64,000 nt of DNA from Zoogloea ramigera (lineage in GTDB: Bacteria > Pseudomonadota > Gammaproteobacteria > Burkholderiales > Rhodocyclaceae): the NCBI RefSeq assembly GCF_006539865.1, contig NZ_BJNV01000002.1, forward strand, positions 62,001 through 126,000, given 5' to 3'. The number at the start of each line of letters is the position of its first letter. Within the stretch, counting starts at the first letter, position 1. The notes under the pieces were generated by a model that had not been told where the DNA came from, did no database searches, and was given only the letters and a program-made list of their open reading frames with translations. The translations under genes and the position numbers were made by a program. Shown piece by piece: positions 1 to 64,000 of the stretch.

Positions 1-784
1 TCAGGAGCAGGGGAATCCAGCGCACTTCGCTCTTGTAGGCGGTGATGACGAGGTTGAGGCCGTGGCCGGGCGGCTCGAAGGGGATCTCGTAGGCGAGGGT
101 GGCCAGCGGCGAAACCTTGGACTTGGCGGCGATCTCGACGCCCAGGTTGTTGGTCACCGAAACCCTGTAGCGCTCGGAGAACCACCAGGGCACCTGCCGG
201 GCCAGCAGGGCGTTGAGGGAATACACGCCGACAACAGTGCCCAGGTGGCGCCCGCCTTCGAAGATAGGCTGGTGGACCTCGAACTGGGTCTGGTTTTCGA
301 GGACGGCGTAGGACTCGCTATAAACCGGCCGGCCGAGGGAGCGCGCCAGACGGAAGGCCGCGGCGGAAGGAAAGGTGCCGGTGGTTTCCCCCACCATTTC
401 ATGGTTGGTGAAGGGCGGCGCCGCGCCTTTAACCTTGCCGTCGGGGTCTAGCCAGAGCACCCGTACGATGCCGCTTTCCGGGTCGAGGGCGCGCTTGAGG
501 CGGGCCTCGGTGGTCGTCCCGGCGGGGCTGTCAGCGAGCAGTTCGGGGCCGAGCTGGACGAGGAGGGCATTGTTGCGCTCGAACTGGAACGAGAAGTTCT
601 GCTCCATCCACAGCACGTCGGTGATCAGGGTGGCGCGCTGCTCCTCGGCGTCTTCCCGGTGGATCAGCCACAGCAGCGCCGCCATCGCGGCGATGAAGAG
701 GGCTACCGCGGCGTAGGGCAGGCTCCAGTACCAGCTGGGCGGCGGCGGTGTCGAGGATGCGGGCGGCAGGGCGGTGTGGGGCAC
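1..784 (-). CDS. Membrane sensor histidine kinase, N-terminal part (runs off the left edge)
   Basis: Reading from a GTG at 784 the minus strand stays open to the window edge, about 261 residues. The GTG is preceded by AGGAGA at a good distance. Residues about 20-41 form a hydrophobic segment, followed by a long soluble stretch resembling an extracytoplasmic Cache/PAS-type sensor domain. The last visible residues turn hydrophobic again, as expected for the second membrane helix. No kinase domain is visible because the gene is cut. It is divergent from a TRAP transporter, and in betaproteobacteria such a kinase usually pairs with a DctD-type regulator to control dctPQM; that role is inferred from position. 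It could be another membrane sensor with the same topology. Confidence 0.7.
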   Translation of the reverse strand, partial: MPHTALPPASSTPPPPSWYWSLPYAAVALFIAAMAALLWLIHREDAEEQRATLITDVLWMEQNFSFQFERNNALLVQLGPELLADSPAGTTTEARLKRALDPESGIVRVLWLDPDGKVKGAAPPFTNHEMVGETTGTFPSAAAFRLARSLGRPVYSESYAVLENQTQFEVHQPIFEGGRHLGTVVGVYSLNALLARQVPWWFSERYRVSVTNNLGVEIAAKSKVSPLATLAYEIPFEPPGHGLNLVITAYKSEVRWIPLLL

Positions 785-970
785 GGGTCGAGTCTCTCCT
801 GGTCGTCGGCTGCATGGTGACGGAGAAGGCCGGCGCTGGCCTGAGGGCTTTCCACAATTGAGCGCCCGCCGCGCCAGAAGCTACTTTTCGGGCATCTGCC
901 GGCTTGAGGTTTTGGGTCGGGGGAGTTCGGTTGGTCAAGCACGCAGCACCCAAATATAAAGGAGACTTCC

Positions 971-1975
971 ATGAAACTTCGTACCATTCTGTTCAGCCTC
1001 GCCGCCGTTGGCTTCTGCACCGGTGCCGCCGCCCAGGCGCCGATCGTGATCAAGTTCAGCCACGTGGTGGCCGCCGATACGCCGAAGGGCAAGGCCTCCG
1101 AGTTCTTCAAGAAGCGTGCGGAAGAGCTGAGCAAAGGCAAGGTGAAGGTGGAAGTCTATGCCAACAGCGCGCTCTACAAGGACAAGGAAGAGCTCGAGGC
1201 CCTGCAGCTGGGCGCCGTGCAGATGCTGGCGCCGTCGCTGGCCAAGTTCGGCCCGCTGGGGGTGAAGGAGTTCGAGGTCTTCGATCTGCCGTACATCTTC
1301 GACGATTACGCCGACCTGCACCGGGTCACCCAGGGGCCGGTGGGCGCCGGCATCCTGAAGAGGCTCGAGCCGAAGGGCATCGTCGGCCTGGCTTACTGGG
1401 ACAACGGCTTCAAGTCGTTCTCGGCTAACACGCCGATCCGCAGCCCGGCCGACCTGAAGGGCAAGAAGCTGCGCATCCAGTCGTCCAAGGTGCTCGAAGA
1501 GGAAGTCCGCACCATCGGCGGCCTGCCCCAGGTGATGGCCTTCTCCGAGGTGTACCAGGCGCTCCAGACCGGCGTGGTGGATGGCACCGAGAACCCCCAT
1601 TCCAACATGTACACCCAGAAGATGCACGAGGTGCAGAAGCACCTGACCGTGACCGACCACGGCTACCTGGGCTACGCGGTGATCGCCAACAAGAAGTTCT
1701 GGGACGGCCTGCCCGCCGACGTGCGCGGCAACCTGGAAACGGCGATGAAGGAAGCCACCACCTACGCCAACAAGATCGCCCAGGAAGAAAACGACAAGTC
1801 CCTCGAGGCGATCAAGAAGAGCGGCAAGACCCAGGTGTACGTGCCCACCAAGGACGAGAAGCTGGCCTTCAAGAAGGCGCTGGTGCCGGTCCACCAGAAG
1901 ATGGAAGGCCGCATCGGCAAGGGCCTGATCGAGTCGATCTACAAGGAAACCGGCTTCGACCCCGCGAAGCTGTAA
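971..1975 (+). CDS. dctP: TRAP transporter solute-binding protein DctP
   Basis: 334 residues, the usual DctP length. A Sec signal peptide covers residues 1 to about 21-23. The conserved TRAP arginine that pairs with the substrate carboxylate sits in the KKLRIQ segment (R168), and GTENPHSN at about 205 is the typical TRAP hinge region. The ATG follows a strong AAAGGAG ribosome site. The protein would bind C4-dicarboxylates or related organic acids in the periplasm and pass them to DctQM encoded directly downstream. The exact substrate cannot be read from the sequence; other carboxylates are possible. Confidence 0.93.
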   Translation: MKLRTILFSLAAVGFCTGAAAQAPIVIKFSHVVAADTPKGKASEFFKKRAEELSKGKVKVEVYANSALYKDKEELEALQLGAVQMLAPSLAKFGPLGVKEFEVFDLPYIFDDYADLHRVTQGPVGAGILKRLEPKGIVGLAYWDNGFKSFSANTPIRSPADLKGKKLRIQSSKVLEEEVRTIGGLPQVMAFSEVYQALQTGVVDGTENPHSNMYTQKMHEVQKHLTVTDHGYLGYAVIANKKFWDGLPADVRGNLETAMKEATTYANKIAQEENDKSLEAIKKSGKTQVYVPTKDEKLAFKKALVPVHQKMEGRIGKGLIESIYKETGFDPAKL

Positions 1976-2065
1976 TTTCGTCCGCTCGAAGTTCCTTTTG
2001 TTGCAGGGCAGCCCCCGCCGCCGCGGGCGGCCCTGCCTCGCCGTCACGTTTCGCGAGGTGCAAGC

Positions 2066-2767
2066 ATGAAATTACTCGATCACCTTGAGGAGTGGATCAT
2101 CACGCTCCTGATGGGCAGTGCCACGGCGATCATCTTCGCCGCGGTCGTTCATCGCTACCTGGCCGGGCTCAGCATCCCCGGCCTTCAGGACTGGCTCCTG
2201 TCCCTCAACTTCAGCTGGGCCCAGGAGCTCTGCATCATCATGTTCGTCTGGATGGCCAAGTTCGGCGCGGCCTACGGCGTGCGCACGGGCATCCACGTGG
2301 GTGTCGACGTGCTCATCAACCGCCTGTCGGATGGCATGCGCGGGCGCTTCATCATCTTCGGGCTGCTCGCCGGCGCGCTGTTCACCGGCATCGTTGCCAC
2401 CTTGGGCGCCCATTTCGTGTGGGAGAACGGTGCCCACTATGCCTTCCTGACCTTCACTGGTGCGGAAGTCGGCGACATTCCCGAAGGCCCGACGACCCCC
2501 GACCTCGAATGGCCCACCTGGATCGTCTATAGCGCCATCCCGCTGGGCTCCAGCCTGATGTGCTTCCGCTTCCTGCAGGTGGCCTGGAACTTCCTGCGCA
2601 CCGGCGAGCTGCCCCACCACGACCACGGCCACGTCGATGGTCTCGAGCAAGAGCAGCTGCCGGTGGACGTGGATGTGTATGGCATGGACGACAACCTGCA
2701 CATGCACGATCTCAAACACAAGCCCCTCGGCGACTCTCGCGGGCCGGGCAAGGGAGGCCGTCAATGA
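2066..2767 (+). CDS. dctQ: TRAP transporter small permease DctQ with a His/Asp-rich tail
   Basis: 233 residues with four hydrophobic segments and the family core around residues 48-75, where the WAQELCI and MFVWMAKFGA segments resemble DctQ helix 2. It forms the membrane complex with DctM. It is longer than most DctQ proteins: after the last helix there are about 45 extra residues rich in His, Asp and Glu (HHDHGHVDG, then NLHMHDLKHK). The stop overlaps the dctM start (ATGA), so the two are probably translationally coupled. Assignment is firm from position and topology; the role of the tail is unknown. Confidence 0.9.
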   Translation: MKLLDHLEEWIITLLMGSATAIIFAAVVHRYLAGLSIPGLQDWLLSLNFSWAQELCIIMFVWMAKFGAAYGVRTGIHVGVDVLINRLSDGMRGRFIIFGLLAGALFTGIVATLGAHFVWENGAHYAFLTFTGAEVGDIPEGPTTPDLEWPTWIVYSAIPLGSSLMCFRFLQVAWNFLRTGELPHHDHGHVDGLEQEQLPVDVDVYGMDDNLHMHDLKHKPLGDSRGPGKGGRQ

Positions 2768-4047
2768 ACGCCGCAATCATCTTCGGCATCCTGCTTGTGC
2801 TGATGCTGACGGGCATGCCCATCTCGATCTCCCTCGGCCTCACGGTGCTGAGCTTCCTGTTCACCATGACCGAGGTGCCCCTCGAATCCGTGGCGCTCAA
2901 ATTGTTCACCGGCATCGAGAAGTTCGAGATCATGGCGATCCCCTTCTTCATCCTGGCCGGCAACTTCCTCACCCACGGCGGGGTGGCCAAGCGGATGATC
3001 AACTTCGCCACCTCGATGGTCGGCCATTGGTACGGCGGCCTCGGCCTGGCTGGCGTGTTGGCCTGCGCGCTGTTCGCGGCGGTGTCGGGTTCGTCGCCGG
3101 CCACGGTGGTGGCGATCGGCTCGATCCTGCTGCCGGCGATGGTGCGGGCGGGTTTCCCCAACAAGTTCGGCGCGGGCATCATCACCACCGCCGGCGCGCT
3201 GGGCATCCTGATCCCGCCGTCCATCGTGATGGTGATGTACTCGGTGGCCACCAACACCTCGGTCGGCGCGCTGTTCATGGCCGGCGTGGTGCCGGGCCTG
3301 GCCCTGGCGGCAACCCTCGGCGGCGTCACCTGGTACCGGGCGCGCAAGTTCGACTACCCGCGCCAGCCCAAGGCATCCATCGCCGAGCGGGTGAAGGCCT
3401 TCCGCGAGTCGGTGTGGGGCCTCTTGCTGATCGTGGTGGTGATGGGCGGCATCTACACCGGCATCTTCACCCCCACCGAAGCGGCGGCGATGAGCGCGAT
3501 GTACGCCTTCATCGTGGCGGTCTTTGTTTACAAGGACATGCCGCTGAAAGACGTGCCGAAGGTGCTGCTCAACTCGGCCAACATGTCGGCGATGCTGCTC
3601 TACATCATCACCAACGCGGTGCTGTTCTCCTTCATCATGACCAACGAGAACATCCCGCAGGCGCTGGCCGACTGGATGCTGGGCCACGGGCTGGGGGTGA
3701 TCGCCTTCCTGCTGGCGGTGAACGTGCTGCTGCTCCTGGCCGGCAACTTCATGGAGCCGTCGAGCATCGTGCTGATCTTTGCGCCCATCCTGTTTCCGGT
3801 GGCGATGAAGCTGGGCATCGACCCGGTGCATTTCGGCATCATCATGGTGGTGAACATGGAAGTCGGCATGTGCCACCCGCCGGTCGGTCTCAACCTGTAC
3901 GTGGCTTCCGGCATCACCAAGATGGGCATCACCGAGCTCACCGTGGCCGTCTGGCCGTGGCTGTTGTCGATGCTGGTGTTCCTGGGGCTGGTCACCTACT
4001 GGCCGGGTCTTTCGCTGTGGTTCCCGCGGATGCTGGGCGTGATGTAA
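2764..4047 (+). CDS. dctM: TRAP transporter large permease DctM
   Basis: 427 residues, the normal DctM length, with about 12 membrane segments. The ATG at 2764 overlaps the dctQ stop by four bases and begins with a typical hydrophobic first helix; the frame is open upstream, but the ATGA coupling decides the start. Conserved blocks include a GSSPATVVAIGSI segment and LIPPSIVMVMYS, typical of the IT superfamily substrate path. It performs sodium- or proton-driven uptake with DctP and DctQ. It ends the dct operon; no strong terminator with a T tract follows. Confidence 0.94.
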   Translation: MNAAIIFGILLVLMLTGMPISISLGLTVLSFLFTMTEVPLESVALKLFTGIEKFEIMAIPFFILAGNFLTHGGVAKRMINFATSMVGHWYGGLGLAGVLACALFAAVSGSSPATVVAIGSILLPAMVRAGFPNKFGAGIITTAGALGILIPPSIVMVMYSVATNTSVGALFMAGVVPGLALAATLGGVTWYRARKFDYPRQPKASIAERVKAFRESVWGLLLIVVVMGGIYTGIFTPTEAAAMSAMYAFIVAVFVYKDMPLKDVPKVLLNSANMSAMLLYIITNAVLFSFIMTNENIPQALADWMLGHGLGVIAFLLAVNVLLLLAGNFMEPSSIVLIFAPILFPVAMKLGIDPVHFGIIMVVNMEVGMCHPPVGLNLYVASGITKMGITELTVAVWPWLLSMLVFLGLVTYWPGLSLWFPRMLGVM

Positions 4048-4195
4048 GCCTGGCGGCGGCAAGCATGGAGCGCGTGCCGGCCGGCGCGCCCCGGCTGCAG
4101 GGCTTCCCAGCCTTTTGCTGCGCCGCAGCTTTGTGATAAAAGATCGGGTTTCCCGTGGCCGCCTCCGGCTACGGGCCCTGATTGCGAGGCCCGCG

Positions 4196-6673
4196 TTGTC
4201 CCAGCCGTTGCCCCAGACTCCCTCCGTGCCCGAGCACGATTGCTATCATTGCGGCCTGCCTATCCCCGACGAGGTCGACCTGGCGGTGGATATCGAAGGC
4301 ACCCGCCACCAGATGTGCTGCACCGGCTGCCAGGCGGTGGCCCAGTCCATCGTCAGCAGTGGCCTCATCGACTACTACAAGCGTCGCGACGCGATGCCCG
4401 AGCAGGCCCGCGAGGCGATGCCCGACGAGCTGAAGGATCTCGGCCTCTTCGACCACCCGGACTTCCAGCAGGGCTTCGTCAAGCCCATCGGCGAGCACGA
4501 GCGTGAGGCCGCGCTGATCCTCGAGGGCATCACCTGCTCGGCCTGCATCTGGCTCAACGAACAGCACGTGGCCCACCAGCCCGGCGTCACGGCGGTCGAC
4601 ATCAACTACGCCACCCGGCGTGCCCGCGTGCGCTGGGACGAGCGCCGCATCAAGCTCTCCGACATCCTCGCGGCGATCCAGGCCATCGGCTACCGGGCCT
4701 ATCCCTACGACGCGGCCCGCTCCGAGCAGATCTCCCAGCGTGAGCGCCGCAGTGCCCTGTGGCGGCTGTTCGTGGCCGGCTTCGGGATGATGCAGGTGAT
4801 GATGTACGCCTTTCCGGCCTACATTGCCGCCGATGGCGAGATCACCCCCGACATCGAGGTGATGATGCGCTGGGCCAGCCTGATCCTCACCGCGCCGGTG
4901 GTGCTGTACTCCGCCGCGCCTTTCTTCAGCCACGCCTTCCGCGACGTGCGCCTGCGCCGGCTGGGGATGGATGTGCCCGTCGCTCTCGGCATCGGGGCCG
5001 CCTTCATCGCCAGCTGCTGGGCCACCTTCACCCGGCAGGGCGAGGTGTATTTCGACTCGGTGACGATGTTCGTGTTCTTCCTGCTGTGCGGCCGCTACGT
5101 CGAGATGCTGGCCCGCCAGAAGGCCGTGCGTGGCGTCGAGGAGCTCGGCAAGGCCTTGCCCGCCTTCGCTGAACGCCTGGCCGCCTGGCCTGCCGGCGAG
5201 GGCGAGCGGGTGCCCGTCTCCCAGCTCCAGCCGGGCGACGTTATCCGCGTCAAGCCGGGCGAGACGGTGCCCGCCGACGGTGTGGTGATCGACGGCGAGA
5301 GCGAGGCCAACGAGGCCCTCCTCACCGGCGAGAGCCGCCCGGTGCCCAAGCGCCCCGGCGCCGAGATCACCGGCGGCACGGTCAACGTCAGCAGCCCCCT
5401 GTGCCTGCGGGTCAGCCGCACCGGCGAGCACACCCGCCTCGCGGCGATCCGCCAGCTCATGGAGCGCGCCTCCGCCGAGAAGCCGCGGGTCGTCCAGCAG
5501 GCTGACCGGGTGGCGGCCTACTTCATCATCGCGCTGCTGGTGCTGGCCTGCGTCACCGCCGGCTGGTGGTACTGGCATGACCCAGACCGCGCCCTGTGGG
5601 TCTTCGTGTCGGTGCTGGTGGTCAGCTGCCCTTGCGCGCTGTCGCTGGCGACGCCAGTGGCGCTCACCGTCGCCACCGACGCCCTCGCGCGGATGGGCGT
5701 CCTCGTCACCCGCGGCCACGCCATCGAGGCCCTGGCGCGGGCCGAGCATTTCGTGTTCGACAAGACCGGCACGCTCACCTACGGCGAGATGCGCCTCGAG
5801 ACGCTCCATTGCCTCGGCGACGCCAGCCCGGCCAGCGTGCTCGGCCTCGCCGCCGCCCTCGAGCAGGGCTCCGAGCACGCCATCGCCCGGGCCCTGCGCC
5901 TTCGGGCGGTGGAGGAGGGCGTCGCACTGCCGGCCTTCCTTGCCGTGACTGCCACCACCGGCCAGGGCGTCGCCGGTGAGTTCGACGGCCAGCAATATCG
6001 CATCGGCCGCCCCGCCTTTGCCGCCGGCCTCGCTGGCACGCCCGTCCCCGAGGTGCTCCAGCAGGCCGAACAAGGCGGCGGGACGGTGATCGCGCTGGCC
6101 TCATCCGCCGGCTGGCTCGGCGGCTTCGTGCTCAGCGACGGGCTGCGGGAAGACTGCGAGGCCACCTTCGACGTCCTGCGGGCGCAGGGGCTCAAGCTCT
6201 CGATCTTCAGCGGCGACACGCCCTCCACGGTCGAAGCCATGGGCCGCCGCCTCGGCGTCAGCCACGCGCTGGGCGGCATGACCCCGGAAGGCAAGCACGC
6301 CGGCCTGCGTCAGTTGCAGCAGGGCGACGCGGTGATCGCGATGGTCGGCGATGGGGTGAATGACGCGCCGGTGCTGGCCCAGGCCCAGGTGTCGGTGGCC
6401 ATGGGCGGCGGTACCGACCTGGCCCGCAACCAGGCCGACATCGTGCTGCTGAGCGCCCGGCTCGGCGCCCTCGCCGATGGCCTCGCACTGTCCCGCCGCG
6501 CGCTGACGATCATCCGGCAGAACCTGTGGTGGTCCTTCGTCTACAATTTCACCGCGGTGCCCCTGGCCATGTCAGGGCTTGTGACGCCCTGGATGGCCGG
6601 CATCGGCATGTCGGCCAGTTCCCTCTTCGTCGTACTGAACGCCTTGCGCCTGCAGCGCGGGGCCAAGCGCTGA
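4196..6673 (+). CDS. ccoI: Copper-type P1B ATPase CcoI (FixI), cbb3 oxidase maturation
   Basis: About 825 residues from a TTG at 4196 (GAGG lies six bases upstream). A GTG at 4226 or a TTG at 4115 are alternative starts, so the N-terminus is uncertain. Domain order: an N-terminal cysteine cluster (CYHCG, then CCTGC) typical of CcoI/FixI; a heavy-metal-associated domain with CSAC near residue 114; membrane helices; CPC (about 478-480) in helix 6; the phosphorylation site DKTGT (D about 522); and GDGVND near 718. It pumps copper across the inner membrane for assembly of the CuB centre of cbb3 cytochrome oxidase. The ccoS gene immediately downstream makes CcoI much more likely than a detoxifying CopA. 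Confidence 0.92.
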   Translation: MSQPLPQTPSVPEHDCYHCGLPIPDEVDLAVDIEGTRHQMCCTGCQAVAQSIVSSGLIDYYKRRDAMPEQAREAMPDELKDLGLFDHPDFQQGFVKPIGEHEREAALILEGITCSACIWLNEQHVAHQPGVTAVDINYATRRARVRWDERRIKLSDILAAIQAIGYRAYPYDAARSEQISQRERRSALWRLFVAGFGMMQVMMYAFPAYIAADGEITPDIEVMMRWASLILTAPVVLYSAAPFFSHAFRDVRLRRLGMDVPVALGIGAAFIASCWATFTRQGEVYFDSVTMFVFFLLCGRYVEMLARQKAVRGVEELGKALPAFAERLAAWPAGEGERVPVSQLQPGDVIRVKPGETVPADGVVIDGESEANEALLTGESRPVPKRPGAEITGGTVNVSSPLCLRVSRTGEHTRLAAIRQLMERASAEKPRVVQQADRVAAYFIIALLVLACVTAGWWYWHDPDRALWVFVSVLVVSCPCALSLATPVALTVATDALARMGVLVTRGHAIEALARAEHFVFDKTGTLTYGEMRLETLHCLGDASPASVLGLAAALEQGSEHAIARALRLRAVEEGVALPAFLAVTATTGQGVAGEFDGQQYRIGRPAFAAGLAGTPVPEVLQQAEQGGGTVIALASSAGWLGGFVLSDGLREDCEATFDVLRAQGLKLSIFSGDTPSTVEAMGRRLGVSHALGGMTPEGKHAGLRQLQQGDAVIAMVGDGVNDAPVLAQAQVSVAMGGGTDLARNQADIVLLSARLGALADGLALSRRALTIIRQNLWWSFVYNFTAVPLAMSGLVTPWMAGIGMSASSLFVVLNALRLQRGAKR

Positions 6674-6681
6674 GGTTGGTC

Positions 6682-6879
6682 ATGGAAAGCCTGTATCTGC
6701 TCATCCCCTTGTCGATCGTGCTGGTCTTCGTGATCGCCGTCATCTTCTGGTGGTCCGTCCGCAGCGGCCAGTTCGACGACCTCGAAGGGCCTGGCTACCG
6801 CGTCGTCAGCGATGACGATACGCCACCCGCCGATGCCCGCGCCAAGGCGCCCGACCCGGGGCGTCGCCCAGCGCCCTGA
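6682..6879 (+). CDS. ccoS: Cytochrome cbb3 oxidase maturation protein CcoS
   Basis: 65 residues: a single N-terminal membrane helix (about residues 4-24), then the WWSVRSGQFDDLEGPG segment that is diagnostic for CcoS, and a charged, Pro/Ala-rich tail. It starts 8 bases after the ccoI stop, so the two are probably cotranscribed. CcoS is needed to insert heme and copper cofactors into the cbb3-type oxidase. The structural ccoNOQP genes are not in the window. Confidence 0.92.
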   Translation: MESLYLLIPLSIVLVFVIAVIFWWSVRSGQFDDLEGPGYRVVSDDDTPPADARAKAPDPGRRPAP

Positions 6880-6998
6880 CGGGAGCACGCCTCGACTTTG
6901 GAATTTGCCAGCAGGCGGGTGCGGCGCTTGCTGCCATTGGGGGCGTCAGCGTCTGCGTCGGCAGCCACGGCCTCTTTCTCCCTGTGCTTGACATGGTT

Positions 6999-7012
6999 TT
7001 GATTCAGGTCAA
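6999..7012 (+). promoter_or_regulatory. FNR/ANR-type binding site
   Basis: The bases read TTGAT-TCAG-GTCAA, nine of ten half-site positions of the FNR consensus TTGAT-N4-ATCAA. Its centre (7005.5) lies 41.5 bases before the start predicted from the -10 element at 7035-7040, which is the class II activator position. It is not upstream of a protein gene but of a short transcript closed by an intrinsic terminator. It should respond to loss of oxygen. Confidence 0.75.
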
Positions 7013-7034
7013 ATTCTGCGCCGCTGGTCTCCGG

Positions 7035-7040
7035 CATAAT
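7035..7040 (+). promoter_or_regulatory. -10 element of the FNR-dependent promoter
   Basis: CATAAT matches the sigma-70 -10 consensus at five of six positions. No -35 hexamer is evident; the FNR-type box takes its place, as in class II FNR promoters. Transcription would start at about 7047. Confidence 0.65.
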
Positions 7041-7046
7041 CCGTTC

Positions 7047-7161
7047 CAGGTTGAGGACGTGATCACGAGCAACAACAAGCGCGTCCTTGGGGCCCTCTGG
7101 TGGCCCAAAGCTAAAGTCTCTCTGTTGGGGTTGGGGGTGCGCGATGCGCACCCTTTTTTTT
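7047..7161 (+). ncRNA. Putative FNR-activated small RNA
   Basis: About 115 nt between a predicted FNR class II promoter and a perfect intrinsic terminator, with no convincing reading frame inside. Visible folds: AGGACG (7054-7059) pairs with CGTCCT (7082-7087) and encloses a loop containing AACAACAAG, which fits the ARN pattern bound by the distal face of Hfq; GGGCC (7090-7094) pairs with GGCCC (7102-7106); then an unpaired stretch with TCTCTCTG (about 7117-7124) before the terminator hairpin. An A-rich loop, an unpaired pyrimidine seed and a terminator U tract are the layout of an Hfq-dependent trans-acting RNA. Enterobacterial FnrS, neisserial AniS and Pseudomonas PhrS are known oxygen-responsive RNAs of this kind; no sequence kinship is claimed. 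It lies between ccoS and ndk. It could instead be a short leader, but it terminates before ndk. Confidence 0.6.
7135..7161 (+). terminator. Intrinsic terminator of the small RNA
   Basis: An eight-base perfect stem (GGGTGCGC at 7135-7142, GCGCACCC at 7146-7153) is followed directly by eight T residues (7154-7161). It separates the FNR-controlled transcript from ndk downstream. Confidence 0.9.
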
Positions 7162-7279
7162 CGCCCGTCTCAGCCGGGTCGACCGTTCTCCCATCATCTC
7201 CCGGCATACCCTGCTGCGGCACTCTTACATTCCGTAATCGTCTCGTCGTTCCGAAAAACGCCGAATCGACGTACCAACC

Positions 7280-7288
7280 TGCTAAAAT
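7280..7288 (+). promoter_or_regulatory. Extended -10 promoter for ndk
   Basis: TGC-TAAAAT is an extended -10 motif (TG one base before the hexamer). No good -35 is seen, which extended -10 promoters tolerate. The start would be near 7295, giving a 44-base leader before the ndk ATG. It lies after the small RNA terminator, so ndk has its own promoter. Confidence 0.5.
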
Positions 7289-7338
7289 TTCAGGCTTTCG
7301 GTTTTTCGACCACCTCAGCCCTACTGGAGTTTAGTCTC

Positions 7339-7764
7339 ATGGCCATTGAACGCACCCTTTCCATCATCAAGCCCGATGCCGTCGCCAAGAACGTGATCGG
7401 CCAGATCTACGCCCGTTTCGAAGGCGCCGGCCTCAAGGTCATCGCCGCCAAGATGGCCCACCTGTCCGAGCGTGAAGCCGGCGAGTTCTACGCCGTGCAC
7501 AAAGAGCGCCCCTTCTTCAAGGATCTGGTCTCCTTCATGACCTCCGGCCCGGTGATGATCCAGTGCCTGGAAGGCGAGGGCGCCATCGCCAAGAACCGTG
7601 AGCTGATGGGCGCCACCGACCCGAAGAAGGCCGACAAGGGCACCATCCGCGCCGACTTCGCCGAGTCCATCGACGCCAACGCCGTGCATGGCTCCGACGC
7701 CGCCGAAACCGCCGCCGTGGAAATCGCCTTCTTCTTCCCCGGCATGAACGTTTACAGCCGTTGA
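7339..7764 (+). CDS. ndk: Nucleoside diphosphate kinase
   Basis: 141 residues, the standard length. The catalytic phospho-histidine is H117 in the NAVHGSD motif, and the N-terminal segment [11 protein letters not shown] is the family signature. It transfers the gamma phosphate of ATP to other nucleoside diphosphates in the cytoplasm. The ATG at 7339 has GGAG nine bases upstream; the open frame upstream runs back through the small RNA terminator and is not coding. It leads the conserved block ndk-rlmN-pilW-rodZ-ispG-hisS. Confidence 0.97.
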
Positions 7765-7809
7765 TGATCTCTACCGGCGGGATGAAACTTCTTTCTTCCG
7801 CCGGTCTTG

Positions 7810-8913
7810 ATGGAATTACACGTGGTCAATCTTCTCGATTTCGATGCCGCAGCGCTCACCGACTGGTTCGTCCAGCAGGGTGAGAAACCATTCCGTGCCA
7901 AACAGGTGCTCCGTTGGGTGCATCGCTTCGGCGTGACCGATTTCGACCAGATGACCGACGTGGCCAAGTCGCTGCGGGCCAAGCTCGCAACGACGGCCTG
8001 CATCACCCCGCCCGTGCCGGTGCGCGACAGCATCTCCACCGACGGCACGCGCAAGTGGCTGCTCGACGTGGGCAACGCCAACGCGGTCGAGACGGTGTTC
8101 ATCCCCGAGACCAACCGCGGCACCCTGTGCATCTCGTCCCAGGCCGGCTGCGCCCTCGATTGCGCCTTCTGCTCCACCGGCAAGCAGGGCTTCAACCGCA
8201 ACCTCAGCGCCGCCGAGATCATCGGCCAGCTGTGGCTCGCCAACCGCATGCTTGGCGCCAACGGCGACGGCGAGCGGGTCATCAGCAACGTGGTGATGAT
8301 GGGCATGGGCGAGCCCCTCGCCAACTTCGACAACGTCGTGTCGGCCCTCAACCTGATGCTCGACGACAACGCCTACGGCCTGTCCCGGCGCCGCGTCACC
8401 GTGTCGACGTCCGGTATCGTGCCCGCCATGGACCGCTTGCGCGACGCCTGCCCCACGGCGCTGGCCGTGTCGCTGCACGCCTCCAACGACGCGCTGCGCG
8501 ACAAGCTGGTGCCGATCAACCAGAAATACCCGCTGCGCGAGCTGATGGCTGCCTGCCGCCGTTACCTAGAGCGCGCCCCGCGCGACTTCATCACCTTCGA
8601 GTACGTCATGCTCGACGGGGTGAACGACAGCGATGCCCACGCCCGCGAGCTCGTCGCGCTCACCCGCGATGTGCCGTGCAAGTTCAACCTGATTCCCTTC
8701 AACCCCTTCCCGAATTCGGGTTTCGACCGGTCGCCGGCGCCGCGCATCAAGCGCTTCGCCGAGATCCTGATCGACGCCGGCATCGTCACCACCACTCGCA
8801 AGACGCGCGGTGACGACGTGGATGCGGCCTGCGGGCAGCTGGCGGGGCAGGTCACCGACAAGACGCGCCGGGTCGCGTCCCGGATCGTCCCCATCGTGGA
8901 GCAACCCCGATGA
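7810..8913 (+). CDS. rlmN: 23S rRNA (adenine2503-C2)/tRNA (adenine37-C2) methyltransferase RlmN
   Basis: 367 residues. It is a radical SAM protein with the CxxxCxxC iron-sulfur ligands at C114, C118 and C121 (GCALDCAFC). It methylates A2503 of 23S rRNA and A37 of some tRNAs. Start taken at the ATG 7810; a TTG immediately before it and a GTG five codons in are alternatives and the ribosome site is weak. The stop overlaps pilW (ATGA), so it belongs to the same operon. Confidence 0.95.
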
Positions 8914-9719
8914 ATCGTTCCCTCGTCGCCCGTCTGCTCATCGCGCTGCCGGCGGCCCTCGCCCTGGGGGCCTGCGTCGGGCCGCAGCCTGGAGGCTCCC
9001 TGGCCCGCATGGAGCGGCCGGTGTCCGAGATGCCGGTGGGCAAGGACGAGTCCCGCGGCAAGGCCAAGGTCCATGTCGAGCTCGGTCAGGCTTATTTTCA
9101 GGTCGGCCGCTACGGTGTGGCGCTGGACGAGGCCAAGGCCGCCATCTCCTACGACTCGCGCTACGCCCCGGCCTATCAGTTGATGGGGCTGGTGCATATG
9201 TTCCTCGAAGAAAACCAGATCGCGGACGCCAACTTTGCCCACGCGCTGTCACTGGCCCCGGGCGACCCCGAGATCCAGAACAGCTACGGCTGGTTCCTGT
9301 GCTCCACCGGCAAGGAGGCCGCCGGCATCGAGATGCTCCAGGCCGCCGCCCGCAACCCGTATTACCAGACACCCACCCGGGCCAACGCCAATGTGGGCCT
9401 GTGCCAGCTGCGGCTGAACAACGACGCAGCTGCCGAGCGTGCCTTCCTGCGGGCGGTCGAGCTCGACAACGGCAACCATCAGGCGGTCTTCCACCTCGCC
9501 GATATTGCCTACCGGCGTGGCGCCTACGAGGCCGCCAAGCGTTATGTGGCCGCCATCAACCAGACGGTCGAGCCGACGGCCGAGAGCCTCTGGTTGGCGA
9601 TCCGCATCGAGCGCAGGCTCGGTGACCGCGCGGCCGAGGCGAGCCTCGTGCAGCAGCTGCGCCGCCGTTTCCCCGGCTCTCCCGAATACCAGGCTTTCTT
9701 GCAAGGGCAGTACCAGTGA
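8910..9719 (+). CDS. pilW: Type IV pilus biogenesis/stability lipoprotein PilW (PilF)
   Basis: 269 residues. A lipoprotein signal peptide ends at the lipobox LGAC (lipidated C22). The rest is made of tetratricopeptide repeats, clearest at about residues 52-150 and 170-230. PilW sits on the inner face of the outer membrane and stabilises PilQ secretin multimers, so it implies type IV pili encoded elsewhere. It overlaps rlmN by four bases and rodZ by four (GTGA). Placement between rlmN and rodZ is the usual proteobacterial arrangement. Confidence 0.92.
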
Positions 9720-10627
9720 CCGATTCCCAAGCCGTGCCGTCGTCTGCGCCGACCTCCTCCCAGGACACCTCGGTGGGTGACACCCTGCGGCGCACCCGCG
9801 AAGCCCAGGGGCTCTCCATCTCCGAAGTCGCCAACGCGCTCAAGCTGAACGCGCGCCAGATCGAGGCCCTCGAATCGGGCCGTTTCGCGCAGCTTCCGGG
9901 GCTGGCCTTCACGCGGGGTTTCCTGCGCAACTACGCGCGTCTCCTCAAGATCGATGCTGCACCGCTGCTGGCAGGCCTGCAGGCGCCGGATGCCGGCGAG
10001 CCGATGGAGCTCGCGCCGGCCTCCAACGCCCATGGCGACATGCCGCAGGTGGGGCGCGGGCGTTTCCGCCGCTCGGTGATCCCGGGCGTGCTGGCGGCGC
10101 TGGTGCTGTTCGGCATCGTGGTGGCGGGCTGGTACTACGATACGCTCCGCAAGAAGCCGGCCGAGGAGCTCGCCCTTCCGGCGCCGGATGCCCAGCAAGG
10201 TGTCGCCGAGGGTGAGCCGGCCAGCGTCCAGCCGCCCCCGGCCGAGCCCGCCCCGAAGGCCGCCGAAGCCCCGGCCGCGCCCGCACCTGCCCCCGCCGCA
10301 CCGGCTGCTGCGGGTGTCCCGGTGCCCCTCAGCCCGACCGTCACCGAGTCTGCGCCGGTAAATCCCGCTGCTCCTGCCGCCGAGGCCGGGCGTGACCGGC
10401 TGGTGTTCCAGTTTGCCCAGGATGCCTGGGTCGAGGTCAAGGACAAGAGCGGCAAGGTCGTCTTCTCCCGGCTCGGCAAGGCCGGCTCCGAGGAGACATT
10501 CGACATCTCCGCCCCGGTTTCCCTCGTCATCGGCAACGCCCGTAACGTTAAGCTCCAGCGTAACGGCACTCTCGTCGACATCCCGACCCCCGGCAAGGTG
10601 ACCGTCGGGCGCCTCAAGCTAGATTGA
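9716..10627 (+). CDS. rodZ: Cell-shape protein RodZ (cytoskeletal HTH membrane protein)
   Basis: 303 residues with the RodZ layout: an N-terminal Cro-type helix-turn-helix (about 20-88, including the ALESGRF and [10 protein letters not shown] signatures), a single membrane helix (about 121-141), a Pro/Ala-rich periplasmic linker (about 155-225) and a C-terminal beta domain of the DUF4115 type. It links MreB to the cell-wall elongation machinery. It starts with GTG inside the pilW stop. The linker is low-complexity and likely varies between strains. Confidence 0.9.
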
Positions 10628-10638
10628 ATACTGCTGCC

Positions 10639-11889
<1,251 letters not shown>

Positions 11890-11920
11890 GCCCGCGCCGA
11901 TCAGAACAACAAAGGGAATC

Positions 11921-13216
11921 ATGAGCAAGACCCTCCAGGCCGTGCGCGGGATGAACGACATCCTGCCCGACGACGCCGAAGTCTGGGAGCAGTTCGAGGA
12001 CATCGTCCGCGACTGGCTGCACAGCTACGGCTACCGCCCGATCCGCATGCCCATCGTCGAGCCGACGCCGCTGTTCAAGCGGGCGATCGGCGAAGTCACC
12101 GACATCGTCGAGAAGGAGATGTACTCCTTCGAGGACGCCCTCAACGGCGAACACCTCACCCTGCGCCCCGAAGGCACGGCGTCCTGCGTGCGGGCGGCGA
12201 TCCAGCACAACCTGTTGTTCGGCAACCCGCGGCGCCTGTATTACCAGGGCCCGATGTTCCGCCACGAGCGCCCGCAAAAAGGCCGTTATCGCCAGTTCCA
12301 CCAGGTCGGCGTCGAGGCCCTCGGTTTCGACGGGCCCGACATCGACGCCGAGCACATCCTGATGTGCGCCCGGCTGTGGGACGACCTGGGCCTCGAGGAC
12401 GTCAAGCTCGAGATCAACTCGCTGGGCAGCAGCGAGGAGCGCGCAGCCCACCGGGCCGCGCTGATCACCTACCTCGAGGGCCACAAGGACAGCCTCGACG
12501 AGGACGGCAAGCGTCGCCTCTATACCAACCCGCTGCGCATCCTCGACACCAAGAACCCCGATCTTCACGCGATTGTCGAAGCGGCGCCCAAGCTCGCCGA
12601 CTTCCTCGGCGAAGAGTCGCTCAAGCACTTCGACGGCGTGCAGACCATCCTCAAGGACGCCGGCCTGCCGTACCGCATCAACCACCGCCTGGTGCGCGGC
12701 CTCGATTACTACAACCGCACGGTCTTCGAGTGGGTCACGACCCGCCTTGGTGCCCAGGGCACTATCTGCGCCGGCGGCCGTTACGACGGCCTCGTCGCCC
12801 AGCTCGGCGGCAAGCCGGCGCCGGCGGCGGGCTTCGCGATGGGCGTCGAGCGTCTGCTCGCCCTGTGGCAGGAGTCCGGTGGCCAGGCCGAACGCGTGGT
12901 GCCCGATGTGTACCTGGTGCACGCTGGAGAGGCCGCCCAGCGGGCCGCTTTCCGGGTCGCCGAAGGCTTGCGTGGGACGGGCTTTGCGGTCACGCTGCAC
13001 TGTGGTGGTGGCAGCTTCAAGTCGCAGATGAAGCGCGCCGATGCTTCCGGCGCACCGTTCGCCGTGGTGATCGGTGACGACGAGGCGGCGGCCGGTGAGG
13101 TCAGCCTCAAGCCCCTGCGCGACGGTGGCGAACAGATTCGCGTCCCGATGGACGTGCTCCCGGAAACCCTGGCGGACCGCCTGATCGAATCGGAAGAAGA
13201 CGATGGCAGCATTTGA
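11921..13216 (+). CDS. hisS: Histidyl-tRNA synthetase
   Basis: 431 residues. Class II synthetase motifs are visible: motif 2 in [20 protein letters not shown], the histidine-specific blocks [12 protein letters not shown] and GGRYDGL, and a C-terminal anticodon-binding domain from about residue 330. The ATG has AAAGGGA upstream. It charges tRNA-His. The end overlaps the next gene by 14 bases. Note the related HisZ at 20358, which lacks synthetase function. Confidence 0.97.
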
Positions 13217-13856
13217 CCTCGAAGAGCAGGAACAGATTTCCCAGATCAAGGGCTGGTGGGAGCAGTTCGGCACCCTCGTGACCGGCGCCGCCGTGGCCGC
13301 CGCCCTCGCCTCGGTTGGCTGGCAGGGCTGGCAGTGGTACCAGGGCAAGCAGACCGCCGAGGCATCCGCGCTCTACGCAGTGCTGCAGAAGGCCGCCAGT
13401 GAGAAGAACACCCAGAAGTCCCGCGAGGCGGCCGGCGCCCTTATCGAGAAATACAACGGCACCGCCTACGCCGACATGGCCGCGCTGCTGTCTGCCAAGG
13501 TGCAGGCCGAAGCCGGTGACCTCAAGAACGCCCGCGTTCCGCTGGCCTGGGCGGCGACCAAGGCCAGCGATCCCGCCCTGCGGGAGCTGGCCCGCCTGCG
13601 CCTCGCCACCGTGATGTTCGACGACAAGGCCTACGACGAAGCCCTGGCCCAGCTCCAGGCCCCGACCGACGAAAGCCTGGTCGCACGCTTTGCCGACCTC
13701 AAGGGCGACATCCTGCTTGCCCAGGGTAAGCGCGAAGAGGCTCGCGCGGCCTACAAGGCGGTCGTGACGGCCCTCGAGACGACGACCAAGAGCGAATCGG
13801 CGGCGCTGCGGGAGATCGCCCAGGCCAAGCTTGACGCCGTCGGGGGCGCGCAATGA
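13203..13856 (+). CDS. YfgM-like membrane-anchored TPR protein (ancillary SecYEG translocon subunit)
   Basis: 217 residues: a short cytoplasmic start, one membrane helix at about residues 22-41, then a periplasmic tetratricopeptide-like region. This is the YfgM/UPF0070 architecture, and its place between hisS and bamB is conserved in gamma- and betaproteobacteria. E. coli YfgM associates with SecYEG and the chaperone PpiD. The start lies inside the end of hisS and its stop overlaps bamB (ATGA), so the three are cotranscribed. Confidence 0.88.
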
Positions 13857-14986
13857 GGGCGCATACCCTGGCGCTGAGCCTCGCCGGCGCGTTTGTGCTG
13901 TCGGCCTGCAGTTCGCTCAACCCCTTCTCGTCGGAAGGCAAGCCGCCGGCGCTCAAACCCCTGGCGAGCCCGGTCAAGATGAACGAGGGCTGGCGCGCCC
14001 GGGTGGACGACGCTGGTGTCTTCGTGTTCCAGCCGGCGATCAGCGGCGGCGCCGTTTTTGCCACTGGCAAGGATGGTGAAGTGACGCGGATCGAGTCCGG
14101 CCGCACGGTCTGGAAGACGCCTCTCAAGACCCGCGTGTCTGGCGGTGTCGGGTCCGATGGCAATCTGGTTGCCGTGGGCACGCCCAAGGGCGAGGTCATC
14201 GCGCTCGACGCGGAAACGGGGCAGGTCAAGTGGCGTGTCTTCATCAACGCCGAGGTGCTCGCTGCGCCGGCCGTCTCGGGCGGCATGGTGGTGGTGCGCA
14301 GTGCCGACAGCCGCCTGTTCGGCCTCGACGCCTCCGACGGCAAGCGCCGCTGGACGTACCAGCGGGCCACCCCTGCGCTGGCCCTGCGTAACGCGGCGGG
14401 CGTGGTGATGGAGGGCAACTTCATCATCGCCGGTTATCCGGGGGGCAAGCTGGTGGCCGTCAATGGCACCAACGGCAGCCTGGCCTGGGAGGGCACCGTT
14501 GCGGTGCCGCGCGGTGCGACCGAGCTCGAGCGGGTGGCCGACATCACCAGCCTGCCGGTGATGACGCCCCGGGCAACCTGCGCCGTCGCCTACCAGGGGC
14601 GGGTCGCCTGTTTCGACATGAGCAACGGCACCACGCTGTGGACGCGCGACCTTTCCAGCTCCAGGGGCCTTGATCTCGACGACCGGAACGTCTTCGTGAC
14701 CGACGAGAAAGGTGCCGTTCACGCGCTGGATCTCGCCAATGGCGCCAGCGTCTGGAAGCAGGATCAGCTCGCTGGCCGCAGCCCCGGGCGCCCGCGGATC
14801 ATGGGCGAATACGTCGCGGTCGGCGACGTCGAAGGCTATGTGCATCTTCTCCGGAAAGACGACGGCAGCCTCGCTGGCCGCCACCGCGTCGATTCCAGTC
14901 CGATTCTCGCCGACCCGCAAAAAGCAGGCGGCGACATCGTCATCCAGACACGCAATGGCAGCCTCCAGGCCATCGGCGTGCAGTAA
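13853..14986 (+). CDS. bamB: Outer-membrane protein assembly lipoprotein BamB
   Basis: 377 residues. Lipobox LSAC gives lipidated C19. The mature part is an eight-bladed beta-propeller of PQQ-like repeats, each with an ALDAxTG/WxxxL-type pattern (for example VIALDAETGQVKW near 120). It is a subunit of the BAM complex that inserts beta-barrels such as those encoded at 28730 and 33447. It overlaps the YfgM-like gene by four bases. Confidence 0.94.
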   Translation: MRAHTLALSLAGAFVLSACSSLNPFSSEGKPPALKPLASPVKMNEGWRARVDDAGVFVFQPAISGGAVFATGKDGEVTRIESGRTVWKTPLKTRVSGGVGSDGNLVAVGTPKGEVIALDAETGQVKWRVFINAEVLAAPAVSGGMVVVRSADSRLFGLDASDGKRRWTYQRATPALALRNAAGVVMEGNFIIAGYPGGKLVAVNGTNGSLAWEGTVAVPRGATELERVADITSLPVMTPRATCAVAYQGRVACFDMSNGTTLWTRDLSSSRGLDLDDRNVFVTDEKGAVHALDLANGASVWKQDQLAGRSPGRPRIMGEYVAVGDVEGYVHLLRKDDGSLAGRHRVDSSPILADPQKAGGDIVIQTRNGSLQAIGVQ

Positions 14987-15007
14987 CAATAAGGGAGTCA
15001 CCGTAGC

Positions 15008-16336
15008 GTGAAACCTACCCTCGTCCTCGTTGGACGCCCCAACGTGGGCAAATCCACCCTGTTCAATCGTCTCACCAAGACCCGCGACGCGCTGGTCGCC
15101 GACTTTCCCGGCCTGACCCGCGACCGCCGCTACGGCCTCGGGCGTGTCGCCGAGCGCGAGTTCCTAGTGGTCGATACCGCCGGTTTCGATCCGGTCGCCA
15201 AGGAAGGCATCGTCCATGAAATGGCCAAGCAGGCCGAACAGGCCATCGCCGAAGCCGACGCGCTGCTGTTCATGGTGGATGCCCGCAACGGCCTGACCCC
15301 CCACGACGAGCAGATCGCTGCGCGCCTGCGCCGGGCGGGCCGCCCGACCTTCCTGGTGGTCAACAAGGCCGAAGGCATGAACCGCGCCGTCGTGTCGGCC
15401 GAGTTCCACGCCCTCGGCCTGGGTGACCCCCTGTGCATCTCCTCGGCCCATGGCGACAACGTGCATGCGCTGATGGAGCTGGTGCTCGAATCCTTCCCCG
15501 CCGACGAGGACGACGACGAGGCCGATGAGAAAGGCCCCCGCGTCGCCATCGTTGGTCGGCCGAACGTCGGCAAGTCCACGCTGGTGAACACGCTGATCGG
15601 CGAAGAGCGGGTGATCGCATTCGACATGCCGGGCACCACCCGGGACGCCATCGAGGTGCCGTTCGAGCGCAACGGCAAGCACTACACCCTCATCGACACC
15701 GCCGGCCTGCGCAGGCGCGGCAAGGTCTTCGAGGCGGTCGAGAAGTTCTCGGTGATCAAGACCCTGCAGGCGGTGGAACAGGCCAACGTGGTGGTGCTGG
15801 TCCTCGATGCGAGCCAGGAGATCTCCGACCAGGACGCCCACATCGGTGGTTTCGTCGTCGAGGCCGGCCGCGCGCTGGTGGTGGCCGTGAACAAATGGGA
15901 CAGCGTCGACGATTACCGCCGCCAGCGCATCAAGGAAGACATCGAACGCAAGCTGCCCTTCCTGGGTTTCGCCAAGTTCCTGTATGTCTCGGCGCTGAAG
16001 GGGCAGGGCATCGTGCCGATGCTGAAGGCCGTCGATGGCGCCTACGCCGCCGCGATGACCAAGCTGGCAACCCCGAAGCTGACCCGTCTGCTCCTCGATG
16101 CCACGCTCAAGCAGCAGCCGCCGCGGCACAGCGGGTTCCGCCCCAAGATGCGCTACGCCCACCAGGGCGGGATGAATCCGCCGATCATCGTCGTGCACGG
16201 CAGCGCGCTCGATCACGTGCCGGCGTCGTATGTCCGCTACCTCGAGCGCAGTTTCCTCGAAGCATTCAAATTGCAGGGCACACCGTTGAGGATACAATTC
16301 AAGTCTTCACATAACCCCTTTGCAAGCAAGGTTTAA
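15008..16336 (+). CDS. der: Ribosome-assembly GTPase Der (EngA)
   Basis: 442 residues with the double G-domain that is unique to Der: two [10 protein letters not shown]-loops (near residues 8 and 183), two DTAGF/DTAGL switch motifs, and N-K-x-D equivalents, followed by a C-terminal KH-like domain. It is essential for 50S subunit maturation. The GTG at 15008 has AGGGAG ten bases upstream. Confidence 0.96.
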
Positions 16337-16375
16337 AGAGCCCACTTCCACACCAGTGAGCGGTCTGTTTGTTCG

Positions 16376-16404
16376 TGTTGCAACGCAGCAAATCGCTCTA
16401 TAAT
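16376..16404 (+). promoter_or_regulatory. Sigma-70 promoter for hfq
   Basis: A perfect TATAAT lies at 16399-16404. The -35 is less clear: TGTTGC at 16376 (17-base spacer) or TTGCAA at 16378 (15-base spacer). Transcription would begin near 16411, about 25 bases before the hfq ATG. This lets hfq-hflX-hflKC be expressed apart from der. Confidence 0.6.
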
Positions 16405-16435
16405 TATTTCAAACTAAAACCATAGAGGTTCTAAC

Positions 16436-16678
16436 ATGAGCAACAAGGGGCAACTTTTGCAAGATCCCTTCCTGAATGCCTTGCGGCGTGAGCACGTTCC
16501 GGTCTCCATCTACCTCGTGAACGGCATCAAGCTGCAGGGGCAGGTCGAGTCCTTCGACCAGTACGTCGTGCTGCTGAAGAACACCGTGACGCAGATGGTT
16601 TACAAGCATGCCATCTCCACTGTCGTGCCGGCGCGCCCGGTCAATATCCAGCAGGAACAAAACGAGGCAGCAAGCTGA
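16436..16678 (+). CDS. hfq: RNA chaperone Hfq
   Basis: 80 residues. Sm1 and Sm2 motifs are complete: [13 protein letters not shown] at the proximal face, [21 protein letters not shown] abridged here as NGIKLQG...FDQYVVLL, and YKHAIST with the conserved histidine. The C-terminal tail is short, as in most betaproteobacteria. It mediates small RNA-mRNA pairing, which is relevant to the putative small RNA at 7047-7161. It is followed by hflX as in E. coli. Confidence 0.97.
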
Positions 16679-16753
16679 CCTATCCGCTCAGTCATACGCT
16701 TGCTCAGCCGTTGAGCCGGCCGCGTCACGGCCTTTGCCAATCCGGGAGCCCGA

Positions 16754-17887
16754 GTGTTTGAAAGGCCTGCTTCGGGGACGCGTGCGCTACTGGTCCAGGT
16801 TGATTTCGGCCAGGGCAGTCTCGAAGAACGTCTGGCAGAGATCACCTTGCTGGCCGAAAGCGCCGGTGCAAGCGTGGTCGGTGTGGTTCAGGCCAAGCGC
16901 CAGGCGCCAGATCCCGCCCACTTTGTCGGCAAGGGCAAGGCGGATGAAATCGGGTCGTCAGCGCAGCTGAACGAGGCCGACATCGTCATCTTCAACCATG
17001 ACATCACTGCCGCGCAGCAACGCAACCTCGAGCGCAAGCTCAATTGCCGCGTTATCGACCGTTCCGCGCTGATTCTCGACATCTTTGCCCTGCGGGCGAA
17101 GAGCCACGAGGGCAAGTTGCAGGTCGAGCTGGCCCAGTTGCAGCACTTGTCCACACGCCTCGTGCGGGGCTGGACTCACCTGGAGCGCCAGAAGGGCGGT
17201 ATCGGCCTGCGGGGGCCCGGTGAGAAGCAGCTCGAAACCGACCGTCGTCTGCTTGGCGAGCGGGTCAAGCTGCTCAAGTCCAGGCTGGCGACCCTCGAGC
17301 GGCAGCGTGCCGTGAGGCGGCGGGCCCGGGAGCGCCGCGAAGTGCTCACCATTTCACTGGTGGGCTACACCAACGCAGGCAAATCCACGCTGTTCAATGC
17401 GCTGACCAAGGCTGGCGCCTACGCGGCAGATCAGCTCTTCGCGACCCTCGACACCACCTCCCGGCGGCTTTTCCTCGGCGAGGCGGGCAACGTGGTGTTG
17501 TCGGATACCGTTGGTTTCATTCGCGATCTACCCCACTCGCTGGTGGCCGCCTTTCACGCGACCCTCGAAGAGACCGTGTCTGCCGACCTTCTGCTCCACG
17601 TGGTCGATTCGGCCAGCGAAGACCGGGAAGGGCAGATCGCGGCGGTGAATGGCGTGCTGGAAGAAATCGGGGCGGGCAGCCTTCCCCAGATCCAGATCTG
17701 GAACAAGATCGACGCCACGCTGGCGAGCCCGGAAGTGCAGCGGGACGCTTGTGGTAAGATCTCGCGCGTTTTGCTTAGCGCCAGGACGGGCGAAGGCCTC
17801 GACCTGCTGCGTGAGGTGCTCGCCGACGTGGCACTGGCGCACAAAGCCGAACTGGCTGCCATTTCAGCGGCAGCGCAGGCTGGTTGA
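16754..17887 (+). CDS. hflX: Ribosome-associated GTPase HflX
   Basis: 377 residues from a GTG. It has the N-terminal HflX domain with the VGKGKADEI and HDITAAQQRNLE signatures, a Gly-rich linker (GGIGLRGPGEKQLETDRR) and a G domain with P-loop GYTNAGKST at about 203 and DTVGFIRDLP. It splits stalled ribosomes under heat stress. It lies between hfq and hflK, the standard order. Confidence 0.95.
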   Translation: MFERPASGTRALLVQVDFGQGSLEERLAEITLLAESAGASVVGVVQAKRQAPDPAHFVGKGKADEIGSSAQLNEADIVIFNHDITAAQQRNLERKLNCRVIDRSALILDIFALRAKSHEGKLQVELAQLQHLSTRLVRGWTHLERQKGGIGLRGPGEKQLETDRRLLGERVKLLKSRLATLERQRAVRRRARERREVLTISLVGYTNAGKSTLFNALTKAGAYAADQLFATLDTTSRRLFLGEAGNVVLSDTVGFIRDLPHSLVAAFHATLEETVSADLLLHVVDSASEDREGQIAAVNGVLEEIGAGSLPQIQIWNKIDATLASPEVQRDACGKISRVLLSARTGEGLDLLREVLADVALAHKAELAAISAAAQAG

Positions 17888-17970
17888 ACCCGCGCCCGCA
17901 TTCAAGGTCCTACATCTCCGCATTCACGACTATCCTGGAGCAGATTTTTACTGTGATCTCAGGCATCCTC

Positions 17971-19242
17971 ATGTCTCTAAACGATCCCAAATGGGGTAAG
18001 GGCAGCGGTGACAACCGCGGCGGCGATGGCAATCAGGGGCCTCCCGACCTCGACGAGCTGTGGCGCGATTTCAATCGGCGTCTGTCCGGCATGTTCGGCA
18101 AGACCCCCGGGCGGGGTGGCGGCTCCGGCGACGGTGATGGCGGCGGCAGCAAGTTCCCCGAGTTCAATTCCCGGCAGTTCGGTGGTGGCATCGGCCTGAT
18201 CGCGGCGTTCGTTGCCGTGATCTGGCTCGCCAGCGGCTTTTACATTGTCGACGCTAGCCAGCGTGGTGTCGTGCTGCAGTTCGGGCGCTTCCAGGAATCC
18301 ACCGAGCCTGGCCTGCGCTGGCGTCTGCCTTACCCGATCCAGTCCCACGAGCTGGTGAACCTCACCGGCGTGCGCACCGTCGAGATCGGCTATCGCGGCT
18401 CCGAGCGCAACAAGGTGCTGAAAGAGGCGCTGATGCTCACCGATGATGAAAACATCGTGAACATCCAGTTTGCCGTCCAGTACGTCCTCAAGGACCCGCA
18501 GCAGTACTTGTTCAACAACCGTAACGCCGACGACTCCGTGATCCAGGCGGCCGAAACCGCGGTGCGCGAGATCGTGGGCAAGAGCAAGATGGACTTCGTG
18601 CTCTACGAGGGCCGTGAGCAGGTGGCGGCCAACGCCCAGAAGCTCACCCAGGACATCCTCGATCGCTACGCCACCGGGATCCAGGTGAGCAAGGTGACGA
18701 TGCAGAACGCCCAGCCGCCCGAGCAGGTGCAGGCCGCCTTCGACGATGCCGTGAAGGCCGGCCAGGACCGGGAGCGTCAGAAGAACGAAGGCCAGGCCTA
18801 CGCCAACGACGTGATTCCGAGGGCCCGCGGTGCGGCGTCCCGCCTGATCGAAGAGGCCGATGCCTACAAGGGCAGGGTGGTTGCCCAGGCTGAGGGCGAT
18901 GCGTCGCGCTTCAAGCAGGTGTACACCGAGTACGCCAAGGCGCCCGAGGTGACCCGCCAGCGCATGTACATCGAGACGATGCAGCAGGTCTTCTCCAACA
19001 CCTCCAAGGTGATGGTGGACTCCCGTGGCAGCGGTAATTTGCTGTATTTGCCCCTCGACAAGCTGATGCAGAGCACCGCTTCGCCAGCGGCCAGCGCGCC
19101 TGTCGCCGAAGCCTTGCCGCAGGCCGGTCGCCCCGCCGCCGCGGCCGAGAGCAACATCTCGCCGCCGCGCGTCGACGCCTTGTCGGGCGAGGCGCGCAGC
19201 ACCCGTGAGTCGATTCGTAACCGTGAGCGGGGAGAGCGCTGA
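17971..19242 (+). CDS. hflK: FtsH protease modulator HflK
   Basis: 423 residues from the ATG at 17971. An open frame extends upstream to 17884, but the conserved start is SLNDPKWGKG. It has a Gly/Asp-rich cytoplasmic N-terminus (about 1-70), one membrane helix near 75-95, then an SPFH/band 7 domain. It forms a cage with HflC around FtsH in the inner membrane. The stop and the hflC start share a base (TGATG). Confidence 0.94.
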   Translation: MSLNDPKWGKGSGDNRGGDGNQGPPDLDELWRDFNRRLSGMFGKTPGRGGGSGDGDGGGSKFPEFNSRQFGGGIGLIAAFVAVIWLASGFYIVDASQRGVVLQFGRFQESTEPGLRWRLPYPIQSHELVNLTGVRTVEIGYRGSERNKVLKEALMLTDDENIVNIQFAVQYVLKDPQQYLFNNRNADDSVIQAAETAVREIVGKSKMDFVLYEGREQVAANAQKLTQDILDRYATGIQVSKVTMQNAQPPEQVQAAFDDAVKAGQDRERQKNEGQAYANDVIPRARGAASRLIEEADAYKGRVVAQAEGDASRFKQVYTEYAKAPEVTRQRMYIETMQQVFSNTSKVMVDSRGSGNLLYLPLDKLMQSTASPAASAPVAEALPQAGRPAAAAESNISPPRVDALSGEARSTRESIRNRERGER

Positions 19243-20159
19243 TGCGTGAACGTTTGCCTTTGTTTGCCGGCGTCGGGCTGTTCGTCTTCGCCATCCTGTC
19301 GATGAGCCTGTTCACCGTCGATCAGCGCCAGCACGCGCTGGTGTTCCAGCTGGGCGAGGTCAAGGAGCAGATCAGTGAGCCGGGGCTGCATTTCAAGATC
19401 CCGCTGATCCAGAACGTCCGCTACTTCGACAAGCGCATCCTGACCCTCGACACCACCGAGCCGGAGCGTTTCATTACCTCCGAAAAGAAGAACGTGCTGG
19501 TCGATCTGTTCGTCAAGTGGCGGATCGTCGATCCCAAGCTGTACTACATCTCGGTGGGCGGCGATGAAGCCCGCGCCAAGACGCGCCTCGAACAGACGGT
19601 CAATGCCGGCCTGCGCGAGGAGTTCGGCAAGCGCACCGTTCATGAGGTGGTGTCCGGCGAGCGCGACCGGATCATGGACGACATGCGGATCAAGGCCGAC
19701 CAGGACTCCCGCAAGATCGGCGTGCAGATCGTTGATGTTCGCCTGAAGCGTGTCGACCTGCCGTCCGAAGTCTCCGAGTCGGTCTATCGCCGCATGGAGG
19801 CCGAGCGCAAGCGGGTGGCCAACGAGCTGCGTTCCCAGGGTGGTGCCGAAGCCGAAAAGATCAAGGCCGATGCCGACAAGCAGCGCGAGGTGATCATCGC
19901 CGAAGCCTACCGCCAGGCCCAGATCGTCAAGGGTGAGGGTGACGCCAAGGCGTCGGCCATCTACGCCCAGGCCTTTGGCCAGAGCCCGGAGTTCTACGCC
20001 TTTTACCGGAGCCTTGAGGCCTACCGGAGCAGCTTCAAGAGCAAGGCCGACCTGATGGTCGTCGAGCCTAACTCCGAGTTCTTCAAGTATCTCAAGGGGG
20101 CAGGCGCTCGTTCGGCGCCGGCATCCGATGCCGCAAAGGGTGCCAAGAGCACCAAATAA
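19242..20159 (+). CDS. hflC: FtsH protease modulator HflC
   Basis: 305 residues: an N-terminal signal anchor (about 5-24), an SPFH domain, and a helical, charged region at about 180-240 that forms the cage wall. It is the partner of HflK. It is followed without a gap by a DUF2065 gene, whose ATG uses the last A of the hflC TAA. Confidence 0.94.
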   Translation: MRERLPLFAGVGLFVFAILSMSLFTVDQRQHALVFQLGEVKEQISEPGLHFKIPLIQNVRYFDKRILTLDTTEPERFITSEKKNVLVDLFVKWRIVDPKLYYISVGGDEARAKTRLEQTVNAGLREEFGKRTVHEVVSGERDRIMDDMRIKADQDSRKIGVQIVDVRLKRVDLPSEVSESVYRRMEAERKRVANELRSQGGAEAEKIKADADKQREVIIAEAYRQAQIVKGEGDAKASAIYAQAFGQSPEFYAFYRSLEAYRSSFKSKADLMVVEPNSEFFKYLKGAGARSAPASDAAKGAKSTK

Positions 20160-20345
20160 ATGGGGCGCACCCTTCTTCTTGCGTTCGCGCTGATGCTGGT
20201 GCTCGAGGGGGTGATCCCCTTCGTCGCGCCAGCCACCTGGCGCGAGACCTTCAGCCGGCTGATCCGCATGGCCGACGGGCAGATCCGCTTCGTCGGCTTT
20301 GCGTCGATGCTCGCCGGCCTCGTCATCCTGATTGTTTTTTCCTGA
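20160..20345 (+). CDS. DUF2065 (YjeT-like) small membrane protein
   Basis: 61 residues with two hydrophobic segments (about 3-22 and 42-60). The RPF-type central segment and the position after hflC match YjeT/DUF2065, a family of unknown function that regularly sits in the hflKC-purA region. The start overlaps the hflC stop by one base. Confidence 0.85.
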   Translation: MGRTLLLAFALMLVLEGVIPFVAPATWRETFSRLIRMADGQIRFVGFASMLAGLVILIVFS

Positions 20346-20357
20346 GGCGCCTTACCC

Positions 20358-22831
<2,474 letters not shown>

Positions 22832-22848
22832 TCGGGCTGCCGGCCATG

Positions 22849-22889
22849 TGATTCCGGGTGAGCGGCCCTTGCCGGGCTGTCCGGAATCA
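22849..22889. repeat. Inverted repeat after purA
   Basis: TGATTCCGG (22849-22857) and CCGGAATCA (22881-22889) are perfect nine-base inverted arms around 23 bases that themselves contain a GCCC/GGGC pairing. There is no T tract. It may be an mRNA-stabilising or REP-like stem at the purA 3' end. Only one copy is seen in the window. Confidence 0.5.
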
Positions 22890-22964
22890 CGCTGCGCAGG
22901 GCAGGGCCGGCATCCGCCATGTTTCCTTCAGGGTCCGGCCTTGTTTGATCGGATACGACGGACG

Positions 22965-22995
22965 AAAAAAAACCGATCAAACTTGACCGGTTTTT
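22965..22995. terminator. Bidirectional intrinsic terminator (purA / tRNA-Leu)
   Basis: A stem with arms AACCGATCAA (22971-22980) and TTGACCGGTT on the other side is flanked by eight A on the left and five T on the right. It can terminate purA reading rightward and, more strongly, the tRNA-Leu transcript reading leftward. Confidence 0.85.
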
Positions 22996-22999
22996 ATCT

Positions 23000-23084
23000 T
23001 GGTGCCCAGAAGAGGACTCGAACCTCCACGCCTCGCGGCACTAGTACCTGAAACTAGCGCGTCTACCAATTTCGCCATCTGGGC
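23000..23084 (-). tRNA. tRNA-Leu (anticodon CAG)
   Basis: The minus strand folds as a class II tRNA of 85 nt including an encoded CCA end. The acceptor GCCCAGA pairs with TCTGGGC; the anticodon stem CTAGT/ACTAG encloses TTCAGGT with anticodon CAG; a long variable arm follows, and the T loop is GGTTCGAGTCC. It decodes CUG, the most used leucine codon in this GC-rich genome. Confidence 0.95.
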
Positions 23085-23097
23085 AGCGATGGGCGCC

Positions 23098-23125
23098 ATT
23101 ATAGATTAGAAAGATCCCGTGTCAA
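23098..23125 (-). promoter_or_regulatory. Consensus sigma-70 promoter of tRNA-Leu, overlapping the rnr start
   Basis: On the minus strand a perfect TTGACA (23125-23120), a 16-base spacer and a perfect TATAAT (23103-23098) precede the mature tRNA 5' end by 13 bases. The bases after the -10 read GGCGCCC, a GC-rich discriminator typical of stringently controlled stable-RNA promoters. The -35 lies inside the first codons of rnr on the opposite strand. Confidence 0.88.
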
Positions 23126-25599
23126 GTTCAAAAGCAAAAAACACAAAAAAGCCAAGCAAATTCCGCCAGAGCGATCCGTTCTACGAGCGGGAGTGCCAGA
23201 AGTACGATTTCCCCTTGCCGAGCCGGGAGTTCATTACGCAGGTGCTCACCGAGCGCGGAGTGCCCTTGCCCTTCGGTGAGCTCGCCGATGCGATGGACAT
23301 CCTGCCGGTCGAGCGCGAATTCTTCGAGCGCCGCATGTTCGCCATGGAGCGTGACGGGCAGGTGATCCGCAACCGCCGCGGCGCCTATCTGCTGCCGGCC
23401 AAGGCCGACCTGATCCGCGGCACCGTCCAGGGCCATCCGGATGGCTACGGCTTCGTGGTCACCGACGATGAGGGCGCCGACATCTTCCTCGGCCCCAACG
23501 AGATGCGCGAAGTGCTCCACGGCGACCGGGTGATGGTGCGTGTCGCCGGCCTTGATCGGCGCGGTCGCCCGGAGGGCAAGCTCGTCGAGGTGCTCGAGCG
23601 GGCCAATACGCGCATCGTCGGGCGGGTGCTCGTCGAAAACGGCGTGACCCTGGTGGTGCCCGAGAACCGGCGGATCTCCCAGGAGATCCTGCTGGCGCCG
23701 GGCGTCAAGGCGAAGAAGGTGGTGGCAGGCCAGGTGGTGGTGGTCGAGCTCGTCGAGCAGCCCACGCGCTACGCCCAGCCCATCGGCAAGGTCGTCGAGA
23801 TCCTCGGCAACTACGCCGATCCGGGCATGGAGATCGAGATCGCGCTGCGCAAGCACGAGCTGCCCTGCGAGTTTTCCAGCGCCGCCAAGGACCAGACCCG
23901 GCGCCTGCCCGACGCCGTCCGCAAGTCCGACTGGAAGGGCCGTGAGGATCTCACCGCGCTGCCGCTGGTGACGATCGACGGCGAGACCGCCCGGGACTTC
24001 GACGATGCGGTGTTCTGCGAGCGCCAGGGCCGCGGCTTCCGCCTTGTGGTGGCGATCGCCGATGTGTCCCATTACGTGAAGGTCGGCTCGGCGCTCGACG
24101 GCGAGGCCTACGATCGGGGCAACTCGGTGTATTTCCCGCGCCGGGTGATCCCGATGCTGCCCGAGAAGCTGTCCAACGGCCTGTGCTCGCTCAACCCGCA
24201 GGTGGAGCGCCTGTGTATGGTGTGTGACATGGCGATCTCGACGACCGGCGCGATCAAGCAGTTCCGCTTCTATCCGGCTGTGATGTTCTCGAAGGCGCGC
24301 CTCACCTACAACCAGGTCGCCGCGGCGCTCTACGAGCAGGACGCGGCGGCGATCGAGAGCGTGGGCGAGCTGCTCCCGCACCTGCAGAACCTCGACAAGC
24401 TGTTCCGCGTGCTCTTGAAGGCCCGGGCCAAGCGCGGCGCGATCGACTTCGAGACCCAGGAAACCCGCATGATCTTCGACGAGAACGGGAAGATCGCCCA
24501 GATCGTGCCGGAGAAACGCAACGACGCCCACCGCCTGATCGAGGAGTGCATGCTGGCCGCCAACGTGTGCGCCTCCGAGTTCCTGCAGACCCACGAGCAC
24601 GCGGCCCTGTACCGGGTGCACGAGGGCCCGACGCCCGAGAAGCTGGCCAAGCTGCGTGAGTTCTTCGCCGAGTTCGGTCTGCAGCTGGGCGGGGGCGAGG
24701 AGCCCCGCGCCGGCGATTACGCCCGCCTGCTCGAGAAGATCCAGGGCCGGCCCGACCTGCAGCTGCTGCAGACGGTGATGCTGCGCTCCCTTCGCCAGGC
24801 CATGTACAGCCCCGACAACGTGGGCCACTTCGGCCTGGCCTACGAGGCCTACACCCACTTCACCTCACCGATCCGGCGCTACCCCGACCTCCTCGTGCAT
24901 CGGGCGATCAAGGCCGTCCTGGCCGCCGACAAGTACCAGCCGGCCCAGGAGGCGGGCGACTGGGAGCAGATCGGCCTGCATTGCTCGATGACCGAAAGGC
25001 GCGCCGACGAGGCCGACCGGGACGTGGAGAACTGGCTCAAGTGCTACTACATGCAGGATCGCATCGGCGAGGAATTCGACGGCAGCGTTTCGTCGGTGGT
25101 ACCTTTCGGCCTTTTTGTCGCGCTGGACGACGTGTTCGTCGAGGGCCTCGTGCATATCTCCGATCTCGGCAGCGACTATTTCCACTACGACGACGCCCAT
25201 CACTCCCTCGTCGGCGAGCGCACCGGCGAGCGTTACCGCCTGTCCGATCGGGTGCGGGTGCAGTTGGTGCGGGTGAATATGGAGGCCAGCAAGATCGACT
25301 TCCGGCTCATCGCCGGCCCGGCGCGGGTGACCGAGAGAGTCGGCAAGACGGCTCGCGAGAAGCTTGCGCCCGAGTCGCTTCCGCCCGCATCCGACGCACC
25401 GGCAAAGCCGCGCCGCCGGGCGGCCAAGGCAGAGGCGGTCGAAGTGGCGCAGCCCGTCGATAAGCCGAAGAAGGCCAAGGCCGCCGCCAAGCCGCGTGCT
25501 CCGGCCGACAGCAAGGCCGATGCCAAGCCGGCAAAGACAAAGAAGCCGGGCAAGACTTCCCTTGCCGGTGCAAAGAAGAAAGCGAAAACCAGTGTCTGA
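23119..25599 (+). CDS. rnr: Ribonuclease R
   Basis: 826 residues from a GTG. Layout: a helix-turn-helix-like N-terminal region, two cold-shock domains (about 90-250), the RNB catalytic domain with the metal-binding aspartates in RDFDDAV (near 292), an S1 domain (about 650-735) and a long Lys/Ala-rich basic tail (about 740-826). It is a processive 3'-to-5' exoribonuclease that degrades structured RNA. The start codon coincides with the divergent tRNA-Leu promoter, and no clear promoter of its own is visible in the 34 bases between the two genes. The tail overlaps the rlmB start by eight bases. Confidence 0.95.
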
Positions 25600-26338
25600 A
25601 ACTGCAAGTTCCCGTCTCATCTACGGCTTTCATGCCGTTCTGGCCAAGCTGCGTCACGATCCCGAGGCGATCTTCGAGATCTACGTGGACGCCAAGCGTA
25701 CCGACCCGCGCGCCCGCGATCTGCTACGCCATGCGGAGCAGCTGTCCACCCGCGTGGTGCCTTCCGACGGCGAGCGCCTCGACCGCATGGTTGGCACGCG
25801 TCGTCACCAGGGCGTCGTGGCCCGCATCGACGGGCGCCGCAAGGAGCTCAAGCTGGCCGACGTGCTCGACGGCCTTGATGAACCGGCGCTCTTCCTGGTG
25901 CTCGACGGCATCCAGGACCCCCACAACCTCGGCGCCTGCCTGCGGGTGGCCGATGCGGCCGGCGCCCACGCCGTGATCGCCCCCAAGGACAAGGCCGTGG
26001 GCCTCAACGCGACGGCGGTGAAGGTGGCCAGCGGGGCCGCCGACACCGTGCCCTACATCACCGTGACCAACCTCGCCCGGGCGCTGCGCGAGATGCAGGA
26101 GGCCGGCGTGTGGGTGCTGGGCGCGGCGGGAGAGGCCGAGAAATCGATCTACACCGTCGACCAGAAGGGCTCGATCGCCTGGGTGCTGGGCGCCGAGGGC
26201 GATGGACTGCGGCGGCTCACCCGGGAAACCTGCGACGAGCTGGTCCGCATCCCGATGTACGGCACCGTCGAGAGCCTGAATGTGTCGGTGGCCAGCGGCC
26301 TGTGCCTGTTCGAGGCGCGCCGGCAGCGCGCCGGCTGA
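25592..26338 (+). CDS. rlmB: 23S rRNA (guanosine2251-2'-O)-methyltransferase RlmB
   Basis: 248 residues from the GTG at 25592, inside the end of rnr; the open frame extends further back but is the shadow of the rnr tail. Substrate-binding domain at about 8-80, then a SpoU/SPOUT knot with [21 protein letters not shown] and the VESLNVSVA motif. It methylates G2251 of 23S rRNA. The rnr-rlmB pair is conserved in proteobacteria. Confidence 0.94.
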
Positions 26339-26359
26339 GCAGCGCAGAAGGGGCGCCGG

Positions 26360-27037
26360 GTGAAGGTCGACTATTCTGAAGTCCGCCGGTTGCTCCGCCT
26401 TGGCGCGCCTGGTGCCTTGGGCACCCACTCTGCCAGCGTGGAGGGGTATCCGTTCGTCAGCAACGTGCCCTATGTGCTCGATGGGTGCTGCCGGCCCTTG
26501 TTTCTGTTGAGTGGTCTGGCGGAGCACACGCGCAACCTGCTGGCAGACCCCCGTGCCAGTCTGTTGGTGCTTGAGGGGGAGGGCGGACGTCTCGATCAGG
26601 GGCGGGTCACGCTGCTCGGCAGGGTGCTGCCGGCGACCCTCGACGAAGCCGCGCAGGCACGCTATCTGCGGTACCAGCCCCAGGCTGCCGACTATCTCGC
26701 CCTCGGCGACTTCCGCTTCTTCCGCATGGAGCCGGCGAGGGCGCGCTTCATCGGTGGCTTTGGGCGGATGGGCTGGGTGGACGCGTGCCCGCCGCCGGCC
26801 CAGCTCGATTCACGCACCGAAGCCAGGCTGCTGGATGCGCTCGGTACGCTCGCGCCCGCCGGGGTGAGTGTGCTCGGGCTTGATTTCGAAGGGCTGGATG
26901 TGCGGATCTGCGGGGTGTCCCGTCGTCTCGGGCCCCTGCCGTCGGCGCAGGATGCCGAGGGCCTGTTTGCGCTTGCTGCCGACTGCTTGCGTCGGGCGGC
27001 GGCTCAGCCGCCCGATTCAGGCGTGATGGCCGCCTGA
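26360..27037 (+). CDS. HugZ-like FMN/heme-binding split-barrel protein
   Basis: 225 residues from a GTG. The N-terminal part is a pyridoxamine-phosphate-oxidase-like split barrel (GALGTHSASVEGYPFVSNVPY is abridged here: GTHS...GYPFVS). RARFIGGFGRMGW near 130 is typical of the HugZ/heme-utilisation subgroup, and the C-terminal part resembles DUF2470. Relatives bind FMN or degrade heme. Which of these applies cannot be read from sequence. It is convergent with the next gene, 11 bases apart. Confidence 0.75.
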   Translation: MKVDYSEVRRLLRLGAPGALGTHSASVEGYPFVSNVPYVLDGCCRPLFLLSGLAEHTRNLLADPRASLLVLEGEGGRLDQGRVTLLGRVLPATLDEAAQARYLRYQPQAADYLALGDFRFFRMEPARARFIGGFGRMGWVDACPPPAQLDSRTEARLLDALGTLAPAGVSVLGLDFEGLDVRICGVSRRLGPLPSAQDAEGLFALAADCLRRAAAQPPDSGVMAA

Positions 27038-27048
27038 AGCGCCTGCGC

Positions 27049-27837
27049 TCAGTCGACGCGGTTCAGCTTGTCCATGTACTGTTTGGTGAACACCCGGTCG
27101 GGGAGATCCTTCTCGCTCATCTGGGAATAACGAAGGGTCGACACGTCGCCCTTGCGCAGGGAGTCTTCCATGATGAGCAGGGTTGGTCGGGTGCGACCGC
27201 CAAGGCTCTGGAATTTCTCGTAGCGGCATACCTTCAGCAGCCGATCGGAAAGCGAGTAGAACTCGGCCTTGTGCGGCCAGTTGTTGGACTGGCGCACCCA
27301 GTACAGCACCTTGCCGTAGGTCACGCCCCGTTCTGCGGCGGTAAGTTCGAGCACGTGCATCTTTTCACCGTCGATGGTTTCGGTGCGCAGGATTTTGGGT
27401 TCATAGTCACCCGAAAAGTTGGCACGCGCCAGGTCGCCGTTGGCCACCTGACCGGTGAGGCGCTGGGCGAGGGAGAGCCGCACGGGTTGTGAGATGTTGG
27501 GCATGAAGACCCACAGGTCACGCCCGCGCATCAGCATCGCCTGGCCCCGGTCGGAAGCGGGTTCGAGGGTCTGGACGATGGTGTTCTGGTTACCCTTGGA
27601 GAGCACCTTGTACTTGCGCTCGTCGGGCTGCTCGCCGGGGCTGGTGGAGACGATGTCGATGGTCACCTGGAAACCCTCTGCCGGAAAGCGGATTTCGTCG
27701 GCCTTGGCGACGATGCTGCGCGCCAGCTCGGCGTCGTCGGCAGCCAGACTGGCGCCCCCCGTCAGCAGTGTCATCGCGGCGAACAGGGTAACGAAGCAGC
27801 CGGCTCGGCGGCGTGAAAGGGAAATTTTTAGGCTCAT
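27049..27837 (-). CDS. Periplasmic LolA-like (outer-membrane lipoprotein-sorting-type) protein
   Basis: 262 residues. Start at the ATG 27837, with AGGA seven bases upstream; a TTG at 27858 is a weaker alternative. A signal peptide ends near residue 32 (SLAAD). The mature protein has the WVFMPNISQPVRLS and GDYEPKILRTETIDG segments seen in the LolA-like family (Pfam 'outer membrane lipoprotein-sorting protein'). Proteins of this family are usually encoded with MacB- or MMPL-type permeases and DUF1302 barrels and are thought to carry lipidic cargo. Here it is divergent from the ABC ATPase with only 42 bases between starts. Confidence 0.78.
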   Translation of the reverse strand: MSLKISLSRRRAGCFVTLFAAMTLLTGGASLAADDAELARSIVAKADEIRFPAEGFQVTIDIVSTSPGEQPDERKYKVLSKGNQNTIVQTLEPASDRGQAMLMRGRDLWVFMPNISQPVRLSLAQRLTGQVANGDLARANFSGDYEPKILRTETIDGEKMHVLELTAAERGVTYGKVLYWVRQSNNWPHKAEFYSLSDRLLKVCRYEKFQSLGGRTRPTLLIMEDSLRKGDVSTLRYSQMSEKDLPDRVFTKQYMDKLNRVD

Positions 27838-27839
27838 GG

Positions 27840-27864
27840 TGTTATCCTTTGGACGCAAATAACA
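27840..27864. promoter_or_regulatory. Inverted repeat between divergent genes (possible operator)
   Basis: TGTTAT (27840-27845) and ATAACA (27859-27864) form a perfect six-base inverted repeat with a 13-base spacer inside the 42-base divergent gap. One arm covers the ribosome site of the minus-strand LolA-like gene. No regulator gene is adjacent. Confidence 0.35.
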
Positions 27865-27879
27865 TAGATCGGTGAGGCG

Positions 27880-28689
27880 ATGCCAATTACGAACGATGGC
27901 GCTGTCGGCGAATCACAAAAAATGATCATTGAGATCAAGGACGTCAGCAAGGTCTACCGTCTGGGTGATCAGAATGTCCGCGCGCTCAAGCACGTTAATC
28001 TGAAGGTTGGGGAGGGCCGCTTCATGGCGATCGCAGGATCGTCCGGAAGCGGCAAGTCTACCCTTTTGAACATCATGGGGTGCATCGATACACCCAGCAA
28101 GGGCAAGGTGATCATCGATGGTCGGGATGTGTCCGGCCAGTCGCCCGACGAACTTGCCGAGATCCGTGCGAGAACCATCGGCTTCGTCTTTCAGACCTTT
28201 AACCTGCTGCCCGTCCTGTCGGCCGAGGAGAACGTGGAGTATCCGCTGCTGCAGATGCCCGAGATCAGTCGGGAAGAGCGCAGGGAGCGGGTTCACACCT
28301 ACCTGGGCATCGTCGGGCTCGGCAAGTACGCCAGCCATCGACCGAACCAGCTGTCGGGTGGCCAGCGCCAGCGGGTCGCGATTGCGCGTGCCCTGGTGAC
28401 CAACTCCCGGGTCGTTCTCGCCGACGAGCCTACGGCCAACCTCGATCGCACCACCGGAGCGGGGATTCTCGACCTCATGCAGAAGATCAACGTCGAACGC
28501 GGCACGACCTTCGTCTTCTCCACCCACGACAGGCGGGTCATGGAGCGGGCCGATACCCAGGTCCGGATGGAGGATGGGCGGATATTGAAGCTCGGGTTAA
28601 GGCGCCCCGACGAGACGACTTTCAAGTTTGTTTTCGATAAGAGCAAGGATAAGGATGAGGCTGGCCCGGAGATCGACCCCGATGCCTGA
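27880..28689 (+). CDS. ABC transporter ATP-binding protein of the MacB/LolD type
   Basis: 269 residues; GAGG precedes the ATG. Complete ATPase motifs: Walker A GSSGSGKST, Q-loop in FVFQTFNLLP, signature LSGGQRQR, Walker B VVLADEP, and H-loop STHD. Such ATPases pair with FtsX-fold permeases (MacB, LolCE) to move lipoproteins, lipids or peptides through the envelope. After the H-loop there are about 50 extra residues ending in an acidic tail. No permease gene is adjacent; the next gene is an outer-membrane protein. Substrate unknown. Confidence 0.88.
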   Translation: MPITNDGAVGESQKMIIEIKDVSKVYRLGDQNVRALKHVNLKVGEGRFMAIAGSSGSGKSTLLNIMGCIDTPSKGKVIIDGRDVSGQSPDELAEIRARTIGFVFQTFNLLPVLSAEENVEYPLLQMPEISREERRERVHTYLGIVGLGKYASHRPNQLSGGQRQRVAIARALVTNSRVVLADEPTANLDRTTGAGILDLMQKINVERGTTFVFSTHDRRVMERADTQVRMEDGRILKLGLRRPDETTFKFVFDKSKDKDEAGPEIDPDA

Positions 28690-28729
28690 GCGCCTCGGCG
28701 AAACACGTAAAAACGCTGGAGCATGACCA

Positions 28730-30028
28730 ATGACTCATATTTTTCGCCACACTGCCGTGGCGTGTTCGATGATGCTGTGCGTGGCGGCAGCCCAGGCTGC
28801 CGACGATGAACTCGAGCTCGAAGAGGCGACAGAGGCGACCCCCAAGACCTCCGGGATCCTGCAGTTCGACGTGGCGCGCACCTACGCGCGTCCTGAGCAC
28901 TGGTCCATGGCCCGTGCCCGTGCCGAACTCACCGCCCAGGGCGGCAGCCAGGGGCTGAAGTGGAAGATCTCCGGCCGCGCCGACGCTGATGCGGTATTCG
29001 CCATCGACTCGGGCTTCTATCCGGATGCGGTGCGCCGCGACCAGCAATATCAGTTCGACCTGCGTGAAACCTACCTCGACTTTTCCGCCGGCGACGTGGA
29101 TATCCGGCTCGGCCGCCAGCACATCGTGTGGGGCGAGATGGTCGGCCTGTTCTTCGCCGACGTGGTCTCTGCCCGGGATCTGCGCAGCTTCTACCTGCCG
29201 GAGTTCGAGCAGCTGCGGATCCCCCAGTGGGCAGCGCGGGCCGAATACTATTTTGGCGACACCCACGCCGAGCTGGTCTGGATTCCCGTCCCCAGCTACG
29301 ACCGGATCGGCAAGCCCGGCGCCGAGTTCTACCCCATGCAACTTCCCCAGGGCACGCGGATGCGGGGTGAAGTCAAGCCCGACAACACCCTCGCCAACAG
29401 CAACTGGGGTGCCCGCCTGTCGCGGCAGTTCGGCGGCTGGGATATGTCCGGCTTCTACTACCGCAGCCTCGACGTTGCCCAGACCTTTTACCAGGTCGGC
29501 AGCTTCGGCAACGAGTTCGAGCCCCGCCACGACCGCATCACCCAGATCGGCGGCACGATGGCCAAGGACTTCGGCGAATTCGTGCTGAAGGGCGAGCTGG
29601 TGCACGCCCGCGGACGCAAGTACAACACCTTCAATCCGGCACTGAACCCGGATGGGCTGGTGGCGCAGAACACCATGGATTACGCGTTCGGGGTCGACAT
29701 CCCGGCCTTCCGGGATGGTCGTGTGAACCTGCAGTATTTTGGCCGCCGCACCTTCGACCTCAACCCGGCGATCGGGCTTGAGCGGGTCGAGGACGGGGCG
29801 AGCATCCTTCTGAACACCAAGCTCGCGAAGGCCTGGGAAGGCGAGATGCTCTTCGTCTCGATGCTCAAGCGCACCGATTTCATGTTCCGGCCGCGGGTCA
29901 TCTGGTCTGCGAGCAAGAGCTGGCGGCTGGTGTTTGGTGCGGACGTGTTCGGTGGTGACGCCACGGGTGCTTTCGGCCGATATTCGGATCGGGACAGGGT
30001 CTATACCGAAGCGCGCTGGTCCTTCTAG
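28730..30028 (+). CDS. Outer-membrane beta-barrel protein (DUF1302-like)
   Basis: 432 residues. A signal peptide ends near residue 23 (AQAADD). The rest is alternating-hydrophobicity strands (LRETYLDFSAGDVDIRLGRQ, abridged as RETYLDF...RLGRQ) ending in ARWSF, a terminal phenylalanine that marks a BAM substrate. IRLGRQHIVWGE is typical of DUF1302-type barrels found beside LolA-like proteins. It follows the ABC ATPase by 40 bases, so the two are probably cotranscribed and part of one envelope-spanning system. Confidence 0.72.
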   Translation: MTHIFRHTAVACSMMLCVAAAQAADDELELEEATEATPKTSGILQFDVARTYARPEHWSMARARAELTAQGGSQGLKWKISGRADADAVFAIDSGFYPDAVRRDQQYQFDLRETYLDFSAGDVDIRLGRQHIVWGEMVGLFFADVVSARDLRSFYLPEFEQLRIPQWAARAEYYFGDTHAELVWIPVPSYDRIGKPGAEFYPMQLPQGTRMRGEVKPDNTLANSNWGARLSRQFGGWDMSGFYYRSLDVAQTFYQVGSFGNEFEPRHDRITQIGGTMAKDFGEFVLKGELVHARGRKYNTFNPALNPDGLVAQNTMDYAFGVDIPAFRDGRVNLQYFGRRTFDLNPAIGLERVEDGASILLNTKLAKAWEGEMLFVSMLKRTDFMFRPRVIWSASKSWRLVFGADVFGGDATGAFGRYSDRDRVYTEARWSF

Positions 30029-30054
30029 AACACATCGTCGTTCGGCTATCATCC

Positions 30055-30083
30055 GCGCCGGGCCTTACCCGGTGCAGATTTTT
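30055..30083 (+). terminator. Intrinsic terminator after the barrel gene
   Basis: GCGCCGGG (30055-30062) pairs with CCCGGTGC (30068-30075), with one G-U pair and a five-base loop, followed by AGA and five T. It separates the envelope module from the exopolysaccharide locus. Confidence 0.8.
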
Positions 30084-30222
30084 AACGTCCCTCCATGGCG
30101 AAGTCATGTACCCTTTCCAGGGTTGCGTGACGTTTTTCTCCGGGCGGGTGTGCCGTCTGCCGTAATATCCGCATGTTATCGTTCAAAGGCTGAAATACGG
30201 CCGCAATCAGGGGAAGTAGCTT

Positions 30223-30828
30223 ATGAAACGTTTTTTGACGACAGGCTTGCTGGCCTGTGCCCTGGCAGGTCTGGCCGGCTGTGCCACGACCTATCCGCCG
30301 GCTCCGGCAACCGCTGATAATGCCGATTACAACTATCTGATCGGTCCTGGCGATAACGTGAACATCGTCGTCTGGCGCAACCCGGAGCTGTCCATGTCGG
30401 TTGCCGTGCGGCCGGATGGCAAGATCACCGCGCCGCTGGTCGAGGATCTCCCGGCTGCAGGCCGTGATTCCACGACCCTGGCCCGTGAAATCGAGCAGGC
30501 GCTGGGCAAGTACATCCGCGACCCGGTCGTGACCGTGATCGTCGGCGGCTTCGTCGGGCCGTATTCCCAGCAGATCCGCGTGATCGGCGAGGCGGCCAGG
30601 CCGCAGACCCTGCCCTATCGCCAGAAGATGTCGATGCTTGACGTGATGATCGCGGTGGGCGGCATCACCGATTTCGCCGATGGCAACCGCGCCACCCTTC
30701 TGCGGACCTCCGAGGGCAACAAGCAGTATTCGGTCCGTCTGAAGGACCTCGTCAAGCGCGGCGATGTGTCGGCCAACGTCGAGCTGAAGCCGGGCGACGT
30801 GCTCATCATTCCGCAGAGCTGGTTCTGA
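30223..30828 (+). CDS. XrtA-locus polysaccharide export lipoprotein (Wza-like)
   Basis: 201 residues. The lipobox LAGC gives lipidated C20. The export domain begins YLIGPGDNVNIVVWRNPELS, abridged as YLIGPGD...VWRNPE, followed by a SLBB-like soluble ligand domain (IRVIGEAARPQTLPYR). It is much shorter than Wza and matches the export protein that opens exosortase A polysaccharide loci. It would form the periplasmic/outer-membrane export channel. No clear sigma-70 or sigma-54 promoter could be fixed in the 140 bases upstream. Confidence 0.9.
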   Translation: MKRFLTTGLLACALAGLAGCATTYPPAPATADNADYNYLIGPGDNVNIVVWRNPELSMSVAVRPDGKITAPLVEDLPAAGRDSTTLAREIEQALGKYIRDPVVTVIVGGFVGPYSQQIRVIGEAARPQTLPYRQKMSMLDVMIAVGGITDFADGNRATLLRTSEGNKQYSVRLKDLVKRGDVSANVELKPGDVLIIPQSWF

Positions 30829-30888
30829 ACTTTCACTTGATTTCCTCCCCGGCCCGAGTGCCGGGGAGGCTGCATTCGGATTCTCCCA

Positions 30889-32451
30889 ATGGAAGATATA
30901 TTGAGACAGCTGTCGGTGATTCTCCGCGGCATGTGGCTCTATCGCTGGTGGGGCCTGGCCGCTGCGTGGATCGTGGGTCCGATTGCGGCGGCGGCGGTCT
31001 ATCTGCAGCCTGACCGTTATGAGGCTTCGGCGCGCGTCTACGTTGACACCCAGTCCATCCTCAAGCCGCTGATGTCCGGCCTGGCGGTGCAGCCCAACGT
31101 CGACCAGCAGATCAACATCCTCAGCCGAACCCTCATCAGCCGTCCCAACGTCGAGAAGCTGATCCGCATGGCCGACCTGGATCTTGCGGCCAAGACCAAA
31201 GAGGAGCGTGAGGCCTTGATCGTCTCGGTAACCAAGGCGCTGCAGATCCGCGAAGCGGGGCGTGACAACATTTACACGCTGGCCTACACCGACACCGATG
31301 CCCAGCGGGCCAAGCGGGTTGTCCAGTCGATGGTGTCGATCTTCGTCGAGTCCGGGCTGGGGGATAAGCGCAAGGACTCCGACACCGCCCGGCGCTTCAT
31401 CGAGGATCAGATCAAGGCCTACGAGCAGCGGCTGGTGGATGCAGAGAACAGACTCAAGGAGTACAAGCTGCGCAACATGAGCACGGTGGGGTCGGGCGCG
31501 CCGGATTATTTCCGCAAGGTGGCCGATGCCACCGAGCAGCTCAACCAGGCACGGCTTGCGCTGCGTGAGGCAGAAAACTCCCGCGATGCCCTGAAGCGGC
31601 AGTTCTCCGGTGAAGACTCGATGATCCTGCCCGAGCGCATGTCCAGCGCGTCCCTGGCCAGCGTCTCGGTTCCCGAACTCGATGGGCGCATCGAGTCCCA
31701 GAAAAAGTCGCTCGATGCCCTGCTGCTGAGATACACCGACCAGCACCCGGATGTGGTGGCGGCGCGCAAGCTCATCGAGGAGCTCGAGGCCCAGAAATCC
31801 CAGGAAATCCAGATTCGCCGCAAGACCATGGGTAACGGCCCGGCGATGGCTGGGGCTGGCGCCAGCCCGGTCATGCAGCAGATGAAGATTGCGCTGGGCG
31901 AGGCCGAAGCCAACGTGGCTTCGCTCAAGGCCCGCGTCAGCGAATACGAGAGCCGGGTTCAGCAGCTCGCCGCCGCATCGCGGATGCTGCCGCAGCTCGA
32001 GACCGAATACACCCAGCTCAACCGGGACTACGACGTCAACAAGAAAAACTACGATGCGCTGGTGGCCCGTCGGGAGTCGGCGACCATGGCCGTCGAGATG
32101 GGGGCGACCTCGGGGGTTGCAGATTTCCGTCTGATCGACCCGCCCACGGTGCCGGCCAAGCCCTCCGCGCCCAACCGGCTGCTCCTGATGCCCGGCGCGG
32201 GGGTTCTGGCACTGCTGCTGGGCGCCGCCGTCAGCTTCCTGATCAGCCAGATCCGCCCGATCTTCACGGACACCCAGGTCCTGCGTGAGGTGACCGGGCT
32301 CGCGGTGCTCGGCGCCGTCAGCATGATCGCTGATCCGGACCGGATGCGCGTACAGCGTCGTGGGCGGATCGTCTTTCTCGGCGGGGTCGGGGCACTTGTC
32401 GGTTTGTTTGGCGCAATGACTGTCTGGCTCTTGCTGGCCAGGATGGGTTGA
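30889..32451 (+). CDS. XrtA-associated polysaccharide chain-length determinant (Wzz/Wzc-like)
   Basis: 520 residues. Two membrane helices (about 22-42 and 430-450, plus a further segment near 500) bracket a large periplasmic coiled-coil region (about 190-400). The Wzz domain is at the N-terminus, with YEASARVYVDTQSILKPL (abridged YEASARVYVDTQ). It lacks a kinase domain, which is encoded separately by the next gene. It controls polymer length and couples the kinase to export. Confidence 0.9.
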   Translation: MEDILRQLSVILRGMWLYRWWGLAAAWIVGPIAAAAVYLQPDRYEASARVYVDTQSILKPLMSGLAVQPNVDQQINILSRTLISRPNVEKLIRMADLDLAAKTKEEREALIVSVTKALQIREAGRDNIYTLAYTDTDAQRAKRVVQSMVSIFVESGLGDKRKDSDTARRFIEDQIKAYEQRLVDAENRLKEYKLRNMSTVGSGAPDYFRKVADATEQLNQARLALREAENSRDALKRQFSGEDSMILPERMSSASLASVSVPELDGRIESQKKSLDALLLRYTDQHPDVVAARKLIEELEAQKSQEIQIRRKTMGNGPAMAGAGASPVMQQMKIALGEAEANVASLKARVSEYESRVQQLAAASRMLPQLETEYTQLNRDYDVNKKNYDALVARRESATMAVEMGATSGVADFRLIDPPTVPAKPSAPNRLLLMPGAGVLALLLGAAVSFLISQIRPIFTDTQVLREVTGLAVLGAVSMIADPDRMRVQRRGRIVFLGGVGALVGLFGAMTVWLLLARMG

Positions 32452-32460
32452 GAGGCGAAC

Positions 32461-33450
32461 ATGAGCATTATTGAAAAAGCGGTCGAGCGACTCGAACAAC
32501 TCCAGCGCGCAAACGCCGGGCAGGCGGCGCCCGAGGCCGCTGCGCCGGTCGACGCAACGCCCGCGCCGGTTCGGCAGGCTTCGGCCTTCGCCGCGGAGCC
32601 CCCGAAACCGGTGGCAGAAGCGCCCGCCGCGCCCGCTCCGGTCGCGGCGCGTACGCCCGCGCCTGCCGCCGCAGCCCGCCCGGGCAACCCGGCCCAGAGC
32701 ATCGAGATCGATCTCGATCGCCTGCATTCGATCGGCGCCGTGACGCCCAACGCTCCGCGCTCGCTGATCGGCGACGAGTTCCGGATCGTCAAACGCCCGC
32801 TGCTGCGCAACGTGCAGGGCAAGGGCGCCGCGGCGATCGACAACGCCAACCTGATCATGATCACGAGCTCCCTGCCCGGAGAGGGCAAGAGCTTCAGCTC
32901 CATCAACCTGGCCATCAGCATGGCGATGGAGCTCGACCACACCGTGCTGCTGATCGATGCGGACGTCTCGCGTCCGTCGGTGCTCAACATCCTCGGCCTG
33001 CCGCCGAAGAAGGGCCTGATGGATGTGCTCACCAACCCGGACATCCAGCTGGGTGATGTGCTGCTCAAGACCAACATCGAAAAGCTGAGCCTCCTGCCGG
33101 CCGGTACGCCTCACCCCCGGGCCACCGAGCTGCTGGCCAGCGATGCCATGAACAATCTGCTCGACGAGCTCGCCGTGCGGTATTCCGACCGGATCATCGT
33201 CTTCGATTCGCCCCCGCTGCTGGTCACCACCGAATCCCGGGTGCTGGCGACGCACATGGGCCAGATCGTGATGGTGGTCGAGTCCAACAAGACGACCCAG
33301 GCCGCGGTCAAGCAGGCGCTGTCCACCATCGAGTCCTGCCCCGTCAAGCTGATGCTGCTCAACAAGGCGGCTCACTCGGGCGCCGGTGCCTATGGTTATG
33401 GCTATGGTTACGGCTACGGTTACGGCCACAACCCGAAGGAGAACGCGTGA
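32461..33450 (+). CDS. XrtA-associated BY-type tyrosine kinase with a Tyr-Gly tail
   Basis: 329 residues. A Pro/Ala-rich N-terminal linker (about 20-80) precedes a BY-kinase core: Walker A SSLPGEGKS (136-144), Walker A' LLIDADVSRP (163-172) and Walker B IIVFDSPPLL. The C-terminus carries six consecutive Tyr-Gly pairs (311-322), the tyrosine cluster on which such kinases autophosphorylate. It regulates polymerisation together with the chain-length protein encoded 10 bases upstream. The end overlaps the next start (GTGA). Confidence 0.92.
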   Translation: MSIIEKAVERLEQLQRANAGQAAPEAAAPVDATPAPVRQASAFAAEPPKPVAEAPAAPAPVAARTPAPAAAARPGNPAQSIEIDLDRLHSIGAVTPNAPRSLIGDEFRIVKRPLLRNVQGKGAAAIDNANLIMITSSLPGEGKSFSSINLAISMAMELDHTVLLIDADVSRPSVLNILGLPPKKGLMDVLTNPDIQLGDVLLKTNIEKLSLLPAGTPHPRATELLASDAMNNLLDELAVRYSDRIIVFDSPPLLVTTESRVLATHMGQIVMVVESNKTTQAAVKQALSTIESCPVKLMLLNKAAHSGAGAYGYGYGYGYGYGHNPKENA

Positions 33451-34991
33451 GAACCCCCGCTTCCGGTCGCTCACGGCGGCAGTCCGACGCCTGGCGCCTG
33501 GCGGCCCTCTGTGCCCCCCTGGGGCTGATGGCTGCATCCCCGGTGCTGGCGCAGCAGCAAACGTTCAGGGTCATGCCGTCCGTTCGTTTCACCGAGACGA
33601 TCACCGACAACGCAGGCTTGCGTAACGCGGGCGAGACGAAGACGGACTGGATCACCCAGATCAGCCCGGGGCTCAGTGTCGATGCGCGCGGCGCCCGGGT
33701 CACCGGATCGTTTTCGGCATCGGTCAATGCGATCCATTACGGCAATGGCACCTCCGCTGATTCGACCAACCTGGCGTTCAACGGCAGAGGCAACATCATG
33801 GCCCTGGAGAATCGTCTGTATGTCGATCTCAACGGGTCGGTGAGCCGCATGGCCACCTCGGTCTTCGGTGCGAGGCCCGCGGACACGGTGACCGGCATCA
33901 ACCAGACCCAGGTGAGCGTTTTCAACATCAGCCCCTACTTCACGACCCGTTTCGGCAACACCGGCTCTCTGCAGTTGCGCTACACGCAGGGCGTCTCCGA
34001 CTCCGGCAGTACGGCGATGGCCAAGACTACCTCACAAAGCTGGGCGCTCAGCGCTTCAGACCCTCGCATGACGGGTCGCCTGGGCTGGGGCTTGAATGTC
34101 CTCGACCAGACCAGCGACAACAGCGCCTCCTCACGCCAGCTCAAGCAACAGACGGCGCGCCTGACCGGCATGGCCCAGGTGATGCCGGAGCTCATGCTGC
34201 GCCTCATCGTCGGCGCAGAATCCAACAATTACCGGATAAGCAACCAGAGCAGCTCGATCTATGGCGCGGGTGCCGACTGGACGCCGACACCGCGCACGCG
34301 TGTTGCGGCAACCGTCGAAGACCGTTTTTTCGGCACCGGCTACACCCTGGCCGCCGATCACCGGTCGTCGCAGATGGTTTACCGGGCCAGCTTTAGCAAG
34401 GATGCCACGACAACGAGCAACTCGATGCTGAGCCCGCTGTCGTACGCCGATTTCTTTTTTGAGCCTCTGATGCGCCAGTACGCATCCCTCTACCCCAACG
34501 TTGCCGAGCGGGAGGCTTTTGTGCGGCAGTTGCTTGCCAGCATGCCGCAGGGGCAGGTGTACCAGCCCGTCCTCACCAACGCGACCTTCCTCGACAAACG
34601 GCTCCAGGTGGGCGCCACCTACCTCGGCCAGCGCAACTCCCTTGGGCTGGTGGTGTTCCAGTCGTTGCGGGACAGCCTTGTCGAACGGGATTTTGCCGTG
34701 AGCAACGATCTGCAGGCGGGCTCGCAACTGCGGACGACGGGAGCCACCCTCACGCTCAGCCATCAGGTCACCGGGCTGACCAACCTCAATGCGTCCTTCA
34801 GCTCGACCCGCAGCCGCAACGAAGGTCTCGTGAGCCAGAGTTCGGACTCGCGCCTGCTGACCGTCGGCGTCTCGTCCCGACTGACGCCCAAGGCAACCGG
34901 CATGTTGAACGCGCGCCGCAACGAGGGTTCCTACTCCACCAGCGACTATACCGAAAACGCGGTGATCGGCAGCCTCGCAATCCAATTCTGA
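33447..34991 (+). CDS. XrtA/PEP-CTERM-system outer-membrane beta-barrel protein (TIGR03016-type)
   Basis: 514 residues from a GTG overlapping the kinase stop. A signal peptide ends near residue 35 (VLAQQQ). The remainder is a long series of amphipathic strands rich in Ser, Thr and Asn, ending in SLAIQF with a terminal phenylalanine. Both its size and its place between the tyrosine kinase and the ExeA-like ATPase match the PEP-CTERM-associated outer-membrane family. It is probably the outer-membrane porin for polymer export. Confidence 0.85.
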   Translation: MRTPASGRSRRQSDAWRLAALCAPLGLMAASPVLAQQQTFRVMPSVRFTETITDNAGLRNAGETKTDWITQISPGLSVDARGARVTGSFSASVNAIHYGNGTSADSTNLAFNGRGNIMALENRLYVDLNGSVSRMATSVFGARPADTVTGINQTQVSVFNISPYFTTRFGNTGSLQLRYTQGVSDSGSTAMAKTTSQSWALSASDPRMTGRLGWGLNVLDQTSDNSASSRQLKQQTARLTGMAQVMPELMLRLIVGAESNNYRISNQSSSIYGAGADWTPTPRTRVAATVEDRFFGTGYTLAADHRSSQMVYRASFSKDATTTSNSMLSPLSYADFFFEPLMRQYASLYPNVAEREAFVRQLLASMPQGQVYQPVLTNATFLDKRLQVGATYLGQRNSLGLVVFQSLRDSLVERDFAVSNDLQAGSQLRTTGATLTLSHQVTGLTNLNASFSSTRSRNEGLVSQSSDSRLLTVGVSSRLTPKATGMLNARRNEGSYSTSDYTENAVIGSLAIQF

Positions 34992-34998
34992 GCATCTC

Positions 34999-36087
34999 AT
35001 GTACGAAGCCTATTTCGGGCTGCGAGGCAAGCCCTTCCAGCTCAACCCGGACCCCTCCTTCTTCTATGGCAGTCGCGGCCACCGCCGCGCCATGGCCTAT
35101 CTCGAATACGGGCTGCATCAGAACGAAGGCTTCATCGTCATCACCGGCGAGGTCGGGGCAGGCAAGACGCTGCTGGTGCGCAGCCTCCTCGAAAAGCTCG
35201 ACCCCAAGAAGATCGTGGCCGCCAATCTGGTGAGCACCCAGATCGACGCGGACGACACCCTTCGTCTGGTGGCGGCGGCCTTTGGTATCCCCAGCAAGCA
35301 CCTCACCAAGAGCGACCTGCTGCTCGCCATCGAGGCTTTCCTGGTGTCCACCACCGCAGCCGGCAAGCGGGCCCTCCTGATCGTCGATGAAGCCCAGAAC
35401 CTCACGCCCCAGGCGGTCGAGGAGCTGCGGATGCTCTCCAATTTCCAGCTCGAAGACCACGCGCTGCTGCAGAGCTTCCTCGTCGGGCAGCCCGAGTTTC
35501 GCGCCATCATGCAGAGCCCGGAGATGGTGCAGCTGCGCCAGCGCGTGATCGCCTCCTATCACCTGGGGCCGCTGGATCTGCAGGAAACCCACGCCTACAT
35601 CGAACACCGTCTGTCTTGTGTCGGCTGGAAGGGCAACCCCAGCTTCGACCAGGAGGCCATGCGCGAGATCTTCAACGTCAGTCAGGGCATTCCGCGGCGC
35701 ATCAATGCCGTGTGCGACCGCATCATGCTCGGCGCCTTCCTCGGCGAGCAGCGCCGCGTCAGCGTTGACCTCGTCAATCAGATCTCGGCCGAGATGCGCG
35801 AGGAGCAGGTCACGCCGGCTGCGCTGCAGACCGACGCATTTTCGCCCCGGCCCGCAGCCGTCGTCGAGGCCTCGACAGCCGGAATCGACCTGCAGCGCCT
35901 GCTGGCCAACCCCGAGGCCGCCAAGGTGCTGGCGGGGGCAGGGGCGGCCTTCGATACGGCGCGCTTCGAAGAGCGCCTGGCCGTCCTCGAACGGACGCTG
36001 TCGACCACCCTCAATGCCCTCGGGCAGCTACTCAAGGCGGCCCAGCAGCAGGCGACGACAACCGAAAGCGGAGGGCAGGGCAAGTGA
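34999..36087 (+). CDS. XrtA-associated ExeA-like AAA ATPase (TIGR03015-type)
   Basis: 362 residues. It begins MYEAYFGLRGKPFQLNPDP, typical of the ExeA/GspA family, with Walker A GEVGAGKT (50-57) and Walker B ALLIVDEAQNL (near 130). Regular length for the 'secretion ATPase, PEP-CTERM locus' family. The exact task is not known; it may energise assembly of the export complex. It overlaps the deacetylase gene by four bases. Confidence 0.88.
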   Translation: MYEAYFGLRGKPFQLNPDPSFFYGSRGHRRAMAYLEYGLHQNEGFIVITGEVGAGKTLLVRSLLEKLDPKKIVAANLVSTQIDADDTLRLVAAAFGIPSKHLTKSDLLLAIEAFLVSTTAAGKRALLIVDEAQNLTPQAVEELRMLSNFQLEDHALLQSFLVGQPEFRAIMQSPEMVQLRQRVIASYHLGPLDLQETHAYIEHRLSCVGWKGNPSFDQEAMREIFNVSQGIPRRINAVCDRIMLGAFLGEQRRVSVDLVNQISAEMREEQVTPAALQTDAFSPRPAAVVEASTAGIDLQRLLANPEAAKVLAGAGAAFDTARFEERLAVLERTLSTTLNALGQLLKAAQQQATTTESGGQGK

Positions 36088-36950
36088 GCGCACCCACCAC
36101 CCAGACCCGCGAGCCTATCGTCAATGCGCTGACGATCGACGTCGAAGACTATTTTCAGGTGTCCGCGCTGGCCAGCCATTTCCCCAAGGATCGCTGGAGT
36201 TCCACCGAGTGCCGGGTCGAGCGCAACGTGCATCGCATCCTCGAGCTGATGCACCAGCACGAGGCCAAGGGCACCTTCTTCACCCTGGGCTGGATCGCCG
36301 AGCGCTATCCCAAGCTGGTGCGCCTGATCGCCATGGAAGGGCATGAGATCGCCAGCCACGGCTACGGCCACGAGCGGGCCAGCGACCAGACGCCCGAAGC
36401 CTTCCTGGCCGACATCCAGCTGGCCAAGGTGGTGCTCGAAGACATCGCCGACTGCGAGGTGCGGGGCTACCGCGCGCCGAGTTTCTCGGTGGGCTATTCC
36501 AACCCCTGGGCCCACGACTGCATCGAGGCAGCGGGCTACGCCTACAGCTCCAGCGTGTATCCGGTCAAGCACGACCACTACGGCGTGCCCGACGCGCCGC
36601 GCTTTCCCTACCCGGTCGCCAAAGGGCTGCTCGAGATCCCCATCACCACCGTGCGCCGGTTCGGCCGCAACTGGCCGGTGGGCGGCGGTGGATACTTCCG
36701 CCTGCTGCCTTACCCGGTTTCGGCGTGGGGCATCCGCAAGGTCAACGCCGAAGACCGTCGTCCGGCCATCTTCTATTTCCACCCCTGGGAGATCGATCCC
36801 GGCCAGCCGGTGGTCAAGGAAGCGAGCGCCAAGACCCGCTTCCGCCACTACGTGAATCTCGAGCACACCGAAGCGCGTCTCGAGCGCCTCCTGCAGGATT
36901 TCGCATGGGGGCGGATGGACGACGTGTTTCTCTCCGCAACTAGAATTTGA
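36084..36950 (+). CDS. XrtA-system polysaccharide deacetylase (DUF3473)
   Basis: 288 residues from a GTG. NodB-fold motifs are present: ALTIDVEDYF with the metal aspartate (near 19-22), HEIASHGYGHE with the two histidines, and RGYRAPSFS. The C-terminal DUF3473 part includes FYFHPWEIDPGQP. It would remove N-acetyl groups from the polymer in the periplasm or during assembly. It is predicted cytoplasmic or lacks an obvious signal peptide. Confidence 0.9.
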   Translation: MSAPTTQTREPIVNALTIDVEDYFQVSALASHFPKDRWSSTECRVERNVHRILELMHQHEAKGTFFTLGWIAERYPKLVRLIAMEGHEIASHGYGHERASDQTPEAFLADIQLAKVVLEDIADCEVRGYRAPSFSVGYSNPWAHDCIEAAGYAYSSSVYPVKHDHYGVPDAPRFPYPVAKGLLEIPITTVRRFGRNWPVGGGGYFRLLPYPVSAWGIRKVNAEDRRPAIFYFHPWEIDPGQPVVKEASAKTRFRHYVNLEHTEARLERLLQDFAWGRMDDVFLSATRI

Positions 36951-36963
36951 GTCTGGGTTTCGC

Positions 36964-38001
36964 ATGGTTTCTGTCGTAAAAGTACGCCCCTACGAGGCGG
37001 GGGACGCCTCGCGCTGGAACGCCTTCGTGTTTGGCTGCCCGGACGCGACCTTCTTTCATCGCATCGAGTGGCGCGACATCATGGAGTCGGTGTTCCGGCA
37101 CCGTACCCACTACCTCCTCGCCGAGCGTGACGGGCAGATCGTCGCGGTGCTGCCGCTGGTCGAGGTCAAGAGCCGGCTGTTCGGCCACGCCATGACCTCC
37201 CTGCCGTTTGCGGTCTATGGCGGCATTGCCGGCAGCGACGCCGAGGCCGTCGACGCCCTCGACGAGGCCGCCGACGCGCTGTCGCGCAAGGCCGGGGTGC
37301 AGCACCTCGAGTATCGCAACCTCACCGAGCGCCACCCCGACTGGCCGCGCCAGGAGGTTTACGTCACCTTTCGCAAGGAGATCCTCGCCGACGAAGAGGC
37401 CAACATGCTGGCGATCCCCCGCAAGCAGCGGGCGATGGTGCGCAAGGGCATCAAGAACGGCCTCGTCTGCGAGATCGACAGCAACGTCGACCGCTTCTTC
37501 GCGCTGTACTCCGACAACGTGCTGCGCCACGGCACGCCGGCCCTGCCGAAACGTTTCTTTGAAACCCTGATGAGGGTTTTCGGGCAGGATTGCGAGGTGA
37601 TGACGATTACCTCGCCCGAGGGCAAGCTGCTTTCCACCGTGTTGACCTTCTACTTCCGGGACGAAGTGCTGCCCTATTACGCCGGCGACGACCTCGCTGC
37701 GCGCGAGCTGGCGGCCAACGACTTCAAGTACTGGGAGCTCATGCGCCGTGCCTGCGCCCGCGGCTACAAGATCTTCGATTACGGTCGCAGCAAGATCGGG
37801 ACGGGCCCGTACAGCTTCAAGAAGAACTGGGGCTTCGAGCCCTTGCCCTTGTCCTACGAATACCGGCTCTACAAGCGCGACGAGGTGCCCCAGAACAACC
37901 CGCTCAACCCCAAGTACCGGGCTTTCATCGCCATGTGGCGGCGCCTGCCGCTGGCCGTGGCCAACACGATCGGGCCGCACATCGTTCGTAATCTCGGGTG
38001 A
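36964..38001 (+). CDS. XrtA/PEP-CTERM-system FemAB-like aminoacyl/acyl transferase
   Basis: 345 residues of the GNAT-like FemAB fold. The segment FDYGRSKIGTGPYSFKKNWGF near 270 (abridged FDYGRSK...FKKNWGF) and the N-terminal WNAFVFGCPDATFFHR region match the exosortase-associated FemAB family. FemAB proteins transfer amino acids from aminoacyl-tRNA, or related acyl groups. The acceptor here is presumably the polysaccharide, which is inference. The start follows the deacetylase by 13 bases; the end overlaps the next gene by four. Confidence 0.88.
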   Translation: MVSVVKVRPYEAGDASRWNAFVFGCPDATFFHRIEWRDIMESVFRHRTHYLLAERDGQIVAVLPLVEVKSRLFGHAMTSLPFAVYGGIAGSDAEAVDALDEAADALSRKAGVQHLEYRNLTERHPDWPRQEVYVTFRKEILADEEANMLAIPRKQRAMVRKGIKNGLVCEIDSNVDRFFALYSDNVLRHGTPALPKRFFETLMRVFGQDCEVMTITSPEGKLLSTVLTFYFRDEVLPYYAGDDLAARELAANDFKYWELMRRACARGYKIFDYGRSKIGTGPYSFKKNWGFEPLPLSYEYRLYKRDEVPQNNPLNPKYRAFIAMWRRLPLAVANTIGPHIVRNLG

Positions 38002-39251
38002 GCCCGGTGGCAGACGACCGCAGCCCGCTGCTCTACCTGGTTCATCGCATTCCTTTTCCGCCCAACAAGGGCGACAAGGTCCGGTCCTTCAACATCCTGC
38101 GTCAGCTGGCGCGGCGGCATCGGGTGTTCCTCGGCACCTTCGTGGATCATCCGGACGACGCGGCCCATGTGGGCCGCCTCGCCGAGTGGTGCGAGGAGAG
38201 CCATGTGGTCCGCCTGGATCCGCGCCTCGCGCGGGTGCTCAGCTTGCGTGGCCTGCTCGGCGGCGAGGCCCTCAGCCTGCCTTATTACCGCGATGCCGGC
38301 CTGCGGCAGTGGGTGGCCGACGTCGTGGCCCGGGAGGGCATCCGCCAGGCTGTCGCGTTCTCCGGCCCCATGGCCCAGTACCTCGACGTGCCCGGCCTTG
38401 ACCGGCGGATCATCGATTTCTGCGATCTCGATTCCGCCAAATGGACCCAATACGCCCCCGACCATCGCTGGCCGATGTCGTGGCTGTACCGGCGCGAGGG
38501 CGCAAAGCTCCTCGCCTTCGAGCGCCAGGCCGCCGCGGCCGGCGACGCCAGCCTGTTCGTCACGGAGGCCGAGGCCCAGCTCTTCCGGCAGGCCGCGCCC
38601 GAGGTGGCGGGGCGGGTCGGCGTGATGCAGAACGGCGTCGACGCCGATTATTTCAGCCCTGACCATACCTTCGACAGCCCCTTTCCGCCGGGCGGGCCGG
38701 TGCTGCTGTTCACCGGCGCGATGGATTACTGGCCGAACATCGATGCGGTGGTCTGGTTCGCCGGCGAGCTGCTGCCCAAGGTGCGCCAGCAGTTTCCCGA
38801 CGCCCGCTTCTGGATCGTAGGCATGAATCCCGCGCCGGCGGTTCAGGCGCTGGCGGCCGAGGGAGTCGTCGTGACCGGCACGGTGCCCGACGTGCGGCCC
38901 TATCTGGCCCACGCCGACGTGGTCGTCACGCCGCTGCGGATTGCCCGCGGGATCCAGAACAAGGTGCTCGAGGCGATGGCCATGGCGCAGCCGGTCGTGA
39001 TTTCTTCGGCATCCGCCACCGGGCTCGAGGCCTCGCCGGGTGAGGATTGTGAGATTGCCCACAGTGGGGATGAATTCGTTTCGCTTATCGTTGGCTTGCT
39101 CGCTGATGTAATATTGCGCCGCAACATGGGGCAGGCCGCCCGAAAGCGGGTCGTCACCCGTTATAGTTGGGGGGCACACCTGTCGGCCCTCGAAAAACTG
39201 CTGGCCGCCCCCTCCGAACCCACCGCGCAGCCCCGCCCGAAAGCGTCATGA
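37998..39251 (+). CDS. XrtA-associated glycosyltransferase (TIGR03087-type, GT4)
   Basis: 417 residues from a GTG. The N-terminal VHRIPFPPNKGDKVRSFN is the signature of the exosortase A-associated GT4 family. A GT-B C-terminal domain contains TGAMDYWPNIDAV and ARGIQNKVLEAMAMAQP, which include the nucleotide-sugar-binding region. It adds one sugar of the repeat unit; donor and acceptor are unknown. Confidence 0.9.
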   Translation: MSPVADDRSPLLYLVHRIPFPPNKGDKVRSFNILRQLARRHRVFLGTFVDHPDDAAHVGRLAEWCEESHVVRLDPRLARVLSLRGLLGGEALSLPYYRDAGLRQWVADVVAREGIRQAVAFSGPMAQYLDVPGLDRRIIDFCDLDSAKWTQYAPDHRWPMSWLYRREGAKLLAFERQAAAAGDASLFVTEAEAQLFRQAAPEVAGRVGVMQNGVDADYFSPDHTFDSPFPPGGPVLLFTGAMDYWPNIDAVVWFAGELLPKVRQQFPDARFWIVGMNPAPAVQALAAEGVVVTGTVPDVRPYLAHADVVVTPLRIARGIQNKVLEAMAMAQPVVISSASATGLEASPGEDCEIAHSGDEFVSLIVGLLADVILRRNMGQAARKRVVTRYSWGAHLSALEKLLAAPSEPTAQPRPKAS

Positions 39252-40447
39252 CCGACCCGCGCCCCCTAGTGATCCATGTGGTTTTCAGCTTCGATGTCGG
39301 AGGCCTCGAGAACGGGATCGTCAATCTGCTCAACCACATGCCGGCAGAGCACTTTCGGCACAAGATCGTGGCGCTGACCCGCTGTGTGCCGTCGTTCTGT
39401 GAACGCGTCCGGCGCTCCGACGTCGAGTTCGTCTCGCTGCACAAGCCTGCGGGCCACGGCTTGAAGCTGTATCCGGCGCTGTTCCGGATGTTCCGCGAAG
39501 AGAAGCCGGCGATCGTCCACACCCGTAACCTGGCCGCGCTCGAGATGGTCGTGCCGGCCTGGCTGGCCGGGGTGCCCGTGCGTATCCATGGGGAGCATGG
39601 CTGGGACAGCTTCGATCGGGAGGGGACGAGCCGGAAGTACCGCCTCGTCCGCAAGCTGTATTCGCCCTTCGTGTCCCACTACGTGGCGCTGTCGCGCAAG
39701 ATCGAGAGCTACCTGCTGGACAAGGTCGGCGTTGGCGCGCGCCGCGTGAAGCGCATCTGCAACGGCGTCGACGCCCGGCGCTTCGTGCCGGCGGCGCCTC
39801 GCCGCGTGTTGCCCGGCTCACCCTTCGACGCACCGGAGCTGATGGTGTTCGGCGCGGTCGGCCGCCTCCAGGCCGTCAAGGACCACGCCAACCTGATCCG
39901 CGCCTTTGCCCGGATGATCCGTGGTGACGCTGAGGCCGCAAGGCGGGCGCGCCTGATGATCGTCGGTGGCGGCCCGCTCCAGGGTGAGCTCGAAGCCCTG
40001 GTGCGTGCCGAGGGGCTCGAAGGCCACGTCTGGCTCACCGGCGAGCGCTCTGACATTCCCGACGCGATGGGGGCGATGAACGTTTTCGTGATGCCGTCCC
40101 TGTCGGAAGGCATCTCCAATACCGTGCTCGAGGCCATGGCCTCCGGTCTGCCGGTGATTGCCACCAACGTCGGCGGCAACCCCGAACTCGTGGCCGATGA
40201 CCATAACGGCCTGCTCGTGCCCGCGGCGGATCCGGCCGCGCTTTCCGCCGCCATGATGGCCCTGTTCCGGACGCCCGGGCGGGTGACGGCCATGGGGCAG
40301 GCGGGGCGCGAGCGGGTCCTGCAGGAGTTCAGCCTCGACGCCATGGTCGGGTCTTACCTGTCCCTTTATCAGGCGCTGCTCCCGGAGAGCGCTGGCGCAT
40401 CCCTGGCGGCGGTTCAATCCGGCAAAAGCCCTTCCCTGAAAGCATAA
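39248..40447 (+). CDS. XrtA-associated glycosyltransferase (TIGR03088-type, GT4)
   Basis: 399 residues from the ATG at 39248, which overlaps the previous stop by four bases; an upstream extension of the frame is not used. HVVFSFDVGGLENGIVNL (near 10-27) is typical of the PEP-CTERM/EpsH1-associated sugar transferase. The EX7E-type region is in SLSEGISNTVLEAMASGLPV (abridged SEGISNTVLEAM). It transfers one sugar to the growing lipid-linked unit. Confidence 0.9.
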   Translation: MTDPRPLVIHVVFSFDVGGLENGIVNLLNHMPAEHFRHKIVALTRCVPSFCERVRRSDVEFVSLHKPAGHGLKLYPALFRMFREEKPAIVHTRNLAALEMVVPAWLAGVPVRIHGEHGWDSFDREGTSRKYRLVRKLYSPFVSHYVALSRKIESYLLDKVGVGARRVKRICNGVDARRFVPAAPRRVLPGSPFDAPELMVFGAVGRLQAVKDHANLIRAFARMIRGDAEAARRARLMIVGGGPLQGELEALVRAEGLEGHVWLTGERSDIPDAMGAMNVFVMPSLSEGISNTVLEAMASGLPVIATNVGGNPELVADDHNGLLVPAADPAALSAAMMALFRTPGRVTAMGQAGRERVLQEFSLDAMVGSYLSLYQALLPESAGASLAAVQSGKSPSLKA

Positions 40448-40454
40448 ACAAGTC

Positions 40455-42386
40455 ATGTGCGGCATCGCCGGTCTTTTTGACACCCGCGGCAAGCGCGATT
40501 TCGATCGCGGCTTGATGAAGCGGATGAACGACATCCAGTTCCATCGCGGCCCCGACGAGGGGGATCTCTATTTCGAGCCCGGCGTGGCGCTGGGGCACCG
40601 CCGCCTGTCGATCATCGACCTGTCCACCGGCCAGCAGCCCTTGTTCAACGAGGACGGCTCGGTGGCCGTGGTCTTCAACGGCGAGATCTACAATTTCCAG
40701 GAGCTCGTGCCCGAGCTCGAAGCCCTCGGCCACGTCTTCCATACCCGCAGCGACACCGAGGTCATCGTCCATGCCTGGGAGGCCTGGGGTGAAGCCTGCG
40801 TGCAGCGCTTCCGCGGCATGTTCGCCTTCGGCCTGTGGGACCGCAACCGCCAGACCTTCTTCCTGGCCCGCGACCGGTTGGGCGTCAAGCCGCTGTATTA
40901 CGCGCTGCTCGACGACGGCACGCTGCTCTTCGGCTCCGAGCTGAAGGTGCTGATGCAGCACCCCGGCCTCGATCGGCGCATCGACCCCCATGCGGTCGAG
41001 GAATACTTCTCCCTCGGTTACGTGGCCGAGCCGCGCACGATCTTCCGCGGCGCCCTCAAGCTGCAGCCGGCAGAAACCCTGTGCATCCGGCGCGGCGAGC
41101 CGATCCCGGCGCCGCGGTCGTACTGGGACGTGCGTTTCTCCCTCGACAACCACCTCTCGGTGGGTGAGGCCTGCGCCGAACTCAACGAGCGCCTGCGCGA
41201 ATCCGTCCGCCTGCGGATGATCGCCGACGTGCCCCTGGGCGCCTTCCTGTCCGGCGGCGTCGACTCGAGCGCGGTGGTGGCCACCATGGCGGGCCTCTCC
41301 GGCGACCCGGTGAGCACCTGCTCGATAGCCTTCGACGACCCGGCCTTCAACGAGTCGGCCTTCGCCCAGCTGGTCGCCGACCGCTACCAGACGCGCCACT
41401 ACGTCGAGACGGTCAGGTCCGATGACTTCGACCTCATCGACACGCTGGCCGCCCTCTACGACGAGCCCTACGCCGACAGTTCGGCGATCCCCACCTACCG
41501 GGTCTGCCAGCTGGCCCGCAAGCACGTCACGGTGGCCCTCTCGGGTGACGGCGGTGACGAGAGCTTCGGCGGCTACCGGCGTTATCGCACCCACCTGATG
41601 GACGAGAAGATGCGCGGCGCGCTGCCCGCGGGGGTGCGCCGGCCGCTGTTCGGCATGCTCGGCCGGGTGTACCCCAAGGCTGACTGGGCGCCGCGCGTGT
41701 TCCGCGCCAAGAGCACCTTCCAGGCGATGGCGCGCAACTCGGTCGAGGCCTACTTCCATTCGGTGTCCATCCTGCGCGACGACATGCGCCGCAGCCTCTT
41801 CTCGGCCAGCTTCCGGCGCGAGCTGGCGGGCTATAACGCGGTCGAGGTGTTCCGCCGCCACGGCGAGGCCGCCCAGACCGACGACCCGCTGGCCCTCATC
41901 CAGTACCTCGACATCAAGACCTACCTGGTGGGCGACATCAACACCAAGGTCGATCGGGCCGCGATGGCCCATTCCCTCGAAGTGCGCGAACCGCTGATGG
42001 ACCATGAGCTGGTCGAGTGGCTCGCCACGCTGCCCTCCAGCCTCAAGGTGAAGGGCCAGGAGGGCAAGTTCCTGTTCAAGAAGGCCCTCGAGCCCTTGCT
42101 CCCCGACGACGTGCTGTACCGCCCCAAGATGGGCTTTGCCGTGCCGCTGGCGCGCTGGTTCCGTGGGCCGCTGAAGCAGCGCGTGCGCGAGGTCATGCTC
42201 GGCGAGACGCTGGCCCAGACCGGGATCTTCAACCGCGATTACCTCGAACATCTGGTGGACGCCCACCAGTCCGGCGCGAAGGACTACAGCGCGTCCCTCT
42301 GGACGGTGATGATGTTCGAAGCCTTCCTGCGCCACAACGGCGCCTCAGTGCCGGCGTCCCCGGCTGCAGCCGAATTGATCACGTAA
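40455..42386 (+). CDS. XrtA-system-associated amidotransferase 1 (asparagine-synthase-like)
   Basis: 643 residues. An N-terminal class II glutamine amidotransferase domain starts MCGIAG, with nucleophile Cys2, then a synthetase domain with the pyrophosphate loop SGGVDSSAV (near 270) and SGDGGDESFGGYRR. Homologues in XrtA loci probably amidate uronic acid or amino-acid groups on the polysaccharide. In the floc-forming Zoogloea resiniphila, asparagine-synthase paralogues are reported to be needed for floc formation. It is not obviously the housekeeping asparagine synthetase. Confidence 0.92.
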   Translation: MCGIAGLFDTRGKRDFDRGLMKRMNDIQFHRGPDEGDLYFEPGVALGHRRLSIIDLSTGQQPLFNEDGSVAVVFNGEIYNFQELVPELEALGHVFHTRSDTEVIVHAWEAWGEACVQRFRGMFAFGLWDRNRQTFFLARDRLGVKPLYYALLDDGTLLFGSELKVLMQHPGLDRRIDPHAVEEYFSLGYVAEPRTIFRGALKLQPAETLCIRRGEPIPAPRSYWDVRFSLDNHLSVGEACAELNERLRESVRLRMIADVPLGAFLSGGVDSSAVVATMAGLSGDPVSTCSIAFDDPAFNESAFAQLVADRYQTRHYVETVRSDDFDLIDTLAALYDEPYADSSAIPTYRVCQLARKHVTVALSGDGGDESFGGYRRYRTHLMDEKMRGALPAGVRRPLFGMLGRVYPKADWAPRVFRAKSTFQAMARNSVEAYFHSVSILRDDMRRSLFSASFRRELAGYNAVEVFRRHGEAAQTDDPLALIQYLDIKTYLVGDINTKVDRAAMAHSLEVREPLMDHELVEWLATLPSSLKVKGQEGKFLFKKALEPLLPDDVLYRPKMGFAVPLARWFRGPLKQRVREVMLGETLAQTGIFNRDYLEHLVDAHQSGAKDYSASLWTVMMFEAFLRHNGASVPASPAAAELIT

Positions 42387-43598
42387 ATGCGCATCCTTCA
42401 TATCCTCGACCACTCGATCCCCCTTCACAGCGGCTACACCTTCCGTACCGCGGCGATCCTGCGCGAGCAGCGCGCACGGGGCTGGGAAACCTTCCACCTG
42501 ACCTCGCCCAAGCAGGGCGCGACCGCCGCCGAGGTGGAGGAGGTGGACGGCCTGCGTTTCTACCGCACGCCGGTGCCGCCCGCAGGGCCGGCGGGCGTCA
42601 ACGAGTACCGCCTGATCCGCGCCACCGAGGCGCGCCTGGAAGCCCTGGCCCGGGAGCTGCGCCCCGACGTGCTGCACGCCCATTCGCCGGTGCTCAACGC
42701 GATCCCGGCGATCCGGGTCGGCCGCCGCCTGGGCATCCCCGTCGTGTATGAGATCCGCGCCTTCTGGGAAGACGCCGCCGTCGACCACGGGACGACCGCC
42801 GAGGGCAGCCTGCGCTACCGCGCCACCCGGGCCCTCGAGACCTGGGCGATCAAGCGGGTGGATCATGTGTTCACGATCTGCGAAGGCCTGCGCCGCGACA
42901 TCGTGGCCCGGGGCATCCCCGACGCCCGGGTGACCGTCATCCCCAACGCCGTCGACGTCGAGAACTTCCAGGTCTCCGGCTCGAAGGACGCCGCGCTGCC
43001 GCTCCGCCAGGAGCTCGGGCTAGAGGGCAAGACGGTGCTCGGTTTCGTCGGCTCGTTCTACGCCTACGAGGGCCTGGACCTGCTGCTCGACGCCTTCCCC
43101 GGGCTGCTGGCGAGCCGACCCGAGCTGCGGGTGCTGCTCGTCGGCGGTGGCCCCCAGGATGCCAACCTCAAGGCCCAGGCGGAGCGCCTCGGGGTGGCCG
43201 ACAAGGTGATCTTCACAGGCCGCGTGCCCCACGCCAGCGTGAGCCTCTACTACGACCTGATCGACCTCCTGATCTATCCGCGCCATTCGATGCGCCTCAC
43301 CGAGCTCGTCACCCCGCTCAAGCCCCTCGAGGCGATGGCCCAGGGCCATCTCTTCGTGGCATCGGATGTCGGTGGCCACCAGGAGCTGATCCGCGACGGC
43401 GAGACGGGCCGGCTCTTCGCCGCCGGCAATCCGGGCGCCCTGGTGGCGGCGGTGAACGACATGCTCGACCACCGCGAAAAGTGGCCCGCGATGCGCGCGG
43501 CTGGCCGGCGTTTCGTCGAGGACGTGCGCAACTGGAAGAACAGTGTGGCCAACTACCGCAAGGTGTACGACCAGCTGCTCGGGAGCCGTCCGGCATGA
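42387..43598 (+). CDS. XrtA-associated glycosyltransferase (TIGR04063-type, GT4)
   Basis: 403 residues; the ATG directly follows the previous TAA. MRILHILDHSIPLHSGYTFR (abridged HILDHSIPLHSGYTFR) at the N-terminus is the fingerprint of this exosortase A-associated GT4 family. The GT-B nucleotide-binding half contains GFVGSFYAYEGLDLLL and PLKPLEAMAQG. The end overlaps the next gene (ATGA). Confidence 0.92.
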   Translation: MRILHILDHSIPLHSGYTFRTAAILREQRARGWETFHLTSPKQGATAAEVEEVDGLRFYRTPVPPAGPAGVNEYRLIRATEARLEALARELRPDVLHAHSPVLNAIPAIRVGRRLGIPVVYEIRAFWEDAAVDHGTTAEGSLRYRATRALETWAIKRVDHVFTICEGLRRDIVARGIPDARVTVIPNAVDVENFQVSGSKDAALPLRQELGLEGKTVLGFVGSFYAYEGLDLLLDAFPGLLASRPELRVLLVGGGPQDANLKAQAERLGVADKVIFTGRVPHASVSLYYDLIDLLIYPRHSMRLTELVTPLKPLEAMAQGHLFVASDVGGHQELIRDGETGRLFAAGNPGALVAAVNDMLDHREKWPAMRAAGRRFVEDVRNWKNSVANYRKVYDQLLGSRPA

Positions 43599-44719
43599 GC
43601 TTTTCCGGCCTGCGCGTCGCCCTCGTCGGGCCGCTTCCTCCGCCCGCCGGCGGCATGGCGAACCAGACCCGGCAGCTGGCCGAGCTGCTGCGCCAGGAGG
43701 GTGCGAGCGTCGAGCTGGTGCAGGTGAATGCGCCCTATCGTCCGGCCTGGATCGGCCGGGTGCAGGGCCTGCGGGCCGTGGCGCGCCTGCTGCCCTACGG
43801 CTTCGGCCTGTGGAGCGCGGCGGGGCGGGCCGACATCGTGCACGTAATGGCCAACTCTGGCTGGTCGTGGCACCTCTTCGCGGCGCCGGCGGTCTGGATC
43901 GGCAGCCTGCGCCGGCGGCCGGTGGTTGTGAACTACCACGGGGGCGAGGCCGAGGCCTTCCTCAACCGGTCGGCGCCGCGGGTTCGCTCGACCCTGGCCC
44001 GGGCCTCCCAGCTGCTGTTTCCATCAGGTTTTTTGAAAGAGGTCTTCGGGCGTTTCGGAATCGAAGGCCGGATCGTCCCGAACGTGGTCGACCTGGCCCG
44101 CTTTGCCCCTGCCGAGAACCGGAAGCGGGGCGCCCATCTGGTGCTTGCCCGCAATCTCGAGCCCATCTACGGGATCGATACCGCGCTGCGTGCCTTTGCC
44201 CTGGTCGCCGCGGTGCGCCCGGAGGCACGCCTCTCGGTGGCCGGCAGCGGGCCGCAGCTCGCCGAGCTCCAGGCCCTCGCCGACGCGCTGGGGGTGGCGG
44301 AGCGGGTCCGTTTCACGGGCCGTCTCGACCGCGACCAGATGGCCGCCCTCTACCGGGACGCCGACCTCACGCTCAATCCGAGCCGGGTCGACAACATGCC
44401 GGTGTCGGTGCTCGAGGCCATGGCCTGCGGGGTGCCCGTCGTGACGACCGACGTGGGGGGAATCCCCTTCCTGGTCAGCCACGAACGCACCGCCTTGCTG
44501 GTGCCTGCCGATGCGCCCCAGGCGATGGCCGACGCTGCGCTGCGCGTGCTGGACGACGCGCCCCTCGCGGCGGTGCTGCGTCAGGCGGGGCTGGAAGAGG
44601 TGCGCCGCTACGCCTGGTCTGCCGTCAGGAACGAGCTGCTGGCGGCCTATGAGGATGCCCTGCGTGGGCACTTACCGTCCGGCGCCGCCCGGATCCAGGA
44701 ATCGAACGATCATGTCTGA
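43595..44719 (+). CDS. Glycosyltransferase, GT4 family
   Basis: 374 residues from the ATG at 43595 overlapping the previous stop. GPLPPPAGGMANQTRQL at the N-terminus and SRVDNMPVSVLEAMACGVPVV (abridged NMPVSVLEAMACG) in the C-terminal half identify a GT-B fold GT4 enzyme, resembling transferases found beside PaaK-like ligases in exosortase loci. Sugar specificity unknown. Its last codons overlap the next gene by eight bases. Confidence 0.85.
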   Translation: MSFSGLRVALVGPLPPPAGGMANQTRQLAELLRQEGASVELVQVNAPYRPAWIGRVQGLRAVARLLPYGFGLWSAAGRADIVHVMANSGWSWHLFAAPAVWIGSLRRRPVVVNYHGGEAEAFLNRSAPRVRSTLARASQLLFPSGFLKEVFGRFGIEGRIVPNVVDLARFAPAENRKRGAHLVLARNLEPIYGIDTALRAFALVAAVRPEARLSVAGSGPQLAELQALADALGVAERVRFTGRLDRDQMAALYRDADLTLNPSRVDNMPVSVLEAMACGVPVVTTDVGGIPFLVSHERTALLVPADAPQAMADAALRVLDDAPLAAVLRQAGLEEVRRYAWSAVRNELLAAYEDALRGHLPSGAARIQESNDHV

Positions 44720-46064
44720 CATCTATACCCGCCTCGTGGCGAACGCGCTGTTCCCGCTCCAGGAACGCCTCAAGAAGCACGACACCGTGAAGGTGCGGCA
44801 GGCCATGGAAGAGTCCCAGTGGTGGCCGCAGCAGCGCATCCTCGAGCAGCAGGCGGCGCGCCTGCGTGATTTCCTTGCCGACATCGGCAGCCACGTTCCC
44901 TTTTACCGCGACCTGTTCGCCCGGGAGGGCTTCGACCCGCAGAAGGTGACCGGGCCGGCCGACTTGCAGGCGCTGCCCTTCCTCACCAAGTCGGTGATCC
45001 GCGAGAACAAGGACACGCTGCGCGCCGACGACGCCCAGGGGCTGGCGCGCTTCAACACCGGCGGCTCCAGCGGCGAACCGTTGATCTTCTTCATCGGCAC
45101 CGAGCGCGTGACCCATGACGTGGCCGCCAAGTGGCGCGCCACCCGCTGGTGGGACGTGGATATCGGCGACCCGGAGATCGTCGTGTGGGGTTCGCCGATC
45201 GAGCTCGGCTCCCAGGACAAGGTCCGCCTGATCCGCGACCGGCTGATGCGCACCGAGCTGCTGCCGGCCTTTGAGATGTCCGACGCGAAGGTCGAGGGCT
45301 TCATCGCGCGCATCCGCGAGGTGCGCCCGCGCATGGTGTTCGGCTACCCCTCGGCGATCAGCCACATCGCGGGCTACGCCGAGAAAAAAGGCATCCGCCT
45401 CGACGACCTGGGCGTGAAGGTCGTCTTCGTGACCTCCGAGCGCCTCTACGACCACCAGCGCGAGATCATCAGCCGGCTCTTCGCCTGCCCGGTGGCCAAC
45501 GGCTACGGCGGGCGCGATGCGGGTTTCATCGCCCATGCCTGCCCGTCGGGCTCGATGCACATCACCGCCGAGGACATCATCGTCGAGATCATCGACGGGG
45601 AAGGGCGGGTCCAGCCGCCGGGGGTGTCGGGCGAGATCGTCGTGACCCACCTCGCCACGCGTGATTACCCGTTCGTGCGTTATCGCACGGGCGATGTCGG
45701 TGTCCTGAGCGAAGATCGCTGCCCCTGCGGCCGCGGGCTGCCGATTCTCCGCGAGATCCAGGGTCGCAGCACCGATTTCGTCATCTCCGCAGATGGCACC
45801 GTGATGCATGGCCTTGCGCTGATTTATGTTCTTCGGGATATTCCGGGGGTGGCGTCCTTCAAGATCGTCCAGGAGACGACCGCCCTCACCACGGTGTTCG
45901 TGGTGCCGGGGCCGCTCTTCGAGGCCGGTGATGTCGGGCGCATCCAGGAGGGCCTCAAGCGCAGGCTGGGGGCGTCCGTGACGATCGACGTGAAGCTCGT
46001 CGACGTGGTGCCGGCCGAGGCGTCCGGCAAGTTCAGGTACGTGGTCAGTCGCGTCGCAGCCTGA
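44712..46064 (+). CDS. PaaK/CapK-like adenylate-forming enzyme
   Basis: 450 residues from the ATG at 44712. The phosphate-binding loop is NTGGSSGEPLIFF, and YRTGDVG (near 325) matches the adenylate-forming superfamily; C-terminal subdomain from about residue 350. CapK-like members occur in capsule and exopolysaccharide operons and are thought to activate a carboxylate for transfer to the glycan. The substrate is unknown; this role is inferred from the setting rather than shown by a motif. Confidence 0.82.
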   Translation: MSDIYTRLVANALFPLQERLKKHDTVKVRQAMEESQWWPQQRILEQQAARLRDFLADIGSHVPFYRDLFAREGFDPQKVTGPADLQALPFLTKSVIRENKDTLRADDAQGLARFNTGGSSGEPLIFFIGTERVTHDVAAKWRATRWWDVDIGDPEIVVWGSPIELGSQDKVRLIRDRLMRTELLPAFEMSDAKVEGFIARIREVRPRMVFGYPSAISHIAGYAEKKGIRLDDLGVKVVFVTSERLYDHQREIISRLFACPVANGYGGRDAGFIAHACPSGSMHITAEDIIVEIIDGEGRVQPPGVSGEIVVTHLATRDYPFVRYRTGDVGVLSEDRCPCGRGLPILREIQGRSTDFVISADGTVMHGLALIYVLRDIPGVASFKIVQETTALTTVFVVPGPLFEAGDVGRIQEGLKRRLGASVTIDVKLVDVVPAEASGKFRYVVSRVAA

Positions 46065-46115
46065 TTTTTGTGGCCCATTGGTTGGTGGACCTGATGAATG
46101 TATGGAGCGATGTGA

Positions 46116-47456
46116 GTGCGTGATCTACTGATAACGCTCATTTTTGTATACGGTGCGATCAGGGCCCTCAAGTATCCCTATATCGCAGCCTTGCTGTGGG
46201 CGTGGATCGGCCTGATGAACCCCCACCGGCTGGGCTGGGGTTTCGCCTACAGCCTGCCTTTCGCGATGATCGCCGTGGCGCTGCTCGTCGTCGGCATGAT
46301 GACGCATCCCAAGCAGGTGCGCTGGCCCTCGAGTGGGCCGGTGACGGTGCTGGCGCTGTTCGTCGTCTGGATGGGGCTCACCACGGTGGCGGCCATCCAC
46401 TTCGACGAAAGCAGCGCGATCTACGTGAACGTTTCCAAGGTGTTGGGCGTGGCGCTCCTCATCGGCTGCGTGGTCCGGACCCGCGAAGAGATCCTCGGCT
46501 TCATCGTCGTCACCGCCTTGTCGGTGGCGTTCTTCGGCATCAAGGGGGGATTCTTCACCCTCGTCACCGGCGGTGCCTTTCGGGTGTGGGGCCCGCCGGG
46601 TAGCGCGATCGCCGACAATAACGAGCTGGCGGTCGCGCTGATCGTCTCGATCCCGTTGCTGTACTACCTGTACATGCGGGCGGAAGACCTCGTGAAACTG
46701 CCGACGCTCACCCGTCTGAGCCCGAAATGGATCAGGCGGGGCTTGCTGCTCAGCATCGGGCTGTGCGCCGTTTCAGTCCTCGGCAGCCATTCCCGTGGCG
46801 CGCTGCTGGCAATGTCGTCGATGGCCATCGTGCTGTGGTGGCGCAGCAAGTCGAAGCTCACGATCGGCATCGTGCTGCTGATCCTGGCGCCGGCGCTGGT
46901 GATGTTCATGCCCGACGAGTGGGGCGAGCGGATGGGCACGATCAAGACCTATGAGTCCGACGCCTCGGCGATGGGGCGGATCAACGCCTGGACGATGGCG
47001 ATCAACATCGCCAACAGCCGCATCCTGGGGGCGGGTTTCGCCACCGACAGCGCGCTCGTGTATCGGATGTATGCACCCAACCCGAACGAGGTGCTGGTCG
47101 CACACAGTATTTACTTCCAGGTTCTGGGCCAGCATGGCTACATCGGGCTTGCCTTGTTCCTGACCTTCTGGATTCTGACCTATCGCACGGCCGGGCGCCT
47201 GATGAAGTTGGGGCGCGGGCACCCCGAGCTCGCCTGGGCCGCCGACCTGGGGTCGATGATGAAAGTCAGTCTGGTGGGGTTCGCGGTGGGCGGTGCCTTC
47301 CTCAACCTGGCTTTCTGGGACATGCCCTATTACCTCATGCTGATCGCGGTCGTGACTGAAAAATGGGTCAAGGCCACCCTGGGTGAGCAATCGGCCGCAG
47401 CTTCGGCAGAGGCCATGAGCCTGAAGGCTTCGGGCCGGCTGAAAGCCTCACCGTAA
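46116..47456 (+). CDS. Putative O-glycosylation ligase / O-antigen-ligase-like protein, exosortase A associated
   Basis: 446 residues from a GTG. About ten to twelve membrane helices, with a large periplasmic loop (about 265-340) as in WaaL/Wzy proteins. Conserved residues include GSHSRGALLA (near 230), and the N-terminal RDLLITLIFVYGAIRALKYPY segment (abridged RDLLITLIF) is typical of the PEP-CTERM-system ligase. It could polymerise repeat units or attach them to protein. The end overlaps xrtA by one base. Confidence 0.88.
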   Translation: MRDLLITLIFVYGAIRALKYPYIAALLWAWIGLMNPHRLGWGFAYSLPFAMIAVALLVVGMMTHPKQVRWPSSGPVTVLALFVVWMGLTTVAAIHFDESSAIYVNVSKVLGVALLIGCVVRTREEILGFIVVTALSVAFFGIKGGFFTLVTGGAFRVWGPPGSAIADNNELAVALIVSIPLLYYLYMRAEDLVKLPTLTRLSPKWIRRGLLLSIGLCAVSVLGSHSRGALLAMSSMAIVLWWRSKSKLTIGIVLLILAPALVMFMPDEWGERMGTIKTYESDASAMGRINAWTMAINIANSRILGAGFATDSALVYRMYAPNPNEVLVAHSIYFQVLGQHGYIGLALFLTFWILTYRTAGRLMKLGRGHPELAWAADLGSMMKVSLVGFAVGGAFLNLAFWDMPYYLMLIAVVTEKWVKATLGEQSAAASAEAMSLKASGRLKASP

Positions 47457-49042
47457 TGGAAACGGAACTGATGACATCTCTGGATCGCCAATCGAAATCT
47501 GTGATGCCCGGCATGGAAGATCATGCGGCAGGGGGCCGCCGTGGAGTGAGCCGAGGGCTCGCCTGGGGCCTGATCCTCGTGGTGTGGACCCTGCTCCTGC
47601 TGGTCTTCCGCCCTTACGTCGAGATGGTCCTGGTGGCCTGGGAGACCCTGCCGAGCCACGCCCACGGTTACATCGTGCTGGCGGTCGTCGCCTACCTCTT
47701 CTGGACCAAGTGGCCGCATCTTGCGGCGATCGCCTACCGGCCGTCCGCCAGGGGCTTTGCCGCGCTCGTGCTGGGCTCGCTGGTGGCGATGGTCGGTGAG
47801 CTGACCTCCGTTGCGGCGGTGGTGCAGTTTTCCGTGGTCTTCCTGATCTTCTGCACGGTCTGGGCGGTTGGTGGCGACAGGGCGGCCCGGGTTTCGGCAG
47901 GCCCCATCAGCTTCCTGGTGTTTGCGGTGCCGTTCGGGCAGGAGGCGCTGCCGGTCCTGATGAACTGGACGGCCGATGCCACGGTGGTCGCCTTGCGCCA
48001 CTCGGGGGTGCCGGTATTCCAGGAGGGGCGAAACTTCGTGATCCCGAGCGGGCGCTGGTCGGTGGTCGAGGCCTGTGGCGGCATCCGTTATCTTCTCAGC
48101 TCGATCTTCATTGGTGCAGTGTTCGCTTACCTCACCTTCACGCAGACCCACAAGCGGGTGCTGTTCATGGTCTGGTCGGTGGTCATGCCACTGCTGGCCA
48201 ACTGGCTGCGCGCCTACGTGATCGTGATGGTGGCTCACCACTCCAACAACGAGTGGGGCATGGGTGTCAGCCACCTGGCCCTTGGCTGGATCATCTTCGG
48301 GATCGCGGTCTTCGTCGGCTTCGCGGTAGGTGCCCGCTGGCGTGATCCCCAGCCGGAGGTGCCCCGCGGTGGCCCGGCGATGGCGGGGAGTTCGCTCGCC
48401 GTGATGCTTGCGGCGAGTGTGCTCGCGGCTGCGATTCCACCGGGCATCGCGCGTTCGGCAGAGGCCCTCACGGCCAGGACGAGCAGTACCGAGACGCCCC
48501 AGCTGCGTTTCGACTCCCTCTCCGATCTGGAGCGGGACAGCTCGGACGCCGACGGCATTCGCCCCAGCTTCCCCGGCGCGCGGGCCGTCCATCAGGCGCG
48601 TTACAAGACCCGTGACGGCGAGACGGTAGATGTCTTCATCGCCTACTTCCGCCAGCAGGAGCAGGGCGCCGAGCTGATCAACGTGAGCAACATGGTGGAG
48701 CCCAGCCACGACTGGAGCTGGTCCACCTCCAGCACGGTCCGGCGCGACAGCGCCACCGTGCCGCAGGTGCGCCTCGAGGGCTATGTCAAGGGCGGGCGCC
48801 ACGCGGCTGTTTATCAGGTCTACTGGGTCAATGGCACCACGACACCCAGCGATGCGGTCGCCAAGCTGAACGAGGCGCTGTCTCGCCTGCGGGGTCGTGG
48901 TGACGATTCGGCCGCGATCATCCTGACCATGTACAGCCAGGACAATCTCGAGGCGGCGCGTCTGAAGACTGAAGCCTTCGCCGCCGAACGCCTTGACGGC
49001 GTGCTGGCGGATCTCCAGCGCACGGCGGAGGGCGGCAAGTGA
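47456..49042 (+). CDS. xrtA: Exosortase A fused to an EpsI domain
   Basis: 528 residues. The N-terminal half is the exosortase with about eight membrane helices and the catalytic triad Cys207 (EACGGIRYL), Arg252 (NWLRAYVIV) and His273 (GVSHLALGW). From about residue 310 a soluble EpsI-type domain follows. XrtA cleaves the C-terminal PEP-CTERM signal of secreted proteins and probably attaches them to the surface, by analogy with archaeosortase. All triad residues are present, so the enzyme should be active. No PEP-CTERM substrate is encoded nearby. Confidence 0.95.
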   Translation: METELMTSLDRQSKSVMPGMEDHAAGGRRGVSRGLAWGLILVVWTLLLLVFRPYVEMVLVAWETLPSHAHGYIVLAVVAYLFWTKWPHLAAIAYRPSARGFAALVLGSLVAMVGELTSVAAVVQFSVVFLIFCTVWAVGGDRAARVSAGPISFLVFAVPFGQEALPVLMNWTADATVVALRHSGVPVFQEGRNFVIPSGRWSVVEACGGIRYLLSSIFIGAVFAYLTFTQTHKRVLFMVWSVVMPLLANWLRAYVIVMVAHHSNNEWGMGVSHLALGWIIFGIAVFVGFAVGARWRDPQPEVPRGGPAMAGSSLAVMLAASVLAAAIPPGIARSAEALTARTSSTETPQLRFDSLSDLERDSSDADGIRPSFPGARAVHQARYKTRDGETVDVFIAYFRQQEQGAELINVSNMVEPSHDWSWSTSSTVRRDSATVPQVRLEGYVKGGRHAAVYQVYWVNGTTTPSDAVAKLNEALSRLRGRGDDSAAIILTMYSQDNLEAARLKTEAFAAERLDGVLADLQRTAEGGK

Positions 49043-50307
49043 GCGCAGCCACGACCACCGATACCGCGGGTGACAAGGGATGCCTGATGGTGGCGAGCAT
49101 CTTCACCCCCATCCAGGGCGGTTCCGCCACCGTTTACGCCAACCTCTGCCGCTTCGCGCCGCCCGGCAAGATGGTCGCGCTGGCGACCCGGCGCCACTAC
49201 CAGGACGGCATTGAGATCCCCGGCTGGAAGGAGCACGACGCGCGCTGCGGCTTTCCGATCCACCGGCTTGACCTGCTGCGCCCCGAGATGGCGCCGCCGC
49301 CGGCGAACAAGCTGGTCTCGGCCTGGCGCTACCTGACGATCGATATTCCGCTCCGCCTGAAGATCGTCGCCACGGTACGTCGGCTCATCCGCGAGCACGG
49401 GATCGGCGTGATCTGCATCGGCGAGCTGGTCTCGACCGCCTGGCTGGGTGAGTTCTGCCGGCGCTTCTTCGGCGTGCGGATGGTGCTCTACGTGCACGGT
49501 GAAGAGATCACCCAGCGCCTGGGCGCAGGCTCCTTCGGGCGCCGCCGCGGCGAGCACCTGCGGGGAGCCGACGCCGTGGTCGCGGTCAGCCGCTTCACCC
49601 GGCAGGCGCTCATCGAGCAGATGGGGGTGCGTCCCGAGCGGATCTGCCTCATCGAGAACGGCGTCGATACCTGGCGCTTCTCGCCGGGCCCCGACGACGG
49701 GGCGCTGCGGGCGCGTCTGCGCCTGGTCGGCAAGCGGCTGGTGGTCGCCGTCGGCCGGCTGGTGCCCCGCAAGGGCTTCGACAAAACCATCGCCGGCTGG
49801 GCGCAGGTGCATCAAGCCCACCCCGACGCGCACCTGCTGATCATCGGTGACGGTCCGCAGCGGGCGGAGTTGCAGGCGATGGCAGATGCCTCGCCCGCCG
49901 CCGCTTCGATCACCCTCGCGGGGGCGCTCGACGATGCCGAGCTCCTCGCGGCCTACCGCAGCGCCAGCCTGTTCGTGATGCCCAACCGGACCATGCCCGA
50001 TGGGGATACCGAAGGTTTCGGGCTGGTCTTCCTCGAAGCCAACGCCTGCGGTCGGGCGGTCATCGGTGGGCGGGCAGGCGGCGCCGTCGAGGCGGTGCGT
50101 GATGGTGAGAGCGGCCTGCTGGTGAATGGCGAAAACGTTGCAGAGATCGCCGAGGCGATCAAGCGCGTGCTCGGCGACGATGCCTTGCGCGGCCGGCTCG
50201 AAGCCGGCGCCCTCCGGCACGCCCAGGCCAACAGCTGGGAAAACCGGGTCCGGTTGTTCCAGGACCTTTGCCGGAAGTTGCAGCAAACGGGAGAAAAAAA
50301 TGTCTGA
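49039..50307 (+). CDS. Glycosyltransferase, GT4 family
   Basis: 422 residues from a GTG overlapping the xrtA stop. FTPIQGGSATVYANL at the N-terminus is the acceptor-side glycine-rich loop, and GDTEGFGLVFLEANACGRAV (abridged EGFGLVFLEANACG) is the EX7E motif of retaining GT4 enzymes. It adds a sugar of the repeat unit. The last eight bases overlap the next gene. Confidence 0.9.
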   Translation: MSAATTTDTAGDKGCLMVASIFTPIQGGSATVYANLCRFAPPGKMVALATRRHYQDGIEIPGWKEHDARCGFPIHRLDLLRPEMAPPPANKLVSAWRYLTIDIPLRLKIVATVRRLIREHGIGVICIGELVSTAWLGEFCRRFFGVRMVLYVHGEEITQRLGAGSFGRRRGEHLRGADAVVAVSRFTRQALIEQMGVRPERICLIENGVDTWRFSPGPDDGALRARLRLVGKRLVVAVGRLVPRKGFDKTIAGWAQVHQAHPDAHLLIIGDGPQRAELQAMADASPAAASITLAGALDDAELLAAYRSASLFVMPNRTMPDGDTEGFGLVFLEANACGRAVIGGRAGGAVEAVRDGESGLLVNGENVAEIAEAIKRVLGDDALRGRLEAGALRHAQANSWENRVRLFQDLCRKLQQTGEKNV

Positions 50308-51715
50308 ACCGCGCACCCTGCTGGTGATCGCGGGCGAGTTTCCGCCGCTCAAGACGATTGGGCGCATCCGCACCGTAAAGTTTGTCGATCAGCTCCGCCA
50401 GCATGGCTGGCGCTCGATCGTCATTACCCTCAAGCCCTCCGGCACCGAGCCCAACTACGATCCGTCCCTGATGGCCGAGATCGTCGACGGCGTCGAAGTC
50501 GTCCGGGTGCCCATCCGCAACCGCGAGGACGAGATCGCCAACGCGGTCAAGCGCCTGCTCGGGCGCAAGCCGGCAGCGCCGTCAGTCAGCGCTGCCACCG
50601 CGTCCGGCGCTGCGGTGGCGGTGGCGGCTCCGGTGGCCACGGCGCCCTCCGGCGGGCTCATGGACCACGCCCACGCGATGACGCGCTGGGTGCTGCGCAG
50701 CTTCGTGGATGTGCCCGACGACTTCCGTCTGTGGGCCGACGAAGCCCTCAAGGTGGCCCGCAAGCTGTGCGCCGAGCGGCGCATCGACGCGGTCTACACG
50801 ACCCTCCCGCCCTTCTCGAGCATGTTCGTCGGCCACGCGCTGCGCCGCGAGACCGGCCTGCCGTGGATCGCCGACTACCGCGACCTGTGGTATGGCGATG
50901 TGCTGCGCGAGTGGGTGCCCGAGTGGCGCAAGAAGATCGAGCTGCGCATGGAGCGCCGCCTGCTGCGGGAGGCCGACGTGATCGTCACCGTCTCCGAGCC
51001 CAAGACCGCCTACATGCAGCGCCTGCACCCCCAGCTCAAGGCCCGCTGGGAGACCCTCACCAACGGCTACGACACCGAACTCTACGGTGAGCGCCAGCGC
51101 ACCCGCCCGTTCACCGGCGAGACCGTCGAGTTCGTGTACACCGGCCGGCTCTTCAAGAACCGCCGTGGCTACGCCTTTGCCGAGGCCCTCGGGCGCATCC
51201 ACCGCAGTGACCCGGCGCTGGCCGCCCGGGCGCGGGTGCGCATCTTCGGTGGTGTCGAGCCGGCGATCCGCAAGCGTTACGACCAGATCATCGCCGAGTA
51301 CGGCATCGCCCACCTCTACGATTTCGCCGGTGAGGTGTCCTACGCCGAAGCGATGGACGCCCAGGTCAATTGCGACTACCTGCTGCTCATCGTCGACACC
51401 GGCGAGACCTCCGACGGCGTGATCCCCGGCAAGCTCTTCGAATATGTCTCGGTGCGGCGCCCGATCTTCGCCCTGTGCGACCCGGGTGCCACCCAGCAGA
51501 TCATCGAGCGGGCGCGCCTCGGCCGCGCGGTGCCGGCCGAATCGGCCGAGGCCTGCGAGGCGATGCTCCGCGAGTGGCTGGTCAGGCCGGTGCCCGAGAA
51601 GGTCGATTCCGACGACGCCTACCTCGCCCAGTTCGACCGCAAGGCGATCACCGCGCGGCTCGCCAAGCTGCTCGATGAGGTCGTCGGCGGCCGTAACGGA
51701 GCGCCCGTGCGATGA
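50300..51715 (+). CDS. Glycosyltransferase (GT-B fold, GT4-like)
   Basis: 471 residues from the ATG at 50300 behind GGGAGAAA. The N-terminal part begins LLVIAGEFPPLKTIGRIRTVKF (abridged AGEFPPLKTIGR). An Ala/Val-rich insertion lies at about 95-120. The C-terminal Rossmann half contains VYTGRLFKNRRGY and GKLFEYVSVRRP. It lacks a textbook EX7E, having DGVIPGKLFEY instead, so the exact family is less sure. It overlaps the next gene by four bases. Confidence 0.8.
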   Translation: MSEPRTLLVIAGEFPPLKTIGRIRTVKFVDQLRQHGWRSIVITLKPSGTEPNYDPSLMAEIVDGVEVVRVPIRNREDEIANAVKRLLGRKPAAPSVSAATASGAAVAVAAPVATAPSGGLMDHAHAMTRWVLRSFVDVPDDFRLWADEALKVARKLCAERRIDAVYTTLPPFSSMFVGHALRRETGLPWIADYRDLWYGDVLREWVPEWRKKIELRMERRLLREADVIVTVSEPKTAYMQRLHPQLKARWETLTNGYDTELYGERQRTRPFTGETVEFVYTGRLFKNRRGYAFAEALGRIHRSDPALAARARVRIFGGVEPAIRKRYDQIIAEYGIAHLYDFAGEVSYAEAMDAQVNCDYLLLIVDTGETSDGVIPGKLFEYVSVRRPIFALCDPGATQQIIERARLGRAVPAESAEACEAMLREWLVRPVPEKVDSDDAYLAQFDRKAITARLAKLLDEVVGGRNGAPVR

Positions 51716-52560
51716 AACTCTCGACCCTCAAGGACTGGGCCAAGGCCCAGGCGGCGCGCACCATCTGGGCCTACGGGCCCGACGAGCTGGTCACCCGCCT
51801 GCGCAAGATCGGCGTCACACCCGGCTCGACGCTGATGTTTCATTCGTCCTGGCGGCCGCATAACGGTTTTCAGGGCAAGCCCGCCGATGTGGTGCGCGCC
51901 CTCAAGGCCGCGGTGGGGGAGGGTGGCCTGCTGGTGATGCCCTCCATGCCTTATCACAACATGAGTTCGGCCCAGTGGCTCGCCAAGGGCAAGCCGATGA
52001 ACGTGCTGCGCAGCCCGTCGATGATGGGACTGGTGTCCGAGGTCTTCCGGCGCAGCGAGGGCGTCCAGCGCAGCCTCAGCCTCAGCCACCCCCTGCTGGC
52101 CTGGGGGCGTGATGCGGCGGCCTTCGTCGAGGGCCACGAGCGCGCGGAGCGCTCCTTCGGTGATGCCTCGCCGTTTGCCCGCCTGCTGGCCCGGGACGCG
52201 CTGATCCTCGGCTTCGATGCGCCGTTCGCCACCTTCACCTACACCCATTTCGTCGAGGATCAGCTGGCGGACACCTTGCCCTTCCCCCTCTACGAGCCGC
52301 AGCCGGTGGCTGGTGTGGTGATCGATCGCAACGGGCAGCCCTTAGACTGCGCCGTCCGCGTGCTGGCCGCCGAGGCCAACCGCCTGCGCCGTGAGGCCCG
52401 GCTCGTCGAGCACCTGGAGAAGCGCGGCGTGCTGCACGCCGAGCGCATCGGCCGTACCGTCCTCACCTGGATCCGCGCAGCCGACCACAGCAGCGAGTCG
52501 GCCCGCTTCGTGGCCAGCGGCAAGCATTTCTTCGACACCCCGCAGGCAGCCGTCGCCTGA
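51712..52560 (+). CDS. AAC(3)-like acetyltransferase in the exopolysaccharide locus
   Basis: 282 residues of the antibiotic acetyltransferase (AAC(3)/YokD) fold: LMFHSSW near 43, an LSLSHPLLAWG segment with the conserved histidine, and FATFTYTHFVED. The fold uses acetyl-CoA to acetylate amino groups. Its place between glycosyltransferases suggests N-acetylation of an amino sugar of the polymer rather than drug resistance; that is an inference. ATG overlaps the preceding stop. Confidence 0.8.
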   Translation: MKLSTLKDWAKAQAARTIWAYGPDELVTRLRKIGVTPGSTLMFHSSWRPHNGFQGKPADVVRALKAAVGEGGLLVMPSMPYHNMSSAQWLAKGKPMNVLRSPSMMGLVSEVFRRSEGVQRSLSLSHPLLAWGRDAAAFVEGHERAERSFGDASPFARLLARDALILGFDAPFATFTYTHFVEDQLADTLPFPLYEPQPVAGVVIDRNGQPLDCAVRVLAAEANRLRREARLVEHLEKRGVLHAERIGRTVLTWIRAADHSSESARFVASGKHFFDTPQAAVA

Positions 52561-52597
52561 AGATCAAGAACACCCTGAATCAATCCTGGAAATCATC

Positions 52598-53755
52598 ATG
52601 AGCATCAGTGAAACCCTTCGCCAGAAGCGTCTCATCCTTAAGGACACCCTCGGGCTCGGCCTGACCGCCCCGGCCGACAACCGCATTCACCTGGACGCAG
52701 CCATCGCCTGGCTCAAGCGTGCCCAGGACGTTACCGGCAACGGCGGCGTGGCCCAGACCTGGCTGGTGCGTTCCCGCCGCTGGGCGCCCTCCTACCCGGA
52801 GACCACCGGCTACATCATCCCGACCCTCTACCGCTATGCGGCCATCACCGGTGACCAGGACTGCCGCGCCCGCGCCCGTCGCATGGCCGACTGGGAGATC
52901 GACATCCAGCTGCCCGGCGGTGGCGTGCTGGCCGGTGCCCTCGGCGACTCCGACAAGCCGACGGTGTTCAACACCGGGCAGGTGATCTTCGGCTGGGTCC
53001 GCGCCTTCGAGGAAGAGCAGGACGAGCGCTACCGCGACGCCGCCGTGCGTGCCTCGACCTGGCTGTGCGACATCATGGACGACGACGGCTGCTGGCGTAA
53101 GTTCGGCTCCCCGATGACCGGCAAGGACATCAACACCTACAACACCCGCTCGGCCTGGAGCCTGGCCCGCACCCACCAGATCACCGGCGACAAGCGCTTC
53201 CTCGACGCCGCCGTGCGCAACTGCGAATGGGCCCTCACCCAGGCGCGGGCCAACGGCTGGCTCGACACCAACTGCCTGCAGGACAGCTCCCAGCCCTTCA
53301 CCCACACCATCGCCTATGCCATGCGCGGCCTCCTCGAGATCGGCGATTACGCCGGCCGCGAAGACTTCGTGCTGGCCGCCCGCAAGATCGGCGACGCGAT
53401 GGTCGCGGCCCTGCCGGCCGATGGCTTCCTGCCGGGCCGCTTCGACGCCGACTGGAAACCCACCGTCAAGTGGTCCTGCCTCACCGGTGATTGCCAGCTT
53501 GGCATCAACTGGGGCCGCCTGTTCCAGATCACCGGCGATGCGCGCTATCGCGACGCCACCGCCCGGATCCTCGGTTTCGTCAAGAAAACCCAGCTGCTTG
53601 CGGACAAGGAGGAGGCCAGGATCGGCGGCATCAAGGGCTCCCACCCGATCAACGGCGGCTACCATCCGTGGCAGTACCCCAACTGGGCGACCAAGTTCTA
53701 TGCCGACGCGCTGATGATGGACAGCGCCAACCGCCAGGGGGCGCTCTACAAATGA
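52598..53755 (+). CDS. (alpha/alpha)6-barrel protein, possible polysaccharide hydrolase/lyase
   Basis: 385 residues from the ATG at 52598. Repeating helical pairs with aromatic-rich loops (YNTRSAWSLARTHQITGD, NGGYHPWQYPNWATKFYADAL abridged as GGYHPWQYPN) indicate an (alpha/alpha)6 toroid like six-hairpin glycosidases and some polysaccharide lyases. Acidic residues are common, but the catalytic pair cannot be fixed by eye. No signal peptide is seen, so it may act in the cytoplasm on lipid-linked intermediates or on precursors. I do not recognise a named family. Confidence 0.6.
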   Translation: MSISETLRQKRLILKDTLGLGLTAPADNRIHLDAAIAWLKRAQDVTGNGGVAQTWLVRSRRWAPSYPETTGYIIPTLYRYAAITGDQDCRARARRMADWEIDIQLPGGGVLAGALGDSDKPTVFNTGQVIFGWVRAFEEEQDERYRDAAVRASTWLCDIMDDDGCWRKFGSPMTGKDINTYNTRSAWSLARTHQITGDKRFLDAAVRNCEWALTQARANGWLDTNCLQDSSQPFTHTIAYAMRGLLEIGDYAGREDFVLAARKIGDAMVAALPADGFLPGRFDADWKPTVKWSCLTGDCQLGINWGRLFQITGDARYRDATARILGFVKKTQLLADKEEARIGGIKGSHPINGGYHPWQYPNWATKFYADALMMDSANRQGALYK

Positions 53756-54732
53756 CCGCGAGTACGCTCCCGGACCAGGGGCCGCTCGTCAGCGTGATCG
53801 TTGCCTGCTACAACAGCGCCCGCTTTCTGAGGCCAGCGATCGAGTCGGTGCTCCAGCAGACTTACCGCAACCTCGAACTGATCCTGGTGGACGATTGCTC
53901 CACCGACGATACGGTCGCGATCATCGAGGGCTACGCCAGGGACGACGCTCGCGTCCGGCTGATCCGCCGGGAAACCCGGGGCGGCCGGCCGGCGGTTACC
54001 AAGAACACCGGCCTTGAGCACGTGCGGGGCCGCTATCTGTGCTTCCTCGATCACGACGACTACTACCACCTGGACAAGCTCGCGACCCAGGTGAAGCTGC
54101 TCGAGGCCAATCCGGACTGCGTCGCCGCCTTCCATGAGGTGCAGTTGGTCGATGAGGGCGGCGCGCCCCTCAACTGCTACCTCGAGCGCTTCGTCAGCGA
54201 GGCGGCGGCGCATCAAACGCTGCTCGAGCCCGACGTCTATCGCTGCGACGAGAACTTCTTTGCCTTTCAGGTGGTGCATTACGCCGCGATCCACACGATC
54301 TCGGTGATGATCGCCGTCGACCGCGTGCCTCGGGACTGCCTGTATTTCGACACCCGTTACCAGGTCTGCGACGACAACGACCTGTGGGTGCGCCTCGGGC
54401 TGGAGGGCCGGATGATCTATGTCGACCGCATCCTGTCCTTTTATCGTCAGCACGGCACCAACATCACCCGCAACCAGGTCAAGGTGCAGGAAGACATGCT
54501 GATCTACATGACCCAGGCCTTCGAGCGGGTTCAGCCGCGCATGGGGCAGGCGGATCAGGACGCCCTCAAGGCGCGGATCGCCCACTATTACTCCGACCTC
54601 GGCTGGCTCTATCGCCGTCGCCGCGAGAGGGCGAAGTCGGTTGGCGCTTACCTGAAGGCCTGGCAATGGTCCTCCGCCGGAGCGCACCTCGTGCACGCGG
54701 CGAAGGCCTGCTTCGCTCCGCGGGCGTCATGA
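53752..54732 (+). CDS. Glycosyltransferase, GT2 family
   Basis: 326 residues from the ATG overlapping the preceding stop. The GT-A core is clear: VSVIVACYNSARFLRPAIESVLQQ (abridged VSVIVACYNS), the nucleotide aspartates in LVDDCSTDDT and the DXD-like FLDHDDYY (near 100). It is the only inverting GT2-type transferase seen in the locus. Sugar specificity unknown. Confidence 0.9.
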   Translation: MTASTLPDQGPLVSVIVACYNSARFLRPAIESVLQQTYRNLELILVDDCSTDDTVAIIEGYARDDARVRLIRRETRGGRPAVTKNTGLEHVRGRYLCFLDHDDYYHLDKLATQVKLLEANPDCVAAFHEVQLVDEGGAPLNCYLERFVSEAAAHQTLLEPDVYRCDENFFAFQVVHYAAIHTISVMIAVDRVPRDCLYFDTRYQVCDDNDLWVRLGLEGRMIYVDRILSFYRQHGTNITRNQVKVQEDMLIYMTQAFERVQPRMGQADQDALKARIAHYYSDLGWLYRRRRERAKSVGAYLKAWQWSSAGAHLVHAAKACFAPRAS

Positions 54733-54796
54733 CAACAGAGGCGGCCACCGACCGCGCCAACGACGGCCGCCCGGACTTTCGCGAAGCACGACCAGC

Positions 54797-55882
54797 ATGA
54801 ATAACGATCAAGCGAGACCGCTCAGCATCAGCTCCTTCCCGAACCCGTTCGATGGCAACCCCTACCTGGGCCTGCTGTACTCCCACCTGGAGGCGGCGGG
54901 GGTGCGCTACGTCCGCTCCGGTCACTTCGGGCAGGAGTGGCTGAGGGAGCAGCGCGGGAAAATCGATTTCCTGCATTTCCATTGGGTCGGCGGGCTCTAC
55001 GAAAAGCCTGACGGCACGGTCTCCCTTGCGCGGCTGGCGGTTTTCGTGCTGAAGATCTGGTTGGCCCGCGCCCTCGGCTATCAGGTCATCTGGACGGCTC
55101 ACAACCTTTACCCCCACAACCGGAAGCGCGACTGGAAGGCCCGGCTGGCCCGGCTGCTGTTCGTCAACTCGGTGAACATCGTGTTCGTGAACTTCCCGCG
55201 GGCGGTGGACGACATGCGGCGGGTGTTCCATCGCCAGAATGGCGTGTTCGTCGTGCCCCACGGCAACTACCGGCCGGTCTATCCGCAGATCCCCACCGCG
55301 GCGGCAGCCCGGGCTGCGCTGGGCCTGCCGCCCGATGCCTTCATCTACCTGCTGTTCGGCGGTATCTCGCCCTACAAGGGCGCCCACGACGCGATCGAGG
55401 CGGTCAGGAAGGTCGAGGGGCGGGACGCGCTGCTGGTGGTGCTCGGGCAATGCCCGTCGCAGGAATACGCCGAGCGCCTGCGATCCCTCGCCGGGGACGA
55501 CCCGCGGGTGCAGCTGCGGATCGGCGCGCTGGACATCCCCGACGACGAGGTGCTGCTCTGGATGGCGGCAAGCAACGCCATCGTCACGCCTTACTCCGAC
55601 ATCTACACCTCGGGCACGCTGCACCTGACGGCCACCTTCGGGAAGCCCATGATCGTGCCGCGGCTCGGGGTGTTCCAGGACATGGCCGACCAGCCTTTCG
55701 TGTTCTCCTACGACCCGGCCGACGGTGCACGCCAGCTGCCGCAGCGCATGCGTGACGCCGCCGACGCCGACCCGGCGCGGGCCGCCGCCGCCGCCGCCCG
55801 CTTCGCCGACGCCCACGAGTGGTCCGATATCGCGCGCGAGGCGGCCGAGGTCCTGGCCCGCGGCCGCCGCGCGGCGCGATGA
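54797..55882 (+). CDS. Glycosyltransferase (GT-B, GT4-like)
   Basis: 361 residues. HFHWVGGLYE (near 60) and IWTAHNLYPHN (near 97) form the acceptor-side pocket, and FGGISPYKGAHDAIEA (near 190) starts the nucleotide-sugar domain. The C-terminal half lacks a clear EX7E and has TPYSDIYTSGTLHLTATFGKP (abridged YTSGTLHLT) instead. It probably adds another sugar to the same unit. The last 50 residues are Ala/Arg-rich. Confidence 0.8.
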   Translation: MNNDQARPLSISSFPNPFDGNPYLGLLYSHLEAAGVRYVRSGHFGQEWLREQRGKIDFLHFHWVGGLYEKPDGTVSLARLAVFVLKIWLARALGYQVIWTAHNLYPHNRKRDWKARLARLLFVNSVNIVFVNFPRAVDDMRRVFHRQNGVFVVPHGNYRPVYPQIPTAAAARAALGLPPDAFIYLLFGGISPYKGAHDAIEAVRKVEGRDALLVVLGQCPSQEYAERLRSLAGDDPRVQLRIGALDIPDDEVLLWMAASNAIVTPYSDIYTSGTLHLTATFGKPMIVPRLGVFQDMADQPFVFSYDPADGARQLPQRMRDAADADPARAAAAAARFADAHEWSDIAREAAEVLARGRRAAR

Positions 55883-55915
55883 GCGCTCTGCGTCGGGCGT
55901 CCGCGTCCGCCATGC

Positions 55916-55943
55916 CCACCGTTGCCCGAGCGGGTGACGGTGG
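55916..55943. other. Stem-loop in the leader of the flippase gene
   Basis: CCACCGT (55916-55922) pairs with ACGGTGG (55937-55943) and the inside holds CCCG/CGGG, giving a strong hairpin 28 bases before the flippase GTG. No T tract follows. It may affect mRNA stability or set the level of the flippase. Confidence 0.4.
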
Positions 55944-55970
55944 CGTCCGCCCAGCTCCAGGTGACCCATC

Positions 55971-57395
55971 GTGAGTGTAAGAAAATCCCTGTTCCTGTCC
56001 TTCGCCCAGCGCAACGGCACGCTGCTGATCCAGTTCATGTCCTCGCTGCTCATCGCGCGCCTGCTGACGCCCCATGAGATCGGGATCTTCTCGATCGGCA
56101 GCGTGATCGTCGCCTTCTCGCACGTGGTGCGCGACTTCGGCGTGGCCAACTACATCGTCCAGGAAAAAGACCTCACCCGCGATCGGCTGCGCAGCGCCCA
56201 GGCCATCGTCTGGATCGCCAGCCTGTCGATCGCCACCGTGCTGGCCGTGTTCGCCGACTGGGCCGGGCGGTTCTACGCCGAGCCCGGCGTGACCCTCACG
56301 ATGCAGGTGCTGGCACTCAACTTCGTCATCATCCCCTTCGGCTCCGTGACAATGGCGCTGCTCGTGCGCAACATGGATTTTGCGAAGACGCTCCAGATCA
56401 ACCTGGCGTGCTGCGTGGTCCAGAACGCCACGGCCATCGGGCTGGCGTGGGCCGGCTTCGGCTTCATCAGCCTGGCCTGGGGCGCGGTGGCCAGCACGCT
56501 GCTGTCGTCGGTCGTGCTGCTGTGGTTCCGTTTCCCCGGGCAGTCGTGGTTGCCGGGGCTGCGGGAATGGCGGCATGTCTTTTCGGCCGGCTTCAAGCTG
56601 AGCAGCAGCACTTTCCTGTACGACATTGGCCAGGGTGGGCCGGAGCTGATCTGCGGCCGCACCCTCGGGTTCGAGGCGGTGGCCTTCTTCAGCCGCGGCT
56701 TCGGCGCCGCCTCGATGCTGCTGCGGGCACTGGTGGATGGCATCGTGCCGGTCGCCAACGCCTACTACGCCAAGAAGGCGCGGGAGGATGCCTCGATCCG
56801 CGAGCCCTACCTGACGGCCATCTCCTACCTGGCGGTGGTGGCGCTGCCGGCCTTTGCGATGCTGGTGCTGCTGGCCAAGCCGCTGATCCTCGTGCTTTAC
56901 GGTGTCCAGTGGGAGTCCGCGGCGCCGCCCATGCAGATCATGGCAGTCGGTTTCGGCTGCATCGCGCTGGCCAACATCTCCGGCGCGGTGCTGGTCGGGT
57001 CCGGGCAGATCGGCACCAACCTACGCATGAACGCCATCTTTCAACCGCTCAAGGTGGCCATGGTGTTTGCGGTCTCCTCGTGGGGCCTGTCGTGGGTCGC
57101 CTGGGCGGTGGCGCTGGCTGACGTGGGCCTCGCCACCTACAGCATCGCCAAGGCTAACGAAGTGGCCGGTGCGTCGTGGGGCGATCTCACCCTGGGGCTG
57201 CTGCCGGCCGTGTATGTCGCGGCAGGGACGGTGCTGGTCTCGTTCGGAGTGCTGAGCCTCATCGGGAGCGTGCAGCCGTCCGTCAATCTGCTGGTGGGCG
57301 GAGCGACCGCGATGGTGACCTGGGGCGCGCTGCTGTTCGCCCTCCGCCACCCGCTGGCGGGTGAGCTGCGCGCCCTCCGTCGATCGCGGGCCTGA
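55971..57395 (+). CDS. Wzx-type oligosaccharide flippase (MOP superfamily)
   Basis: 474 residues from a GTG. It is hydrophobic throughout with about 12-14 membrane helices, starting SVRKSLFLSFAQRNGTLLIQF (abridged SFAQRNGTLLIQF). This is the polysaccharide-biosynthesis branch of the MOP superfamily. It should flip the finished lipid-linked unit to the periplasm for the ligase/polymerase encoded at 46116. It is the last gene of the locus. An 88-base leader contains a strong hairpin. Confidence 0.9.
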   Translation: MSVRKSLFLSFAQRNGTLLIQFMSSLLIARLLTPHEIGIFSIGSVIVAFSHVVRDFGVANYIVQEKDLTRDRLRSAQAIVWIASLSIATVLAVFADWAGRFYAEPGVTLTMQVLALNFVIIPFGSVTMALLVRNMDFAKTLQINLACCVVQNATAIGLAWAGFGFISLAWGAVASTLLSSVVLLWFRFPGQSWLPGLREWRHVFSAGFKLSSSTFLYDIGQGGPELICGRTLGFEAVAFFSRGFGAASMLLRALVDGIVPVANAYYAKKAREDASIREPYLTAISYLAVVALPAFAMLVLLAKPLILVLYGVQWESAAPPMQIMAVGFGCIALANISGAVLVGSGQIGTNLRMNAIFQPLKVAMVFAVSSWGLSWVAWAVALADVGLATYSIAKANEVAGASWGDLTLGLLPAVYVAAGTVLVSFGVLSLIGSVQPSVNLLVGGATAMVTWGALLFALRHPLAGELRALRRSRA

Positions 57396-57464
57396 GGCCT
57401 CGCTTGTCAAGGCGGCGGGGGGCTTCTAAGATGGCAACCCGCCCATGCCCCGGAGTTTTCGAAG

Positions 57465-58016
57465 GTGAACAAGGCTTTCGTCAAGGAAAGCGACCAGGAC
57501 GACGACGACGCCCCACCCGGCGCGCCGAGCCTGCCGCCCGGCACACGTAACTACATGACCCGCCGGGGCTTCGAGATCCTCAAGGCCGAGCTCGACCAGC
57601 TGGTCCGCGACGAGCGCCCGCGCCTCGTCGAGACCATCCGCTGGGCCGCCTCCAACGGCGACCGTTCCGAGAACGGCGACTACATCTACGGCAAGAAGCG
57701 CCTGCGCGAGATCGACCGGCGCATCCGCTTCCTGATCAAGCGCCTCGAGACTGCCATCGTGGTGACGCCCTCCGAGCAGGAGAACACCGAGCAGGTGTTC
57801 TTTGGCGCGACCGTCACCGTCTGCGACGGCGACGGCGAGAACGAGCAGACCTACCAGATCGTCGGTGTCGACGAGGCCAATGCCTCCGAGGGGCGTATCA
57901 GCTGGATTGCGCCGCTGTCGCGGGCGCTGCTCAAGGCCCGCGAGGGCGACGTGATCCGCTTTGCCAGCCCGGCCGGGCTGCGCGAGATCGAAGTGGTGGA
58001 AATCCGCTACGAGTGA
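57465..58016 (+). CDS. greB: Transcription elongation factor GreB
   Basis: 183 residues from a GTG with GGAG nine bases upstream. After an acidic N-terminal extension (about 1-28) comes the GreA/GreB coiled coil (YMTRRGFEILKAELDQL abridged as YMTRRGFEIL; RSENGDYIYGKKRLREIDRR abridged as SENGDYIYGKKRL with the catalytic acidic tip), then the globular domain. The KKRLREIDRRIRFL segment with several basic residues is GreB-like rather than GreA-like. It rescues backtracked RNA polymerase. Confidence 0.93.
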   Translation: MNKAFVKESDQDDDDAPPGAPSLPPGTRNYMTRRGFEILKAELDQLVRDERPRLVETIRWAASNGDRSENGDYIYGKKRLREIDRRIRFLIKRLETAIVVTPSEQENTEQVFFGATVTVCDGDGENEQTYQIVGVDEANASEGRISWIAPLSRALLKAREGDVIRFASPAGLREIEVVEIRYE

Positions 58017-58034
58017 GTTGCGTGATGGCGGGCT

Positions 58035-58062
58035 CTTGAAACGGGGCGGGGCGTACCCATAT
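58035..58062 (+). promoter_or_regulatory. Heat-shock (sigma-32) type promoter for htpG
   Basis: CTTGAAA (58035-58041) and ACCCATAT (58055-58062), separated by 13 bases, match the sigma-32 consensus CTTGAAA / CCCCATNT with one mismatch. Transcription would start near 58069, giving a 29-base leader before the htpG ATG. The -10 lies in a perfect palindrome, ACCCATATGGGT (58055-58066). Confidence 0.75.
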
Positions 58063-58097
58063 GGGTGACTGTCTTTCGTTTCCTTGGAGTCCGTTTC

Positions 58098-60017
58098 ATG
58101 ACCGTCGAGCAAGCCGCCGCGCAAACCCTGAACTTCCAGGCCGAAGTGAAGCAACTGCTTCACCTGATGATCCATTCGCTGTACTCCAACCGCGAGATCT
58201 TCCTGCGCGAACTGGTTTCCAACGCCTCTGATGCCTGCGACAAGCTGCGCTTCGAGGCCCTCGAGAGCGGCGGCCTGTTCGAGGACGACGCCGAGCTCAA
58301 GATCCGCGTCGCCTACGACAAGGCCGCCCGCAGCCTGACCATCTCCGACAACGGCATCGGCATGAGCCGCGCCGAGGTCGTCACCAACCTGGGTACGATC
58401 GCCAAGTCGGGCACCAAGGAGTTCTTCGGCAAGCTCACCGGCGACCAGAAGAAGGACGCACACCTGATCGGCCAGTTCGGCGTGGGTTTCTACTCGGCCT
58501 TCATCGTCGCCGACAAGGTGACGGTGCGCACCCGCCGCGCCGGCCTGGCCGCCGCCGAGGGCGTGCAGTGGGAATGCTCGATGACCGGCGACACTGCCGG
58601 CGAGTACACCGTCGAGCCGATCGACAAGGCCGCCCGCGGCACCGAGATCACCCTGCACCTGCGTGACGACCAGGACGACCTGCTGTCGTCGTGGAAGCTG
58701 CGCTCGATCATCCAGAAATACTCCGACCACATCCTGCAGCCCATCGTGATGAAGAAGGAGCAGTGGGACGAGGACAAGAAGGAGCAGGTCGTCACCGACG
58801 AGGACGAGACCGTCAACAAGGCCAACGCCCTGTGGGCCCGGGCCAAGGCCGACATCACCGACGAGGAATACACCGAGTTCTACAAGCACGTCGGCCACGA
58901 CTACGAAGAGCCGCTGGCCTGGACGCACTCCAAGGTGGAAGGCCGCCACGAATACACCCAGCTGCTCTACGTGCCCGGCCACGCGCCCTTCGACATGTGG
59001 GACCGCACTGCCCGCCACGGCGTCAAGCTGTACGTGCGCCGCGTCTTCATCATGGACGACGCCGAGAAGCTGATGCCGCTCTACCTGCGCTTCGTGCGCG
59101 GCATCGTCGATTCCAACGACCTGCCCCTCAACGTGTCCCGCGAGATCCTGCAGGAATCGAAAGACATCGACACCCTGCGCGCCGGCTGCACCAAGAAGGT
59201 CCTGGGCCTGCTCGAAGACCTCGCCGAGAACCAGAAGGACAAATACACCACCTTCTGGAAGGAGTTCGGCAAGGTGCTGAAGGAAGGCGTCGGCGAGGAC
59301 CACACCAACAAGGAGAAGATCGCCGGCCTGCTGCGCTTCGCCTCCACGCTGGCCGACACCACCGACGAGACCGTGTCGCTGGCCGACTACATCGCCCGCA
59401 TGAAGGAAGGCCAGGACAAGATCTACTACGTCACCGCCGACAGCTTCAACGCCGCCAAGAACAGCCCGCACCTGGAGATCTTCCGCAAGAAGGGCATCGA
59501 GGTGCTGCTGCTGTCCGACCGGGTGGATGAATGGGTGGTCGGCAACCTCACCGAGTTCGACGGCAAGCAGCTGGCCTCGGTGGCCAAGGGCGGCCTCGAC
59601 CTGGGCTCGCTGGAAGACGAATCCGACAAGGCCGCCGTCGAGAAGGAGACCGGCGAGCTCAAGGATCTGCTCGACAAGATGAAGAGCAGCCTGGGCGACA
59701 AGGTGAAGGAAGTCCGCGTCACCCACCGCCTGACCGATTCGCCGGCCTGCCTGGTGGCCGACGAGCACGACATGGGGATGAACCTGGCGCGCCTGATGAA
59801 GGCCGCTGGCCAGAACATGCCGATCTCCAAGCCGATCCTCGAGATCAACCCCACCCACCCGGTGGTGCTGCGCCTTAAATACGAGGACAAGCAGTTCGAG
59901 GACTGGGCTGCGGTGCTGTTCGACCAGGCTCTGCTGGCCGAAGGCGGCACGCTGGATGATCCGGCGAGCTTCGTGAAGCGCATCAACCAGCTGATGCTGG
60001 CGATGAACACCAACTGA
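58098..60017 (+). CDS. htpG: Chaperone HtpG (Hsp90)
   Basis: 639 residues from the ATG at 58098 (GGAG nine bases upstream); an earlier in-frame start at 58065 would lie within the promoter. N-terminal GHKL ATPase motifs: [19 protein letters not shown] and [11 protein letters not shown]; then the middle domain and C-terminal dimerisation domain. It folds late-stage client proteins. The sigma-32-like promoter upstream fits its heat-shock role. Confidence 0.97.
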
Positions 60018-60028
60018 GCCGGCCTTCC

Positions 60029-60088
60029 GGGGGTGCAAAACCCCCGCTAGCAGACCGGACGGGGGCGGGCCGCAGGGCGCGCCCCCGT
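60029..60088. terminator. Two hairpins between htpG and the convergent gene
   Basis: GGGGG/CCCCC (60029-60045) and a perfect nine-base stem ACGGGGGCG/CGCCCCCGT (60059-60067, 60080-60088) lie in the convergent gap. There is only a weak T-rich tail, so termination strength is uncertain. Confidence 0.55.
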
Positions 60089-60095
60089 TGTGCGT

Positions 60096-60650
60096 TTACT
60101 GCTGGTAGATCTGGTAGTCGTTGAGCTTCTTGGGTGGGCGCAGCACACCGGTGGCCGGGTCGTACATCGACGGCGCCTTGCGCGGCATCATCGCGCTGGT
60201 GGCGGAGCGGTTGATGTAGCCGTCCCTGGCCGCCTTGAGGGTGTTGGTGCTGCGGTTGTAGGCCGTCGCCGGCTTGGCCGCCTTGCTGCCGGGGCGCATC
60301 GTGGGTCGGGGAGCATTGCAGTCGGCGTAGATGTTGCCGTTGCGGTTCGCGAGCCCGGCGGGGTCGTTGAATACATGAACCTTGCCGGCCGCGTCCTGGC
60401 GGGTGACCCGGCCCGCGCCGGCCTTTGCACGCGGGCCGCAGTTGCCTGCGCCCGGGCGCTGCAGGTCTTGGGGCCGCTTGCCGGCCTGGCTGGGCGCATA
60501 CGCACCGCCGAAAGGTACGGCCTGGCGGCTGGTGGCCTGGCGCGCTGCGCCGGCACCCGCCGTCTTCCCCCGGTCGAGGGCCAGGGCTTCAGTGGTAGGG
60601 AGGACGGCAAGGCTGCCCAGAAGGGCCAGGATAAGGAGTGATCTGCTCAA
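60096..60650 (-). CDS. Small secreted protein of unknown function
   Basis: About 184 residues from a TTG at 60650, chosen because AGAGG lies eight bases upstream; a TTG at 60677 would add nine residues. A signal peptide of about 25 residues ends at EALA. The mature protein is basic, rich in Ala, Arg, Gly and Pro, with two cysteines (NCGPRAK, YADCNAP) and a Tyr-rich end (DYQIYQQ). I recognise no family. It is convergent with htpG and divergent from the metallo-beta-lactamase-fold gene, with the palindrome at 60723 between them. Base composition looks like that of its neighbours. Confidence 0.6.
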   Translation of the reverse strand: MSRSLLILALLGSLAVLPTTEALALDRGKTAGAGAARQATSRQAVPFGGAYAPSQAGKRPQDLQRPGAGNCGPRAKAGAGRVTRQDAAGKVHVFNDPAGLANRNGNIYADCNAPRPTMRPGSKAAKPATAYNRSTNTLKAARDGYINRSATSAMMPRKAPSMYDPATGVLRPPKKLNDYQIYQQ

Positions 60651-60722
60651 GGACGCGCCTCTTTTTGTGCAAAGCAAAACGGCAAAAATACCCGAAAAGC
60701 AAAAAGGTGACGAGGAATTAGT

Positions 60723-60736
60723 TTGACCGGGGTCAA
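60723..60736. promoter_or_regulatory. Palindromic FNR/CRP-family binding site
   Basis: TTGAC-CGGG-GTCAA is a perfect palindrome differing from the FNR consensus by one base per half-site. It lies 81 bases before the metallo-beta-lactamase-fold gene and 73 bases before the divergent secreted-protein gene. With the -10-like TAAAGT at 60777, its centre falls about 60 bases before the start, close to the class I position. It may instead bind a Dnr-type regulator. Confidence 0.5.
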
Positions 60737-60816
60737 TCTCGTCGGTGGTTACCTGGATTGGGCACTGGGAGTCGGCTAAAGTTGCGAACCATTACAACTC
60801 ATAAATCCCCGCCCCC

Positions 60817-61587
60817 ATGGCTGTCGAACTCTTCAACAACGGAACCCACGCCTGCCTGGCCTTCTACGATCTGGTGGACGAGGAGGCTGATCATGCAGTC
60901 CAGTGCAACCAGTTTCTGATCGTCGACGGGCAGCACGGGGCCCTGATCGATCCGGGCGGCAACATGACCTACTCCGGCTTGCTGATGGCGATGCAGCGCT
61001 TCTTCCCGTCGCGTGACCTGGACTATATCTTTGCCACCCACGCCGACCCGGACATCATCGCATCCCTCAACAAATGGATGGTGGCGACTCATTGCAAGGT
61101 GATGATCTCGCGGCTGTGGACGCGCTTCATTCCCCATTTCACCACCGGCAAGGACTACACCCACCGCATCGCCGGGATCCCCGACGAGGGCATGAACATC
61201 CCCCTGGGCCAGAGCAAGATCAAGGCGTTGCCGGCGCACTTCATGCACTCGGAGGGCAACTTCCAGTTCTACGACCCGGTCTCGAAGATCCTCTTTTCGG
61301 GCGACATGGGGGCCTCGCTGGTCGACCATAGCCAGGCCGCGCAGCCGGTGCGCGACTTCGACGACCACGTGCTGACGATGATCGGCTTTCACCGCCGCTA
61401 CATGATCTCCAACAAGATCTGCCGCTTCTGGGTGAACATGGTGCGCCAGCTGGATGTCGAGATGATCGTGCCTCAGCACGGCTGCCGCTTCGAGGGCAAG
61501 GTGATGGTCAATCGCTTCCTCGACTGGATCGAGACCCTCCAGTGCGGCGTCGACCTGATGACCCAGAGCAACTACCGGGCGCCTTGA
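60817..61587 (+). CDS. ODP-like metallo-beta-lactamase-fold protein (possible diiron)
   Basis: 256 residues. The fold's metal ligands are visible as HADPD (near 72), HFMHSEGN (about 146), SGDMGAS and PQHGC, a pattern closer to flavodiiron/ODP (oxygen-binding diiron) proteins than to true lactamases. There is no flavodoxin domain. Relatives bind or reduce oxygen or act in chemotaxis to oxygen; whether this one is redox-active cannot be told. The FNR-type palindrome upstream fits a role in low oxygen. Confidence 0.75.
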   Translation: MAVELFNNGTHACLAFYDLVDEEADHAVQCNQFLIVDGQHGALIDPGGNMTYSGLLMAMQRFFPSRDLDYIFATHADPDIIASLNKWMVATHCKVMISRLWTRFIPHFTTGKDYTHRIAGIPDEGMNIPLGQSKIKALPAHFMHSEGNFQFYDPVSKILFSGDMGASLVDHSQAAQPVRDFDDHVLTMIGFHRRYMISNKICRFWVNMVRQLDVEMIVPQHGCRFEGKVMVNRFLDWIETLQCGVDLMTQSNYRAP

Positions 61588-61619
61588 GCGCCCCCAGGGC
61601 CGGGCTCCGTGGGGGTCAA

Positions 61620-61649
61620 GGAAACTCGGGGCGGCCCCGCGTTTCCTTT
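61620..61649. terminator. Bidirectional hairpin terminator
   Basis: GGAAAC (61620-61625) pairs with GTTTCC (61641-61646) around an inner CGGGG/CCCCG stem, followed by TTT on the plus strand. It sits between the convergent ODP-like and VWA genes. Confidence 0.6.
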
Positions 61650-61687
61650 AGAGCCCGGCGCGCGCCTTTGCCTGAAGGCGTGCCGTT

Positions 61688-62866
61688 TTACTGCTTGCGC
61701 GACAGGTGGGTGATGGCCCGGGTGAGTCCGTCTAGGCTGAGCGGAAACATCCGCTCGCCCAATATCTTGCGTATCAGCCCGATCGACTGGCGGTAGTCCC
61801 AGCTGCGCTCGGGCTCGGGGTTGAGCCAGGCCAGCGACGGGTAGGCGTCGCCGAGGCGGCGCAGCCACACCGCGCCGGCCTCGTTGTTGCTGTATTCGAT
61901 GGACCCGTTCGGCTGCAGGATCTCGTAGGGGCTCATCGTGGCGTCGCCCACGAAGATCAGCTTGTAGTCGGGCCCGTACTTGTGGATCACGTCGAGGGTG
62001 GGGGTGCGCTCGGAGTGCCGGCGGTGGCTGTCCCGCCACACATGGTCGTAGACGCAGTTGTGGAAGTAGAAGTACTCGAGGTGCTTGAACTCGGCCCGGC
62101 AGGCCGAGAAGAGCTCTTCGCAGACCTTGATGTGGTCGTCCATCGAGCCGCCCACGTCGAAGAAGATCAGCACCTTTACCGCGTTGTGGCGCTCGGGGCG
62201 CATCATCAAGTCGAGCCAGCCGGCGTTGCGGGCGGTCGCGGCGATGGTGCCATCCAGATCGAGCTCGTCCGGCGCCCCCTGCCGCGCAAAGCGGCGCAGC
62301 CGGCGCAGGGCAACCTTGATGTTGCGGGTGCCGAGCTCGACGGAGTCGTCCAGGTTGCGGTATTCCCGCTGGTCCCACACCTTGACGGCCGTGCGGTTGC
62401 CCGCCGATTCGCCGCCCACGCGGATGCCCTCCGGGTGGTAGCCGTTGTTGCCGAAGGGCGAGCTGCCGCCGGTGCCAACCCACTTGCTGCCGCCCTCGTG
62501 GCGGCCTTTTTGTTCGGCGAGGCGCTTCTTGAACTCTTCCATCAGCGTGTCCCAGCCGAGCTTCTCGAGCCTGGCCCGCTCCTCGGGGCTGAGGTGCTTT
62601 TGCATCATTGCCTTTAGCCACTCGGCGGGAAGGTCCACATCGAGGCCGGGGATCTGCTCGACGCCCTTGAAGTACTCGCCGAAGGCCTGGTCGAAGCGGT
62701 CGAAGAGGGACTCGTCCTTGACCAGCGTGCTGCGGCTGAGGAAGTAGAAGTCTTCCATGCTGTGCCCGCCGAGGCCGGCCTGCAGGGCCTCGAGCAGGGT
62801 CAGGAACTCTTTGGTGGACACCGGCAGCTTGCGGGCCTTGAGGTGCAGGAAGAAGTCGATGAGCAT
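61688..62866 (-). CDS. VWA-domain protein (CoxE-like), partner of the MoxR ATPase
   Basis: 392 residues. A helical N-terminal region (about 1-200) precedes a von Willebrand A domain with a degenerate MIDAS, FFDVGGSMDDH, where the first serine of DxSxS is glycine. Such proteins form a pair with MoxR AAA ATPases and help mature or activate metalloenzymes or envelope proteins. The two genes are 9 bases apart in the order ATPase then VWA. Client unknown. Confidence 0.88.
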   Translation of the reverse strand: MLIDFFLHLKARKLPVSTKEFLTLLEALQAGLGGHSMEDFYFLSRSTLVKDESLFDRFDQAFGEYFKGVEQIPGLDVDLPAEWLKAMMQKHLSPEERARLEKLGWDTLMEEFKKRLAEQKGRHEGGSKWVGTGGSSPFGNNGYHPEGIRVGGESAGNRTAVKVWDQREYRNLDDSVELGTRNIKVALRRLRRFARQGAPDELDLDGTIAATARNAGWLDLMMRPERHNAVKVLIFFDVGGSMDDHIKVCEELFSACRAEFKHLEYFYFHNCVYDHVWRDSHRRHSERTPTLDVIHKYGPDYKLIFVGDATMSPYEILQPNGSIEYSNNEAGAVWLRRLGDAYPSLAWLNPEPERSWDYRQSIGLIRKILGERMFPLSLDGLTRAITHLSRKQ

Positions 62867-62875
62867 GGCCGCGCG

Positions 62876-63718
62876 TCAGCGGTTGCGCTGGGCCATGAAA
62901 ACCAGCCGCTCGAAGAGGTGCATGTCCTGCTCGTTCTTGAGCAGCGCGCCGTGCAGCGGCGGGATGCTGGCCTTCTGGTCGGGCGAGCGCAGCGCCTCGA
63001 CCGGGATCTCCTCGGCCACCAGCAGCTTGAGCCAGTCGATGAGCTCGGAGGTGGATGGCTTCTTCTTGAGGCCGGGGACTTCCCGCAGCCCGAAGAAGAC
63101 CTCCAGCGCCTCCTTGAGCAGCGCCTGCTTGATGCCCGGGAAGTGCACATCGACGATGCGCTGCATGGTGTCCCGATCGGGGAACTTGATGTAGTGGAAG
63201 AAGCAGCGCCGCAGAAAGGCGTCGGGCAGCTCTTTTTCGTTGTTGGAGGTGATGAAGACGATCGGCCGGTGGCGAGCCTTGATGGTCTCCCGCGTCTCGT
63301 AAACATGGAACTCCATGCGGTCGAGCTCGCGCAGCAGGTCGTTGGGGAACTCGATGTCGGCCTTGTCGATTTCGTCGATCAGCACCACCGTCGGCTGCTC
63401 GGCCTCGAAGGCCTGCCACAGGGTGCCCTTGACGATGTAGTTGCCGATGTCCTTGACCTTGTCGTCGCCGAGCTGGGAGTCGCGCAGGCGCGACACCGCG
63501 TCGTATTCATAAAGCCCCTGCTGGGCCTTGGTGGTGGACTTGATGTGCCACTGCATCAGCGGCATACCGAGGGCCGCGGCGACTTCCTCGGCGAGCATGG
63601 TCTTGCCGGTGCCCGGCTCGCCCTTGATGAGCAGCGGCCGTTGCAGGCGGATGGCGGCATTCACCGCCAGCATCAGGTCGGGGGTGGCGACGTAGTTGTC
63701 GGAGCCTTCGAAACGCAT
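62876..63718 (-). CDS. MoxR-family AAA+ ATPase
   Basis: 280 residues. Walker A is GEPGTGKT (near 38), Walker B VVLIDEIDKAD (near 107), then sensor 1 FITSNNEKELPDAFLRR (abridged ITSNNEKELPDAFLRR) and the FFHYIKFPD box that defines this MoxR subgroup. It acts as a chaperone-like ATPase with the VWA protein encoded directly downstream. Confidence 0.93.
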   Translation of the reverse strand: MRFEGSDNYVATPDLMLAVNAAIRLQRPLLIKGEPGTGKTMLAEEVAAALGMPLMQWHIKSTTKAQQGLYEYDAVSRLRDSQLGDDKVKDIGNYIVKGTLWQAFEAEQPTVVLIDEIDKADIEFPNDLLRELDRMEFHVYETRETIKARHRPIVFITSNNEKELPDAFLRRCFFHYIKFPDRDTMQRIVDVHFPGIKQALLKEALEVFFGLREVPGLKKKPSTSELIDWLKLLVAEEIPVEALRSPDQKASIPPLHGALLKNEQDMHLFERLVFMAQRNR

Positions 63719-63748
63719 GGGTAATGTCCTTGGCGGGGTCTGGGTCGA

Positions 63749-64000
63749 TTATAGCGAGGCTGCCGCCGGCTGGCGGAACAGGCGTGCGGCGGTGGAGATG
63801 GTGGCGGCGTGGATGTCCACCGTGTCGTCGATGTCGCGGGCGTAGCCGCCGGCCATGGCGATGGCCACCGGCAGGCCGCGGCGGCGGCATTCGGAAAGCA
63901 CCAGCTCGTCGCGGGCGGCGAGGCCGGCCTTGCTGAGCTTGAGGCGGCCCAGCCGGTCGCCCGCGAAGGGGTCGGCGCCGGCCAGGTAGATCACCAGCTG
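63749..64000 (-). CDS. Histone deacetylase family protein, C-terminal part (runs off the right edge)
   Basis: Only the last 83 residues are present. The segment LVIYLAGADPFAGDRLGRLKLS with the zinc-site aspartate (abridged AGADPFAGDRLG) and MAGGYARDIDDTV (the conserved GGY) identify the end of an HDAC/acetoin-utilisation (AcuC-like) amidohydrolase. The catalytic histidines lie outside the window. It is transcribed towards the moxR gene with 30 bases between. Confidence 0.85.
   Translation of the reverse strand, partial: QLVIYLAGADPFAGDRLGRLKLSKAGLAARDELVLSECRRRGLPVAIAMAGGYARDIDDTVDIHAATISTAARLFRQPAAASL

Follow-up and report, generated by a model that had tools for sequence, protein, structure and literature searches.

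The window analysed here is a stretch of 64,000 nucleotides from Zoogloea ramigera, in which a predicted small RNA (sRNA) is placed behind ccoS on the forward strand. A copper P-type ATPase gene, probably of the ccoI/fixI type (4115-6673; Pfam E1-E2_ATPase, ATPase-cat_bd and HMA), is followed by ccoS (6682-6879), the translation of which is a cbb3 oxidase maturation protein of 65 residues. Downstream of ccoS lie an FNR-type box, TTGATTCAGGTCAA (6999-7012, nine of ten half-site positions), a -10 element read as CATAAT (7035-7040) and the predicted sRNA of about 115 nt (7047-7161), delimited by promoter spacing at its putative start and by a terminator at its end. Within the transcript we distinguish a 5' stem-loop with an A-rich loop (7053-7088), a conserved 22-nt pairing core, GTCTCTCTGTTGGGGTTGGGGG (7116-7137), the last Gs of which form the foot of the terminator stem, and the intrinsic terminator itself (7133-7161). 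The next gene, recognized from its translation and from locus comparison, is ndk (7339-7764), and hfq, coding for the likely RNA chaperone, is found at 16436-16678, all in the same orientation. Upstream of the ccoI/ccoS end, the window also carries the TRAP-type dicarboxylate transporter genes dctP and dctQ (971-2767).

A preliminary description of this DNA, generated from its letters, had proposed an FNR-activated sRNA with a nine-of-ten box centred 41.5 bases before the start predicted from CATAAT. Re-reading confirmed this geometry: the box, TTGAT-TCAG-GTCAA, is centred at 7005.5, and the predicted start at 7047 lies 41.5 bases downstream. No second box of at least nine of ten was detected within the 64-kb window, and when the upstream stretch was shuffled 5000 times with dinucleotides preserved, a 9/10 box with a -10 element at the same spacing arose once. 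To extend the analysis, we closely read 62 copies from related genomes (30 best loci plus 40 chosen ones, minus 8 duplicates). A box of eight to ten matches is present within 190 nt upstream of the core in 60 of these, and a box of at least 8/10 followed by a -10 element at 20-23 nt in 58, as compared to 0.16% of 3100 shuffled upstream stretches. Of the two exceptions, in G041 a 9/10 box precedes the core by 206 nt, and in G028 an ompW-like gene (219 aa, named by eye) lies between the 8/10 box and the core, which there is located at position 2422 on the reversed strand of locus L041; thus, the core of G028 would constitute the 3' end of that mRNA.

As read from the box, the promoter would respond to an activator of the FNR family. 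Which member is a separate matter, as FNR relatives of the DNR/NnrR type, responding to NO or nitrite, read boxes similar to those of FNR, and the RNA might then answer to denitrification rather than to oxygen itself, leaving the sRNA reading as such unchanged. Many of the boxes indeed follow TTGAC/T-N4-G/ATCAA, many of the hosts are denitrifiers, and a flavohemoglobin is among the candidate targets considered below. Several copies, on the other hand, display full 10/10 FNR-type palindromes, and the linkage to ccoS suggests oxygen, so we regard a DNR/NnrR-type activator as unlikely, if far from negligible, and retain control by FNR as the preferred reading.

The transcript was predicted to end after about 115 nt in a hairpin followed by eight T, and such a hairpin is present: the stem pairs 7133-7142 with 7146-7155 (10 pairs, loop of 3), with the eight T at 7154-7161. 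Such a Rho-independent terminator with a long T run is a trait of the Hfq-dependent trans-acting class of sRNAs. Across 43 distinct sequences, 98.7% of cells in the stem are paired; as seven of nine pairs are invariant, however, covariation adds little. The whole transcript folds no more stably than its shuffles (z -0.33), so that the fold alone is no evidence and conservation has to carry the case. In a single-strand fold, unpaired probabilities along the core range from 0 to 0.95, with much of it partly paired with itself and with the terminator foot. The statement that the transcript holds no protein frame stands in part, as the alignment gaps look non-coding, but a mechanical frame (6984-7334) does cross the sRNA. 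Hfq is encoded where proposed (Pfam PF17209, E 4.5e-30). The A-rich loop, which had been considered to fit the ARN rule for Hfq, exists but is conserved within Zoogloea only; the 5' stem that carries it shows some compensatory changes among 11 copies of the genus.

We then assessed how widely the element is distributed. Searched as DNA, 6985-7165 has matches in 219 of 296 family genomes and 53 of 68 genera, most of the matches listed spanning the last 45-50 nt only. The conserved part consists of GUCUCUCUGUUGGGGUUGGGGG and the terminator; within the core, the 15 nt CTCTCTGTTGGGGTT do not vary in any of the 45 aligned copies, nor do most letters of the terminator stem. The 5' half, by contrast, differs among genera in both sequence and length, placing the core 28-67 nt from the predicted start. 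Loss of box and hairpin in close relatives would have counted against the preliminary description, yet box, -10, core and hairpin are kept in nearly all 62 copies, with the 5' half changing. Its proposed seed for target pairing, TCTCTCTG, is correct but too short, the conserved pairing stretch measuring 22 nt.

The genomic position is equally stable, congruent with the original placement behind the cbb3 oxidase genes. On the same strand and at most 520 nt upstream, ccoS is found in 58 of 61 loci of one set and in 112 of 113 of a second, the latter counting loci with at least 350 nt of upstream sequence (five shorter loci excluded). The location between ccoS and ndk thus holds for its first half, with ccoS a near-constant neighbour, but ndk follows in a minority of loci, Zoogloea among them: 10 in the first set, all Zoogloea, and 12 in the second, at least seven of them Zoogloea. 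Hosts among the matches listed include Azoarcus, Aromatoleum, Thauera, Zoogloea, Denitromonas, Uliginosibacterium, Sulfuritalea, Sulfurisoma and one Hydrogenophilus. In one genome, G244, the sRNA and its promoter occur twice in closely similar form, on two contigs (L042 and L043) and each time behind ccoS, representing either a duplication or a mixed assembly.

Could the conserved element simply be the terminator of the cco operon next to an unrelated promoter, yielding an RNA devoid of targets? The fixed position behind ccoS and the strength of the terminator would be accommodated by such a scenario. It needs neither an invariant 15-nt stretch ahead of the terminator nor a promoter whose spacing is maintained in 58 of 62 copies, however, and the matching start regions in an unlinked gene, described below, also speak against it. 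We consider it very improbable. Rather, the conservation supports the original interpretation of the element as a putative sRNA.

Applied to the whole order, a covariance model built on the 3' part listed 131 of 399 genomes at E <=0.1. Only two strong copies belong to other families of the order; these are in G466 and G485 (E about 5e-15), and each has a 10/10 box and lies behind ccoS. The model scored G362, G469 and G333 at E 1e-7 to 3e-6. Among the weaker matches, the letters of L114-L128 were read, and most of these resemble ordinary terminators without the core. In one of these loci, L127 (1501-1560, G512), a full FNR-type palindrome precedes an AniS-like pyrimidine/GU stretch with a terminator by 148 nt; the AniS model gave no report for it at E <=0.5, and it is possibly another oxygen-controlled sRNA in a different family. 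No sRNA match was obtained in the plasmid collection.

Some of the weak order-wide matches proved to be antisense to gene starts. A target pattern, CCCCAACAGAGAGN{3,12}ATG, yielded 27 matches in 296 genomes against one for the reversed pattern; we took 13 for the sRNA gene itself, read in antisense, and the remaining 14 for separate loci, 8 of which are DsrC-like. Shortened by one base, the pattern occurs at 41 places (the 27 included) in 40 of 296 genomes, compared with two when reversed. The DsrC-like protein has 109 residues, retains the last cysteine only and belongs to the TusE/DsrC family, scoring below the TusE cut-off. From the DsrC matches listed we assembled 44 start regions of this weaker-scoring paralogue class (40, and 4 later), of which 40 derive from sRNA-bearing genomes and four from three genomes in which no sRNA was detected; the seven g11 genomes recovered with the pattern do not contribute to this set. 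Start codons of the first 40 regions were assigned by script in 36 cases and by hand in four.

In 37 sRNA-bearing genomes, 31 of the DsrC-like start regions pair with the core at -30 kcal/mol or below (median -36.7), and addition of three further ones (-32.5, -28.4 and -15.8) brings the total to 32 of 40. The remaining eight are weaker, and two or three of the genomes lack a site altogether (L400 -13.2, L444 -15.8, L378 -20.8), the added region at -15.8 belonging to a different-looking gene. At the same cut-off, a stretch farther upstream in the same DsrC-like sequences scored in 0 of 37 and the canonical two-cysteine dsrC in 0 of 29, the latter from 30 loci, 29 of them usable, with at least two of the 30 genomes (G004 and G065) having no detected sRNA. 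None of 500 shuffled cores paired as low on average with the DsrC-like starts, and DsrC-like genes from genomes without a detected sRNA gave 0 of 4 (-17 to -23; the fourth -19.5), absence in G017, G065 and G183 being judged by the family DNA search only. Canonical dsrC starts nevertheless pair a little more strongly than expected, 3 of 500 shuffled cores reaching equally low values, suggesting that part of the signal is plain anti-Shine-Dalgarno character. The predicted pairing spans about -30 to -5 relative to the start codon, over the Shine-Dalgarno sequence, which in DsrC-like genes often lies within ACAGAGAGA, while canonical dsrC has mostly AGGAGA-type sequences. In these relatives the core is thus complementary to ribosome-binding sites of unlinked genes, another trait of the Hfq-dependent trans-acting class.

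The G-rich core, together with the fact that candidate targets differ among lineages, might also hint at an RNA that acts as a sponge or titrates a protein, instead of repressing mRNAs. The sites are however located at start codons of protein genes, covering the Shine-Dalgarno sequence, and by eye no repeated GGA-type CsrA motif is apparent in the core, rendering this alternative very improbable.

The situation is different in the genome from which the window comes. None of the 23 Zoogloea genomes searched, some of them incomplete, yielded a DsrC, and hence the best target does not apply there. In the own genome, a 14-mer search returned 13 matches, including the sRNA, and the reversed control gave 9; in the 23 Zoogloea genomes, a 10-mer followed by ATG occurs at 9 places, as opposed to 4 when reversed. 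These pattern searches show little or no excess over control. Two candidate matches of the own genome fall at gene starts, those of an FlrC-like response regulator and of a TehA-like transporter. The FlrC-like site reaches -32.4 (1 of 200 shuffles as low), but the contiguous match occurs in three near-identical copies; among 21 genus orthologues, the value is equalled by at most five of 200 shuffles in 10 and by a larger number in 11. The TehA/SLAC1-like gene reaches -28.8 (1 of 100 shuffles as low). A scan of 1886 starts in the window gave a best value of -33.4, from which no target is claimed.

Other candidates are weaker. For flavohemoglobin, four of seven close Zoogloea orthologues pair at -30 or below (L402 at -45.3, L404, L405 and L406), two pair poorly (L407 -15.0, L408 -23.3) and L403 was left out. 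In a more distant set of four homologues, with L410 left out, the own genome's L412 (-19.6) and L409 (-14.0) lack a site, and L411 reaches -26.9. A MOSC-domain protein, the family being assigned from L160, has CCAACAGAGAGA before its start codon in three Zoogloea genomes (L159, L160 and L161). Further candidates are a catechol 2,3-dioxygenase in G028, PobA in G270, DsrE-like proteins in G015 and G101 and a ferredoxin in genus g44; matches to DsrE-like, PobA, FolE2, ferredoxin, PEPCK-like and FtsH-like genes, the last two named by eye, are each confined to one genome or one genus. We treat flavohemoglobin, catechol 2,3-dioxygenase and PobA as leads to possible single-lineage targets. Some of the candidate enzymes need oxygen for their reaction, which, as single cases, would fit a repressor acting under anoxia.

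Next, we compared the element with known sRNAs. At gathering threshold, Rfam reports one tRNA and no sRNA family in the window, and a permissive scan of 6900-7330 gave weak scores for SorY, ftsZ-DE, AniS and sR4. SorY of Rhodobacter (RF02651) is known from the singlet-oxygen response. The likeness to it is weak but recurrent (22-29 bits, E 0.02-0.5) and concerns CUGUUGG together with the terminator foot; the scores, 22.3 bits in the window and up to 28.9 in relatives, fall far short of the threshold of 111. Weak SorY-like scores with the common motif CUGUUGG recur in L107, L109, L108 and L083 (E 0.04-0.5). FnrS, from Escherichia coli and relatives, is a base-pairing sRNA, activated by FNR, that lowers functions dispensable in the absence of oxygen. 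The locus shares with FnrS an FNR-type box near -41.5 and an own terminator, but FnrS has no match in the window at gathering or in 6900-7330 at E <=10, and the sRNA described here is distinguished by one long conserved core beside the terminator and by its linkage to ccoS. Targets of FnrS are described in PMC8595263.

AniS of Neisseria meningitidis (RF02274) is betaproteobacterial, induced by anoxia under FNR and linked to Hfq (PMC4423775). The box and its class-II spacing would be compatible with FNR control of the kind reported for AniS, and both RNAs exhibit a pyrimidine stretch followed by a G-rich terminator foot, but the Rfam score is 14.7 bits (E 7.4) against a threshold of 50 and the core differs. 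The S17/bdhR1 'toxic' sRNA family (RF02278) is reported to have a 27-nt stretch that is fully conserved throughout the Betaproteobacteria, including Aromatoleum, and that pairs at ribosome-binding sites (PMC11722255). RF02278 has no match in 6900-7330 at E <=10, and the text of PMC11722255 names neither FNR nor cco, the distinction from S17 being drawn from the Rfam model and the published description. In the open-access literature, as judged by title and start of the abstract among the matches listed, we found no sRNA behind ccoS and no FNR-controlled sRNA in the host's family. Most likely, the sRNA resembles FnrS and AniS in kind but constitutes a new family.

Collectively, these findings point towards the following model, built from sequence comparison. 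As oxygen falls, an FNR-family activator bound at -41.5 would turn on the promoter right behind ccoS, giving rise to a trans-acting sRNA, about 75-120 nt long in most copies, that would end at its own terminator. Its single, nearly invariant 22-nt stretch is predicted to pair, probably helped by Hfq, with Shine-Dalgarno regions of the C-rich/AGAGAG kind that lie between about -30 and -5 relative to the start codon, and pairing would block ribosome binding. As an apparent low-oxygen switch is combined with a core matching the ribosome-binding site of a sulfur-metabolism gene in many relatives, the sRNA probably switches off selected genes in the absence of oxygen. In sulfur-type relatives, the main conserved target would be the single-cysteine DsrC-like protein; lineages may add targets, some oxygen-dependent, such as flavohemoglobin in some Zoogloea, catechol 2,3-dioxygenase and 4-hydroxybenzoate 3-monooxygenase. 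We assign a probability of roughly 0.85 to an FNR-activated, ribosome-blocking, trans-acting sRNA behind ccoS with the DsrC-like gene as main target in sulfur-type relatives.

The family of Azoarcus, Aromatoleum, Thauera, Zoogloea, Sulfuritalea and further genera comprises major denitrifiers and degraders of aromatics. More tentatively, at somewhat below even odds, the sRNA may represent an RNA arm of the FNR regulon throughout this family, with an invariant 22-nt stretch at the terminator tied to the cbb3 locus and targets that evolve matching ribosome-binding sites, joining oxygen sensing to sulfur metabolism through the single-cysteine DsrC-like protein or, elsewhere, to oxygen-dependent aromatic breakdown and NO removal. 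If under oxygen control, as it appears to be, an RNA conserved in the majority of the family genomes searched would add a layer to the anoxic switch of these organisms. It also illustrates with unusual clarity how the start region of a target can keep pace with an sRNA stretch that itself stays fixed, and the link to the DsrC-like protein suggests a concrete, testable role in sulfur metabolism.
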